Shown piece by piece: positions 1 through 50,694 of a DNA stretch of 50,694 nt. Source of the DNA: Planctomycetaceae bacterium (GTDB lineage: Bacteria > Planctomycetota > Planctomycetia > Planctomycetales > Planctomycetaceae); contig JAGQQE010000005.1 in the NCBI GenBank assembly GCA_020426345.1, positions 1 through 50,694 on the forward strand, written 5' to 3'. How positions within the stretch are numbered: position 1 is the first letter of the stretch; the number at the start of each line of letters is the position of its first letter. Both the position numbers and the translations under genes were made by a program. Under the pieces are notes generated by a model. That model saw nothing but the letters and a program-made list of their open reading frames with translations, ran no database searches and had not been told where the DNA came from.

Positions 1-1
1 G

Positions 2-2509
2 TGGGACAAGACTACTCGGGATGGAATTCGATCTCTAAGCGAGAAGGAGCAGCTACAGGGGCGTCGACTTCAGGAGATTGCTGCGGAGATTGCGACACAT
101 CCACTCCTCCACGATATTGCGGAAGAGTTGGCGGAGATTGGCGGTGCCGTTCGATTCGACATACCAAATTCACTGAACGATGCCATACCGAAACAACGTG
201 ATGAAGCTGCCAAATCCCTCCAGGACGGTATCAATGGCATTCATGCGGCACGTGATCGACTCAAACGGGTCATTCAGCAGTATCAGGAACGAGCAAAAAT
301 TGAACAGGACCTGACGGAACTTAATCGGCTTGCCCTGGAAGCTGAAGAGCTTGCGAGACAATCGCAGGAGCTGAAGCAGGACCGAGAAGGAAATCAGCCG
401 GAGCCGGGGCAGACACAGGATGAATTCGAAAAAGAACTAAAGGACCGTGAAGAGCACATTCAGCAAGAGCAGAAACAGTTGGCGAGCGATCTCGAAGACC
501 TGTTGAAGCGACGGGATGAATTGCTTCAGGCTGCTCGTCGATCGCAACTTGAGAAGCTGGAACAAATCGGCAAGAAGGCTGCGCAGCTTGCAGAGGATCA
601 GCAACAGGTCGCTGACGGGGTGGCGGAAGAGTCACGCGATGCAGCTCGTGATGCCTCGAACCTTGCTGACCGGCTTCAGCAGATGCGTAACGAAGCACAA
701 CAAATCCAGCAGCAACTTCAGGAGCTTCAGCAGGCCGCCGCAGGGCCGCTCGATCCACAAACGGATGAAGCAACTGCAAAGGCGAGTTCATCTTCGATTG
801 ATGACGCGATCCGCGCGCTCAGGCAGGGTGATCTGCAGGATGCTCAGCAGGACCTTGAAAAGCTTGAAGAGCAACTGAGGCAATCCGCCAGCCAGCTTGC
901 CTCAAACGCCGACCGGGCCGATTCCCCTCGCTCCGAAGAAGCGGATGCCGCGCCAGACACCGGCAGCAGTGAACAGGAAAAGGCATCAGAAGAAGCCAGA
1001 AGAATTGCAAAGCAGTTGTCTGACGTTCGGCAGCAGATTGAACAATTGAAAGAATCCCGTGGGTTGAGTCAGCAGAATCCAAACGAGGACGGTGCTCAGA
1101 AAACATCGCGAAATGACGATCAGAATAATCAAGCTCGAACCAGTGGGTCGCTTGAGGAAAGAGCTCCGGGAAGCTCGCAAGCATCGGTCGAAGAAGATCT
1201 GATTCAGAGGTTGCGGCAATTGGTCGATGCATCGGCTGAAATCGCAGAAGATGTTCAGCAGAGTGCTTCGCCCCCTGACGCGAAAACGGCCGCTCAGGCC
1301 GCTGCTGATAAAGCGAGACAGTCGATTAGCGAAGCAGACGCTGGTCAGTTTTCGAAAGCTGCCGGATCAATGCGTGAGTCGGCCGATCAGGCTCGTCAGG
1401 TCGTTTCGCAAATTGAAGATGGTGGGATGCCCGATCAGCAAAGTCAGCTCACTGGAATCGCCGCAGAGTTGAATCAACTGGCAGATGTCTTCGATCGACT
1501 TCAGCAGGACAATGCTGCCCAGCTCGGTGCGCAGCAATCCTCGCAGCAAAGACTGACAAACGAAACGCAGTCGTTGCCTGCGCAGCTGGATGAACTGGCG
1601 GAACGGCTGAATCTTGAAGCTTTGGGGACGCAGCAACAGGGGCGTCAGGCAGGGGAAGCGGCGCGAGCGGCTGCTGAAGCGGCGGACTCCACAAATCAGG
1701 CTTCAGAGCAGCTCCGACAATCTCAACTTCAGCAGGCCTCCCAATCGGGGCATGAGGCGGCGGGGCAACTCAATCGGGCAGCGCAGCTGGCTCAACAGGG
1801 TAGTCAGCGACCGCAGGATTCAAATCCGGTTATCCCGTCCGAAGTCGGTGACAGCGTTACGGATGCTCTGAACAATTTGAAGCAAGCCGAACGGCCAGGT
1901 CAGGGAAATCAATCCAGTCCAGCAGGCGATCAGTCCAGTCCGAATCCTGCTTCCGGCACCGAAGCCAGCGATGAGCCATCAGCTCAACAGGGCCAGCCCG
2001 GACAGGAGCAATCTCAGGCGGGTGAGGGACAGCAATCACCAGGAGATGCGGCCCAGCAAAGCTCCGGACAGCAGCCCGGATCTCAGGGAACGCAGGGGGC
2101 CGATGCTGCATCAACCTCAGATTCCGGTGCCCAGCAGGAAAACCAGGCAGGCTCCAACGGTGCTGATGCCAACGGTATGACGCATTCCACGGACAATTTG
2201 TCAAAGGCAGCTGAGGCATTACAGAATGCTGCCAAAGGTGTTTTGCCCGCGGACATGACTCCCGGGCAAATGCAGGAGTCCCCGGGGGCATCCGGCAAGG
2301 CAAAAGCAGGGACAGGAAACGATCAATTGTTCGACGGACGAACTCCCGGTAGGACGGCTGGCAGGGGCAGAGGGTGGTTTAATCCGGAATTAAATGATGA
2401 TTTAGAAGACGGTCTTTCGGAACAGGGGCGAGAAGTCATTGATAGTGAATATGCGGAGCTCATTCGAAACTACCGCCGCAAATTGGCGCAGGACCGCGGT
2501 AAGAAGTAA
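2..2509 (+). CDS. Large Q/E/A-rich coiled-coil protein, 5' partial
   Basis: The frame is open from the left edge, so the true start lies outside the window and about 835 residues are visible. The visible part is almost entirely heptad-like helix rich in Q, E, A, R and L. It then passes into a low-complexity Q/S/G/P-rich stretch (roughly the last 250 residues) and ends in a short basic, folded-looking tail containing WFNPELNDDLEDG and ELIRNYRRKLAQD. No transmembrane segment or enzyme motif is visible. Such proteins in planctomycetes are usually membrane-anchored N-terminally and encoded near MoxR/DUF58/vWA genes, but that part is not in the window. SMC-like or DUF4175-like database names would rest on coiled-coil composition only. 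Function unknown; certain that it is coding. Confidence 0.85.
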   Translation, partial: WDKTTRDGIRSLSEKEQLQGRRLQEIAAEIATHPLLHDIAEELAEIGGAVRFDIPNSLNDAIPKQRDEAAKSLQDGINGIHAARDRLKRVIQQYQERAKIEQDLTELNRLALEAEELARQSQELKQDREGNQPEPGQTQDEFEKELKDREEHIQQEQKQLASDLEDLLKRRDELLQAARRSQLEKLEQIGKKAAQLAEDQQQVADGVAEESRDAARDASNLADRLQQMRNEAQQIQQQLQELQQAAAGPLDPQTDEATAKASSSSIDDAIRALRQGDLQDAQQDLEKLEEQLRQSASQLASNADRADSPRSEEADAAPDTGSSEQEKASEEARRIAKQLSDVRQQIEQLKESRGLSQQNPNEDGAQKTSRNDDQNNQARTSGSLEERAPGSSQASVEEDLIQRLRQLVDASAEIAEDVQQSASPPDAKTAAQAAADKARQSISEADAGQFSKAAGSMRESADQARQVVSQIEDGGMPDQQSQLTGIAAELNQLADVFDRLQQDNAAQLGAQQSSQQRLTNETQSLPAQLDELAERLNLEALGTQQQGRQAGEAARAAAEAADSTNQASEQLRQSQLQQASQSGHEAAGQLNRAAQLAQQGSQRPQDSNPVIPSEVGDSVTDALNNLKQAERPGQGNQSSPAGDQSSPNPASGTEASDEPSAQQGQPGQEQSQAGEGQQSPGDAAQQSSGQQPGSQGTQGADAASTSDSGAQQENQAGSNGADANGMTHSTDNLSKAAEALQNAAKGVLPADMTPGQMQESPGASGKAKAGTGNDQLFDGRTPGRTAGRGRGWFNPELNDDLEDGLSEQGREVIDSEYAELIRNYRRKLAQDRGKK

Positions 2510-2793
2510 TCGTCGGAGTTCCTTGTTACGCCCCGCCCCTCCTTTCAACGGACTGCCTGGATTCGCTGAAATTCAGTCATGTTTGGGCCCAGTTTGGACG
2601 CGGATTTCGGGGGGCTCTCAATCACGCAGGGATTCCCCATTTGCGTGAAACCTTCATCAGTCCTCGAAGAATATTCGTTACATCACCCGAAGGTTCAGCG
2701 GTTTCTGAATCTCAAACGTTGGCAAGTTGTGTCGAATTCGTCAGACTGCATGTCGTTGTCAGATTCGTAGAGTAATTCGTCAGGAAATAACTT

Positions 2794-3438
2794 TTGGTGA
2801 TGCCAAAATCCAGGACCGGATTGGCGAAAGGAATGGACCCAATGACCATCTCAGACAATGCAACACCTGAAGCTGATGGCGACGCACCAGAAAAGTCTGG
2901 AAAGCTCGCAAAGGCGACGTTCGCCGCAGGCTGCTTCTGGTGTACGGAAGCCGTTTTCCTGCGGCTGAAAGGCGTCGTCGCCGTGAAGTCGGGTTATGCT
3001 GGTGGATCGATTCCCAACCCGACCTATAAGCAGGTTTGCACGGGATTAACCGGCCACGCCGAATGTATACAAATTGACTACGACCCAACTGTCATCACGT
3101 TCGAACAGATGCTGGACGTCTTCTTCCATACCCATGATCCAACGACCCTGAACCGACAGGGAGGCGATGTTGGTACGCAGTATCGTTCGGCTGTTTTTTA
3201 CCACGACGAAAAACAGAAAACGATTACCGAAAAGGTCATTGCAGAGTTGAACAAGTCGGACGACTTCGACGCTCCGATTGTGACAACTCTCGAAGAGCTA
3301 ACGAAGTTCTATGCTGCTGAGGATTATCATCAGGACTACTTCAAGCTGAATCCCCGTCAGCCATATTGTCAGTTTGTGGTTGGCCCGAAAGTTGAAAAGT
3401 TCCAGAAGCGATATAAGGAGTTGCTGAAGAAGGATTAG
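2794..3438 (+). CDS. msrA: Peptide-methionine (S)-S-oxide reductase MsrA
   Basis: Reduces methionine-S-sulfoxide in proteins and free methionine using thioredoxin-type reductants. The MsrA signature GCFWCTE lies at about residues 46-52, with catalytic C47 and a second cysteine C50. The family motifs SGYAGG, GHAE, FHTHDPTT, GTQYRS and YHQDYF follow in order. The protein is 214 residues from a TTG start. GTG (2797) and ATG (2800) follow immediately, and an AGGAAA at 2782-2787 fits any of these; ATGs at 2833 and 2842 would trim a tail that is not part of the fold. There is no signal peptide, so it is probably cytoplasmic. It stands alone between the coiled-coil gene and the SGNH gene, with no fused MsrB. 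Confidence 0.95.
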   Translation: MVMPKSRTGLAKGMDPMTISDNATPEADGDAPEKSGKLAKATFAAGCFWCTEAVFLRLKGVVAVKSGYAGGSIPNPTYKQVCTGLTGHAECIQIDYDPTVITFEQMLDVFFHTHDPTTLNRQGGDVGTQYRSAVFYHDEKQKTITEKVIAELNKSDDFDAPIVTTLEELTKFYAAEDYHQDYFKLNPRQPYCQFVVGPKVEKFQKRYKELLKKD

Positions 3439-3639
3439 AGTGATTTGAATCCGTGATTATCACGTATCAGCGTCGCTTATCCGGAATTCAGGAGCGTCAG
3501 GGTTCGCAGTCTTCAAGGGGAGCCTGATTGCCCGGTTGTTTTGCCGTCTGCAGTTTAGGAATTGCCCGAGCCAAACATGCGCAAATTGTCGCCGTGACAT
3601 TGCAATTTCGTTGTTCCTCATGCAACCTGTGGCCTCACC

Positions 3640-4476
3640 GTGAACCACACCTCTTCTGAGTTGGCAGTGGAATCCGCAGACGCATGCGATTCGCATTGTA
3701 GTCGGCAGCCGGTGATTCTTCTGGGGGCCAGCAATCTCACAATCGGCTGGAAGCCACTGTTGCGAGCACTGACCTCACGTGTGGACCGGGCCGTGGACGT
3801 ATTTGCGTCGCTTGGAATGGGACGATCCTACGTCGATTGGAGCGCTTTCGGGTTTCGAAGGCTGCCGGGGATTTCAAAGTGCGGTATCTGGCACTCGCTC
3901 CGGCAGCAATATCCTCAACCCGAGTATCCTCCGCTGGTACTGTTCACCGACGTCGGTAATGACCTGGTATACGGCCGCAGCCCGGACAACGTGATGACTT
4001 CCATTCGTGATTGCATCGAACAATTGATGGACTGGAATCCGGATTGTCATCTGGTCTTTACCGGCTTGCCCCTGCATTCCGTCAACAATCTCTCCCGGAT
4101 CCGCTTCTCAGTCGCTCGCGCGATTTTGTTTCCGGGTTCAGGATTGCAACTGCGCGATGTCCAGCGGAACGCAAATCTGCTGGATGAGCTGGTTCAGAAT
4201 GAGGCACGCCAATGGAAGGCTTCGTTTGTTCAGCCGGAGCCGAATTGGTACGGCCTCGACCCCATCCATGTTCGTCGCAGGTATCGCGAGGAAGCGTTTC
4301 GGCGATTTTTCGACCATTGGCCTCAGCAAGGCGGACAGTTGAAAGGTGGGACTGAAAGCTTCACATCGACAATGCCAGCATTGCCAGTAGCCGAAGTCAG
4401 AGAATTGTGGGGAAGAATCCGTTCCGTCCCTCAGCCGTGTTTTGATTCACCCCGTCTGCGTGTGTTCGGCTTCTGA
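3640..4476 (+). CDS. SGNH/GDSL-like hydrolase family protein
   Basis: A 278-residue protein starting at GTG 3640. It has the spaced blocks of an SGNH hydrolase: LLGASN (S31, in place of the usual GDS block), DVGND (N106) and a C-terminal DPIH (D206, H209) that would supply the Asp-His of the triad. This suggests an esterase or lipase-like hydrolase, substrate unknown. No signal peptide is visible, so it is probably cytoplasmic. Block I reads GAS rather than GDS, which is unusual but keeps the serine. The last 30 bp overlap tail-to-tail with the 3' end of the histidine kinase gene on the other strand. The family call rests on motif order and spacing only. Confidence 0.7.
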   Translation: MNHTSSELAVESADACDSHCSRQPVILLGASNLTIGWKPLLRALTSRVDRAVDVFASLGMGRSYVDWSAFGFRRLPGISKCGIWHSLRQQYPQPEYPPLVLFTDVGNDLVYGRSPDNVMTSIRDCIEQLMDWNPDCHLVFTGLPLHSVNNLSRIRFSVARAILFPGSGLQLRDVQRNANLLDELVQNEARQWKASFVQPEPNWYGLDPIHVRRRYREEAFRRFFDHWPQQGGQLKGGTESFTSTMPALPVAEVRELWGRIRSVPQPCFDSPRLRVFGF

Positions 4477-6144
4477 AGGCCCGTGTGTGTTTTCTGACGC
4501 TCCCGTTTCTCTCAACGGCAACTGAACGACAAACGTGGCACCCTGACCGACTCGCGATTGACATTCAATCGTTCCACCATGCGCCTCGACAATGGATTTG
4601 CAAATGGCCAGGCCGAGTCCGCTTCCACCATGCCTGCGCGACCGAGCGACGTCGGCTCGGTAAAAACGATCAAACAGGTGCGCCTGATGTTCTGCCGGAA
4701 TACCGGGGCCGTGATCTGTCACAGTGAGTGTGGCGTGGGGCGGGGCAGAAAGGACTTCAATATGAATCTGGCCACCGTGTGGGGTGTGCTGAATTGAATT
4801 ATCCACAAGATTGAATGGCACACGCGCCAGGAAGGATGCGTCTCCCCGAACGAAAACCGGCTCTTCAGGGGTCGCGCATTCCAGAGAGATATCCAATTGT
4901 CGGGCCTTCTCCTGAAGTTGAACACAGACGTCCTCTGCAATGATTCGCAGATCCACCGTTTGTTGTGCCAGGTCCAATCGTTCTGCATCGGCCCTGGCGA
5001 GCAGGAGCAGACCGTCCACCATTGACTGCAGTCGGTGTGTCGAGGCAATGCATGTCTGAAGAGTCTGCCGATAATCTTCGGCGGAACGAGGCCTGGAGAG
5101 CGTTAGTTCAATTTGTGACTGAATCACGGCCAGAGGCGTACGCAACTCGTGTGAAGCGTCGGCCGTGAACTGCGTCAATCGCTCGAATGATTTCTGCAAT
5201 CGCTCAAATGCCTGATTCAGAACACCCCCAAGTGGCATGAGTTCTGCATCCAGTCTCGCAACGTCAATCCGCATCGCCAGGCGATTGGCCGAAATCCCGG
5301 AAGCTGTCGCTGCCATTTCAGCAATGGGCTGGACAATGCGCCCCGATATCCACCAGCCGCCAAACAAACCAACGACCAAGAGTGTTAGCCCGATGGCGCC
5401 CATCTGAAATCCGAATTCACGCACTCGGGCAAATTCAGCCTCAGTAGAGCGGATTGTCGCAATCGTTGTGTTGTTCGGCCCTCGGCGGACCGCCTGGACA
5501 TAATTCCTTTCGAACACAACTTCGCTCGCGACGCCACGATTCAGAGGTGGAGCCTGTTTTGTGAGCCTGGGGGTGAGTAAGTCTCCGTCGCATACCAGAA
5601 TTTGCCCCCTGCTATTCCAGACTACAAATTCCACGTAGGCATCCTGGTTCATCTGGCCACCGGGATGTGGCTGCAGGTGAGGTCTCCTCTGGATGTTGTC
5701 GTCAGGGGAACTGTTCATCGCAGAATCGCTACGATTCTCGGTCGGAGGTTCATCAACCGGTCTCTGGCCTCTGGGCATTGGCCCCATCGGTCGGTCCATT
5801 CTCAAGTGTTCAGGCAACAGTGGGCCCGGGTTGATATCGCGACGAGGACCGGAATCACGGTTTGCGGAATCACGTTCGCTAAGGCCTCGCGGTCCTCCAC
5901 TTTTGGGGAGTGGCGGAGAAGGAGGTGAATCTGGTCGAAACCCGCGATCTTGTGGTCCCCGCAGCAGAGGCGAGGTTCTCAGGCTTGCGTCCAGATACTC
6001 CGCCGCGGAAACAACATGCTGCGCGACGCGGGCGTGCGCGTCGCGGTCTGTGCGCCAGTAAACCAAACAGCCGAACACGAGGATCGCTGCCACATAGACG
6101 CATCCGTACCACCATTGAAGTCGGGTTCGAATTGAACTACTCAT
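4447..6144 (-). CDS. Membrane sensor histidine kinase (HAMP-HisKA-HATPase)
   Basis: A 565-residue transmembrane sensor kinase. A first membrane helix spans about residues 13-30 and a second about 247-267, followed by HAMP. The H-box FTADASHELRTP has the phosphoacceptor H332, and the HATPase carries NLVDNSIQHTPHGG (N box), DHGPGIP (G1) and GGSGLGLAI (G2). The roughly 215-residue sensor region is extracytoplasmic and contains an odd P/R/G/D-rich stretch at about 60-165, then a PAS/dCache-like strand region with VEFVVWNSRGQIL. It is the partner of the OmpR-type regulator whose stop codon it overlaps by 8 bp. The signal is unknown. Its 3' end overlaps the convergent hydrolase gene. Confidence 0.95.
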   Translation of the reverse strand: MSSSIRTRLQWWYGCVYVAAILVFGCLVYWRTDRDAHARVAQHVVSAAEYLDASLRTSPLLRGPQDRGFRPDSPPSPPLPKSGGPRGLSERDSANRDSGPRRDINPGPLLPEHLRMDRPMGPMPRGQRPVDEPPTENRSDSAMNSSPDDNIQRRPHLQPHPGGQMNQDAYVEFVVWNSRGQILVCDGDLLTPRLTKQAPPLNRGVASEVVFERNYVQAVRRGPNNTTIATIRSTEAEFARVREFGFQMGAIGLTLLVVGLFGGWWISGRIVQPIAEMAATASGISANRLAMRIDVARLDAELMPLGGVLNQAFERLQKSFERLTQFTADASHELRTPLAVIQSQIELTLSRPRSAEDYRQTLQTCIASTHRLQSMVDGLLLLARADAERLDLAQQTVDLRIIAEDVCVQLQEKARQLDISLECATPEEPVFVRGDASFLARVPFNLVDNSIQHTPHGGQIHIEVLSAPPHATLTVTDHGPGIPAEHQAHLFDRFYRADVARSRRHGGSGLGLAICKSIVEAHGGTIECQSRVGQGATFVVQLPLRETGASENTHGPSEAEHTQTG

Positions 6145-6790
6145 GCAGCAGGTATCCCTGCCCGCGTCGGGTGGTTATGAAGTCTTTGCCAAGCTTTTTC
6201 CGAAGATTCGACATGTGCACATCAATCAGATTTGACATGCTCTCGTCATTCTCATCAAACATGTGATCGTAGATTGTTGAACGCGATACCACTTTGCCAC
6301 GATGCAGAGCCAGCAATTCCAGAAGAGAAAACTCTCGCGCCGTCAAAACAATCTCATCGCCGGATCGAGCCACCGTTTTTGCGGCGGTGTCTATCAGAAG
6401 ATCACCCACCTGAATCTGAGATGTCGCCTGTCCCGAGGAACGACGAATTAATGCTCGAAGTCGCGCCTTGAGTTCTGTCAGATGAAATGGCTTTGGCAGA
6501 TAGTCATCGGCACCAGCATCCAGGCCGCGAACTCGGTCACTGACTCCGTCACGAGCGGTGAGAATCATGACGGGCGTTGTGTGCGTTTTCCGCAGTTGCT
6601 GAAGAACTTCCCATCCCGTGAGACGTGGCATCAGCAGGTCCAGGATAACAGCGTCGTAGGTCCAAGTTCGTGCCTTGTAGAGCCCTTCTTCTCCGTCGGC
6701 TGCTTCATCAACCGCATATCCTTCTTCACGCAGCGCCTGTGCGACGATTCGTAATAAATCCGGTTCGTCTTCGACAACCAGAACTCGCAT
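6137..6790 (-). CDS. OmpR/PhoB-type response regulator
   Basis: A 217-residue two-domain response regulator. The receiver has the acidic pocket E7/D8, phosphoacceptor D51 (in VILDLLMP), the T/S switch in ILTAR and the K of LPKPFH. It is followed by a winged-helix DNA-binding domain (LTAREFSLLELLALHRGKVVSR and a C-terminal RGQGYLLHE). It is the first gene of a two-gene operon with the histidine kinase (8-bp overlap), so it is almost certainly phosphorylated by it. Targets are unknown. The arrangement and length resemble CusR/QseB-type regulators, but the sequence does not define the regulon. Confidence 0.97.
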   Translation of the reverse strand: MRVLVVEDEPDLLRIVAQALREEGYAVDEAADGEEGLYKARTWTYDAVILDLLMPRLTGWEVLQQLRKTHTTPVMILTARDGVSDRVRGLDAGADDYLPKPFHLTELKARLRALIRRSSGQATSQIQVGDLLIDTAAKTVARSGDEIVLTAREFSLLELLALHRGKVVSRSTIYDHMFDENDESMSNLIDVHMSNLRKKLGKDFITTRRGQGYLLHE

Positions 6791-6920
6791 CTGTTCGGAC
6801 TTTCGGAATCAAAGCTGAATCAGCAAACAGCCAGACGATGGAATGCAACATCTGGATCCACGTGCCCCGGTATGCTAACAACCAAACCTTAATTGAAGAT
6901 GAAGTGCCGTTCGCGGGGAT

Positions 6921-9758
6921 TTACTGAACATCACTTTCCTCGGTGGCATCGATCCGGTCTGCAGTTGTGGATGAAACCGTGCCGGCGGCCGAAGGTGTGG
7001 AGGTCCGACGTAGCGGGAACGAGGGAAGTCGCAGGATGACTGCACCGGGTTGTATGCCGTCTCGAGCCATTGGAAAACGCCCACCCTCGTTCTGGAACAG
7101 CAGTGGATTCAGCTGAAAGTTCTCAGACGTTACTGTTGCGGGATCTGTCAGCCGAGCCCGACTACTTCCGTAGTCGAGCCAGATACTGTCGTCCGAGGTC
7201 AGCAGGTATCCACTGCTCTCTTCGCCATCACTGCGATTCTCCCAGTACTGACGCCACTGGGCCATGTCGAATATTCGACTGCCGTTGAAATCCATATCCG
7301 AGGTGTCGATTTGCCAGAGCGTCGAATATCCGCAGTACAGGTTGGTAAAACCCGTCCACGAAAGGGTAGATTGCATATCGTCCAGGTATGAGTTTCCGCT
7401 GGAAATCACCAGCGATTCCTCCGGGCTGGCCGAAGCAAAGACACACCCATCACTGATAACGTTCAAGCCGGGCAGCGTTCTCTGCGGCCCGCGGCCACTG
7501 GTGTCATCGCTGTCACGCATCACAATCAGGGGATGGGACAGAAGAGTTGTCACATGCTGCAGGCTGACTTCCAGGGAACCGGCAGTCTGTAGCATGGTCG
7601 CACTGCCGAAGTTCTGAATCAAACTGCCAGCAAGCGCGAACGCGGATTGCTGAATCATGATTCGCCCCTGGGGCTGCCCGCTAATGCGGACTGCCTGAGC
7701 TTCACCACGACAGACCACGCGATTCAATGTGATATACGTCCCGGTCGTTTCGTCTGAAATGGATGGTGGATCTGTCATTTCAATGACGCTTGCGGGCTGC
7801 TGAATTGGGTTCCGGCAGTCAATTGAAACGTTTTCGAGCGACAGTCGATTGGCTCCATCCATTCGAAACATGGTCCAGCGGTCCGTCGCCACTGTTTCTC
7901 GCATAACCATTCTCAGGTCAATGTCCCGGATTGTCAGAGTACTGCTGTTTCGAAGCGTGAACATTTCCGTCCGGGAAACTGCTCCTGCGCTGCTGCCGTC
8001 GAATTCGAGGGTCGGCCGAAAGCCGTCCGCAGCGCGAATGATCAGATTCAGTCCGGAAATCTTTACCGCAGGCTGAGCCACTATTTCCTGTGGGTGTCCG
8101 TTGTACTTGAGCAGAATCACGTCTCCGGATTTTGCGTCGGCGACGGCCCCGTTCAGTGTCAGGAACGATTGCACATCCCCGCCCTCTCGTTGTAGTAAGA
8201 ATGCTCCCGGATTTTCGGCAGAAACCTCCGCTGCGGATTCTGCCAGTGAAGCTTGCGGAACGTTCATCCGCCGAATGGAAGCTTCACGTCCGATGTGCGC
8301 GATCGCATCCAGTGGCGTGGAAGGCCAGATATGTCGAAGCGGACTTGCTGCCTGCTGAAGCAGATTCACATTGTCTGCCATTTCTGTGGGAGCATTCTGC
8401 ACGCCGGGTGCGTCAGCGCCGGTTGTTGTCGATTTGAACGTGGAGGCATCATCGTTGCTGGTTTCAGGGGGGGCGTCGCTGCTAAAGCTGTCAACGGGCG
8501 TTGCCTGAAAAGTCGATTCCGCGAGGGCGTCGGATACTGGAGTCTGAAGTGTTCGGGACGGATAGCGATCCATCACGAAGGCTGTGAGACAAATGACCAG
8601 AACCGAAGCAAATACCCAGATGGCTCCAACCGGCTGGCGCGTGATCACCGGCCCTGCACGTCGCCACACAATTCCTTCCGCAGGTATGCTTTGTAAACCC
8701 ATCAATCGCGCAAGCTGCAGCAGATCGGACAGCAGGAGAGCGGGGGCCTGATATCGGGCGTCCGGGTTGTTTGCCATCATCTTCTTCAGCACTGCGGCCA
8801 GTTCCGGGCTGATTCGGGCATTGATGGATCTGGGGTCTGGTGGCGATTTTCCCTGATGATCCAGCATCTTCTGAAAGGCATTGCCATCCGGATAGGGAGG
8901 TTGTCCTGTCAGCATGTGGTACATCGTGCATCCCAGCGAGTAGATGTCGCTGCGTATGTCCGCCTTGCTTGGGTCGCGGGCCTGCTCCGGGGCAATGTAG
9001 TCGAATGTACCGAGCGTTGTGCCAGCGACAGTGATATCTCCGATGCTGTCGGTGATGTCACGTCTGGCGAGTCCCAGATCCACGACCTTCACGCGGCCAG
9101 TGGGAGTCCTCATGATATTCGACGGCTTGATATCACGATGGACAATGCCAGCTGCCGCAATGTGATTCAGAGCCAGTGTGACCTGAATTGCATAGTTGAC
9201 GGTTTCATCCGGCGTCATCTGGCCGCTTTGCTGGATCAGTTCCTTGATTGTGATGCCGTCGGCAAGTTCGTAGGCGATAAAGTGAAAACCATCCTGGAAG
9301 CCCGTGAAATAGACGCGGGCAATGTTATCGTGATTCAGCTGAGCACAGGCTCTTGCTTCATTTCGAAATCGGGCTACCAGTGAGGCATCTGCTGCGGATG
9401 CCGGATGAAGTATCTTGAGAGCTACATCTCGAGAAAGCTCCAGATCCGTCGCTCTGAAAACAGCGCCCATGCCACCCGAGCCAAGCCTTTCCCGAATTTC
9501 ATAGTGGGCGAGCTGGATGCCGGATTCTTCGCCGTTGGGGAGACCATTTGCGGGAAACAATCGCTGCCGAAGAGCCTCCGGAGCCTGAAGCTCCGCCGTT
9601 GGCTCTGTCCGACGCTTTTCGGGAGAGGTGATGACGGTGTTCTCGCCATCGGCCACGAGCGGACGTTCAGACAGCGGGACGTCCGCAGAAATCGGACGAC
9701 CTTCGATTAAATCTGATTCGACGCGCGAGGGCATGCGACCACCAGCCAAAATTCGCAA
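6921..9758 (-). CDS. Ser/Thr protein kinase with membrane helix and extracytoplasmic beta-helix-like region
   Basis: A 945-residue Hanks-type kinase. The kinase domain spans about residues 86-345: glycine loop GSGGMG (93-98), ATP lysine K115, catalytic HRD (207-209), DLG instead of DFG (227-229) and APEQ (256-259). One transmembrane helix spans about 377-396. The roughly 540 residues beyond it lie outside the cytoplasm. They contain an S/T/D-rich linker and then strand-rich repeats (ILLKYNG, LNLIIRAADG, LTIRDIDLR, LSLENVSIDC, ITLNRVVCRG) that resemble a right-handed parallel beta-helix. This suggests a receptor kinase sensing a polysaccharide or wall ligand, which is inference. TTG 9758 gives the longest form; ATG 9734 (residue 9) is an equally possible start and leaves the kinase intact. 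Confidence 0.93.
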   Translation of the reverse strand: MRILAGGRMPSRVESDLIEGRPISADVPLSERPLVADGENTVITSPEKRRTEPTAELQAPEALRQRLFPANGLPNGEESGIQLAHYEIRERLGSGGMGAVFRATDLELSRDVALKILHPASAADASLVARFRNEARACAQLNHDNIARVYFTGFQDGFHFIAYELADGITIKELIQQSGQMTPDETVNYAIQVTLALNHIAAAGIVHRDIKPSNIMRTPTGRVKVVDLGLARRDITDSIGDITVAGTTLGTFDYIAPEQARDPSKADIRSDIYSLGCTMYHMLTGQPPYPDGNAFQKMLDHQGKSPPDPRSINARISPELAAVLKKMMANNPDARYQAPALLLSDLLQLARLMGLQSIPAEGIVWRRAGPVITRQPVGAIWVFASVLVICLTAFVMDRYPSRTLQTPVSDALAESTFQATPVDSFSSDAPPETSNDDASTFKSTTTGADAPGVQNAPTEMADNVNLLQQAASPLRHIWPSTPLDAIAHIGREASIRRMNVPQASLAESAAEVSAENPGAFLLQREGGDVQSFLTLNGAVADAKSGDVILLKYNGHPQEIVAQPAVKISGLNLIIRAADGFRPTLEFDGSSAGAVSRTEMFTLRNSSTLTIRDIDLRMVMRETVATDRWTMFRMDGANRLSLENVSIDCRNPIQQPASVIEMTDPPSISDETTGTYITLNRVVCRGEAQAVRISGQPQGRIMIQQSAFALAGSLIQNFGSATMLQTAGSLEVSLQHVTTLLSHPLIVMRDSDDTSGRGPQRTLPGLNVISDGCVFASASPEESLVISSGNSYLDDMQSTLSWTGFTNLYCGYSTLWQIDTSDMDFNGSRIFDMAQWRQYWENRSDGEESSGYLLTSDDSIWLDYGSSRARLTDPATVTSENFQLNPLLFQNEGGRFPMARDGIQPGAVILRLPSFPLRRTSTPSAAGTVSSTTADRIDATEESDVQ

Positions 9759-10322
9759 CCAGTTTCAAAGAACCAACCATTTCAATTTACGCCGCGATAG
9801 ATTCGAATCGCGTCGAATTCAGCTCTAAACGAGGTTCCGGCTTTCCATTTCAGCCGTACCCGTTGCGACCATCACCCAGCACGGACCTACAACTGAAAAG
9901 TGACAGATAATCGATACAAACCGCGAAATTGGGCGTCTGAGCCTGTGGGGATCACTTGCCCGATAGCTTGAGAGACAGGAAGAGACATCGATGACGAACC
10001 AGACGCCGCCCATTACAAAAAATGGTAGGGTCCACGGGCGTCTGAGTCAAAGACTGAGCATCGCTCGTGCCGGGAATTCGTTGCTTCAGATGGTCTCCGG
10101 ACTCCGGCCACGACCGACTTAACATCTCTATAGTATCTGGCCTGTTGTGGCGCTCTGTGGCGTGAATGGTCCCTCCATTGCAGCGGATGACCGTCGGCCC
10201 GCACGTGACCAAACAGGCAGCCACGACTTGTGTACGTAGTGGTTTGCTCCATAGAATCGTGGAGCCTCATTGAGCTGCAATGCAATTGCACGGGCGATGA
10301 TCGAGGGCTTGTGGAGTTGAAT
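9759..10322. other. Intergenic spacer, divergent promoter region
   Basis: 564 bp between the divergent kinase and CxxC protein genes. An imperfect palindrome at 9793-9812 (CGCGAT, 8-nt loop, ATCGCG) lies just upstream of the kinase start and could be an operator. A 43-codon reading frame (9991-10122) is listed separately. No RNA gene is recognised. Confidence 0.5.
9991..10122 (+). CDS. Possible small protein of 43 residues
   Basis: An ATG at 9991 sits 5-8 nt after a purine-rich AGGAAGAG (9977-9984), a better ribosome-binding site than many genes here show. The frame runs 43 codons to TAA at 10120. The product is basic and rich in R, G, L and S, with no recognisable domain or membrane helix. 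It could be a real small protein, a leader for the following CxxC protein gene, or chance. Weak call. Confidence 0.2.
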   Translation: MTNQTPPITKNGRVHGRLSQRLSIARAGNSLLQMVSGLRPRPT

Positions 10323-10952
10323 ATGCTTCCGCCGGGACTGCGTTTCTTACCAATACCGCAATTATTCAAGTCGACGTATCTGGACGGTCCTTTTGTTGAA
10401 TGTGTGGATTGCGGAAAATCGCTTGATTCTTCCTTTGTCTATACGATTCAAAAACGCATTGTGGCGGGTGAGCATGTTTTCGAAATGGCGATGTGCAGTG
10501 ATTGTCGAGGTCGACTGACTGAGACTTTTTCCAGGGAAAGTACTGCCGCCCTGCATTCCCGAATGGCCGAATGTTTTCGGGCCAGAGTCATCGGGTCGGA
10601 TATGAATCCCGTGGATACCGAATGCCCGGGCGATGACGAAGGTCCCACGAATCCGATGACGGACGAAATATTGCTCGACCGATGTCTGAATTACTGCGTG
10701 ATGTGTGAGTGTCCTCGTGAAACCTGTCACCGCTACTCACTGGCCGGGCTGTTTTCAGCAGCAAAGCTTGTCCTGCAAACCAGCGCGATCGGACAAAGTC
10801 CTGTCATGATGTGTAACGATTGCGAGAGTTCAATGAGCTCGCTTGTATCGCAGCAGACACGTGACAGCTGGGATCGGTTCATAGATGAGCACTTCGACGG
10901 GCCGCCCGCCATTGACGTCGATTCGCCGAATTACAGTCCGGTTGGGTTCTGA
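10323..10952 (+). CDS. CxxC-rich zinc-ribbon-like protein of unknown function
   Basis: A 209-residue protein. ATG 10323 is chosen because GGAG precedes it by about 8 nt; a longer frame begins at 10230 but lacks such a site. It has paired cysteine motifs CVDCGK, CSDCRG, CVMCEC plus a nearby RETC, and CNDCES. That is two sets of two CxxC knuckles, as in two zinc ribbons separated by about 80 residues of acidic linker. No enzyme motif, signal peptide or membrane helix is visible. The two halves look like a duplicated zinc-binding unit. Convergent with the FGGY kinase gene; its role is unknown. Confidence 0.75.
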   Translation: MLPPGLRFLPIPQLFKSTYLDGPFVECVDCGKSLDSSFVYTIQKRIVAGEHVFEMAMCSDCRGRLTETFSRESTAALHSRMAECFRARVIGSDMNPVDTECPGDDEGPTNPMTDEILLDRCLNYCVMCECPRETCHRYSLAGLFSAAKLVLQTSAIGQSPVMMCNDCESSMSSLVSQQTRDSWDRFIDEHFDGPPAIDVDSPNYSPVGF

Positions 10953-11010
10953 GATCGTTATCGTTTGCTCGTTCTCAGACGACAACCTTCCGTCGCCGGC
11001 AGAATCTTTA

Positions 11011-12474
11011 TTACGGGGTCATCATTTTCCTGATGGCAGTCACGGAAGGCCAGACTCCAAGTCGCGAACCAGCAAGCATGGAAGCTCCGGTTGCAGCTTC
11101 TTCCGGGTGCTGTGCGACGCGAACGGGGACTCCGAAACATCGTTCGACTGCCTCGACCAGGCGTGGGTTCCTGCGAGCGCCATTACCAGACATAACAATT
11201 TCCTGCACTGGATAGACTTCGTGGCGTCCGGCCTCCGCGTAAACGTCGAACATGGATTGCGCGATTCCGTTAAGCACCCCTGCAGCCACTTGTGCCGGGG
11301 TGAAGTTGTCGTTGTCGATGCCCGTGAACGTGCCTCGTAAGGCCGGGTTCTGACGAGTCCCGCGAAAGAAGGGCGTGCAGGTCAGCCCGTTGTTCGTGGG
11401 AATTGCCTTCATCTGTTCGTGCAGAGAATCCCAGATCTGCTCGTCAGTCCATTCGTACCCGAAGGCGTTCAGCCATTTGCGAATGGTGCGATTGACCCAC
11501 GCCAGGGAGTCCCCACCGCAGAGTCCAGCTCCGACCATCATGAAACGACCGGCTCCAGCGGATGTATCTGCCGGAAGATAGCGAGTGTCAAGGACATCCA
11601 GGCGGAGGAAGTTTTCCGAACGCCAAACGATCTGGCCTCCTGTTCCAATGTTGATCAACAGGGTTTGAGGATCGTCGGGCAAACAGCTGAGAACAGAAGC
11701 CTGGTTGTCTCCGATGGCATTGCAGACCGGTATTCCGGCGGGCAGTCCTGTCCGGGCCGCCAGTGCATCGTTGAGGATCCCGACTGCGACGCCACTGTCA
11801 CGGACTTCCGGAAGCAGATCTCCCTTGATGTTGGCTGCGATTAACAGGGACGGGCTCCAGCGGTCCTCCACCAGATCAAATAAACCGGAGGAAGCGGCGT
11901 GCGATCGATCTGTTACAGGTGGTTGCCCGGTCAGTTGCGAAACCATCCAGTCCGCTACAAAGGAGACTTTTGCTGTTTCGACCGGCCATTGCCCCAATTC
12001 CTTTAGCGCGTAAAGTGTCGTTCCAAGATAGCCCGCAGAAAGCCGGCACCCTGTGTTAACCATTGCAGCTGTTGTGGCGTTTGCCTGAAGCTGGCTGAGC
12101 AGGGTATTGCCGGACGGTTCAGGTCGGAGTGATCGGCGATCCTGCCACGTGATGACGTTACCAATGGTGTTGAGATGGCTGTCCAGCAGGACTGTGCTGT
12201 GCATCTGTCCGGTGAGACCAATGCCGACAATTTGATGTGAGCCTGCCGTGCCAGCCAATCGTCGTAATGTTTCCACGGCTGCATTCATGATCGCAATTGG
12301 CGACTGCTCTGACACGTCAGCTGGCTGGCCCTCAACGGCCGCGTGATGCGTCACTGTTTCTGATGAGAGCAATTCCCCTGCTTCAGAAATCAACACTCCG
12401 GAAATGCTGGTTGTGCCAATATCCAGTCCAAGGATCGCTTTGGCAGGAAACTGGTTCTCTACCGAGTTGGGCAT
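11011..12474 (-). CDS. FGGY-family carbohydrate kinase (xylulokinase/sedoheptulokinase type)
   Basis: A 487-residue sugar kinase of the actin/hexokinase fold. The N-terminal phosphate-1 motif is LGLDIGTTSISG (D18, G20, TT). GLTGQMHS and WQDRRS mark the sugar-binding region. GGDSLAW holds the likely catalytic Asp, and a C-terminal SGNGARRNPRLVEAVE is the FGGY adenosine motif. WQDRR, rather than WND or WNDGR, resembles sedoheptulokinase more than xylulokinase, so the substrate is left open; a pentulose or heptulose is likely. It is monocistronic, with no isomerase or transporter neighbour in the window that would fix the pathway. Cytoplasmic. Confidence 0.9.
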   Translation of the reverse strand: MPNSVENQFPAKAILGLDIGTTSISGVLISEAGELLSSETVTHHAAVEGQPADVSEQSPIAIMNAAVETLRRLAGTAGSHQIVGIGLTGQMHSTVLLDSHLNTIGNVITWQDRRSLRPEPSGNTLLSQLQANATTAAMVNTGCRLSAGYLGTTLYALKELGQWPVETAKVSFVADWMVSQLTGQPPVTDRSHAASSGLFDLVEDRWSPSLLIAANIKGDLLPEVRDSGVAVGILNDALAARTGLPAGIPVCNAIGDNQASVLSCLPDDPQTLLINIGTGGQIVWRSENFLRLDVLDTRYLPADTSAGAGRFMMVGAGLCGGDSLAWVNRTIRKWLNAFGYEWTDEQIWDSLHEQMKAIPTNNGLTCTPFFRGTRQNPALRGTFTGIDNDNFTPAQVAAGVLNGIAQSMFDVYAEAGRHEVYPVQEIVMSGNGARRNPRLVEAVERCFGVPVRVAQHPEEAATGASMLAGSRLGVWPSVTAIRKMMTP

Positions 12475-12798
12475 GCGTGATTTTCCTGAAGAAACGGAGC
12501 TTTGGCAGAGATTTTATCGCAAAGATCGAGATGAATCTTCCCCTGCGACCGGGGGAACTCCGGAGGACAAAGCCTGGAAACAATCCATCGAATCCGGTAG
12601 AATCCGGTCGCTGCTTCACTTTGCTGACGACAGGAGAGACGAACGGTTATCCGGGTCTGTCAGCTTCCACTTCATTTCACGGCACCTTTGCTGCTCACAG
12701 CGGCAAGGCTGGTGGGTATGATTTGCAGCCCCTGCCCCGATATCCCTTCAGACATCACTTATTCGCCCGCACGATAGCTGTTATCGACTGACGACTCT
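12475..12798. other. Divergent intergenic region
   Basis: 324 bp upstream of both the FGGY kinase (minus) and the DUF1549 protein (plus). It contains a tandem 9-nt repeat GAATCCGGT at 12590-12598 and 12600-12608, and a small hairpin CGATA/TATCG at 12772-12786, 13 bp before the DUF1549 start. No clear Shine-Dalgarno or promoter consensus was seen. Confidence 0.4.
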
Positions 12799-15321
12799 AT
12801 GAACCGAACGTACTTTTCCTCGCTCCTTCTGGTTGGCTTGTTGAGTTTGAGTTTTCGCGGCTTACTGGCCGACGAAGCCCAATCTCCGCAATCCGGTGAG
12901 TTCACAGCGGATCAGCTGGACCACTTCAATCAAAAGGTCTTGCCGGTTTTGAAATCCAACTGCCTGAAATGTCATTCCGGCAGCGAGCCCAAAGGTGAAC
13001 TCGATCTGACAACACGGGAAGGAATTCTGAAGGGAGGCGAATCGGGGTCAGCGGTAGACCTGAAAGACCACACGGCGAGCGTGCTGGTGATGGCGGTCAA
13101 TTTTGAAGGTTACGAAATGCCTCCGACCGGGCAAATGTCGCCGGCGCAGATCGAATCGATTGAAAAATGGGTTCAGATGGGAGTTCCCTGGCCTCGGGAT
13201 CTGGAACAAATCGAAGTTCACCACGAGCCCGGCCCGCCCAGGGTGAACGAGGAAACGAAGAAATTCTGGTCGTTTCAACCAGTTCGCGTACCGGTTGTCC
13301 CCAATGCACAGGGGGCATGGGCAAAGAACGAAATCGATCATTTCATTCTGCAGAAACTTGAAGCTGCCGGTCTGCAACCTTCGCCGCGGGCGGAGCCACG
13401 GCAACTGATTCGGCGGGCCTACTATGACCTGACAGGTCTGCCACCTTCACTCGATGAAGTTGAAGCCTTTGCCAGTGATCCTTCGGAGGCAGCGTGGGCC
13501 GCGGTCGTGGAGCGACTTTTGGATTCGCCACACTACGGCGAACAATGGGGACGGCATTGGCTGGACCTGGTCCGATATGCAGAAACCAATAGTTACGAAC
13601 GAGATGGACTGAAGCCGCATATCTGGCGATATCGTGACTATATCATCCAGTCGTTCAACGACAACAAGCCATACGACCAGTTCATCACGGAGCAGTTAGC
13701 AGGAGATGAACTTCCTGATCGAAACGCTGACAGTCTGATTGCCACCGGCTATTACCGTCTCGGCCGATGGGACGACGAACCTGTCGATCCTGAACTCGCT
13801 TTTTATGACGATATTGACGACATCCTGACGACAACTGGCCAGACTTTTCTGGGCCTGACAATCAATTGTGCGCGATGCCACGATCACAAAATTGATCCAA
13901 TGCCGCAGCGCGATTATTACAGAATGCTGGCTTTCTTTCGCAACGTGCGCAGATACGGTGAACGTTCGGAAGAGTCGGTCAAAGCAGCTTCCGTTGTGGA
14001 TATTGAACGTCCGGAAAACAGCTCACTGCATGCCGCCGCAATGCAGCGTTATGAGAAAGAAATGAAGGACATTGAGCAATTTCTGGCTCGCATCGAATCA
14101 AGAATTCAAGCCGATTTGAATGGTGTTGAAAACGACGAATTCCAATACGAAACAAATCGCGTTGCCCTGGTTGAAAAGCGTTCCGGAGGCCTGCTGACAG
14201 AGCGTGAAGTCAAACGATATGCGTCCCTGACTCAAAGACGCAACTATCTCCGTGAACATCGTCCCAGTGGATTGGGACAGGCGTTGTGCGTCAAAGAAGA
14301 TACCCGATACAAGCCGACGTTCGTCCTGCTCAGGGGCAGCCCGCAGGCACCGGGTGATGAAGTTGTCCCGGGATTTCCCGAAGTTCTTTCTCCGCCCGAC
14401 GCTGTGATTCCTCAAATGGCTGAGGGAGCTCAGTCGTCCGGTCGACGTACAGTACTGGCGAACTGGATTGCAAGCCCGGACAATCCACTGACTTCTCGTG
14501 TCATGGTAAACCGGATCTGGCAATATCACTTTGGTCGAGGCATCGTACGATCCTCAAGTGACTTTGGGTTTCAGGGTAACAAGCCAAGTCACCCTGAACT
14601 TCTGGACTGGCTGGCCGCGAAATTTGTGGAAGAGGGTTGGTCGATCAAACAGATGCATCGGTTAATCATGATGTCCGCTGCATACCAAATGAGCTCCGCG
14701 CCGCGCAACGAATGCCTCGCTGCGGACCCCACCAATGAACTTTTCTGGCGATTCGATATGCGACGACTGACGGCGGAAGAGATTCGGGATTCGATCCTCT
14801 GGGCAAATGGCACGCTGAATTCACAATCCATGTTCGGCCCCAGCATCTACACAAAGATCCCGGCGGAAGTCATGGCAGGTCAGTCTCGCCCTGGTGCTGG
14901 TTGGGGAGAATCGACCGCTGAAGAACGGGCACGTCGCAGCATTTATATCCATGTGAAACGATCGTTGCTCGATCCCGTTCTGGAAGCCTTCGATTTTGCC
15001 GATACCGATCAGTCGTGTCCCGTGCGATTTGCAACAACACAGCCAACGCAGGCACTCGGATTGATGAACAGCGATTTTGCTCATGAACAGGCGACTGAGT
15101 TTGCAGTACTGCTGACTGAAGAAGCGGGCAGCGAATTGCCCGCACAGGTGAAGCTGGCATTGAGCCGTGTTTTGCAAAGGCACCCGTCAGAAGACGAAAT
15201 CACACGCGGGCTGGATCTCATCAAATCACTTTCGTCCGAATATGGAATGACAGTCGAACAGGCTCGCGTCTACTTCTGCCTGGTCGCACTGAATCTGAAC
15301 GAATTCATTTATCTCGATTAA
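12799..15321 (+). CDS. Planctomycete cytochrome-c-like, DUF1549 and DUF1553 domain protein
   Basis: An 840-residue secreted protein with a signal peptide (hydrophobic residues about 7-23, cut near LLADE). A planctomycete cytochrome-c-like (PSC) region follows with one haem-type CLKCH at C55-H59. DUF1549 spans about residues 170-380 and includes a second CARCH (C357-H361); DUF1553 spans about 560-820 (MVNRIWQYHFGRGIVRSSSDFG, LMNSDF). This family, with DUF1501 next door, is very common in planctomycetes and is thought to act on secreted polymers, but no reaction is established. It is 17 bp from the DUF1501 gene and probably co-transcribed with it. The second CxxCH could also bind haem, which is not proven. 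Confidence 0.95.
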   Translation: MNRTYFSSLLLVGLLSLSFRGLLADEAQSPQSGEFTADQLDHFNQKVLPVLKSNCLKCHSGSEPKGELDLTTREGILKGGESGSAVDLKDHTASVLVMAVNFEGYEMPPTGQMSPAQIESIEKWVQMGVPWPRDLEQIEVHHEPGPPRVNEETKKFWSFQPVRVPVVPNAQGAWAKNEIDHFILQKLEAAGLQPSPRAEPRQLIRRAYYDLTGLPPSLDEVEAFASDPSEAAWAAVVERLLDSPHYGEQWGRHWLDLVRYAETNSYERDGLKPHIWRYRDYIIQSFNDNKPYDQFITEQLAGDELPDRNADSLIATGYYRLGRWDDEPVDPELAFYDDIDDILTTTGQTFLGLTINCARCHDHKIDPMPQRDYYRMLAFFRNVRRYGERSEESVKAASVVDIERPENSSLHAAAMQRYEKEMKDIEQFLARIESRIQADLNGVENDEFQYETNRVALVEKRSGGLLTEREVKRYASLTQRRNYLREHRPSGLGQALCVKEDTRYKPTFVLLRGSPQAPGDEVVPGFPEVLSPPDAVIPQMAEGAQSSGRRTVLANWIASPDNPLTSRVMVNRIWQYHFGRGIVRSSSDFGFQGNKPSHPELLDWLAAKFVEEGWSIKQMHRLIMMSAAYQMSSAPRNECLAADPTNELFWRFDMRRLTAEEIRDSILWANGTLNSQSMFGPSIYTKIPAEVMAGQSRPGAGWGESTAEERARRSIYIHVKRSLLDPVLEAFDFADTDQSCPVRFATTQPTQALGLMNSDFAHEQATEFAVLLTEEAGSELPAQVKLALSRVLQRHPSEDEITRGLDLIKSLSSEYGMTVEQARVYFCLVALNLNEFIYLD

Positions 15322-15338
15322 TCTGGAACAGAGATCTG

Positions 15339-16796
15339 ATGCAAAACTTTTGTGGACGTACGCGTCGCGAAATGCTGTGGCAAACCGGCGCTGGGTTTAC
15401 CGGAGTGGCCCTTTCCGGGCTGCTGCAGCAGGACGGCTTTTTCGATCAGCAAACCGTGGCCGCCGATGGTGTCACGGGCTGGCAGAATCCACTTGCTCCG
15501 AAGCCCCCGAATTTTGCCCCCAAGGCTAAAAGCGTTATTTTTCTTTACATGTATGGCGGGCCCAGCCATGTCGATACCTTCGACTACAAGCCCTCCATGT
15601 ATGGGATGGATGGCAAGACAATTGAAGTAAAGACCTTTGGCCGGGGGGGCCATAAGAATCAGGGCCGGATCGTAGAACCACGCTGGAAGTTTCAGCAGTA
15701 CGGTGAATGTGGAAAGTGGGTCAGCGATCTGTTTCCACATCTGGCCAGGAAGGTCGATGACATCGCCTTCATTCATTCGATGACTGCGGATTCCCCCATA
15801 CATGGCTCGGCCATGTTGATGATGAATTCAGGCAAGATTCTCAGCGGCCATCCCTGCCTTGGTTCCTGGGTGAACTATGGCCTGGGAAGTGTGAATGAAA
15901 ATCTGCCCGGGTTTGTCGTGATGCTGGATCCTCGGGGAGGCCCGATCAGTGGCGCGAAGAACTGGAGCAGCGGGTATATGCCCGCGACTTATCAGGCTAC
16001 GTTGATGCGATCAAATGGTGATCCAATTCTGGATCTTTCGCCTCCCGATGCCTTGGCTGGGGGAGCACAGAGGAAGCTGCTGGACACCCTCCGGCAATAC
16101 AACGAGCAGCATCTGGCGACTCGAGTAGATAACTCAAACCTGGCCGCCAGAATTGCCAGCTACGAGCTTGCTTACCGCATGCAGTCCGAGGCACCTGAGG
16201 CAGTTGATATCGCTCAGGAAACTCAGGCGACACAAAGTTTGTATGGTCTCGACGATCCTCGCTCCGCAAAATTCGGTCGACAGTGCCTGTTGGCTCGCAG
16301 ACTGGTTGAACGCGGCGTCCGATTCATCCAGATCTACTCAGGGGGGGCCCATAACGACGATAACTGGGATGCCCACACAGATATGGAAAGCAATCACAAT
16401 CTGCATGCGGGCGAAACGGATAAGCCTATCGCCGGTCTTCTGCAGGACTTGAAGGATCGCAATCTACTCGACGAAACGCTGATCGTTTGGGGCGGCGAAT
16501 TCGGGCGACAGCCAACCGCGGAATATGCGAAAGGCAGTGGTCGGGACCACAACAGCTATGGCTTTACCACGTGGATGGCAGGGGGTGGAATACAGGGAGG
16601 AGTCAGCGTTGGAACCACCGACGAAATTGGCAGTCGGGCCGTGGACGATGTGTTTCATGTAAAACACATGCACGCCACCATCCTGCATCAGCTTGGCCTC
16701 GATCCAGACAAACTGAGCTACTTCTTTGGCGGGCTTGATAATAAGCTTGTGGGTGTAGAAGGGGCTCAACCGATCTGGAAGATCATGCGCGGATAG
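15339..16796 (+). CDS. DUF1501 domain protein with Tat signal
   Basis: A 485-residue protein. The N-terminus contains RTRREML (residues 7-13), a twin-arginine motif, followed by a hydrophobic stretch ending near residue 30, so it is probably exported folded by Tat. Motifs such as MYGGPSHVDTFDYKP, HGSAMLMMNSG, SGGAHNDDNWDAH and WGGEFGRQPTAE are characteristic of DUF1501, an alkaline-phosphatase-superfamily-like fold related to sulfatases. The histidines and aspartates in DNWDAH and GRDHN may bind metal. It is the constant partner of the DUF1549/1553 protein upstream (17-bp gap). Its substrate is unknown. Two tatA genes lie about 9 kb away in this window. Confidence 0.95.
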   Translation: MQNFCGRTRREMLWQTGAGFTGVALSGLLQQDGFFDQQTVAADGVTGWQNPLAPKPPNFAPKAKSVIFLYMYGGPSHVDTFDYKPSMYGMDGKTIEVKTFGRGGHKNQGRIVEPRWKFQQYGECGKWVSDLFPHLARKVDDIAFIHSMTADSPIHGSAMLMMNSGKILSGHPCLGSWVNYGLGSVNENLPGFVVMLDPRGGPISGAKNWSSGYMPATYQATLMRSNGDPILDLSPPDALAGGAQRKLLDTLRQYNEQHLATRVDNSNLAARIASYELAYRMQSEAPEAVDIAQETQATQSLYGLDDPRSAKFGRQCLLARRLVERGVRFIQIYSGGAHNDDNWDAHTDMESNHNLHAGETDKPIAGLLQDLKDRNLLDETLIVWGGEFGRQPTAEYAKGSGRDHNSYGFTTWMAGGGIQGGVSVGTTDEIGSRAVDDVFHVKHMHATILHQLGLDPDKLSYFFGGLDNKLVGVEGAQPIWKIMRG

Positions 16797-16801
16797 AAAG
16801 A

Positions 16802-17593
16802 ATGACCTCGGGGTTGTACTGGCTGGCCGGAACTTGTGTTGCCATCCTGGTGGCAGCCATGATTTCTATTGGCAGATCCGGAGCGGGCTGGGGTGTCTGG
16901 TTCTGCTACATGACCGGACGTCTGCAGACTCGCATCTTCTGTCGCTGGAAGGCGAATAATGCGTGCCCGTTTCCTGAAGAAGGTCCGGCCATTATTGTCG
17001 CTAACCACACAAGTCCTGTAGACCCGGTAATTGTGTGGATGCGGCACTTTGCGTCCTTCAGAAAGTACCGAATTCGAGTCATCGGATTTATGATGGCCCG
17101 AGAATATTATCTGCAGCGCGGTCCTGTCGGATGGGTCTGCCGGACGATGCAGTCAATTCCGGTAGCCCGGGCGGGGCGAGACATGGGCCCCGTCAAAGAA
17201 GCATTGAAGCGACTCGAGGCTGGCCATCTGCTTGGACTGTTTCCGGAAGGACGACTCAACGACAAGTCCCCGGACTCACAGTTGCTGGCTGGCGGCACGG
17301 GAGTCGCATGGCTGGCTCTGAAATCCAGAGTGCCGGTGATACCAGTGTTCATTCACAACGCTCCTCGCAGCAAAAGTATGATTCGCGTGTTCTTCAAGTT
17401 TACGCGAACCAGCGTCACCTACGGTGAGCCATTGGATTTGTCAAAATGGTATGACACGAAGTTGTCACACGAAGTACTCTCAGCGGCTACCGATCAGATC
17501 ATGTCTGCGATCGCTCAACTCGGGGGAATTGAGTACTCATCAGCCTTCCGCGAGTACAAGGTGGAGAACACGAGCAACGAGTGTTCCGACTAG
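16802..17593 (+). CDS. plsC: 1-acyl-sn-glycerol-3-phosphate acyltransferase (PlsC family)
   Basis: A 263-residue acyltransferase that makes phosphatidic acid from lysophosphatidic acid at the membrane. It has an N-terminal hydrophobic helix (about residues 5-22). The NHTSPVD motif (68-74) supplies the catalytic His69 and Asp74 of the NHX4D signature, and LFPEGR (about 146-151) is the glycerol-phosphate-binding block. SIPVARAGRDMGP and VPVIPVFIHNAP match the other PlsC blocks. It starts 5 bp after the DUF1501 stop and so is likely in the same transcript, although the functions are unrelated. PlsC proteins vary in acyl and acceptor specificity, which cannot be read here. Confidence 0.92.
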   Translation: MTSGLYWLAGTCVAILVAAMISIGRSGAGWGVWFCYMTGRLQTRIFCRWKANNACPFPEEGPAIIVANHTSPVDPVIVWMRHFASFRKYRIRVIGFMMAREYYLQRGPVGWVCRTMQSIPVARAGRDMGPVKEALKRLEAGHLLGLFPEGRLNDKSPDSQLLAGGTGVAWLALKSRVPVIPVFIHNAPRSKSMIRVFFKFTRTSVTYGEPLDLSKWYDTKLSHEVLSAATDQIMSAIAQLGGIEYSSAFREYKVENTSNECSD

Positions 17594-17810
17594 GTCTGTC
17601 TTTCGTATCCGCAGTCTGCGGTGCGTTGGCAAAACCTCTTCCAATGCAGGGATACCCATCACTGCGAGGAAATCAGCATGATGGCCAGCAGCCATCCGAG
17701 TTGCGGAAGCAACGCTACTTTTGCGAGTCGCGATACGCGCCGGAACAGTGGCTTCTGCCCGCTCTCCGTGGCAGGATTTCCTGCGGAGGAAGCCTCCAGA
17801 CGCAATTGCC

Positions 17811-17844
17811 AAAAAAGAAACCGACGCTCGCAGGAGCGTCGGTT
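17811..17844 (-). terminator. Rho-independent terminator
   Basis: A hairpin of an 11-bp perfect stem (17819-17829 with 17834-17844) and a GCAG tetraloop is followed, in minus-strand orientation, by TTTCTTTTTT. It lies about 30 bp past the stop of the minus-strand coiled-coil gene at 17875, exactly where a terminator is expected. On the plus strand the tail is poor in T, so it works mainly for the minus strand. Confidence 0.85.
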
Positions 17845-17874
17845 CGAATTGTTTGAGAGGTGCAGGGGACAAAG

Positions 17875-19401
17875 TTACCTGTACAACCCGCTGACCTGCC
17901 CTGTCGAAGTTGAGTTGGCTTTTCTTCGGCCTGAGTAGGCTCCGGATATGGCCGCAGAACTCTGTCGTGACTTCAATGCACCGTTCACCGTTGAACTCTT
18001 GGCACCATTCGAGAGTGTCGCAGGGAATGGGTCGATTGGATTCCACGCAAGCTTCTTGCGTGAGTAGCCAATGTATTCGAGGAAGCTTCCAAGGCTGATC
18101 ACATACACTCCGTTGGAGAGCGCCGCTTCTCGCATTTCATTGGCATTCTGCTGAATCTTGCGATAGATCGCCTGCTTAACAGCATCCTCTGTGTCAGAAG
18201 ACTCACCGGTTTCAGCAATGATCAGAAAACGGGTTTTCTCGCTGATTTGAGTCTTGATGTCATCCGTCTGGAGAGGGTTACCGTCTCCGTCCATCAGCTC
18301 CCCGACTTCATTCGTCTGGATGGCAATCTTCGCGTGAGCCCCTCGCACGATGCGGCGGAACTCGTCAATGTCGGAGCCTGGATTTCCATCGAAGTCGAGT
18401 AGACCCGCAATCGCGATCTCCAGTTGCTGACCTGATGTGAACAGTGGAGAGTAGATTGGGTCATTCGCGGAGATGGGGCGAGTAATATCCTGAGCGATAA
18501 TTCGTGCTTCGGAGAGGTGAGGCCCCATGATCGAAACGACTTCTATTTTGCCTTTGACGTCTTCAGTGTTTCGACGACCAACTCCGTTGTTGCTTTGAGT
18601 GTAGACAGAAAATGTCGTTCCGACCTGCAGTTCATCGCGTTCGCCCAGGTCGATGTAGCAGATGCCCATCTTACCTTTGTCGCGGTCGACTGTTCGAATT
18701 GCTCCGTCAGCACGATCGAAGCTCAGGTCTTCCTGCTGGAACAGTTTCTGACGCAGTGCCACGATTGCATTTCGCTTCTGCGAAATGTCATCCTGAAGGT
18801 CTTCGATTTGCCGACCGGTTTGTGCGCGGTAGGTGTTGAAGTCCGCCTGAAGCTTGTTTCGTTCATCGCGAAGGTCTGCGATTTGCGCTTCCCGACTTGC
18901 CAGATCCTCGCTGTGCTGGACTTCCTGCTGTCGAAGCCGTTCTTCCACTTCCGCGACCTTGTCCGACTGGGACTTGATCTGATCCTCCATATTCTTGACA
19001 GTTTCTGCCAGTATCCGATTCTTGTCGTTCAGCTGTGTCAGACGATCGCTGGCAGCAAAGGTCTGGATGTCTCGATCCGTAACAGTTTTTGTCAGTGCAC
19101 CATCCAGATTTGCTGCCGAGGCACCGTCACCAGCGCTGTCCGCCATCTTCTTGTTCATGGTGACGACAATTTCGTCAGGTTCACCGGTGCTGCCAATCAG
19201 TTGTTGCAACTGCAAAAGCTGCTCGTCCTTGGTTCGGACGGCGCTGGCATTGTCGGACGCCTCTTTGGTCTTCGAATCCAGCTGAGTCTGCAGCGTCGCA
19301 CTATGTTGGCTGTTGCTGTACAGAAAGAAGCCGAAGACAAGAGTCAGCAAAATGAAGACCGCAAGGGTAATCGACATTGCTGTGTTATTTTGAGCAGCCA
19401 T
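17875..19401 (-). CDS. Membrane-anchored coiled-coil protein of unknown function
   Basis: A 508-residue protein with one N-terminal membrane helix (about residues 9-28, SITLAVFILLTLVFGFFLY). A coiled coil of about 200 residues (roughly 30-235) is rich in K, Q, E, L and D. A globular C-terminal half contains strands such as DKGKMGICYIDLGERDEL, SEARIIAQDITRP and NGVYVISLGSFLEYIGYSRKK. The C-terminal tail is basic (GRRKA). No catalytic motif is recognised. The topology suggests a periplasmic or envelope structural role, which is inference. The gene runs alone on the minus strand, ends at a strong terminator and is divergent from the lipoprotein gene. Confidence 0.8.
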   Translation of the reverse strand: MAAQNNTAMSITLAVFILLTLVFGFFLYSNSQHSATLQTQLDSKTKEASDNASAVRTKDEQLLQLQQLIGSTGEPDEIVVTMNKKMADSAGDGASAANLDGALTKTVTDRDIQTFAASDRLTQLNDKNRILAETVKNMEDQIKSQSDKVAEVEERLRQQEVQHSEDLASREAQIADLRDERNKLQADFNTYRAQTGRQIEDLQDDISQKRNAIVALRQKLFQQEDLSFDRADGAIRTVDRDKGKMGICYIDLGERDELQVGTTFSVYTQSNNGVGRRNTEDVKGKIEVVSIMGPHLSEARIIAQDITRPISANDPIYSPLFTSGQQLEIAIAGLLDFDGNPGSDIDEFRRIVRGAHAKIAIQTNEVGELMDGDGNPLQTDDIKTQISEKTRFLIIAETGESSDTEDAVKQAIYRKIQQNANEMREAALSNGVYVISLGSFLEYIGYSRKKLAWNPIDPFPATLSNGAKSSTVNGALKSRQSSAAISGAYSGRRKANSTSTGQVSGLYR

Positions 19402-19854
19402 TCAAGTGCTCCAAGGGTGACGTTTGATCACCATTTGAGGACGAAATTGTGAACCTGAACGAAGATTACCGGTCGTTGGAGTTGAGTCAAGAAAATCCCA
19501 CGATCAGCAGCCTCTAACGACACTTTATCCCATTGTCGTTCGCCAACACGCCCTTAGTTTGGCAAACCGTCCGAAGATTGCTCTACATCCATCGCAGCGG
19601 CGGCACCGGCAATTCCAGCCGATTCGATTGGGGGAGTCAGATGGGCTGTTTTCCGACCAACAATGCAGCTTAAGCCTATCCAAACCGGAGGAACCCTTCA
19701 TTCGACGGAACCGGCAGAATTCGCCGTTTTGCGCAGATTCAGAGAATCCCTGCACTTGTAACCACGTGGCGGCATCATTCTCGGCTTGTGAGCCTGCTCG
19801 ATGCGCAAATAGATTTCTTTGTCCCATATGTACCTCTGCAGGGTTCCTCCTCAA
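19402..19854. other. Divergent intergenic region
   Basis: About 450 bp between the minus-strand coiled-coil gene and the plus-strand lipoprotein gene. The spacer shows an imperfect inverted repeat (GCCAA near 19543, TTGGC near 19559), no convincing small gene and no RNA gene. The lipoprotein start is uncertain, so the true spacer may be longer or shorter. Confidence 0.35.
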
Positions 19855-21558
19855 ATGTCCGCTCACCGTCACATCCATCCGCTGCGCGAACGCTGCCAAT
19901 CGGCTGTCGAACGGCTTTTGGTGTGCACAAAAGTCGAGTTTAATCGTGTCATCGCGGCGCGAAACAGTGGCTGCCTGTTGCTCGTTGGAGTCTTGTTCTT
20001 GCTGGCACCGGGATGTGCCACCAATAAGACTGATTTCGCGTCTATATCTACTGCACGGCCCCACTCCGAACCTGTCCATTTCGAAGGTGGTAGTGTTGTT
20101 GTTCGATCTCAGGACCAACCGCTGCAGGGAGGTTGGTCCGGTCTGATCCCTCAGAACACCGAACGGAATGTCAACGGGTCTCATCAGGACTTCGGATTTG
20201 TTAGTCCCGGGCACTCCTTCGCAACTCAGGTCCGACTCAGAACCCCGCGTTTTGCTCCACCCTCAAATGCAGACTCCAATCTCGATCGGATCCCCGAGAC
20301 CAGCGACACATCAGGAACTCAGCCGCCGGGGGCAGAATTTCAGTCGGGGCTCGGGCAGCCTGGTCCGTTGCCGTCAATCAATCAATCGGTCGGAAACACG
20401 ATTCCAGCGAATGTCGCTCCTCAAAGTGCGTCTGTTCCGGACCCAGCTGTTGTTCGTGAACCAACAATCATGGAGCGGTTTCGGGAGCTGTACCAGCCCC
20501 GACGCGCGGAAATGGCGGCAGTTGTCCGCGATACCGAAGAAACAACATCGGCACTCATCGCCCGCCCGTTTCGGCGTCTGCAGAATCCGTGGGGATTACT
20601 GCTGCCAAGAGAAGAACAAGCTGCAGAACGGCAGAACAGTTCTTCAACTGCGTTGATTGAGGATTCGGCTGACTCTGCAGGCAGTGGTTCGCCACCAGAA
20701 TCGAATATGGATGATCAATCCGCAACAGGTGCCGCGCTGGAATCAGAGAGAGTGACTGAACAGTCATCGGAATATTTGATTGCAGTTTTGATTGAGCAGT
20801 ATCAGGCTCGCATTCAGGCATGGCCGAGGGACGCAGACGGCGTGCCCGCGAACCCGGAGGAATGGCGAAGAGTGCAAACCGATCTTCGCTTGCTGAATTT
20901 GATTTCGGGAGACAGCGCTGAGGCAGTCGCTGCCATCGAAGGCTTACCTGCCGCTGAGCGAGAGTTCTGGCAGTCCATTCTGATGGCAATGACTGTTTGC
21001 CGTCAGAGTCGCGAAAGTTCCGCAGAAGATTTCACTGCTGAGTGGGAATTCACTCCGGCCGTGACTTCCAGCCATCAACTGGATGCAAGGAGTCAGGAAG
21101 AAACTCGCTATGATATGACGGCTCAGCAGCTTCGAGCCGCGATCCGACACCTTCAGTCTATGTCCAGACTCACGATTCGCCGGGCCGCTTTTTGCAGTCG
21201 AATCCAAAGCTTCGGAACCTTTGAAACGTTTCCAACCACTGATTTCAATTCAGGGCAGCCTGTACTGGTTTATGCTGAGATCGATAATTTTCGAACAGAA
21301 CGAAGTAAAGAGGGGACGTACGATTCTCGATTCTCCGCGCAGATTGATATCCTGCGGAACGACGACCCCGGACCGGTTGAAAGTATTCCTGTCGAAGGCA
21401 TTATTGACCAGTCCACGAGTCCTCGAACTGACTATTACCACAGCTACGAACTGACGATTCCGCAACTCGCCCCCGGACGCTATACGCTGCAGCTGACCGT
21501 CCGGGATGAAATCGCCAGACAGGAAGCCACATCAATTCTTCCATTTCACGTGCGTTGA
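19855..21558 (+). CDS. Predicted lipoprotein, planctomycete-type, unknown function
   Basis: A hydrophobic stretch LLLVGVLFLLAPGC gives a lipobox with the cysteine (at 20014-20016) as the lipidation site. The true start is uncertain. TTG 19819, ATG 19828 and ATG 19855 leave an unusually long N-terminal extension before the signal; TTG 19918 or GTG 19921 would give a classical signal of about 31 residues. A long S/P/Q-rich disordered linker follows, then helical and strand-rich segments; the end (SYELTIPQLAPGRYTLQLTVRDE) resembles an immunoglobulin-like strand pair. It probably faces the periplasm. It is the first gene of a tight run with the small coiled-coil, TSR3-like and sulfatase genes. 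Confidence 0.7.
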   Translation: MSAHRHIHPLRERCQSAVERLLVCTKVEFNRVIAARNSGCLLLVGVLFLLAPGCATNKTDFASISTARPHSEPVHFEGGSVVVRSQDQPLQGGWSGLIPQNTERNVNGSHQDFGFVSPGHSFATQVRLRTPRFAPPSNADSNLDRIPETSDTSGTQPPGAEFQSGLGQPGPLPSINQSVGNTIPANVAPQSASVPDPAVVREPTIMERFRELYQPRRAEMAAVVRDTEETTSALIARPFRRLQNPWGLLLPREEQAAERQNSSSTALIEDSADSAGSGSPPESNMDDQSATGAALESERVTEQSSEYLIAVLIEQYQARIQAWPRDADGVPANPEEWRRVQTDLRLLNLISGDSAEAVAAIEGLPAAEREFWQSILMAMTVCRQSRESSAEDFTAEWEFTPAVTSSHQLDARSQEETRYDMTAQQLRAAIRHLQSMSRLTIRRAAFCSRIQSFGTFETFPTTDFNSGQPVLVYAEIDNFRTERSKEGTYDSRFSAQIDILRNDDPGPVESIPVEGIIDQSTSPRTDYYHSYELTIPQLAPGRYTLQLTVRDEIARQEATSILPFHVR

Positions 21559-21587
21559 TTTGGCTGCCGGTTTTTTATGAGAGTTTT

Positions 21588-21764
21588 ATGAGCCTGAACA
21601 AGAAGCAAAAGAAGCAGATTGACGCCCTGAAGAACAAAATCAATGGGTTACAGCAGCTCCTGAGAGCTGCCAGAAATCAGCCGGACGATCCAGCGGAAAT
21701 CCCAAGGCTCGAAAAACAAATTGCGGATCTGCAGACAGAGATTGAGAAGATCAAGGGCGAATGA
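21588..21764 (+). CDS. Small coiled-coil protein, 58 residues
   Basis: Starts at ATG 21588; a longer form from ATG 21555 would add a hydrophobic tail and is less likely. The product is lysine/glutamine-rich and almost wholly helical ([20 protein letters not shown] ... [18 protein letters not shown]), with a clear heptad pattern in each half and a short PDDPAE turn between. Its stop overlaps the TSR3-like start by 4 bp (ATGA), so translation is probably coupled. It might be an antiparallel coiled-coil partner or regulator of a neighbour, but no function can be assigned. Confidence 0.75.
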
Positions 21765-22207
21765 GTCTTCCAACGGTTATTGTCGTCCATCCACGAGAAC
21801 GTCGAGCCAAATGCTCAGTCGAACCCCTGAGGGGGCGTCCTGATTTTGAGTTTTTCACGTTCCCGCATCCCGTGACAACGGACGTATCCGATTACATTCA
21901 GCTTGGGATCGGTGGTCCCGAGTTGTCCGCTGCGGATGCAGAATCCGGGCTGTTTTTGCTGGATGGAACGTGGCGTCTGGCGGCTCGAATGGCCCCTTTC
22001 TTTGAGCACATTCCAGTTCGTTCTCTTCCTCCGATCAGAACCGCTTATCCCCGAAAGTCTTCGGTCTATGATGACCCTGATGCCGGACTTGCCACCATAG
22101 AGGCGTTGTATGCTGCGTTACGAATACTCGGGCGCGATACGAAAGGTCTCCTTGACCAGTACTACTGGAAAGATGAATTTCTACGGCTGAATGGCTGGGA
22201 AGAATAG
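21761..22207 (+). CDS. TSR3-like (DTW/TSR3 superfamily) protein, possible aminocarboxypropyltransferase
   Basis: A 148-residue protein. The C-terminal half matches the TSR3/DUF367 pattern: LFLLDGTW (like the DCSW motif), then [13 protein letters not shown] (like LPxLxAxNP), [15 protein letters not shown] (EALxAALxILG) and finally [11 protein letters not shown] (like WGxxFLxLN). The N-terminus [10 protein letters not shown] resembles the CTGKKL motif. Eukaryotic and archaeal TSR3 transfers the 3-amino-3-carboxypropyl group of SAM to a uridine in small-subunit rRNA helix 31. Bacterial relatives of the DTW superfamily, such as TapT, modify tRNA. Which RNA this enzyme acts on is inference. Translationally coupled to the small protein upstream; the sulfatase starts 2 bp later. 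Confidence 0.75.
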
Positions 22208-22208
22208 C

Positions 22209-24233
22209 ATGACTCCGCTGGGTTTCTTTTCCGTACTTTCTCGCACAGTTCTTCTGATGGCTGCGGTGAACTGGATGGCACTGCAAGCTGAAGCACAGCT
22301 GCATTCCGGCAAGACTCGCCCGAACGTCCTGATGATTCTGGTTGACGATCTGAAGCCTGCCATCGGTGCCTATGGCGATTCCACTGCAATCACGCCAAAC
22401 CTGAACCAACTGACACAACGAGGTCTTCGATTTGACCTCGCCTTCTGCAATCAGGCGGTCTGCGCTCCTTCGCGATTCACGCTGATGCTTGGTTCACACT
22501 CGACGTCTACCGGACTTTACGGACTTGGTAGTCAATTGCGTGAAATGATTCCCGATGCTGTCACAATGCCGCAGTTTTTTGCGAAAGAAGGCGGCTATCG
22601 GACGGAATCACTTGGCAAAGTTTTTCACATCGGGCACGGCAATCAGGGGGATCCGGAATCTTTTGCGGTACCTCACTTCACAGAGAAGGTCATCGAATAT
22701 CTTGACCCTGCCAGCACTAATGGAGGGCAACTGACTCGGGAAGAAGCTTACTTCACCAACCAGAAGCTTGGCGAAATCAGGACCCTGCCGCGCGGTGCCG
22801 CATTTGAGTCGCCGGATGTGCGAGACGATGAGTATGCGGATGGCCGAGTTGCCCATGAAACAATCAGACGTCTGCAACTGGCAGCTGACCGATTGAAGGA
22901 GGCGAAAGCAGGGGAAGAATCGGCTGCGCCATTTTTTATCGCAGCTGGTTTTGCGCGACCACATCTCCCTTTCAGCGTTCCCCGACGATACTGGGATCTG
23001 TACGACCCGTCTCTGCTGCCGATGCCGGAATACGAACAACTTCCCGTCAATGCCCCCGCAGTAGCGGGCAAGCGAGGTGGGGAAATTAACAACTATGCCC
23101 CGGTGCCTGCAGACGGATTCATAGATGAGGCACTCAAGCGAAAGCTCATCCATGGGTACTATGCGAGCGTAAGTTTTGTTGACGCTCAGATCGGACTGGT
23201 GATACGAGAGCTGGATCGTCTTGGTCTGGCTGAAGATACCATCATCGTCCTCTGGGGTGACCATGGTTTTCATCTGGGCGACCTTGGGATCTGGACGAAA
23301 CATACCAACTACGAACAAGCGAACCGGATCCCTCTGGTCTTTGTCGCTCCCGGGGTGACTCAACCGGGAACTTCAACAAACCAACCTGCTGAAAGTGTCG
23401 ATGTCTTTCCAACACTGGCAGAGTTGTGTCAACTGCCTTCGCCAGCCGGGCCGCAGCCCATTGATGGCGTCAGTCTGGTTCCCGTCCTGCGGGATCCATC
23501 ACTACGCGTTCGAAATCATGCTTTTCACGCCTATCCACACCGGACGCTCGGCAGAGCAATCAGAACTGAACGTTTCCGTCTGGTGGAATGGAAAACGCCC
23601 GGCGCAGCATCGGAGACTGCTGAAATTGAGCTGTATGATTATCAACTGGATCCACACGAAACTCGCAATCATGCGGACGAAAAGCCGGACGTCGTCGCGA
23701 GGTTGCGGAAAGTTCTCGCCGCATATCCGGAAGCTGTCGACCGAGATGGTCGTCCCGCCATCCCGGCAAATCAGGCAAATCGACTGAATCTCGGCACACC
23801 GACGATCGCAGAGCAAATCATCAGCATTGAGGCGGTTGTGGCAGCGCAGAATCCCAATGGTGTCGTTGTGGCACAGGGTGGCAGAGAGCAGGGATACTCC
23901 GTCCATTTCGTCGACGGCAGGCCAACATTTGACGTCCGGGTTGGCGGCAAAGTGAGTCGTGTTCAGTCAGGAAACTCAGTCAGTGGAACCATTCGCCTCT
24001 CTGCCGAACTCAATGCCAGCCAGTTGTTATTGGTCGTAAACGGGGCTTCGGCAGAAACCTGTTCTTCGCCTGGCCTGATCTCCATGCAGCCCAAAGATGG
24101 GCTGTCTGTCGGCCTTGATGAACTCAGTGCCGCTGGTGAATACGAGGCCCCGAATGCATTCACCGGAAAGATCCTGAAAGTCAGCGTCAGCACTGCGGCT
24201 CCCGGTGCCCGTGTTCCAGAGAGTCTGAAATAG
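22209..24233 (+). CDS. Sulfatase, iduronate-2-sulfatase-like
   Basis: A 674-residue secreted sulfatase. ATG 22209 is preferred over 22191 because GGGAAGAA precedes it at a good distance and it follows the previous stop by 2 bp. A signal peptide ends near ALQAEA. The formylglycine motif CAPSR at C85-R89 means the enzyme needs maturation of that cysteine. Metal aspartates lie in LVDDLKP (46-47) and LWGDHGFHLGD. The family match is iduronate-2-sulfatase type, but in planctomycetes such enzymes usually act on algal or other marine sulfated polysaccharides. A C-terminal extension of about 140 residues with strand repeats (VEAVVAAQNPNGVVVAQGG, GYSVHFVDGRPTFDVRVGG) looks like an added beta-sandwich. 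Confidence 0.93.
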   Translation: MTPLGFFSVLSRTVLLMAAVNWMALQAEAQLHSGKTRPNVLMILVDDLKPAIGAYGDSTAITPNLNQLTQRGLRFDLAFCNQAVCAPSRFTLMLGSHSTSTGLYGLGSQLREMIPDAVTMPQFFAKEGGYRTESLGKVFHIGHGNQGDPESFAVPHFTEKVIEYLDPASTNGGQLTREEAYFTNQKLGEIRTLPRGAAFESPDVRDDEYADGRVAHETIRRLQLAADRLKEAKAGEESAAPFFIAAGFARPHLPFSVPRRYWDLYDPSLLPMPEYEQLPVNAPAVAGKRGGEINNYAPVPADGFIDEALKRKLIHGYYASVSFVDAQIGLVIRELDRLGLAEDTIIVLWGDHGFHLGDLGIWTKHTNYEQANRIPLVFVAPGVTQPGTSTNQPAESVDVFPTLAELCQLPSPAGPQPIDGVSLVPVLRDPSLRVRNHAFHAYPHRTLGRAIRTERFRLVEWKTPGAASETAEIELYDYQLDPHETRNHADEKPDVVARLRKVLAAYPEAVDRDGRPAIPANQANRLNLGTPTIAEQIISIEAVVAAQNPNGVVVAQGGREQGYSVHFVDGRPTFDVRVGGKVSRVQSGNSVSGTIRLSAELNASQLLLVVNGASAETCSSPGLISMQPKDGLSVGLDELSAAGEYEAPNAFTGKILKVSVSTAAPGARVPESLK

Positions 24234-24476
24234 GCGATCTGAGAGACTTGTTTCGCAGAATCTGAATGCCGGGGCAGAGAGTCTGCATTCATTTCTGTCG
24301 CACGCGGACAATCTGTCTGAGCTCACTCGTGTGAATGTGGAAACGGGTCAGAAGTTACGGTAAAAGTGCTTCGAAAATCTTTCACCTTTCGCCTAATACG
24401 GCAGGCAATACGCGATCTTAGCAAAGTTTGCCGCATCGGGGCTGAGGACAAAAACGCACTTGTTTGGAGTAGTTCA

Positions 24477-25115
24477 ATGTCACGACTGTGGTGTCTGAGT
24501 CTTGGTCTGGGAATGTTGCTCACATCGTTTGCCTTCGCAGCGGACGACAAAACAGCCAGTGAATGGAAGTCTATTTGGGACGGAAAGACTTTCACCGGCT
24601 GGAAGGCCAGCGAAAACAAAGATTCATGGAGCATCAAGGACGGTATTCTGACATGTCACGGCGAACGAAGTCACCTGTTCTACGTCGGTGACGACAAGCC
24701 CATCAGGAACTTTGAGTTCGAATGCGAGGTGATGACAGAGCCGGGCAGCAACGCAGGCATCTACTTTCACACGAAGTATCAGGAGACTGGCTGGCCCAAG
24801 TACGGCTACGAATGTCAGGTTAACATCAGCCACAAGGACCCAAAGAAATCCGGTGGATTGTATGCCACTGCAGATGTGGCAAATCCTCCGGTAAAAGACG
24901 GCGAATGGTACAAGAACTACATTAAGGTCGAAGGTCGCCACGTCATCATCAGGATCAATGACACTGTGACGACAGACTACACCGAGCCTGAAGGCAAGGA
25001 AGCATTCTCAAAGGATTTCGAACGCCGACTTGGCGAAGGGACAATTGCTTTTCAGGCACATGATCCGGACAGCAAAGTGCATTTCCGAAACATTCGGCTC
25101 CGTCACCTTCCGTAG
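24477..25115 (+). CDS. Secreted DUF1080 (3-keto-disaccharide hydrolase-like) protein
   Basis: A 212-residue protein. ATG 24477 is chosen because GGAG precedes it by 7 nt and it begins a typical signal peptide (hydrophobic residues about 4-19, cut near FAFAAD). The DUF1080 region carries SIWDGKTFTGWKASENKDSWSIKDG, an N-terminal WxxW-type pattern, and later GIYFHTKYQETGWPKYGYECQ and GTIAFQAHDPDSKVHFRNIRL, typical of the concanavalin-like fold. Some DUF1080 members cleave 3-keto-glycosides; activity here is inferred from the family only. It follows the sulfatase gene on the same strand after 243 bp and may share the polysaccharide theme. Confidence 0.92.
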   Translation: MSRLWCLSLGLGMLLTSFAFAADDKTASEWKSIWDGKTFTGWKASENKDSWSIKDGILTCHGERSHLFYVGDDKPIRNFEFECEVMTEPGSNAGIYFHTKYQETGWPKYGYECQVNISHKDPKKSGGLYATADVANPPVKDGEWYKNYIKVEGRHVIIRINDTVTTDYTEPEGKEAFSKDFERRLGEGTIAFQAHDPDSKVHFRNIRLRHLP

Positions 25116-25776
25116 GGACCTGTCAAAAGTCCGCTTTGCAAACAATCGGAAGCGTCAGCGGGGCAGGAAAGTCGTCTTTCCGGCGAAATGATCCCTGACT
25201 GGCGCGCCGGGTACCCTTTTCGATGCCACTTCGCCAGCCGGGATTGGTTGGGTGTTTCCTGGCAAACATCCGGCAATTTTCTTACTCCGGATAACAACGG
25301 TCACGAAATATGGGTAGCCGATGAGACAACTGCATTTGCGGAACTACGTGAATATCGGGAGTTGACCAGGTGCCCGAAGAATGGTCTCAGATGGTCCGAA
25401 CTTGCACCAGATTGCATCCTCAGGAACTGACTGTATGATGCGTAGAAGGACCCTGGATGGTCCCAACACCTTTCTGGTCAAGGTGTTGCGGCGATGGGTC
25501 GTCGCAGTTTCCTCCCTCCCCATGACACACCTATTTCCGTCCAGTCACGAGAATTCCGGCCAACCGATCTGAACCTGAACGAACATTTTCCGTGCAGATC
25601 GACGTTTTCAGAAAGACCGGATGCATCTGCCTGACCCACGTTTGCTCACACTGACTGAAGAATTTCTCCGAGTGAATGAGCGACTTCGCCGCCGAGTGCG
25701 AGTAGAATCCGCCTGAGCGGGGAAATCAAAACCCCTTGTCAGAGTTTTAAGAACGAAGGCTTCGGACCACCGTCCG
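25116..25776. other. Long intergenic spacer with structured elements
   Basis: About 660 bp upstream of the first tatA gene with no supported gene; short open frames lack ribosome-binding sites and family signals. It holds two abutting perfect hairpins at 25448-25488 (listed separately) and a GGGG/CCCC pair around 25719-25735. A structured leader or small RNA is possible but not proven. Confidence 0.5.
25448..25488. ncRNA. Two abutting hairpins, possible structured RNA element
   Basis: Hairpin 1 is GGACC (25448-25452) with GGTCC (25459-25463). Hairpin 2 is a perfect 9-bp stem CAACACCTT (25464-25472) with AAGGTGTTG (25480-25488) around a TCTGGTC loop. They meet without a spacer, so they could stack as one structure. 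No T-tract follows on the plus strand, so this is not a standard terminator. A leader or small RNA upstream of tatA is inferred. Confidence 0.3.
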
Positions 25777-26001
25777 ATGTTGAAACCAATGACCGGTTTA
25801 CCCACATCTCAGCTTACACTGGCTCTGTTCGGTATGCCAGGCGGTTCAGAACTGATCATTGTCGCCTTTATTGCCCTGTTGCTGTTCGGCAACCGGCTAC
25901 CCGGCGCAATGAAATCGCTTGGACAGAGTTTCGTCGCCTTTAAGAAAGGCATGAAAGAAGACGAAGAGCCATCAGAAACCGAATCTCCTAACCTGAAGTA
26001 A
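25777..26001 (+). CDS. tatA: TatA/TatE-type twin-arginine translocase subunit
   Basis: A 74-residue protein with a single membrane helix (ELIIVAFIALLLFG) followed by the amphipathic helix LPGAMKSLGQSFVAFKKGM and an acidic tail. This is the TatA architecture that forms the protein-conducting part of the Tat translocase. The LFG hinge is family-typical. There is an N-terminal extension of about 20 residues before the helix; ATG 25789 would shorten it. A second TatA-type gene follows after 31 bp. No tatB-like or tatC gene is seen in the window. Confidence 0.93.
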   Translation: MLKPMTGLPTSQLTLALFGMPGGSELIIVAFIALLLFGNRLPGAMKSLGQSFVAFKKGMKEDEEPSETESPNLK

Positions 26002-26032
26002 TTCTGCAGTCACTGCTTAATTCAACAGGGTC

Positions 26033-26434
26033 ATGATCATGACAATTCCATTCGAAATCTCCGGTGATATGTTTCAGCCACTGCAGTTTGCGTTCGTCTT
26101 CGGCCAGCCCGGAATGCAGGAAATGATGATTGTTGGCATCATCGCTCTGCTGCTGTTTGGAAAGCGATTACCGGAAGTGGCTCGTAATCTGGGCAAGGGA
26201 TTCTCGGAGTTCAAAAAGGGGATGAGCGGCATTCAGGATGACTTCCGAAACGCCGCCAGCGACTCCGACCGCAGAGTCTCCTATTCCTCACAGACGACAA
26301 CCTCAAACGAGAATCGCCCGGCAACCCCGGACGCCGCTGTTCCAGCAGATGATGAGTTTGCAGCACCCAAATTCGACGCCGGAACCAATGTGGCAGAAGA
26401 TGAATTCGCCGCGCCCAAGTTTGACGCGACCTGA
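26033..26434 (+). CDS. Second TatA/TatE-type subunit with acidic repeat tail
   Basis: A 133-residue paralogue with helix MMIVGIIALLLFGKRLPEV and amphipathic ARNLGKGFSEFKKGM, clearly TatA/E class. It differs from the first copy by a longer, disordered C-terminus of about 60 residues. That tail ends in two copies of a DEFAAPKFDA-like motif (DDEFAAPKFDA and EDEFAAPKFDA) separated by about six residues. It begins 31 bp after the first tatA and is probably in the same transcript. The repeats might bind a partner or recruit substrates, but that is speculation. ATG 26033 is used; a second ATG at 26039 is possible. Confidence 0.9.
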   Translation: MIMTIPFEISGDMFQPLQFAFVFGQPGMQEMMIVGIIALLLFGKRLPEVARNLGKGFSEFKKGMSGIQDDFRNAASDSDRRVSYSSQTTTSNENRPATPDAAVPADDEFAAPKFDAGTNVAEDEFAAPKFDAT

Positions 26435-26547
26435 AGTTCGGACGAATCCGAGTTTCGAAGCGGTCGCAGGTACTGTACTCGAACACCTTCGGGTTGTTTG
26501 AGGAGCCTGACTGCGTCGTTTGACTGAATGCACCTGCACGCAACATC

Positions 26548-27108
26548 TCAGGTATGTAGGCGATGCATGCCGCGAGATTGTCTCTGTGCGTTCACCCAAT
26601 CGAGGGCGTCTTTGACACGGCCGATAAACCGAATCAACTGCGACGAACTACACCCCAGCGCCCCGGCCGCGCGAGGGAGGTCGTATTCCTTCGCATCGAT
26701 GGCGTCCAGAGCTTCGCTCAACATTGCCGGGAAGTCGTCATGTTTTTCGTTGCAGGCAATCTTCTGTTGCCGACATCGTTTTCTCCACATTTCGCTCGGG
26801 TGTACGTCCGACGAATGAACGCATCGGATACGGATCGCCAGCAGTAATCGCAGACGGTCAATGGCTTCTTTTCGATTGGCTTCCTGACTCCGACGTTCTG
26901 CTGCGAATCCGATGATTCCGGTGGGATGATGAACCACCTCGATTGCTGTTTCGACCTTGTTGCGATGCTGCCCTCCGGGACCGCCATGCCGTGTCCGTCG
27001 AATCAGGCAGTCTTTCAGTAACTCGTCCACGGGGATCCGGGCTGGATGGTTCAGGTTGGACCGGACTGTTTCTGGCTCTTCGCCATCCTCAGAGAATGAA
27101 CCTTTCAT
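26548..27108 (-). CDS. Peptide-chain release-factor-like protein with GGQ (ArfB/Prf-H type)
   Basis: A 186-residue protein with the release-factor motif HGGPGGQHRNK (GGQ at 45-47). There is no codon-recognition domain, so it resembles rescue factors such as ArfB, or the stand-alone RF-like proteins that hydrolyse peptidyl-tRNA on stalled ribosomes. The motif reads GGQHRNK where the usual is GGQHVNK, so a basic residue replaces Val. It is followed by the conserved FAAERRSQEANRKEA helix. The C-terminal region is basic but not the classical ArfB tail. Its start overlaps the thioesterase stop by 4 bp (ATGA), indicating translational coupling. Confidence 0.85.
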   Translation of the reverse strand: MKGSFSEDGEEPETVRSNLNHPARIPVDELLKDCLIRRTRHGGPGGQHRNKVETAIEVVHHPTGIIGFAAERRSQEANRKEAIDRLRLLLAIRIRCVHSSDVHPSEMWRKRCRQQKIACNEKHDDFPAMLSEALDAIDAKEYDLPRAAGALGCSSSQLIRFIGRVKDALDWVNAQRQSRGMHRLHT

Positions 27109-27563
27109 TCGGCTTCTCCCGCTTTCTCCAGCATCAATCTGAGTTCATCGGGCACCCGCACGGGGCGGTTCAGGTTGTAGTCGAAGATAACAAGTACGGA
27201 GGATGCTTCCGCGGCGATACCGTCCCAGTGTTCGCTGAAAAGCTGATGACGAACCTGAATGCTGGTGCGACCGATGGCTGCGACACGCGATCCAATATGT
27301 ACTGTGTCCGGAAAACGTAGTTGCTTCCGATAGTCACAGTTAATCGACGCGAGAATTGGTCCCAGCGGCTGCCCACTCATGGAAACGGATGACTCAAATT
27401 TTTCGAGCAGGTCGATCCGTGCGGATTCGAACCATCGAAAATAGATGACATTATTGACGTGGCCGAACGCATCCTGATCCCCCCATTGAACCGGAAGTGA
27501 CGTGATGGTAATGCTGTTCCGAAGCTGCTGCTGAGCTGATTCCGGGATGTCAATTCGACTCAT
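27105..27563 (-). CDS. 4-hydroxybenzoyl-CoA thioesterase-fold acyl-CoA thioesterase
   Basis: A 152-residue hot-dog-fold thioesterase. The signature QWGDQDAFGHVNNVIYFRWFESAR contains the catalytic Asp and the His-Val-Asn-Asn that mark the YbgC/4HBT family of acyl-CoA thioesterases. The end of the protein is basic and short. It is the first gene of a two-gene minus-strand operon with the release-factor-like gene. Substrate chain length cannot be read. Cytoplasmic. Confidence 0.88.
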   Translation of the reverse strand: MSRIDIPESAQQQLRNSITITSLPVQWGDQDAFGHVNNVIYFRWFESARIDLLEKFESSVSMSGQPLGPILASINCDYRKQLRFPDTVHIGSRVAAIGRTSIQVRHQLFSEHWDGIAAEASSVLVIFDYNLNRPVRVPDELRLMLEKAGEAE

Positions 27564-28013
27564 TTTTGACTCACCAGTACTGACCAGAGGTTGACGTTGG
27601 GAATGCGTTATGAACTTCAGGCACTCACGAATTCCAATTCATTGGGTCGCGTTGCTCTCCACAATAACATCAACCCCGGTCACTGCCGAGTCCGTGTGGA
27701 AATGCAGCTCTGAACCCTATCGCACTTTACACATCGACCTGATTTCCATTCAGAGTGTTTCGGTTCTCAAGTTACGTCCGCAGACTTTCGGAGCGCTATT
27801 GTGTCCAGCGACGTAAATTCTATGGCAGATGCAGCTACTTTCAGTGGATGGATCGCCATGTTCCGGCAGATATGCATTTGATGCGTTCATTCCGCATGCA
27901 AAAATTCCACCTGAATGAGACACTCAGCGGCCGCACTTGACCTGAATGGGCCTATTCGTTTGGATAACCCCTGGTTGAGTTACCAAACACCATTTTCCTG
28001 ACAGATTTGATTC
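27564..28013. other. Intergenic spacer upstream of the McsA-like gene
   Basis: 450 bp between divergent genes (thioesterase on the minus strand, McsA-like on the plus strand). An inverted repeat GTTTGG/CCAAAC spans about 27959-27989, close to the McsA-like start. A frame of 68 codons from 27610 was inspected and not accepted. No RNA gene is seen. Confidence 0.4.
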
Positions 28014-28589
28014 ATGAAAAAGTGCAGACGTTGTTCGAAACCTGCCACACTCCACATCACTGAAATCCGTGAAGGAAAAGCAGTGGCGCTCCACTTGTGT
28101 GAGACCTGCGCCAGAGAATACCTTGAAAACGAGGAGGGAGAATCAGCCGTCGACAACAGTGCAGATCTGGCCTCCAAGCTGGAAGAACTGGTTGCTGAGG
28201 GTTCGGAAGAAATGCTGGCGGCTCTTTCCTGCCCGATGTGTGGAATCACCTTTGCAGAATTCCGCGAGTCAGGACGTTTTGGTTGTCCGAATGATTACGA
28301 CGAGTTTATGCCACAGCTGCAGCCGTTGCTGGAGAACATCCACGAAGACACAACACACAATGGCAAACGTCCGAGACATGCAGGCCAGAACACGGATGTT
28401 CAATCACGGATGATCCAGCTGCGCAAAGACCTTCAGGAAGCGGTCGAACTTGAAGACTACGAATCGGCAGCCCGGTTCCGTGACGAATTAGCCGCACTCG
28501 AAGATCAATTGCGACCCAGGATCGATAGCAATGCTGCTCCGGATCCGAAACCAAAAAAAACGCGTCGGAAGAAGAACGACGACGAATAA
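28014..28589 (+). CDS. McsA-like zinc and UVR-motif protein
   Basis: A 191-residue McsA-type protein. It has a zinc module with CRRC (C4, C7) and CETC (C29, C32), then CPMC (C73, C76). In the fourth knuckle, usually CxxC, only C91 is present and the second position reads Asp (GCPNDY). A UVR helix follows (IQLRKDLQEAVELEDYESAARFRDEL) with a basic tail. In Firmicutes McsA activates the arginine kinase McsB for protein quality control by ClpCP. Here no mcsB, ctsR or clpC lies next to it, so the role is inferred only. The gene after it is UPF0261, which points away from a complete mcs operon. Confidence 0.85.
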   Translation: MKKCRRCSKPATLHITEIREGKAVALHLCETCAREYLENEEGESAVDNSADLASKLEELVAEGSEEMLAALSCPMCGITFAEFRESGRFGCPNDYDEFMPQLQPLLENIHEDTTHNGKRPRHAGQNTDVQSRMIQLRKDLQEAVELEDYESAARFRDELAALEDQLRPRIDSNAAPDPKPKKTRRKKNDDE

Positions 28590-28671
28590 GAGATTGGCCG
28601 GGCCTGAAGACAAAAGGGATGAAGCAGCACAGGGAAAAATTCAAAACTCGCCAGTGAGGAATTAGCCAAAG

Positions 28672-29943
28672 ATGAGCGATCGGCAGAACATGACGAAGTA
28701 CACCTATGCCGTCGCCACGATGGACACCAAGCGCGATGAACTGCTTTTTGTTGTTGACCTGATGCGAGAATCCGGACTGGCCGTGCGCGTTGTCGATGTC
28801 AGCACTGCTGTTTCCTCTGATACTAGTGTGTCGAAGGATGCCGATTTCAGACCATTCGATATTCTTGGTGACGATCTCAATGATGTTCATGGGCTGGACC
28901 GTGGATCTGCCGTCGTTCGCATGACCGAAGGGTTTTCGGAATTCATATCCAGGCAGTACCAGAGCGGGCAGATGAGTGGAATCATCGGGCTGGGTGGAAG
29001 TGGAGGCACTGCGATTGTCACCGCAGGCATGCGTCGCCTTCCCATTGGTCTTCCAAAGGTAATGCTCTCGACAGTTGCCAGCGGTAACACGGCTCCCTAC
29101 GTCGATTGTAATGACATCTGCATGATGTACTCGGTCGTCGATGTTGCCGGGTTGAACGCTGTTTCCAGAGTTGTGCTGGCAAATGCAGCGAATGCGGTGG
29201 CTGGCATGGTATTGCATCGGCCCGCCCATCAGATGGAGCGGAAGCCGACAATCGGGATGACAATGTTCGGTGTGACAACGGCCTGCGTCACCAGAGTCAG
29301 AAATGCTTTGCAGGAACGGGGCTTCGATTGTCTCGTTTTCCATGCGACCGGCGCTGGGGGTCGAGCCATGGAAAAACTTGTGCAGTCGGGCTTGATCGAT
29401 GGTGTCCTGGATATCACCACGACTGAAGTCGCCGATGAAATTGTCGGAGGTGTGTTTCCTGCTGGTCCAACCCGCTTTGATGCGATCCTGGAAAGCCGCA
29501 TCCCATACGTGATCAGCCTGGGGGCACTGGATATGGTGAATTTTGGAGCCCGGGACACTGTACCTGCTGAATTTCGGGACCGGCGGCTTTATGTGCATAA
29601 TTCGCAGGTGACGCTGATGCGAACGAATATCGTTGAAAATCGCCGGATCGCCCAATGGATTGCCAACAAACTTAACTCCGCCACCTCGCCATTTGTCGTG
29701 CTGATACCGGAACGCGGAGTCTCTGCGCTGGATATCGATGGCGGGCCATTTGCCGATGCAGAAGCAGATCAGTCACTGTTCGACGAACTTGAGGCGTCGA
29801 TCGAGCCGGCTGACGGACGTCGAATCAGCCGATTTCCGCTGCATATCAACGATGATGGTTTTGCTGACGCGCTCGTTCAGGCGTTCATGGAGGTGTACGA
29901 ACACCGCAGGACAAATGGCGCGACAATGTCGCTGGCTGAATGA
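28672..29943 (+). CDS. UPF0261 (Tm-1-like ATP-binding) family protein
   Basis: A 423-residue cytoplasmic protein of the UPF0261/Tm-1-like family. It begins YTYAVATMDTKRDELLFVVDLMRESG and carries GIIGLGGSGGTAIVTAGMRRLPIGLPKVMLSTVASGNTAPYVDCNDICMMYSVVD, the family's glycine-rich segment. The C-terminal half has TTACVTRVRNALQERGFDCLVFHATGAGGRAMEKL. Plant Tm-1 binds ATP and inhibits tobamovirus replication; the role of bacterial members is poorly known. It stands 82 bp after the McsA-like gene on the same strand and ends convergent with the SDR gene. GAGGAATT precedes ATG 28672 by about 11 nt. Confidence 0.85.
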   Translation: MSDRQNMTKYTYAVATMDTKRDELLFVVDLMRESGLAVRVVDVSTAVSSDTSVSKDADFRPFDILGDDLNDVHGLDRGSAVVRMTEGFSEFISRQYQSGQMSGIIGLGGSGGTAIVTAGMRRLPIGLPKVMLSTVASGNTAPYVDCNDICMMYSVVDVAGLNAVSRVVLANAANAVAGMVLHRPAHQMERKPTIGMTMFGVTTACVTRVRNALQERGFDCLVFHATGAGGRAMEKLVQSGLIDGVLDITTTEVADEIVGGVFPAGPTRFDAILESRIPYVISLGALDMVNFGARDTVPAEFRDRRLYVHNSQVTLMRTNIVENRRIAQWIANKLNSATSPFVVLIPERGVSALDIDGGPFADAEADQSLFDELEASIEPADGRRISRFPLHINDDGFADALVQAFMEVYEHRRTNGATMSLAE

Positions 29944-29967
29944 CGCGTATCGACCGAATGATTGACG

Positions 29968-30786
29968 TTACACATCCCCGGATTGAGTGTTTGGCATCCA
30001 TTCTTCCGGCGGATCAGGCTGCTGCCAGACACTCATTCCCCCATCCACCAGCAGCATCTGGCCGTGGATGTGACTGGCAGCGTTGCTAAGCAGAAACACT
30101 GCAACATCTCCGCAAACTTCAGGCCCGGGTACGTTTCCGTTGGGCGTATGAATTTCCATCCAGCGATTCAGTCGGGGATCCATCAATGCTGGTGCGGTGA
30201 GCGTCGTGCGGAACAACCCCGGCGCCATTCCATTGACTCGAATGCCGTGTGGTGCCAGTGAAACACAAAGCGATCTGACCATTGCCTCAACAGCACCTTT
30301 GGATGTGTCGTATGCCACATGGGTTGGTTCGCTGAGTCGCCCATTGATAGATCCTATGAGAAGGATTCGACCGTGAATCCCCTGCTGAACCCAGCGACGG
30401 GCAAAGTACTGAATCAGTACGAACTGCGAATACACGTTGAGTCGCATCGTTCGATCGAACGTGGCAAAGTCCATTTCCAGAAAGGGTTGATCAATAAACG
30501 TGCCGGCGTTGCAGACAAGGGTATCCAGGTCGGGATAACACTCGACGGCTGACTCGGCAATCCGAATCGCTCCCCCGGGCAGCGATTCTGTAAGATCGCC
30601 TGTGATCAGTTGAGCCGAGGCATCGATGCTCCGCACATCCAGAAGGCTTTGCTCTGCTGCGACATCTTCGACCAGTCCGTGCAGGACTATCTTCGAACCA
30701 GCCCGTGCGGCGCTCAGCGCGATCTCGCGGCCGATTCCCATCGTGCTGCCTGTTACCAGCGTCTTACGACCATTCATCAACTGCAT
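29968..30786 (-). CDS. Short-chain dehydrogenase/reductase (SDR)
   Basis: A 272-residue classical SDR with the cofactor motif TGSTMGIGREIA near the start, NAG in LVCNAGTFIDQP and the catalytic YDTSK (Tyr-x-x-x-Lys). A C-terminal DGG segment (LLVDGGMSVWQQ) is typical of the 3-oxoacyl reductase-like group. The cofactor is probably NAD(P)H; the substrate is unknown. The Ser of the catalytic triad lies in LLIGSINGR. It follows fliS on the same strand after 150 bp, which may or may not mean co-transcription. ATG 30786 is used; ATG 30777 is also possible. Confidence 0.9.
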   Translation of the reverse strand: MQLMNGRKTLVTGSTMGIGREIALSAARAGSKIVLHGLVEDVAAEQSLLDVRSIDASAQLITGDLTESLPGGAIRIAESAVECYPDLDTLVCNAGTFIDQPFLEMDFATFDRTMRLNVYSQFVLIQYFARRWVQQGIHGRILLIGSINGRLSEPTHVAYDTSKGAVEAMVRSLCVSLAPHGIRVNGMAPGLFRTTLTAPALMDPRLNRWMEIHTPNGNVPGPEVCGDVAVFLLSNAASHIHGQMLLVDGGMSVWQQPDPPEEWMPNTQSGDV

Positions 30787-30936
30787 CCGACATACTCTTT
30801 ACGAAGCGAACGTTCACAACTCCTGATTGAAGTGGGACGTTGAGATGATAAGAGTATTCGTTGTTCGTTGAAAATGGCGAACAAGGCTGCGAAACGGAAA
30901 TTCAGATGAGTGCGGGGTTCGTTCAGGCAGAAATGC

Positions 30937-31344
30937 TCAACGTGATACGACATCCAGTGCCGGCACGAGTCCGCTGTATTCTGCGGCGCGAGCATCATCC
31001 TGAACAGCCTGGAAACCCTCACGGATCGTCTGAATAACGTTCAGTGCCGATCTCCAGTCGTCCAGCGAATCGGATTCCGTGCGTTCAATGACATACCGGC
31101 AAATCCGGAGGATCTGTCGGGGGATTTCGCTTTCCTCGAACTGCGGATCGATCCCCTCCATGATCATGAGCACGACACGTTGAACGCTGAGCCGCTTCAG
31201 AATCAGTGATTTGGTGTCGCCCTTTTCAATCAGGTGCACTCCGTCGGTCAGATGATGCACTGCCTTTTCGTAAATCAGCAGTAACATGTCGATGCGCGTC
31301 CACGAAAACGACTGTGCTTGTTTGTACTTGAGCTGTGGATTCAT
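30937..31344 (-). CDS. fliS: Flagellar export chaperone FliS-like
   Basis: A 135-residue helical protein. The N-terminus MNPQLKYKQAQSFSWTRIDMLLLIYEKAVHHL matches the FliS pattern, in which the flagellin chaperone binds the flagellin C-terminus. The LIEKGDTKSLILKRLSVQRVVLMIM helix follows. The C-terminal SALNVIQTIREGF helix is also as expected. It lies directly downstream of fliD and flagellin on the same strand, which supports the call. AAGGAA precedes the ATG at 31344. Similarity is moderate, so the name is family-level. Confidence 0.8.
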   Translation of the reverse strand: MNPQLKYKQAQSFSWTRIDMLLLIYEKAVHHLTDGVHLIEKGDTKSLILKRLSVQRVVLMIMEGIDPQFEESEIPRQILRICRYVIERTESDSLDDWRSALNVIQTIREGFQAVQDDARAAEYSGLVPALDVVSR

Positions 31345-31605
31345 GTTTCAGTTCCTTCAGAGGCATTTACGCCTCCGGGACAACCGATTGGTCGTTCTCT
31401 TCATCGTCGTCGATCATTTGGATCCCGGAGTGTTTTTCGTTCCGGATTCTGATGACCGTGGGCATTGGTCTGAACGACGATCGAGGATGACGTCTTGATT
31501 CTCACATCGCGCCCGAATCGGATCATTCAAACCCGACTCAGGCGAAAACGCCCGCGTTGGTTTATCGAATTCGTTCGCAGAATCATGCCGCGAATCCGAC
31601 GTGTT

Positions 31606-33597
31606 TTACTGATTAAGACCCACCAGTTGAGCGGCGACGAATGTGCTCGTGCTTTGCAGCTGGCTGATTGCCGTTTCAAGTGTTGTAAACTGTTTTATCA
31701 GTTGTGCCTGCTGGCGATCAAATACGGCTTGCTGCTTGTCGATTGTGTCCTGAATACTGGTCAGTTGGGTCTTGAATGCATCGTTTGCATTGCTCGCGAG
31801 TCCATTGTCGGACGATAGAATATCGCTGAGCAGTTTTCCAAGGTTAGCCCCAATGCCTCGACTGACAGTAACGTCTGCCTCAGGATCGGCCGAGATGTCA
31901 CTGGCTTTCAGAAGGACACGCAGTTTCAATTCTGCAGTATTCTCATTTGTGTCAGTTCCGGTCAGGATTTGACCTTTTCCGGTGGCCACTTCTTCCACGC
32001 CATCGATCAGAAATCGACCTGCAACGTCCAGCCCCGCAGCCTCCTGTCCGGGTTCAAGGCCGAGCGAATTCAGGGCAGCCCCGCCCACGATTTCGAGTCC
32101 GGAAATGCTTCCGTAACTATCAGAAATGATCTTCAGCTTGTTATTTGTCACGCTGACGGAGACCTGTCGGCCATTGAGTTCCGTCGAGCTGTTGATGGTA
32201 TCTTCAAGGAGAGTTGCGAGATCCTGTTGCGAATAGCTTCCCTGAGCCAGTGTGATGGTCGTTTCGACGCCATCGATTTTTGCTGTGAGTTCCTGATTTG
32301 TTTCGTCAATGATTGTTGTTGCGCTGAGATCTGCGACACCCGTTAGCGAAGCGCGTTCAGCCGCCTGAGTAATGTCAACCTGAATTTCAGATCCCGTGGC
32401 CTTCGTCTTTGCCGTGCCGGAGACCCATGAAATGCCGGGGTTGGAAGACTTTCCATCCAGGGCAAACAATCGTTTCACATCATTCGCGTTGACGTTGTCG
32501 TCGTTCCCGCTCAGAACGTCCCGCAGCCTGGTGGAATCCAGTTGCAGTTTGCCTTTGTCGGTTATCGAGATGCCGATTGTGGATAACCGGTTTGAAGATG
32601 TTCCCAGCCCGGGGACAACGTCGAGCACAGCTGAGCGAAGTTTTTGCTGAATCGTCTGGACATTGCGATTACCCTGAAGAGGACCGCTTTGGTCCGTTTC
32701 GGGCAGGTATTGTGACTGATCGTCGATGTACTGGATGACTTCGTTGAAGGAGTCGACAAATGTCTGAACCTCCTGAACCGCCGCATCAACATTCCGCTCG
32801 ACGGTTAAGGTGACTTCGGAGCCAGGTGCGGCCTGAAGCAGGTCGAAGCTGACACCCTGAATGACGTTATCGAATCGATTGGAGGAACTGACAGTAGTAA
32901 TCGCACCAGGGCCGGTGCCGAAAGTAACTTGAGCATCGGATGCCGCCTGGACCGGATTTCCGAAATCGATGACGGGTTTTTGGGCAGTCCCTGAATCGGG
33001 GGCCAGGTTGTTCGTTACGGTGATTTCCTTATCTGCACCGGATTCTGTACTGGTAAGCAGCAGACGATACGGCGATCCACCGCCGGATGAATCTTTGAGG
33101 ATGCTGGCCGAAACACCTCCATCGGCGGCATTGATCGCGTTCGCAAGTCCTTCGAGCGAATTGTTGGTGCCGTCGATCGTGACCGAACTGACGGCACCGT
33201 TGCCAACGCGGAATTCAAACGTCCCCTGCGAGATTTCGGCATCGACATCAGAAAATCCCTGACTGGCAACCTGATGTGAGCGAGCGACAGAGTCAACGGT
33301 AAATCGGTAGGTGCCGGGAGGAGCCGATTCATTCGCCGTTCCTGACACCAGCGTTTCATCGCTGACTTTCACGGTTTGACGCGTGAACGGATTCGCCTGC
33401 GACCTTGAAACACGCGAGACATCCAGTTGAAGCCCAAGCAGACGGGTTTCGAGACCCTTGAATGTTGCCTGTTTCTGCTGGATTTCTGCTTTTCGGACAG
33501 CGAAGCGATCAATCTGTTGCTTCTGAATCTTCAGCAGGCCTTCAACAATATTTGCAGTATCGATCCCGGTGACCAGACCATCAATTGTTACTGCCAT
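31606..33597 (-). CDS. fliD: Flagellar filament capping protein FliD
   Basis: A 663-residue cap protein, larger than most FliD proteins (usually about 450-500). The N-terminus GLVTGIDTANIVEGLLKIQKQQID is the FliD_N start, followed by VSDETLVSGTANESAPPGTYRFTV. A long D2/D3-like insert is rich in T, S, D and G and includes a Flagellin_IN-like segment (KIDGVETTITLAQGSYSQQDL). The C-terminal coiled coil (DKQQAVFDRQQAQLIKQFTTL) ends in LVGLNQ. It caps the growing filament and assists flagellin folding. A strong GGGGGAGAA precedes the ATG at 33597. It lies downstream of flagellin and upstream of fliS. Confidence 0.93.
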   Translation of the reverse strand: MAVTIDGLVTGIDTANIVEGLLKIQKQQIDRFAVRKAEIQQKQATFKGLETRLLGLQLDVSRVSRSQANPFTRQTVKVSDETLVSGTANESAPPGTYRFTVDSVARSHQVASQGFSDVDAEISQGTFEFRVGNGAVSSVTIDGTNNSLEGLANAINAADGGVSASILKDSSGGGSPYRLLLTSTESGADKEITVTNNLAPDSGTAQKPVIDFGNPVQAASDAQVTFGTGPGAITTVSSSNRFDNVIQGVSFDLLQAAPGSEVTLTVERNVDAAVQEVQTFVDSFNEVIQYIDDQSQYLPETDQSGPLQGNRNVQTIQQKLRSAVLDVVPGLGTSSNRLSTIGISITDKGKLQLDSTRLRDVLSGNDDNVNANDVKRLFALDGKSSNPGISWVSGTAKTKATGSEIQVDITQAAERASLTGVADLSATTIIDETNQELTAKIDGVETTITLAQGSYSQQDLATLLEDTINSSTELNGRQVSVSVTNNKLKIISDSYGSISGLEIVGGAALNSLGLEPGQEAAGLDVAGRFLIDGVEEVATGKGQILTGTDTNENTAELKLRVLLKASDISADPEADVTVSRGIGANLGKLLSDILSSDNGLASNANDAFKTQLTSIQDTIDKQQAVFDRQQAQLIKQFTTLETAISQLQSTSTFVAAQLVGLNQ

Positions 33598-33700
33598 TTG
33601 TTGTTCTCCCCCTCACTTGACTTCTGCCATCAGCACGTCAGTTTCAGTCGATTTTCAGGGCTGGAACTGTGACATGAGTTTTCCTGCCTGACAGCAACAA

Positions 33701-33746
33701 ACGGCTCGACCAGATACATGAAGAGTTCAGGTATCGATCGAGCCGT
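33701..33746 (-). terminator. Probable flagellin terminator hairpin
   Basis: A 9-bp perfect stem (33701-33709 with 33738-33746) is extended by an inner GATAC/GTATC pairing at 33713-33717 with 33731-33735. It lies about 30 bp past the flagellin stop. In minus-strand orientation the tail is TTTGTTGCTG, only weakly T-rich, so termination could be partial, allowing read-through to fliD. This would fit high flagellin and lower FliD output. Confidence 0.5.
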
Positions 33747-33774
33747 CTTTGCTTTACTCAGCTGACACCACGAC

Positions 33775-35808
33775 TTATCGCAGTAGTGACAGGACCAGCT
33801 GAGGAATCTGGTTGGCATTTCCAAGCACGGAAGTACCGGCTTGTACCAGTACCTGATTCTTGGTGAAGGCCGCAATTTCAGAAGCAAAATCAGTGTCTCG
33901 AATGACTGATTCTGCGTTCACTGTGTTCTCCAGCGTGGCTCGAAGGTTATTTGCGGTTGATTCCAGCGTGTTTTGCTGAAACGCTCCCAAATCCCCTCGC
34001 AGGGTGGTAATGTCATTAATGGCTTTGTCAATGATTGCCAGCGAATCCTGAGCTCCGGAAGCCGTCTGGACATCAATCTGACTCAGGTCAGTGAACTGAT
34101 TGCCATCAACTCCCTTGCCAAGATGATCTGCATTAACCTGCGAGATTGAAATTTTCGCTGTCTGGTTCTGGTTTGCACCAATCTGGAAGACCAGCGAGTG
34201 GTCCGTGACTTCAACGTCGCCCTGTGAGCCTGTCACAGTGGCTGTTGAGTCGGTTCCGGCACCAATCGTGACGGCCAGGTCAGTGGCATCCCCGGTCGTT
34301 GCGGTCAGGACGTTACCAGATCCGGTAGCCGCTGTACCATCAATGGTACCGGCAATATCAACACCAGTGTCGGTTAAGGCCACAGTGCCAACACCGCTGG
34401 AATAAGAGCCGGTCGATGTCAAAGCCGTTGTGCCAATACCAGTCGATGCCTTACCGCTCGCGGTTAATGCCGTAGTGCCGATACCGCTGTCTGTTCCGTC
34501 AGAAACCACAGACAGCGAAACCGCTGTGCCGGATTCCTTGGAAGTGAACTCCAGATTCCCACTGCCGTCGTCTGCAACAGTGACACCGGTGGTGTACTGC
34601 TCGTTGTTGATCTTGTTGATGACGGCGGTGATGTCATCACCGGTCGTCAGGTTGATGTCCACTCCGTTGATTGTAACGACTTCGTCAGCGGTCAAATCTG
34701 TGAATGCGGTTCCCGCGGTTACGACCGCCGCATAGTCCTGAACTGCTGTGTCTGAGGAGACAGAAATCGAAGACGTTGGGCCGGTCGTCAGGCTGCGGAA
34801 CCGGATCTTGGAATTGTCATCAGGGTCGAGAAACGCTTCTACCCCAGTTGTTCCCTTAACGTCATTGATCTTTCCAACAACCTCAGACAGTGTGTCGTCG
34901 GCCAGGACGTTGACCGTTGTACCATTGACGTCCAGAGCTTCGTCAGCACCCAGAACACCACCGCTTGCCCCAACGACTTCCGGCGCCTTGATGCCGGCAG
35001 AGTCCGTATCGGAGGTGACTGAAATGGATTCCGTCGAACCAAAGTCCTCGCTTGCGAAACGAATCTTTGTGCTGTCGTTAGGGTCAACTTCTGCGACAAC
35101 GCCGGTTTCGCTTGTCTTGGCGTTGACGGCATCAATGATTCCATCCTGGTCAAGGCCGGCAGCCAGAGTTACGGTTGCTGTACCCGTTGACCCGGTAATT
35201 GTGAGAGTTTCATCTCGAGCCAGAGTTTCGGTGCCGGAAATTCCTGTCGCGGTCGCGGTCACGTTGGCCTTCTCAGCGGCCGTTGTCACATTAACAGCAT
35301 AGGTGCCTTCCTGTGTGTTGGAGGTTGCCGTGACGGCGGTAATGTCGGCGTCGGCTGCGTCACCTGTTGTCGGACCGGATGCGGAACCATCGAGCAGCTT
35401 CTTCGTGCCGAACTGTGTATTGTTCGCAATTCGGTCCACAGTCTCGAGGGCGTTTTCAATTTCCGCCTGATTCGCGGCCAATGCGTCGGCATCGTTGACT
35501 CCGGCGTTTGCCGAATCAATTGCCAGCGATCGTACTTTGACCAGCAGAGCATTGATCTCGGTAAGAGCCCCTTCAGCCGTTTGTACTACCGAGACAGCCT
35601 TCTCAGAATTGTCGATGGCCTGATTCAGGCCGGCAATCTGAGCACGTTGTTTTTCTGAGATCACAAGTGCTGCCGGTCCGTCCGCACCTCGGTTGATCTT
35701 CAGACCTGAAGACAGCCGCTCGACTGACTTCGCCACACTCGTGTTGGCTCGGCTCAAATTGTGCTGAGCTGTCAGCGAGGACACATTGTTTGCAATCGAC
35801 AACCCCAT
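33775..35808 (-). CDS. fliC: Flagellin with long Flagellin_IN and repeat insert
   Basis: A 677-residue flagellin, filament subunit. The N-terminal D0/D1 helices begin GLSIANNVSSLTAQHNLSRA and contain RLSSGLKIN and the ADGPAALVISEK block. The C-terminal D0/D1 ends in TDFASEIAAFTKNQVLVQAG ... LVLSLLR. Between them lies a long variable insert with three Flagellin_IN-like units (about residues 191-276, 286-356 and 370-441). Three 15-residue repeats starting G[IV]GT follow at 442-486. Such domains sit on the filament surface. Codon use inside the insert looks like the rest of the gene. fliD and fliS follow; flgM precedes it. Confidence 0.97.
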   Translation of the reverse strand: MGLSIANNVSSLTAQHNLSRANTSVAKSVERLSSGLKINRGADGPAALVISEKQRAQIAGLNQAIDNSEKAVSVVQTAEGALTEINALLVKVRSLAIDSANAGVNDADALAANQAEIENALETVDRIANNTQFGTKKLLDGSASGPTTGDAADADITAVTATSNTQEGTYAVNVTTAAEKANVTATATGISGTETLARDETLTITGSTGTATVTLAAGLDQDGIIDAVNAKTSETGVVAEVDPNDSTKIRFASEDFGSTESISVTSDTDSAGIKAPEVVGASGGVLGADEALDVNGTTVNVLADDTLSEVVGKINDVKGTTGVEAFLDPDDNSKIRFRSLTTGPTSSISVSSDTAVQDYAAVVTAGTAFTDLTADEVVTINGVDINLTTGDDITAVINKINNEQYTTGVTVADDGSGNLEFTSKESGTAVSLSVVSDGTDSGIGTTALTASGKASTGIGTTALTSTGSYSSGVGTVALTDTGVDIAGTIDGTAATGSGNVLTATTGDATDLAVTIGAGTDSTATVTGSQGDVEVTDHSLVFQIGANQNQTAKISISQVNADHLGKGVDGNQFTDLSQIDVQTASGAQDSLAIIDKAINDITTLRGDLGAFQQNTLESTANNLRATLENTVNAESVIRDTDFASEIAAFTKNQVLVQAGTSVLGNANQIPQLVLSLLR
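34351..34485 (-). repeat. Three tandem 15-residue repeats inside flagellin
   Basis: Three 45-bp units encode GIGTTALTASGKAST, GIGTTALTSTGSYSS and GVGTVALTDTGVDIA (residues 442-486 of flagellin). They share G-[IV]-G-T-x-A-L-T and a T/S/A-rich tail. The DNA units differ at many third positions, so the duplication is not recent or has been selected to diverge. Confidence 0.85.
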
Positions 35809-35923
35809 GATCCGCCCCTTCGTCGAAATTGTCGTGACCGTGGTCCTGACATGGAATGGACCCGAATCACTTCAAGGATGTAAGAAACCAGCTTCGCCTT
35901 CAGAAACGAAAACGCCGCTCGCT

Positions 35924-35968
35924 ACGGTTCACATGAACCGTGTTTGACGCCAGATCCCCCCAGATCTG
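35924..35968. promoter_or_regulatory. Two inverted repeats between flgM and flagellin
   Basis: Inverted repeat 1 at 35924-35941 has 8-bp perfect arms (ACGGTTCA / TGAACCGT, 2-nt spacer). Inverted repeat 2 at 35951-35968 has 6-bp arms (CAGATC / GATCTG, 6-nt spacer). Both lie about 116-160 bp upstream of the flagellin ATG on the minus strand, just past the flgM stop. They may be operators, a flgM terminator (minus-strand tail GCGTTTTCGTTTC is only weakly T-rich) or both. No clear sigma-28 or sigma-54 consensus was found. Confidence 0.4.
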
Positions 35969-35999
35969 AGTCTCGAGTCAATCCGTTACCGAAAGCCTT

Positions 36000-36293
36000 C
36001 TAAGCATCCTTGCTCAGAATTGCGTCAGCAATATTTTCAGCTGCCGCACGAGTCAGGTAGTCGCCTCGCTGCACTCTCACCTTCGCCGCTGCTACAACGT
36101 CTGCCCGGACTTCGCTTATCTCGCCTAACTGACGTGATAGTTGATCCAGTTCGCCGCTGTTGACAGTCCCCCCGGCTTCAGGCTCACGAGAGACACGGCC
36201 CGTATCACCCGAACGCGCGGCTGAACCGCCCTTGCGAACGCCAGATGGCGATGCAGCTGATTGTCCTGGGATATGAGTTCGTGGTATCTGCAT
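36000..36293 (-). CDS. flgM: FlgM-like anti-sigma-28 factor
   Basis: A 97-residue protein. ATG 36293 is chosen over 36380 because GGGAGG precedes it at ideal spacing and the extra upstream residues look random. The N-terminal half is disordered and rich in S/G/P/R, as in FlgM. The C-terminal half has ISEVRADVVAAAKVRVQRGDYLTRAAAENIADAIL, matching the sigma-28-binding helices. FlgM holds the flagellar sigma factor FliA inactive until it is exported through the hook-basal body. No fliA is seen in the window. The gene lies immediately upstream of flagellin, which is a late, FliA-dependent gene in other bacteria. Confidence 0.85.
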   Translation of the reverse strand: MQIPRTHIPGQSAASPSGVRKGGSAARSGDTGRVSREPEAGGTVNSGELDQLSRQLGEISEVRADVVAAAKVRVQRGDYLTRAAAENIADAILSKDA

Positions 36294-36459
36294 GATTTTG
36301 CCTCCCGGTGAGAAACCTGAGTCACCATGAGTTATCGGGGTCAGTTGAAGAAACTTGCTCCGCAATTTCACTTCAACCAAAAACCTGCGCCTGCCGATTA
36401 ACGGGTGACGCCTGAAACGGTTTTAACGATTAGGGCGAGTTCAAAAAAGGTGAACCTGA

Positions 36460-38913
36460 GTGACGGAATCCACTCGAAACAACGTATTTTCTCGACTCAA
36501 ACACCCATTGGCCATGATTGCCGGTGCGGTGGCCATGGCCGTTCTTGGTCTCGCCGTTGGGCGATTCCTGGGACAGCAGAAACCAGACGCCGGGGAGGAA
36601 AACTACCCAACGGACGGGGAAAACACTCAAACAATCAACAACCTCAGCAGCTTTTCTTCTGACGATTCGCAACTCCCGGACAAGCGAGTTGCAGGCGACC
36701 AGTCTGTCCCCGGCGGAACGACCGGCGCCGACCGTATCGCAAACCAGTACGACGCTGCGAACAACAATCTTTCTCCTGGCTCCAGTCTCCCACCTGAAAT
36801 GCAACCCGGGTATCTCGACCCGGGTACGCCAGCTGACATTCGCATCGCCGCAGGAAACGCTTTGGCTGTGGGCGGCTCAGCAGATTCATTCTCGTCAAAT
36901 TCCAACCTTCCGAATGACATCAAGCCGTCAACGGGCATCGATCTTCTGGACACCGATGTCTTTGGTAGTCAGGTTGCGCTGGCAGATGAACAATTGCGCA
37001 TTGGTAATTACGCCAGGGCCCTGCAGATGTATCAGCTGCTGGCTGAAAATGCGTCCGGAGTGATGCTGGCACCTCTTCAGTTCCGACTTGCGTTGTGTGC
37101 CGAATTATCCGGAAGTTTTCCCGAAGCAATTGATGCCTACAGACGGGTTTCCGGAAGTTCGACGGCTCTGGAGTGGAATGGAGTAGCTCTTGTCGGAGAA
37201 GCCAGATGTTTAATCGCTTCAGACCGGTTTGATGTGCTTCAGTCGGATTTGCTGCGTCGAACGCTTCTCGACGAAACCACCATTACCAAGTCGATTCAGA
37301 ACGAGCTCCTTCACTTGATTGGCCGCAGTTTCTGGGAGCAACTGAATCTGGGAGAACCTCTCGATTTACTCAACGACAATCGTCTTGTCGTCCCGATATG
37401 GCATCCCGACCCCAATGCCGTGCTTGACGAATTACCGAGACTTCTGGAACGACCTCGAATGGTCCCGCATCCACCTGAGCTCGAGATCCTGCAGATTACG
37501 GAATCAACACCTGACGGGATTTACCTGAAGATACACAGCACTCCTTCATCCGTGTCACGGTTGCTGCAGGGCATGCTGCAAAGATGTGAACTGAACTTCT
37601 CGATTTCTGAAGCCGCCGCGAGCGCCATGGGTGATCGGCGAATGACGATTCACCTGAATGACCGCAGTCTGAGCCTCATTCTGGATGCAATGACACTGCC
37701 CTACGGCAATGTCTGGATGATGAACGGCCCAACGTTACAGATTGTCTCCTTCAGTGAAATCGCATCTGATGAGTTGATGGTATTTCGACGTCTCGCAGCC
37801 GAGCGAATACTGCGCATGGCACTTCTGGATGGTGGCGAATCCGCGCAGGCATCGCACAGCCGGCTGACGCTTGGAACACTGCAGTTTCAACAGGGTAAGA
37901 TTGCCGATGCTGCCTACACATTTCGATCTCAGGAAGAACAGTCGCTCGCGGCCGGAATTCATGCGGAATACTCCTTCAACCTTGGGAAATGCCTCCTTCA
38001 CCTGCATCAGGCAGATGACTCTCGGCGCTCTTTTCTGAGAGCGGTCGACACATCCAGTGGTTCTGCAGATCTTAAAGTGGCCGCGTATATGTACGCAGGT
38101 CGTTTGCAGATCGAACTGGGGGATACTCGTGGCGCGATCCATGGCCTGATGCGTGCACTCAAACTCAGTGAGAAAACGAATCTCGAACCGCGTGCTGCAC
38201 TCCTGCTTGCAAGCAACTATCTGATGATCGGTAATCCCGCTGGTACCAATAGTGTGCTGATGGAACGCCGGGATATTCTGGCCAATTCTGAGTATAAATA
38301 CGCTGGGGCATTCCTCTCATCGACGGCCCAATTGCAGGCAGCCGTTCTTCCCACGCAACGCGAAAGGGAAGGAAGAGATGTTGTCGAAGCGATCTCACAG
38401 TTCCTGCCCGAACAGCAATTCGGATCTCACTGGTGCCTTTTGGTTGGCGAAGCTGCTGAAGATCTTGGACTGACAGAAACGGCGACCAGTGCGTACCTGA
38501 AGACTCTGGCAAAAGAACCTGCAGCACCCTTGAGAAACCAGGTTATGCTTAAGCTGGCAACACGTTACCGACTGGACGACAAGCTGGACGATGCTCGACA
38601 GTTACTGGAATCGCTGGGGGCCGACGAAGCCGACGAGTTCAACCACCTGGCTTCCCTGCGTTCCGCAGAAATTGCAATGCAGCAGGGCCGGGCAGATGAA
38701 GCTGTCAGAACCTGCAGGAAACTTCTGGCCGTAGTTCAAACATCGGAAATGCGTCGAGCCACCCTGCGAGTCATGGGGCAGGCCTTTGAAAAGCAGAAAA
38801 ACTATCAGGCGGCCGTACTTTGCTTTTCGGGAGTTGGTCTTCCCGGTGATTCAATCTCCTCTTCCACAAACGAAGATTCAGAAGGAAAGGAAAACAGCGA
38901 TGAACTGCCGTAG
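36460..38913 (+). CDS. TPR protein with membrane anchor and embedded STN-like segment
   Basis: An 817-residue protein starting at GTG 36460, preceded by AAAGGTG. One membrane helix spans about residues 17-37, and a disordered S/N/G/P-rich linker runs to about 160. TPR-like helices lie at about 165-280 and again from about 455 to the end (AYTFRSQEEQSLAAGIHAEYSFNLGKCL; AYMYAGRLQIELGDTRGAIHG). Between them, about 355-432, the strand pattern MTIHLNDRSLSLILDAMTLP...WMMNGPTLQIVS resembles the secretin/TonB short N-terminal (STN) domain. It probably faces the periplasm. It is divergent from flgM (166-bp gap), and its 3' end overlaps the next gene by 14 bp. Confidence 0.8.
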   Translation: MTESTRNNVFSRLKHPLAMIAGAVAMAVLGLAVGRFLGQQKPDAGEENYPTDGENTQTINNLSSFSSDDSQLPDKRVAGDQSVPGGTTGADRIANQYDAANNNLSPGSSLPPEMQPGYLDPGTPADIRIAAGNALAVGGSADSFSSNSNLPNDIKPSTGIDLLDTDVFGSQVALADEQLRIGNYARALQMYQLLAENASGVMLAPLQFRLALCAELSGSFPEAIDAYRRVSGSSTALEWNGVALVGEARCLIASDRFDVLQSDLLRRTLLDETTITKSIQNELLHLIGRSFWEQLNLGEPLDLLNDNRLVVPIWHPDPNAVLDELPRLLERPRMVPHPPELEILQITESTPDGIYLKIHSTPSSVSRLLQGMLQRCELNFSISEAAASAMGDRRMTIHLNDRSLSLILDAMTLPYGNVWMMNGPTLQIVSFSEIASDELMVFRRLAAERILRMALLDGGESAQASHSRLTLGTLQFQQGKIADAAYTFRSQEEQSLAAGIHAEYSFNLGKCLLHLHQADDSRRSFLRAVDTSSGSADLKVAAYMYAGRLQIELGDTRGAIHGLMRALKLSEKTNLEPRAALLLASNYLMIGNPAGTNSVLMERRDILANSEYKYAGAFLSSTAQLQAAVLPTQREREGRDVVEAISQFLPEQQFGSHWCLLVGEAAEDLGLTETATSAYLKTLAKEPAAPLRNQVMLKLATRYRLDDKLDDARQLLESLGADEADEFNHLASLRSAEIAMQQGRADEAVRTCRKLLAVVQTSEMRRATLRVMGQAFEKQKNYQAAVLCFSGVGLPGDSISSSTNEDSEGKENSDELP

Positions 38914-40162
38914 TTTTCTGATTTCACTTCTGAGCCTGGTCGTCTGCAACTACGTTCTGGCGAACGACGGTGGGGAAATGCCGCAAAGCTGGAGGTCCAG
39001 TGGCTCCACCGGGACAGGACAGTCAGGACGGCAGTCGGCTTCAATCATTCCGTCGCAGGCCACAGTCGCGGATTCGAACCGAGCGGCCCTGTTCCAGCTG
39101 GTCAGCGCGCAATCGACTGACGTTGACAGTAATATTCAAACGGCTGACGACCAAAGTGCATTTCTGAATCAGTTGAATGAAATTCTTAAGCAAAGATTCT
39201 CTCCGCCAGGCAATCCGTCTGCAGCGACGTCAACGACACTCAACCGCACCCCCCCCGAAAGTTCCTACACAAATTCGGAACTTGAAAAATGGGAACTGGA
39301 ACGACAGCAAAGGTTCGACCGGATCCGTCAACTCATTCAACAACGAATGAACCCCGGCTCCCAACAATCCGGTACTCCATTCACTTCCAGTCAAACTGCC
39401 TCCCGTCCGAATCTTGATCAACAGAGCCCCAACCCCTCGTCGACACTTTTACACGGGGCACAGCAACCGCAAATTCTCCCCAGCGGTCCAGGCAACGTGG
39501 TTGACCGGAACAATGCCACTTCCGCACTGAACTTTGATCAAGGCACGGCGTCTGATCAAAGCACGGCGTCTGAAACATCCGGTATCGATCCTGACGATTC
39601 AGAATCGACAAATGCAGGGGCTGATCCGAACGCAAATGCTGGCGGGCAGGAGAATTCCTCGGGGATAAAGTCGGCCGAGTCAACCGCTGCTTCAACCGAT
39701 CAGGCAGTGGCTGATTCTGATCCGAAGACGTTGAACTCCGGCATTCCGGATTCGGGGCTTTCTCCTGATCAGATTGTCAACATGCTTCAGCCCGGGGCTC
39801 AGGCAGCTCTGGACGGGCCCATTGACAGGATGGGGCTTGCCGACAATCTGTATGCACTTGGTGAATTCATTCTGGCCCTTCAGACCTACGAGCAGATTGA
39901 TCAGACCGCATTGAGTAGAGAGGAAGCTTACTGGGTTGAGTTCCAGTCAGCAGGTTGTTTGCGGCATCTTCGAAAATCGTCGGAGGCTGCTGATCGTTAT
40001 CGCGCACTTGTCGGGAAAAAGGATGCGGGGCGTTACAGCGTGCTCGCAGCCTGGTGGCTCGACCGAATGACCGATCGTTTGAGACTTGAAGAAGTGCATC
40101 AGCAACAAACGCAACAGATCCAGGCACTGAAGGGAGTCCGTGATGACACAGGCCAGCAGTAA
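38900..40162 (+). CDS. Secreted S/Q/N-rich protein with short TPR-like end
   Basis: A 420-residue protein. ATG 38900 is chosen because AAGGAAAGGAAA precedes it and it begins a signal peptide (SFLISLLSLVVCNYVLAND). A longer frame starts upstream in the previous gene and is not supported. The middle is low-complexity (S, Q, N, T, A, D), then a helical C-terminus of about 120 residues starts near LADNLYALGEFILALQTYEQID (TPR-like). It has no enzyme motif. It overlaps the upstream TPR gene by 14 bp and the next gene by 20 bp, so the three genes are probably one transcript. Role unknown. Confidence 0.75.
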   Translation: MNCRSFLISLLSLVVCNYVLANDGGEMPQSWRSSGSTGTGQSGRQSASIIPSQATVADSNRAALFQLVSAQSTDVDSNIQTADDQSAFLNQLNEILKQRFSPPGNPSAATSTTLNRTPPESSYTNSELEKWELERQQRFDRIRQLIQQRMNPGSQQSGTPFTSSQTASRPNLDQQSPNPSSTLLHGAQQPQILPSGPGNVVDRNNATSALNFDQGTASDQSTASETSGIDPDDSESTNAGADPNANAGGQENSSGIKSAESTAASTDQAVADSDPKTLNSGIPDSGLSPDQIVNMLQPGAQAALDGPIDRMGLADNLYALGEFILALQTYEQIDQTALSREEAYWVEFQSAGCLRHLRKSSEAADRYRALVGKKDAGRYSVLAAWWLDRMTDRLRLEEVHQQQTQQIQALKGVRDDTGQQ

Positions 40163-40580
40163 ACCGCACGCCAGTCCATCTCCTGAAGAAATGCTGGCCG
40201 AAGCAATTGATTCCCAGAGCAAAGTCTTTGGCGCAGCGGCCAGAGTCATTGATGAAATTGGCCAGGATACTCGCCTGACAGCCCCGGATTCGCTGCCACG
40301 CATAGCCGCGCTTCAAAAGGCACTTGATCATATCGTGGCGGCTCAGCAGAGAGTTTCCGCGGCTCACGATTTGGTCAGACAGTCCGGCAGGCCGATGTCA
40401 ATCGCCTTGAAAGATCGTTTGCACGTTCACAGCGAAGTTCTTGAATCACTGATGCACCGTATGAATCAGGCAGAGGCCAAATTCAGAGAAGCTCAACAGC
40501 ACCTGATCCCGCAGCTCGACCAGGACGCACGCCGCCGTTCCATGCACAACGCCTATCAGCAGTCACTGCGAACGGTTTAA
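40143..40580 (+). CDS. Small helical protein, possible FlgN/FliT-type flagellar chaperone
   Basis: A 145-residue protein from ATG 40143 (GTG at 40140 is also possible); AAGGGAG precedes it. It has a disordered N-terminus, then three or more amphipathic helices (EEMLAEAIDSQSKVFGAAARVI; ALQKALDHIVAAQQRVSAAHDLV; LMHRMNQAEAKFREAQQHLI) and a short end MHNAYQQSLRTV. Size, all-helical content and the AY-type tail resemble FlgN/FliT chaperones, which bind hook-associated proteins. No direct signature is present. Its location beside flgM, flagellin, fliD and fliS supports a flagellar link but does not prove it. Third gene of the overlapping trio. Confidence 0.6.
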   Translation: MTQASSKPHASPSPEEMLAEAIDSQSKVFGAAARVIDEIGQDTRLTAPDSLPRIAALQKALDHIVAAQQRVSAAHDLVRQSGRPMSIALKDRLHVHSEVLESLMHRMNQAEAKFREAQQHLIPQLDQDARRRSMHNAYQQSLRTV

Positions 40581-40769
40581 TCCCCGGAGTAGCGGCTGCG
40601 AATCCAATCTCAGAATCGGGCGAGTGCGCTCTTCGTGGTTGTCGCTTTGCGTACACCGTTCATTGTTCATCAAGCCGGGGCCGAAACAGGCTGATGCTCT
40701 TGTCATCGGGCGGTCTGTCCAGAATTGCCAATTGAGGGATCAGACAAAACCTGTAGTGAGGACACGTTT

Positions 40770-43634
40770 CTATGTCAGGCAGGCTTTCAGGAAACGTCCC
40801 GTGTGAGATTTTCTGCATGCCGCGACTTCCTCTGGTGTTCCGCTAACCAGCAGCTGTCCACCTTTATGGCCTCCTTCCGGGCCAAGATCGATCACATGAT
40901 CTGCGGTCTTGATGACATCAAGGTTATGTTCGATGACAATCACCGAATGGCCTGCGTCCACGAGCCGGTTCAGGCTGACAAGCAGCCGATCGATGTCGGC
41001 AAAATGCAGTCCGGTTGTAGGTTCGTCCAGAATGTAGAGGTTGTGGCGGCCGCGTTTAAGCTTGCCAAGTTCGGCCGCCAGTTTGACACGCTGCGCTTCA
41101 CCGCCGGAAAGGATCGTGGAAGGATGCCCGAGCGTCAGATAACCGAGTCCGAGTTCGTTCATCACAGCGATTTTTCGGGCGATGGTTGTCTGGTCTGCAA
41201 AGAACTCTTCACCCTCTTCCACCGACATGGCCAGCACGTCGGCAATGCTCTTGCCACGATACGTCACTTCCAGAGTTTCGGCTGCATAGCGAGCTCCCTT
41301 GCACGACGGGCAAGTGACTTCGACATCTGGCATGAATGACAATTGCGTGGTAATGGTTCCTTCCCCCGAGCATTCTTCACAGCGGCCGCCTTTGACGTTG
41401 AAGCTGAATGTGGACGCGGTAAATCCTCGCTTTCGGGCTTCGGTGGTTCCGGCAAAGAGGTTGCGGACAGCATCGTAAATACCGATGTATGTGGCCGGAT
41501 TTGATCGAGAGGAGCGACCGATCGGTGACTGATCAATATCAATCACGTCGGACAGATGTTCGTGCCCGATCAGATCGTCATGGTCTCCTGCAAGCACGCG
41601 ACTGTCATGCAGCAGCGAATACAATTTTTTCTGCAGGATGGAATGAACCAGGGAACTTTTCCCGGAGCCCGACGCACCAGTGACGCAAACAAATTTCTGC
41701 AGCGGTATCTCAACATCAACGTTCTTCAGGTTATTGTGCCTGGCGCCGCGAATTGTCAGGCAGTGACCGCTGCCTGCCCGACGTTGTTCGGGAATCTCGA
41801 TCCGGCGACGGCCACTCAGGAATGCGCCTGTCAGAGAGTTGTTGTCATTCAGTATTTGCGTCATCGTGCCCTGAGCAACGACATGGCCTCCGTGGATGCC
41901 CGGCCCGGGACCAATTTCAAGAACGTGATCTGCAGCTCGGATGGTTTCGTCATCATGTTCAACCACAATGACTGTGTTACCAAGATCCCGAAGTCGCTTG
42001 AGCGTTTCAATCATTTTCACATTGTCTTTTGGGTGCAGTCCGATACTGGGTTCATCCAGAACGTAAAGCATTCCCATCAGTCCGGATCCGATTTGGGAGG
42101 ATAGCCTGATTCGTTGAGATTCTCCCCCCGACAAAGTCGATGAGCCTCGGTTGAGATTCAGATAATCCAGGCCGATTGCGATCAGAAGTTCCAGCCGAAC
42201 CGTCACTTCTTTCAGAATGGTTTCTGCTACTGCGCTTTGTCGAGCGTTCGGCTGGATCTGCTTCAGATAGCGCAGCAATTCTGCCAGATGCATTTCGCCA
42301 ACCTGGTAGATGCTGCGACCACTGACAGTCACCAGTCGCCGTGCCTTTTTCAGACGGGCCCCTCCACATTCGGGACACGGATGTTCGACCATGACTTTCT
42401 TCAGATAGTCGTCCATTCCGGCGTTGGAAGTGCCCTGCTTTCGATACCAGCGATAATTGTGTTCCAGCTGATTGACGACACCATTGTATTTCATTCGTTT
42501 GCCCGCGTGCTGCTGACCCTGCCGCGCACCGGGGGGAATAACAACATCAAAGTGTTCTCCCTTCGTACCATACAACAGGATGTCGACGTACTTGCCCGGC
42601 AAATCGCGGAACGGCACATCCAGACTGAAACCGTAATGGGCGGCCAGACTGTGCAGAATTCTGCCTCCCCAACTATCCCGATTGTTGCTGAGTGCAGCGG
42701 AGACAAATGCACCCTCGTTGAGTGATCGGCCGGGATCCGGAACCAGCAGCGTCGGGTGCACACGCATGGTTGTGCCGATTCCCGAACACGTGGGGCACGC
42801 CCCGGCAGGATCATTGAACGTAAAGTGAAACTGTTGAAGTTCACCTGAGACAACATGATGCTTTGAACAGCCAAAACCCTTGTAGAAGGCCTTCAGTTTT
42901 GGAGACAGCCTTTTGGGTTTCAGGATATGGAAGCTCAGAAGGCCGTCACCCAGTTTCAGTCCGTGTTCCAGGGAAGTGATCAACTGGTTGTCGATCCCGC
43001 GTTCGATGACAAACGAATCGATGACAGCTTCAACGGTATGGTCTTTGTCCTCATCGAATTCCAGGTTGTCGCCAAGATCAACGGACTTTCCGTCAATCCT
43101 TGCGTGTCGATAACCATTCACACGAATCTGTTCGAACAGGTAGTTGTAGTCTTCTCCGAAGATCCGGTTCACCGGTGCGCGGACTTCCACTTCCGTGCCA
43201 TCCGGCAGTGCCAGAAGGTGCTCCGCCATCTGGTGCGCGGACCGAACTTCAATTGATTCCCCGCACATCGGGCAATGGGGCGTGCCGAGCGTCGCAAACA
43301 ACATGCGCAGATAATCCGAGATGTCCGTCATTGTTCCGACCGTCGACCGTGGATTTGAACCGATGGTTTTCTGATCAATAGAAACGACGGGCGAAAGTCC
43401 ATTGACAAAATCAACGTCCGGCTTCTTCATTTGCCCAATGAACCGCTTCGCGAAAGTGGACATTGATGCAAGCAATCGACGCTGCCCTTCGGCGTAGATA
43501 GTGTCAAAGGCAAGCGATGACTTCCCGGAGCCACTGACGCCTGTGATTACGACGAGCTGATCTCTTGGGATTTCGACATTGATGGCATTCAGATTGTTTT
43601 CACGAGCGCCCTGGATCTCGATTGTTGTTCGCAT
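40770..43634 (-). CDS. uvrA: UvrA-family excinuclease ATPase, divergent
   Basis: About 954 residues from ATG 43634; the frame continues upstream to 43739, but the added residues are not UvrA-like. The two ABC modules carry Walker [21 protein letters not shown] and [16 protein letters not shown], signatures [16 protein letters not shown] and [16 protein letters not shown], and Walker [13 protein letters not shown] and [12 protein letters not shown]. Zinc sites include [19 protein letters not shown] and CEECSG...CPSCKG. The first zinc module reads GCSKHH where standard UvrA has CPxC, so it is a divergent class. It detects DNA damage with UvrB/C if the canonical role holds. An alternative is a second, specialised UvrA paralogue. 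Confidence 0.92.
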
Positions 43635-43689
43635 GATTCCGGATATTCCTGATGGTCCGGGAACGAAGTCATCGCGACTGAAGTGTCGA

Positions 43690-44658
43690 TCAGAATGCGT
43701 TCTGGCTGGAGGTGTCCCAATAGTAAGCTGGTTCCTCAACCATGTTCCGGCTTCGTGTGGTCAGTTTGAACGGAGTCGATAGTTTCTCGAGATGACCATT
43801 GCGTTCGAGCCATTCGCAGGTCGATTCCAGATGCCATGGGTACACCTGCGAACACGCGAAATGGTCTGCGATTTCAGAAAGCGGGACCACACGGTTCTGC
43901 GACCTGAGATACGTCAGCAGTGGTTTCAGATGTTCCGCATAATGCTTCGATAGATAGTCGTCGATCGTTTGAATTGCGGCGGTCAGGACACTGCGGTTCT
44001 TTCGTTTTGCCAGAACATTCAGGTAGATTGTCTGAAACAAGTCCGGGGCAAGTTCGATCGCACGGTAGATCACTTCCTGCTCCCAGACTTCACCTGATTT
44101 GATGATTTCGGTGCAGGCGACGCTTTGAGCGGCATTCAGAATTTCGAGACTGGCAAGTTCCGGATCGCGTTTAATTTCCAGCAGTTTCTTCGCATATTGA
44201 GCCGCGTGGATAGTCCAGGTGGAAAAGATCAGCAATTCACGTTCTTTATCTTTAACGGCGACGGTGTTTGCCTGATCAAACCAGTTCGCTATGGACTGGT
44301 CCTGGCAGTAAATCAGACTGCGCGCAGCAAAGAAATTACAGGAGAAGGCCGTGCGACTGGATCCTTCCACCATCTTCCGAAATCGGCTGCGTGGAATGAT
44401 TTCGGCGTAGATGTTGATGCTGTCCTCAACAAGGATGCGGAAGACGCGTTCGTCGTTTCCATCACTCCGCAGCCGACGACTGACACCGTCAGCTTCGATA
44501 ATCCAGATTCGAATGGATTCGCGTTTCCAGATCGTTCGGGTATTCAGACTGCCGACAAGTACGGCCGCAAGGATACAGCGATCCTGCGAAAATCGTTCGG
44601 CCAGTCTTTCCAGCGCCACCTGAAAACGCGAGACTTTTTCAGCATCGGTTTCGGTCAT
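43690..44658 (-). CDS. Degenerate nucleotidyltransferase-like protein with winged-helix end
   Basis: A 322-residue cytoplasmic protein. Residues about 31-90 have the Polbeta-type nucleotidyltransferase opening [20 protein letters not shown] (GS at 36-37). The DxD that should follow is missing ([10 protein letters not shown]), and the third strand INIYAEII lacks a clear Asp. The middle (about 130-235) is all-helical and resembles a substrate-binding or HEPN-like bundle. The C-terminus (about 245-312) is a winged helix ([37 protein letters not shown]). It is therefore probably catalytically impaired and could be a regulator. It stops 55 bp before the uvrA start on the same strand, so an operon is possible. 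Confidence 0.7.
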
Positions 44659-44774
44659 CGATCATTCACCCACGAAAGCGGTCCGCATTCAGATGGCGGA
44701 CCCTTCGCTTCCGCGTCGATCCGCGATTCTAGCAGAGGGGCAATGCAAATCGATGGAATCTCACTGGCGTTTTG

Positions 44775-45770
44775 TCAAATGTGAACCGCCAAAGCTGCGT
44801 CAATCGACTGGTTCAGCGACTGGACAATTTCAGGCAGCAGGTCGTCTGCTTCATTTGCCGGTATTTGGCAGGTTCCTGCTGCCGCATGACCACCACCGCC
44901 GTGCTTGAGCATCAATGAACCGATATTCACAGGATTGGTTCGATTCAGAATGGACTTTCCGACGGCAAGTACCGTGGTATTGGGCTGGCGACTTTTGAGC
45001 AGATGAATGGAGATATTGCATTCCGGCAGAAGTGCATAGGCCAGAAACCGATTGCCGCAGTAGATAGTGTCCTCGTGGCGAAGGTCAATTACCGCGACGT
45101 GGCCGAACATTCCTGAACAGCGTGCGATTTGTTCGCAGTAATCCTGTCGTTGAGAGTTATAGAGTTCCACGCGTTCGCGAACGTCGGGAAGGGCCAGGAT
45201 TTCCTCGATACTGTGGTTGCGACAGTAGTCGATCAGCGCCATCATCAGCTGGTAGTTGGAGATGCGGAACTGTCGGAATCGTCCAAGGCCGGTTCTCGGG
45301 TCCATGACGAAATTCAACATGTCCCATTTCTTAGGTGCCAGAATATCGTCTCTGCTGAATCTTGCTGAATCACATTTGTCGACGGCGTCCATCATGTCCG
45401 GACGTATCCCCGGAAAACGAGGCTTTCCTCCAAAATAGCTGTAGACGACGCGGGCGGCCGAATCGGCCTGAGGATCCAGAATATAGTTTTGCCGCGCGGA
45501 TGGGCCGTTGCGGATGGCTTCGCTGTTGTGATGGTCAAAGCAAAGGTGGCAACCTGCCATGTAAGGCAGATTGGTCATGATGTCCCGACTTGTGACTTCG
45601 ATCAGTCCGTCCTGGACATCTTTTGGATGCACGAACAAAATATCGTCCAGCATCTGCAGCTCACGCAGGAGTGCTGCGCAGACTAAGCCGTCGAAATCGC
45701 TGCGGGTCACAAGGCGATATTTGAAAGATTGCGTGACCATTGGGAACCCTGTCTCCGTCATTCCTGGCAT
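44775..45770 (-). CDS. DHH-family phosphoesterase
   Basis: A 331-residue DHH/DHHA1-type phosphoesterase. It has DFDG (in RSDFDGLVCAALL), DHH in FDHHNSE and the C-terminal GGGGHAAAG (DHHA1-like). Members hydrolyse short RNA, pAp or polyphosphate; which one applies is not visible. It is 116 bp upstream of the degenerate nucleotidyltransferase-like gene on the same strand. Start choice is uncertain: ATG 45770, 45761 or 45740 (the last has AGGG at good spacing). No signal peptide, so it is cytoplasmic. Confidence 0.9.
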   Translation of the reverse strand: MPGMTETGFPMVTQSFKYRLVTRSDFDGLVCAALLRELQMLDDILFVHPKDVQDGLIEVTSRDIMTNLPYMAGCHLCFDHHNSEAIRNGPSARQNYILDPQADSAARVVYSYFGGKPRFPGIRPDMMDAVDKCDSARFSRDDILAPKKWDMLNFVMDPRTGLGRFRQFRISNYQLMMALIDYCRNHSIEEILALPDVRERVELYNSQRQDYCEQIARCSGMFGHVAVIDLRHEDTIYCGNRFLAYALLPECNISIHLLKSRQPNTTVLAVGKSILNRTNPVNIGSLMLKHGGGGHAAAGTCQIPANEADDLLPEIVQSLNQSIDAALAVHI

Positions 45771-46168
45771 TCATGCTCTTCGCGCACATCGCGCTGGGGT
45801 GATGAACACTACCCTGCGTTCTTTATGAATGTGCCAATTCCTCAACGCGGTTGATCGAAAGACCTGGCAGGTCGTATCGATTACAGCGTTTGGTCGACCC
45901 TTTCATTCAGCCGAACCACGTCCGAAGCCCCCTGTCTTGCGATGGATTCTTTCTGAAAGTGACCCGCCTGGCCGTTTTGCGGCACTTTCAGTTCCGATTG
46001 AACTGCGAATCACTTTTTCGTTGTGGAAAGAACGGAGGGTACGCAGGCAATTCGTCCGTATTTCTGAGCCTTTTCGAGACTCACGGTACTCGACGTACAC
46101 TGGAAATTCGACAGCACAGCACCTAGCTTGTATCGAACTCATCGTTCTTCCAGCCAAGCGAGATTCAA
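45771..46168. other. Divergent intergenic region
   Basis: About 400 bp between the DHH gene and the PhoD-like gene. A GCGAGA at about 46157 could serve the PhoD-like start. No small gene, RNA gene or clear operator was seen; a long open frame on the minus strand (45903 onwards) lies antisense to the PhoD gene and was rejected. Confidence 0.35.
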
Positions 46169-48142
46169 ATGAAACAAATGCGATCCATCCGGGCCGCCCT
46201 GTTGCTGATAACATGCTGTCTCTGGACCGGGACACCCGCAACCGCCGTTGACGAAACCGATCCACACCCGTTTGGTGACGAGTTTCCCAACCTGGATTCG
46301 GATGCAGTGGGAGAATGGTGGAAGCCTCGTCCGGTACCTGCGAATGCTCAGAAAAACAAGAAGGGGAAGAAGGGGAATCAGCTGCAGCAGCCTCGACTGA
46401 TGGTGCCCCGCGATCAGGTGATGGCATTTGCAATCTACACACAGGATCGCGGTATTCTGAAACTATCTGCCCAGCTATACCCACTGCTTCCAGAAGAACC
46501 CCGAACGGTAACACTGGAATTTCAGCGTGATGGCCAGTGGAAACAGGCAAGTCAGGCCAAAGTTCAGTATCCGGGGTGGAGCGCACATTTTCGTGTTGAG
46601 AACTGGGACGCGACCCAGACGGTGCCATATCGCGTGCGGCTGGCGGATCAATCATCATTTGAAGGTTCGATCCGACGCGACCCCGTGGATAAACAGGAAA
46701 TTGTGCTCGCGGCTTTGTCCTGTAACTCAAGCCGTACGCCCGGGCCTCGCCCTCGGATCGTTGAAAACCTGAAACTGCAGGATCCTGATCTGCTCTTCTT
46801 TGCTGGTGATCAATCATACCACCACACTCAGCACACCTTCGGGTGGCTGGAATGGGGTGTGCAGTTTCGCGATGTTCTGCGAGATCGCCCGGCGATCGCC
46901 ATTCCGGATGATCATGACGTCGGACAGGGAAATATTTGGGGGGAAAACGGCCGCAAAGCTGCATCGTCGGCAGGGTCCGACGGGGGTTATTTTTATCCCG
47001 CCGAATATGTGCGTATGGTAGAACGGTGTCAAACCTGGAATCTTCCGGATGCCTTCGACCCCAAACCGATCGAACGTGGGATCGGAGTCTATTTCACCAA
47101 CCTGCGGGTGGGAGGGATCGACTTCGCCATTCTGGAAGATCGAAAATTCAAAAGTGGTCCGGAAGGCAAGATTCCCAAAATGGGGCCACGGCCGGATCAC
47201 ATTAACGATCCGTCGTACGATCGTTCGTCTGTCGATTTACCAGGTTTAACGCTTCTGGGCGACCGGCAATTGAAGTTCCTGAATGCATGGGGCCAGAACT
47301 GGGAGGGGGCATCGATGAAATGTGTGCTTTCCCAAACTGCATTCTGCGGTGCCGTCCACCTGCACGGCAGCCCGGACAATCGATTGCTGGCGGATCTGGA
47401 TTCCAATGCATGGCCACAAGCGGGCCGAAACAAGGCGCTGACGGAGATTCGGCGCGCCTGGGCACCGCACGTCTGTGGGGATCAGCACCTGGCGGTCTTC
47501 GTCAAACACGGTATCGATCAGTGGCGAGATGGGCCATTTGGATTTACGGTGCCCGCTATCGTCAACACTATCTACGGTCGATGGTGGCATCCACTGGATG
47601 AAAAGGCCGGACCAAATTCCCTTGAAGATAGTCCTCTGCCCTGGACAGGTGACTATGAAGATGGACTTGGAAACAAGATCACGATGCTGGCTTACGCTAA
47701 CCCGGAAGACCGCACGGATGAAATGAAGCGGGCCGATGGATATGGGATTACTCGATTCAACAAAGCGGATCGAACCATAACCTTTGAATGCTGGCCTCGC
47801 TTTGTTGACGTCAGGGATGGCGATGCTGCGCAGTTTCCGGGCTGGCCGATGACGGTCCGAATGGAAGATAACGACGGCCGGACGCCCACAGGCTGGCTGC
47901 CTGCTGTCCGAATTGAGAACGCAGAAAATGCAGTGGTTCAGGTGATTGACCAATCCTCGGGCGAATTGCTTTACACCATTCGCACGCATGCAACCCAGGC
48001 AAACCTGCCAGTGTATTCCAAAGGTCCTTTTACCTTAAAAGCGGGGCATGATCGCCCCGTTGAACTGGAGCTGAAGGACGTGATTCCGGTGGAAGCGGAG
48101 GGAGACGGAAATCTGACAATTCGCCTGAAGCCAGCACCGTAA
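46169..48142 (+). CDS. Secreted PhoD-like metallophosphatase
   Basis: A 657-residue protein with a signal peptide (hydrophobic residues about 9-22, cut near ATAVD). The core has the PhoD-type metal blocks: ALSCNSS, DLLFFAGDQSYHH (GDQ), IPDDHDVGQGNIW (DDHD) and HVCGDQHLAVFVKHG. That fits an extracellular phosphodiesterase/alkaline phosphatase of the PhoD superfamily, which needs Ca/Fe. In planctomycetes many such proteins are annotated as PhoD-like with unknown substrate. ATG 46169 is used; ATG 46178 would trim three residues. A beta-sandwich-like N-terminus precedes the core, and a lysine-rich patch (QKNKKGKKGNQ) lies around residue 60. Confidence 0.88.
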   Translation: MKQMRSIRAALLLITCCLWTGTPATAVDETDPHPFGDEFPNLDSDAVGEWWKPRPVPANAQKNKKGKKGNQLQQPRLMVPRDQVMAFAIYTQDRGILKLSAQLYPLLPEEPRTVTLEFQRDGQWKQASQAKVQYPGWSAHFRVENWDATQTVPYRVRLADQSSFEGSIRRDPVDKQEIVLAALSCNSSRTPGPRPRIVENLKLQDPDLLFFAGDQSYHHTQHTFGWLEWGVQFRDVLRDRPAIAIPDDHDVGQGNIWGENGRKAASSAGSDGGYFYPAEYVRMVERCQTWNLPDAFDPKPIERGIGVYFTNLRVGGIDFAILEDRKFKSGPEGKIPKMGPRPDHINDPSYDRSSVDLPGLTLLGDRQLKFLNAWGQNWEGASMKCVLSQTAFCGAVHLHGSPDNRLLADLDSNAWPQAGRNKALTEIRRAWAPHVCGDQHLAVFVKHGIDQWRDGPFGFTVPAIVNTIYGRWWHPLDEKAGPNSLEDSPLPWTGDYEDGLGNKITMLAYANPEDRTDEMKRADGYGITRFNKADRTITFECWPRFVDVRDGDAAQFPGWPMTVRMEDNDGRTPTGWLPAVRIENAENAVVQVIDQSSGELLYTIRTHATQANLPVYSKGPFTLKAGHDRPVELELKDVIPVEAEGDGNLTIRLKPAP

Positions 48143-48463
48143 CGGGCCCTGGAAATCGCCGTCACAATGGACGCCCGAATCCTTCATCCCGGATGAATTG
48201 ATGGCTGTTGAGGAAGAAACGGCGGGGCGGACGTTCGGCCATTTTGGCCCGGCGTTTTGCAAATCGGTTTCGATGGTTTGGCTGGAATAAAACGATGGTT
48301 GCCAGGCTGTGATGGCCGTTCGCGAAGAATCCGGATTTTTTCCTCCTGTGCTCCAAATTCTGGTCCTGCCAATTGAATCGTTTGGCCGAATCTGGACGAT
48401 GGTGCAGCGCGATGCATGCGCTGTCTTTGGAATGAATGGGCGTTTCGGAATCCACCTGATACC
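48143..48463. other. Intergenic spacer
   Basis: 321 bp between the PhoD-like and kinase genes. It holds no supported gene, RNA or repeat. A frame reaching back to 48416 continues the kinase gene but is not a supported start. Confidence 0.4.
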
Positions 48464-49279
48464 ATGACCAGCGATCTTCGAATCCGTCAAAAAATCGGGA
48501 AATATCGTATTGAGAAGCGACTCGGTCAGGGTGGCTTTGCGTCCGTTTATCAGGCCATGGACACGATTCAGGGAATACGTGTCGCGCTGAAGGTTCCACA
48601 TCCTCAGTACACGACGGATGTTGTCCTGAACCAGTTTCGCCGCGAAATTCGGGCGACACAGAATCTGGAACACGAAAATATACTTCCCATCAAAGACGCC
48701 AGCATGATCGATGATCGACTGGTGATGGTGTTTCCGCTGGGTGAAGAAACTTTGTTGAGCCGATTGACACGACGTATGTCGTTTGACACCACGATCGACG
48801 TCATTGAGCAGATTATTCGGGCGACTGCTCACGCTCACGCTCACCGCATCATTCATTGTGATATTAAGCCGGACAACGTGATCGTGTTTCCGGGCAACAG
48901 AATTCGGCTGGCGGACTTTGGTATTGCCAAAGTTTCGCAAAAGACCGTTCAGGGATCCGGCACCGGCACTGTCGGGTACATGGCTCCGGAACAGGCTATG
49001 GGAAAACCATCCCGCCGATCGGACGTCTTTTCAATTGGACTCATCATCTGGCGGATGCTGGCCGGATACTGGCCGGAATGGCCGTTTGAATGGCCGGCCA
49101 AGGGCTACAGCAAACTGCGAGGACGAATTCACCCTGATTTCATTGAATTCATGAAGAAGGCCATCGAGCCAAATCCTCGCAAGCGTTTTCGGGATGCTGA
49201 ACAGATGCTGTCTCAGTTTCTCAAACTGAAGCTTCGAACCACGCGCCACGCGAAACAGAAACGCAAAGTGGCGGCCTGA
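48464..49279 (+). CDS. Soluble Ser/Thr protein kinase with HCD motif
   Basis: A 271-residue Hanks-type kinase from ATG 48464. The glycine loop GQGGFAS lies at 21-27, K43 in VALKV is the ATP lysine, the catalytic loop is HCDIKPDN (131-138) with Cys in place of the usual Arg, DFG is at 151-153 and APEQ at 174-177. There is no membrane helix or extra domain. The loss of Arg in HRD makes it a non-RD kinase, so activation-loop control may differ. The basic tail RTTRHAKQKRKVAA might bind nucleic acid or membrane. Substrate unknown. It stands alone, 321 bp after the PhoD-like gene. Confidence 0.92.
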   Translation: MTSDLRIRQKIGKYRIEKRLGQGGFASVYQAMDTIQGIRVALKVPHPQYTTDVVLNQFRREIRATQNLEHENILPIKDASMIDDRLVMVFPLGEETLLSRLTRRMSFDTTIDVIEQIIRATAHAHAHRIIHCDIKPDNVIVFPGNRIRLADFGIAKVSQKTVQGSGTGTVGYMAPEQAMGKPSRRSDVFSIGLIIWRMLAGYWPEWPFEWPAKGYSKLRGRIHPDFIEFMKKAIEPNPRKRFRDAEQMLSQFLKLKLRTTRHAKQKRKVAA

Positions 49280-49501
49280 CAGCCTGTTGAAAGGCAGGAC
49301 TGGCTCGAGCAGGAGACCTTAGAGCACGGCGGTTTAAAGCCGTCCCGCATGCCTGTCCCCATTTTATAAAGGACCGCTGGATGGTTTGTCCGGCCAGCCG
49401 GGTTGCGGCGTCACAGGCAACCACGCTCGGATTTCTTGGTGCCGCGACTGGCAAGTGGCTGTTCCGAATGTCGGATTCCTCACGGAGCAGCAAAAAAAGA
49501 A
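49280..49501. other. Convergent intergenic region
   Basis: The stretch between the kinase stop and the parvulin terminator. It contains a weak hairpin ACGGC/GCCGT at 49326-49343 and a CCTG/CAGG pair just after the kinase stop. A minus-strand frame across it (49221-49493) was rejected. No gene is supported. Confidence 0.35.
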
Positions 49502-49527
49502 GGCCCGCGACTTTTCAGTCACGGGCC
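49487..49527 (-). terminator. Rho-independent terminator
   Basis: A hairpin GGCCCG (49502-49507) with CGGGCC (49522-49527), one C-A mismatch and an inner GAC/GTC, closing a six-base TTTTCA loop. In minus-strand orientation it is followed by TTCTTTTTTTG, so it terminates the parvulin gene whose stop is at 49556. On the plus strand GGTTTTTC follows, so some bidirectional function is possible for the kinase gene. Confidence 0.8.
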
Positions 49528-49555
49528 CCGGTTTTTCAGTGCTGATGCATTGCGA

Positions 49556-50638
49556 TCAGCGACGGATTGGTGTGACCCCTGTTTCAGCTGTGCCGGTTGC
49601 TGAGGCCTTCTTGACAGGTCCGCGGGTTTCTCCCGTCAGATGGTTGTCAACCCGAGCGGAAGTTTGAATCCGTTCGAATGTTTCACCCAGCAGGCGGGCC
49701 ACTTCACGTTCTTCGATTTCCGCGTTCAGTTGTGCTTCGACATCCTTGCGTTCGTGCGGAACTGGTTCGGTTCGTCCTTCGTACTTCAGGATGATGTAGC
49801 GGTTATCTACCTGAACAATCCCGGAGATCTCACCGACTTCCTTCATGGCGAAAGCCGCCTTTCGGATCTGTTCGTCAGCCCCGGAATGCATTCGAATTGG
49901 CGGAACGGTTCCACCAAGAGCGCGGCTGTTGGGTTCAACGGATAGTTCGCGGGCCATTCGTTCGAATTCATCCGGTTGAGTTCGAAGGCGTTCCCACGCA
50001 TCCTGAGCGCGTCGGAGATTGTCGAAGACAATCATTCGGGCTTTTACGCGTTCACCGTAGTGGTCGGTGTAGGCTTCATCCATCATTTGTCGAGTGACTT
50101 CGATATCCCGGCCGGCCAGCTTTTTCATCGCGAGCATCGGCCAGACTACGTCCCGGCGGTACTGGACAGGTGAAAGACCACGTTCCGCTTCCAGCAGTTG
50201 ATAGTACTGCTCGACTGCCAGACCAAACTTTTTGCTGAGCGTGATGATTTCCTGATTGACTTCCTGTTCGGAAACTGCGATGCCTCTTTCAGCACAAGCC
50301 TGCTGAATGATGGTTTTGTTGATCAGGTTGTCCAGAACTTCCTTGCCGTGCCGTTCCACACATTCCCGGGCCAGCATTTCATAGGTGATGGCAACGCCGT
50401 TGACGCGCCCGACCGCCTGGTTGTAGGCATCAACGCGAGCCTGCGTGGCGGACGTTGTCTCGTTTTGTTCGGCTGCTTTGCTGTTTTGTGCTCGCCAGAC
50501 CTGCATGCCAATTCCTGCGAGGACGACAACAGCCAGCGTTCCGCCGACAAAAAGGCCACCGCGACTGGCGTGCTGTGCTGCGCGACCAGACGCCCCATTT
50601 GAGCTCTGCGCTCCGGTTGTGTTGGATGCATCCTGCAT
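49556..50638 (-). CDS. Membrane-anchored parvulin-type peptidyl-prolyl isomerase (SurA/PrsA-like)
   Basis: A 360-residue protein with an N-terminal membrane helix (about residues 28-45, LFVGGTLAVVVLAGIGMQVW) and a disordered S/T/Q/A linker. A SurA_N-like helical region (VNGVAITYEMLARECVERHGKEVLDNLI) is followed by a parvulin core from about residue 190 (VKARMIVFDNLRRAQDAWERL ... ALGGTVPPIRMHSG ... YIILKYEGRTEP). It folds or escorts envelope proteins outside the membrane. GGAG precedes ATG 50638. The terminator lies just beyond its stop. The core is short of some classical histidines, so isomerase activity is likely but not certain; it may act mainly as a chaperone. Confidence 0.88.
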   Translation of the reverse strand: MQDASNTTGAQSSNGASGRAAQHASRGGLFVGGTLAVVVLAGIGMQVWRAQNSKAAEQNETTSATQARVDAYNQAVGRVNGVAITYEMLARECVERHGKEVLDNLINKTIIQQACAERGIAVSEQEVNQEIITLSKKFGLAVEQYYQLLEAERGLSPVQYRRDVVWPMLAMKKLAGRDIEVTRQMMDEAYTDHYGERVKARMIVFDNLRRAQDAWERLRTQPDEFERMARELSVEPNSRALGGTVPPIRMHSGADEQIRKAAFAMKEVGEISGIVQVDNRYIILKYEGRTEPVPHERKDVEAQLNAEIEEREVARLLGETFERIQTSARVDNHLTGETRGPVKKASATGTAETGVTPIRR

Positions 50639-50694
50639 TTTCAGATCTCCAGAGATTGCGTTTGAGACGCGTGTTGCCTGCCCGGATTGTGAGG

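What the first reader, a model, noticed from the sequence alone, without database searches (positions are those of the whole stretch)
21761..22207. TSR3-like protein in a bacterium
Motifs match TSR3, known to add the aminocarboxypropyl group to a uridine of small-subunit rRNA helix 31 in eukaryotes and archaea. A bacterial member raises the possibility that planctomycete 16S rRNA carries this modification near E. coli position 966, or that the enzyme acts on tRNA like TapT of the DTW group.
Basis: partly seen in the sequence, partly recalled or inferred. Interest (0 to 1): 0.6.

Follow-up and report, generated by a model that had tools for sequence, protein, structure and literature searches.

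The report
Planctomycete TSR3-related acp-transferase, substrate unknown
This small planctomycete protein very probably transfers the same chemical group from SAM to RNA as the eukaryotic and archaeal ribosome enzyme TSR3, but the ribosomal RNA base that TSR3 modifies does not exist in these bacteria, so it must work on another RNA site, most likely in tRNA.

Summary
The 148-aa gene at 21761-22207 is real, strongly conserved and confidently modelled (pLDDT 91.7). Its closest solved structure is archaeal TSR3 (5apg, Z 14.1), then E. coli TapT (9kyt, Z 10.4). It keeps the D-x-T-W motif and glutamate helix of the TDD (TSR3/DTW) superfamily. It is neither TSR3 nor DTW/TapT: in a tree it sits in its own supported clade, lacks TapT's zinc motif and YRxRRE segment, and falls under the Pfam thresholds for both. 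The clade fits the bacterial 'pc1599' family named by Burroughs and Aravind in 2014 (PMC4275035); no later paper in the library uses that name. The proposed 16S position-966 target is contradicted: all 25 planctomycete genomes with both the protein and an exact-pattern 16S helix-31 match have G966, and the window's genome encodes an RsmD-like enzyme for that G. It is the only TDD member found in its genome, whose tRNAs offer U47 in 17 of 21 five-base variable loops. Best explanation: a SAM-dependent RNA acp-transferase, probably acting on tRNA; chemistry likely, substrate inferred. Conserved neighbours (a 58-aa coiled-coil ORF overlapping by ATGA; a Methyltransf_32 gene in relatives) also occur in genomes without it, so they identify no partner.

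The parts
21761..22207 (+). TDD-superfamily (pc1599-type) protein, 148 aa, predicted SAM-dependent RNA aminocarboxypropyl (acp) transferase
21788..21817 (+). N-terminal motif H10-P-R-E-R-R-A-K-C-S19; S/T19 corresponds by position to SAM-binding T19 of V. distributa Tsr3 (numbering from PMC7026641; residue correspondence inferred)
   Evidence: H10, E13, K17, C18 invariant in 44 members
21962..21973 (+). D68-G-T-W71, the D-x-S/T-W motif: predicted catalytic base D68 and SAM-binding W71
   Evidence: D68 and W71 invariant in 44 members; aligned to D70/W73 of 5apg; roles from PMC7026641
22040..22054 (+). T94-A-Y-P-R98, family signature in place of TSR3's A-N-P and DTW's Y-R-I-R-R-E-P
   Evidence: invariant in 44 members, nearly so in distant members
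22085..22105 (+). G109-L-A-T-I-E-A115, conserved glutamate helix of the TDD superfamily
21588..21764 (+). 58-aa coiled-coil ORF directly upstream, stop overlaps the TDD start (ATGA, 21761-21764); conserved planctomycete protein, probably co-transcribed, functional link weak

Best explanation
The gene encodes a minimal (148 aa) SPOUT-fold enzyme of the TDD superfamily, of the pc1599 type. It would bind SAM in the TSR3-like way, with W71 holding the cofactor so that the 3-amino-3-carboxypropyl group rather than the methyl group faces the substrate and D68 deprotonating N3 of a uridine, and so make acp3U in an RNA. It does not act at 16S position 966. The most likely substrate is tRNA, at U47 next to G46 or a D-loop U20/20a/20b, where it would stabilise the tRNA core as TapT does in E. 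coli. Shown here: gene, conservation, fold, motif, separate clade, absence of U966 in relatives, absence of another TDD gene in the held assembly, presence of U47. Inferred: the chemistry, the RNA class and the position.
For: D-x-T-W and E-A motifs invariant or nearly so across the phylum. AlphaFold model pLDDT 91.7; best PDB matches are the two TSR3 acp-transferases and TapT, above other SPOUT proteins (Z 14.1, 11.4, 10.4 against 9.0 or less). The family profile finds only TSR3 in the PDB by sequence (5apg, 3e-6). All TDD members tested in the literature that I read (Tsr3, TapT, DTWD1, DTWD2) are acp-transferases on uridine or m1-pseudouridine (PMC7026641, PMC6895100). G966 in all 25 protein-positive genomes with an exact-pattern helix-31 match, and an RsmD-like gene in the own genome, 116.6 bits against a cut-off of 117.5. 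Only TDD gene in the held genome. tRNAs with U47 in 17 of 21 five-base variable loops, G46U47 in 16.
Against: No biochemical data for any member. U47 is common in bacterial tRNAs whether modified or not, so its presence is only permissive. The protein lacks the N-terminal zinc domain that TapT needs for tRNA acp transfer (PMC7026641). The window protein is slightly acidic (pI 5.4). No enrichment of tRNA genes near family members: 4 tRNAs in 1.02 Mb. By fold it is closer to the rRNA enzyme TSR3 than to TapT. About two thirds of sampled planctomycete genomes lack it, so the modification would be dispensable.
Confidence: 0.5

Rival explanations
1. It is an acp-transferase for a ribosomal RNA uridine other than 16S 966 (another 16S site or 23S), keeping TSR3's ribosomal role but with a shifted target.
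For: TSR3 is the closest solved structure by Z and identity (27%, aligned from residue 1 to 148, while TapT aligns only to residue 139). C-terminal W...F...N segment shared with TSR3. No zinc tRNA-recognition domain. In the tree TSR3 and this clade lie together on one side of a 99/94 branch opposite DTW, though unrooted and with two TSR3 sequences.
Against: No candidate uridine identified. In protein-positive genomes bases 966-968 are GCA and position 965 is U in only the two f62 genomes. No ribosomal gene neighbourhood was seen. No bacterial rRNA acp3U was found in the literature searched.
Confidence: 0.25
2. It modifies 16S rRNA at position 966 as TSR3 does.
For: Homology to TSR3 only.
Against: Position 966 is G in every planctomycete site found, and an RsmD-like gene is present in all 15 genomes tested. 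The own genome's 16S is not in the held data, so this rests on relatives, including G004 and G313 of the same family.
Confidence: 0.02
3. It acts on a non-RNA substrate, or is a SAM-binding protein with other activity. The RNase role once predicted for this superfamily (PMC4275035) belongs here.
For: No substrate known. SFM1, a SPOUT-fold protein methyltransferase, is the next structural neighbour (Z 9.0).
Against: The D and W residues of the acp-transferases are kept throughout the family. All tested superfamily members modify RNA (PMC7026641, PMC6895100).
Confidence: 0.1
4. It works as a two-component enzyme with the 58-aa coiled-coil protein encoded upstream, which would supply RNA binding in place of TapT's zinc domain.
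For: ORFs overlap by ATGA in the window. The small ORF is directly upstream in 42 of 81 loci, 36 of 60 clusters at 88% identity. It is basic (pI 9.45).
Against: The small protein occurs in genomes without the TDD gene (G011, G013, G020, G028, G033, G037 and others) and lies elsewhere in some genomes that have both (G006, G009, G016, G250). It was not found near the distant members examined.
Confidence: 0.1

Closest known systems
pc1599 family of the TDD superfamily (Burroughs and Aravind 2014, PMC4275035)
   Same: Bacterial, mainly planctomycete/verrucomicrobial/chlamydial; recovered from TSR3 searches; clusters apart from TSR3 and DTW families. The window clade has the same properties as far as tested.
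TSR3 (archaeal/eukaryotic 16S/18S rRNA acp-transferase; 5apg, 5ap8)
   Same: SPOUT fold, D-x-S-W motif, conserved glutamate helix, short domain without zinc finger, C-terminal W...F...N.
   Different: T-A-Y-P-R instead of A-N-P; separate clade; target base U966 absent from 16S of related hosts; below curated cut-offs.
TapT / DTWD2 (bacterial tRNA U47 acp-transferase; 9kyt)
   Same: SPOUT fold, L-D-G-T-W motif, glutamate helix.
   Different: No CxxC...CxC zinc domain, no YRxRRE segment, 148 instead of 232 aa, separate clade, lower structural score (Z 10.4, 18% identity).

Membership tests
TDD superfamily (TSR3/DTW-type acp-transferases) | D/E-x-S/T-W motif | tested here: met
   D68-G-T-W71; D and W invariant in 44 members
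TDD superfamily (TSR3/DTW-type acp-transferases) | SPOUT-type fold matching TSR3/TapT | tested here: met
   pLDDT 91.7; 5apg Z 14.1, 9kyt Z 10.4
TDD superfamily (TSR3/DTW-type acp-transferases) | Conserved glutamate in the penultimate helix | tested here: met
   E114 invariant in 44 members and kept in the distant ones aligned
TDD superfamily (TSR3/DTW-type acp-transferases) | SAM-dependent acp transfer to RNA | not testable with these tools
   needs biochemistry
pc1599 family | Bacterial clade distinct from TSR3 and DTW families | tested here: met
   clade support 97/87 against DTW 99/94 and TSR3 99/98 (only two TSR3 sequences, 103 columns)
pc1599 family | Distribution mainly in planctomycetes/verrucomicrobia/chlamydiae | tested here: inconclusive
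   widespread in Planctomycetota; other phyla were not sampled systematically
pc1599 family | Direct homology to Protochlamydia pc1599 or P. brasiliensis gi 325108807 | not tested
   sequences not available in the held collections
TSR3 | Grouping inside the archaeal/eukaryotic TSR3 clade; curated TSR3 score | tested here: not met
   separate clade; Ribo_biogen_C 27.8 of 29.9 bits, PRK02287 36.5 of 152
TSR3 | Host small-subunit rRNA has U at position 966 | tested here: not met
   G966 in 25 protein-positive genomes; window genome's own 16S not held
DTW / TapT | N-terminal CxxC...CxC zinc motif | tested here: not met
   one cysteine in the window protein; most members have one or two; the motif is present in planctomycete DTW proteins and TapT
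DTW / TapT | Grouping with TapT/DTW; Pfam DTW gathering score | tested here: not met
   33.3 against 33.7 bits, while true planctomycete DTW proteins score 91-167 bits; separate clade

The most novel reading that the evidence does not exclude
The pc1599-type enzymes place acp3U at an RNA site not known to be acp-modified in any organism (a 16S/23S position other than 966, or a new tRNA position), using a TSR3-like single domain that needs no zinc tRNA-binding module.
Probability: 0.35. Interest if true: 0.6.

Novelty: new member of a known kind. Interest (0 to 1): 0.38.

Why it matters
It turns a passing 2014 family definition into a concrete test: an acp-transferase relative closest in fold to TSR3, in bacteria whose 16S rRNA lacks TSR3's target base. 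Finding the substrate would show how this superfamily moved between rRNA and tRNA, and which acp modification is older.

Tried and rejected
16S U966 as target: rejected, G966 everywhere found. DTW/TapT membership: rejected by tree, motif and score. Functional operon with the coiled-coil ORF or with the divergent Methyltransf_32 gene: both are found in genomes without the TDD gene, so synteny looks like shared ancestry within Planctomycetaceae. tRNA-gene neighbourhood: 4 tRNAs in 1.02 Mb, no sign of association. Fetching more TSR3 sequences for the tree from plasmids and viral contigs: no match, so TSR3 is represented by two PDB fragments. Searching plasmids for the window protein: no match. 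Own 16S: not found by Rfam model or by pattern with 3 mismatches; complete genomes of the same family also gave none, so it is probably missing from the held data rather than biologically absent. The 2016 Tsr3 structure paper is not held, so RNA-binding basic residues were not compared.

Full report
Observation. The ORF at 21761-22207 (+) encodes 148 aa. It matches Pfam DTW (5.1e-8), Ribo_biogen_C (2.2e-6) and the NCBIfam DUF367/TSR3 model (3.8e-9), each below the curated cut-off; every member of a 44-sequence alignment of its relatives gives the DTW and DUF367 matches. No other TDD-type gene was found in the held genome, 6.83 Mb and 95% complete. Relatives at 72-77% identity exist in three genomes of its genus. 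Nearest named records include 'Fuerstiella sp.' and 'Planctomyces sp.' MAGs, so the host is a Fuerstiella-like planctomycete. Synonymous change is saturated while non-synonymous change is low.

Distribution. In 294 planctomycete genomes of at least 90% completeness, 96 matched the family profile; three of these match only weakly, through their DTW proteins, leaving 93. True DTW/TapT-type proteins (91 bits or more) are a different set, and 27 genomes carry both. If both act on tRNA they must use different positions, as proposed for the three Vibrio cholerae paralogues in PMC6895100. The family is patchy: present in most members of the window's family and in several deeper families, absent from others with complete genomes.

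Classification. In a tree of 59 sequences over the C-terminal half the window protein and its relatives form one clade (97/87), DTW proteins with E. coli TapT another (99/94) and TSR3 a third (99/98). There were only 103 columns and two TSR3 sequences and the tree is unrooted, so the tree shows separateness, not the branching order. Profile comparison is stronger to TSR3 (E 3.2e-9) than to DTW (2.2e-7), but these profiles are small. TapT and planctomycete DTW proteins carry the CxxC...CxC zinc motif and a YRxRRE-type segment; this family has neither, with T-A-Y-P-R instead. These features fit the pc1599 family of PMC4275035. That family was described as mainly planctomycete/verrucomicrobial/chlamydial, and the superfamily was then predicted to be an RNase; no other paper in the library names pc1599.

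Structure and mechanism. The AlphaFold model is confident (mean pLDDT 91.7, pTM 0.87). Best PDB matches are TSR3 5apg (Z 14.1, 140 residues, 27% identity), TSR3 5ap8 (Z 11.4) and E. coli TapT (Z 10.4, 18%), above all other SPOUT proteins (Z 9.0 or less). D68 and W71 align with D70 and W73 of V. distributa Tsr3, the proposed catalytic base and the SAM-positioning tryptophan (PMC7026641). A74 and S19 fall at the positions of A76 and T19, which contact SAM there; this correspondence is my inference from motif spacing. SAM-dependent acp transfer to N3 of a uridine is therefore the best-supported chemistry, though untested.

Substrate. In archaea and eukaryotes position 966 is acp3U or m1acp3-pseudouridine; in bacteria it is m2G966 (PMC6259748; PMC7026641). 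A helix-31 pattern with four free bases at 965-968 matched 124 of 294 planctomycete genomes; position 966 is G in every match. Among them 25 carry this protein (G004, G098, G138, G144, G146, G151, G161, G162, G165, G170, G171, G175, G187, G191, G203, G211, G215, G233, G241, G245, G259, G266, G270, G292, G313), all with G966-C967-A968. An RsmD-like gene is present in all 15 genomes tested, the window's own included, just under the curated cut-off there. The own 16S is not in the held data. The TSR3 site is thus very probably unavailable. The genome's tRNAs show U47 in 17 of 21 five-base variable loops and G46U47 in 16, the context TapT uses; this is permissive only. tRNA is preferred because the tested bacterial TDD proteins act there and rRNA acp3U in bacteria did not turn up in the papers searched; this is inference.

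Surroundings. A 58-aa coiled-coil ORF (21588-21764) overlaps the start by ATGA. It is conserved and lies directly upstream in 42 of 81 loci. In 28 loci a divergent Methyltransf_32 gene lies upstream. Both also occur in genomes without the TDD gene and apart from it, so neither is a strong functional link. Downstream genes (sulfatase, 3-keto-disaccharide hydrolase domain protein) are ordinary planctomycete genes. Base composition of the gene equals that of the window (53% against 54% G+C).

Verdict. A real member of a known but uncharacterised bacterial family. The TSR3 comparison is right for fold and probable chemistry, wrong for the target base.

Noticed in passing
window 21588-21764; loci L027-L106 upstream of the TDD gene: Conserved planctomycete 58-60 aa coiled-coil hairpin protein ([10 protein letters not shown]...QPDDP...LExEIA) with no Pfam family above cut-off; also present in genomes without the TDD gene.
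   Followed up: partly
G000:C773:5968-7155; relatives e.g. L036, L048: Class I methyltransferase with a Methyltransf_32 domain, divergently oriented upstream of the TDD gene in many relatives but elsewhere in the window genome, where the matched stretch contains two in-frame TGA codons.
   Followed up: partly
L172-L190 (planctomycete DTW loci), L026: Planctomycetes also carry true DTW/TapT-type proteins with a zinc motif; several sit in long reading frames, and the one read beyond the DTW domain (L026) has a sizeable C-terminal extension, perhaps the inactive exonuclease fusion noted in PMC4275035.
   Followed up: no
16S helix 31 in genomes of families f3, f5, f7: Several families of the window's class have U at 16S position 968 (GGCU) and lack this TDD gene, while carriers of the gene with a readable site have A968.
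   Followed up: no
L083 (JANQRS010000069.1): Contig labelled Calditrichia encodes a 59% identical family member; probably a mislabelled planctomycete MAG or a transfer.
   Followed up: no
window 19819-21558: 579-codon frame just upstream holding a lipoprotein-like signal (LAPGCATNK) with no Pfam match above cut-off.
   Followed up: no
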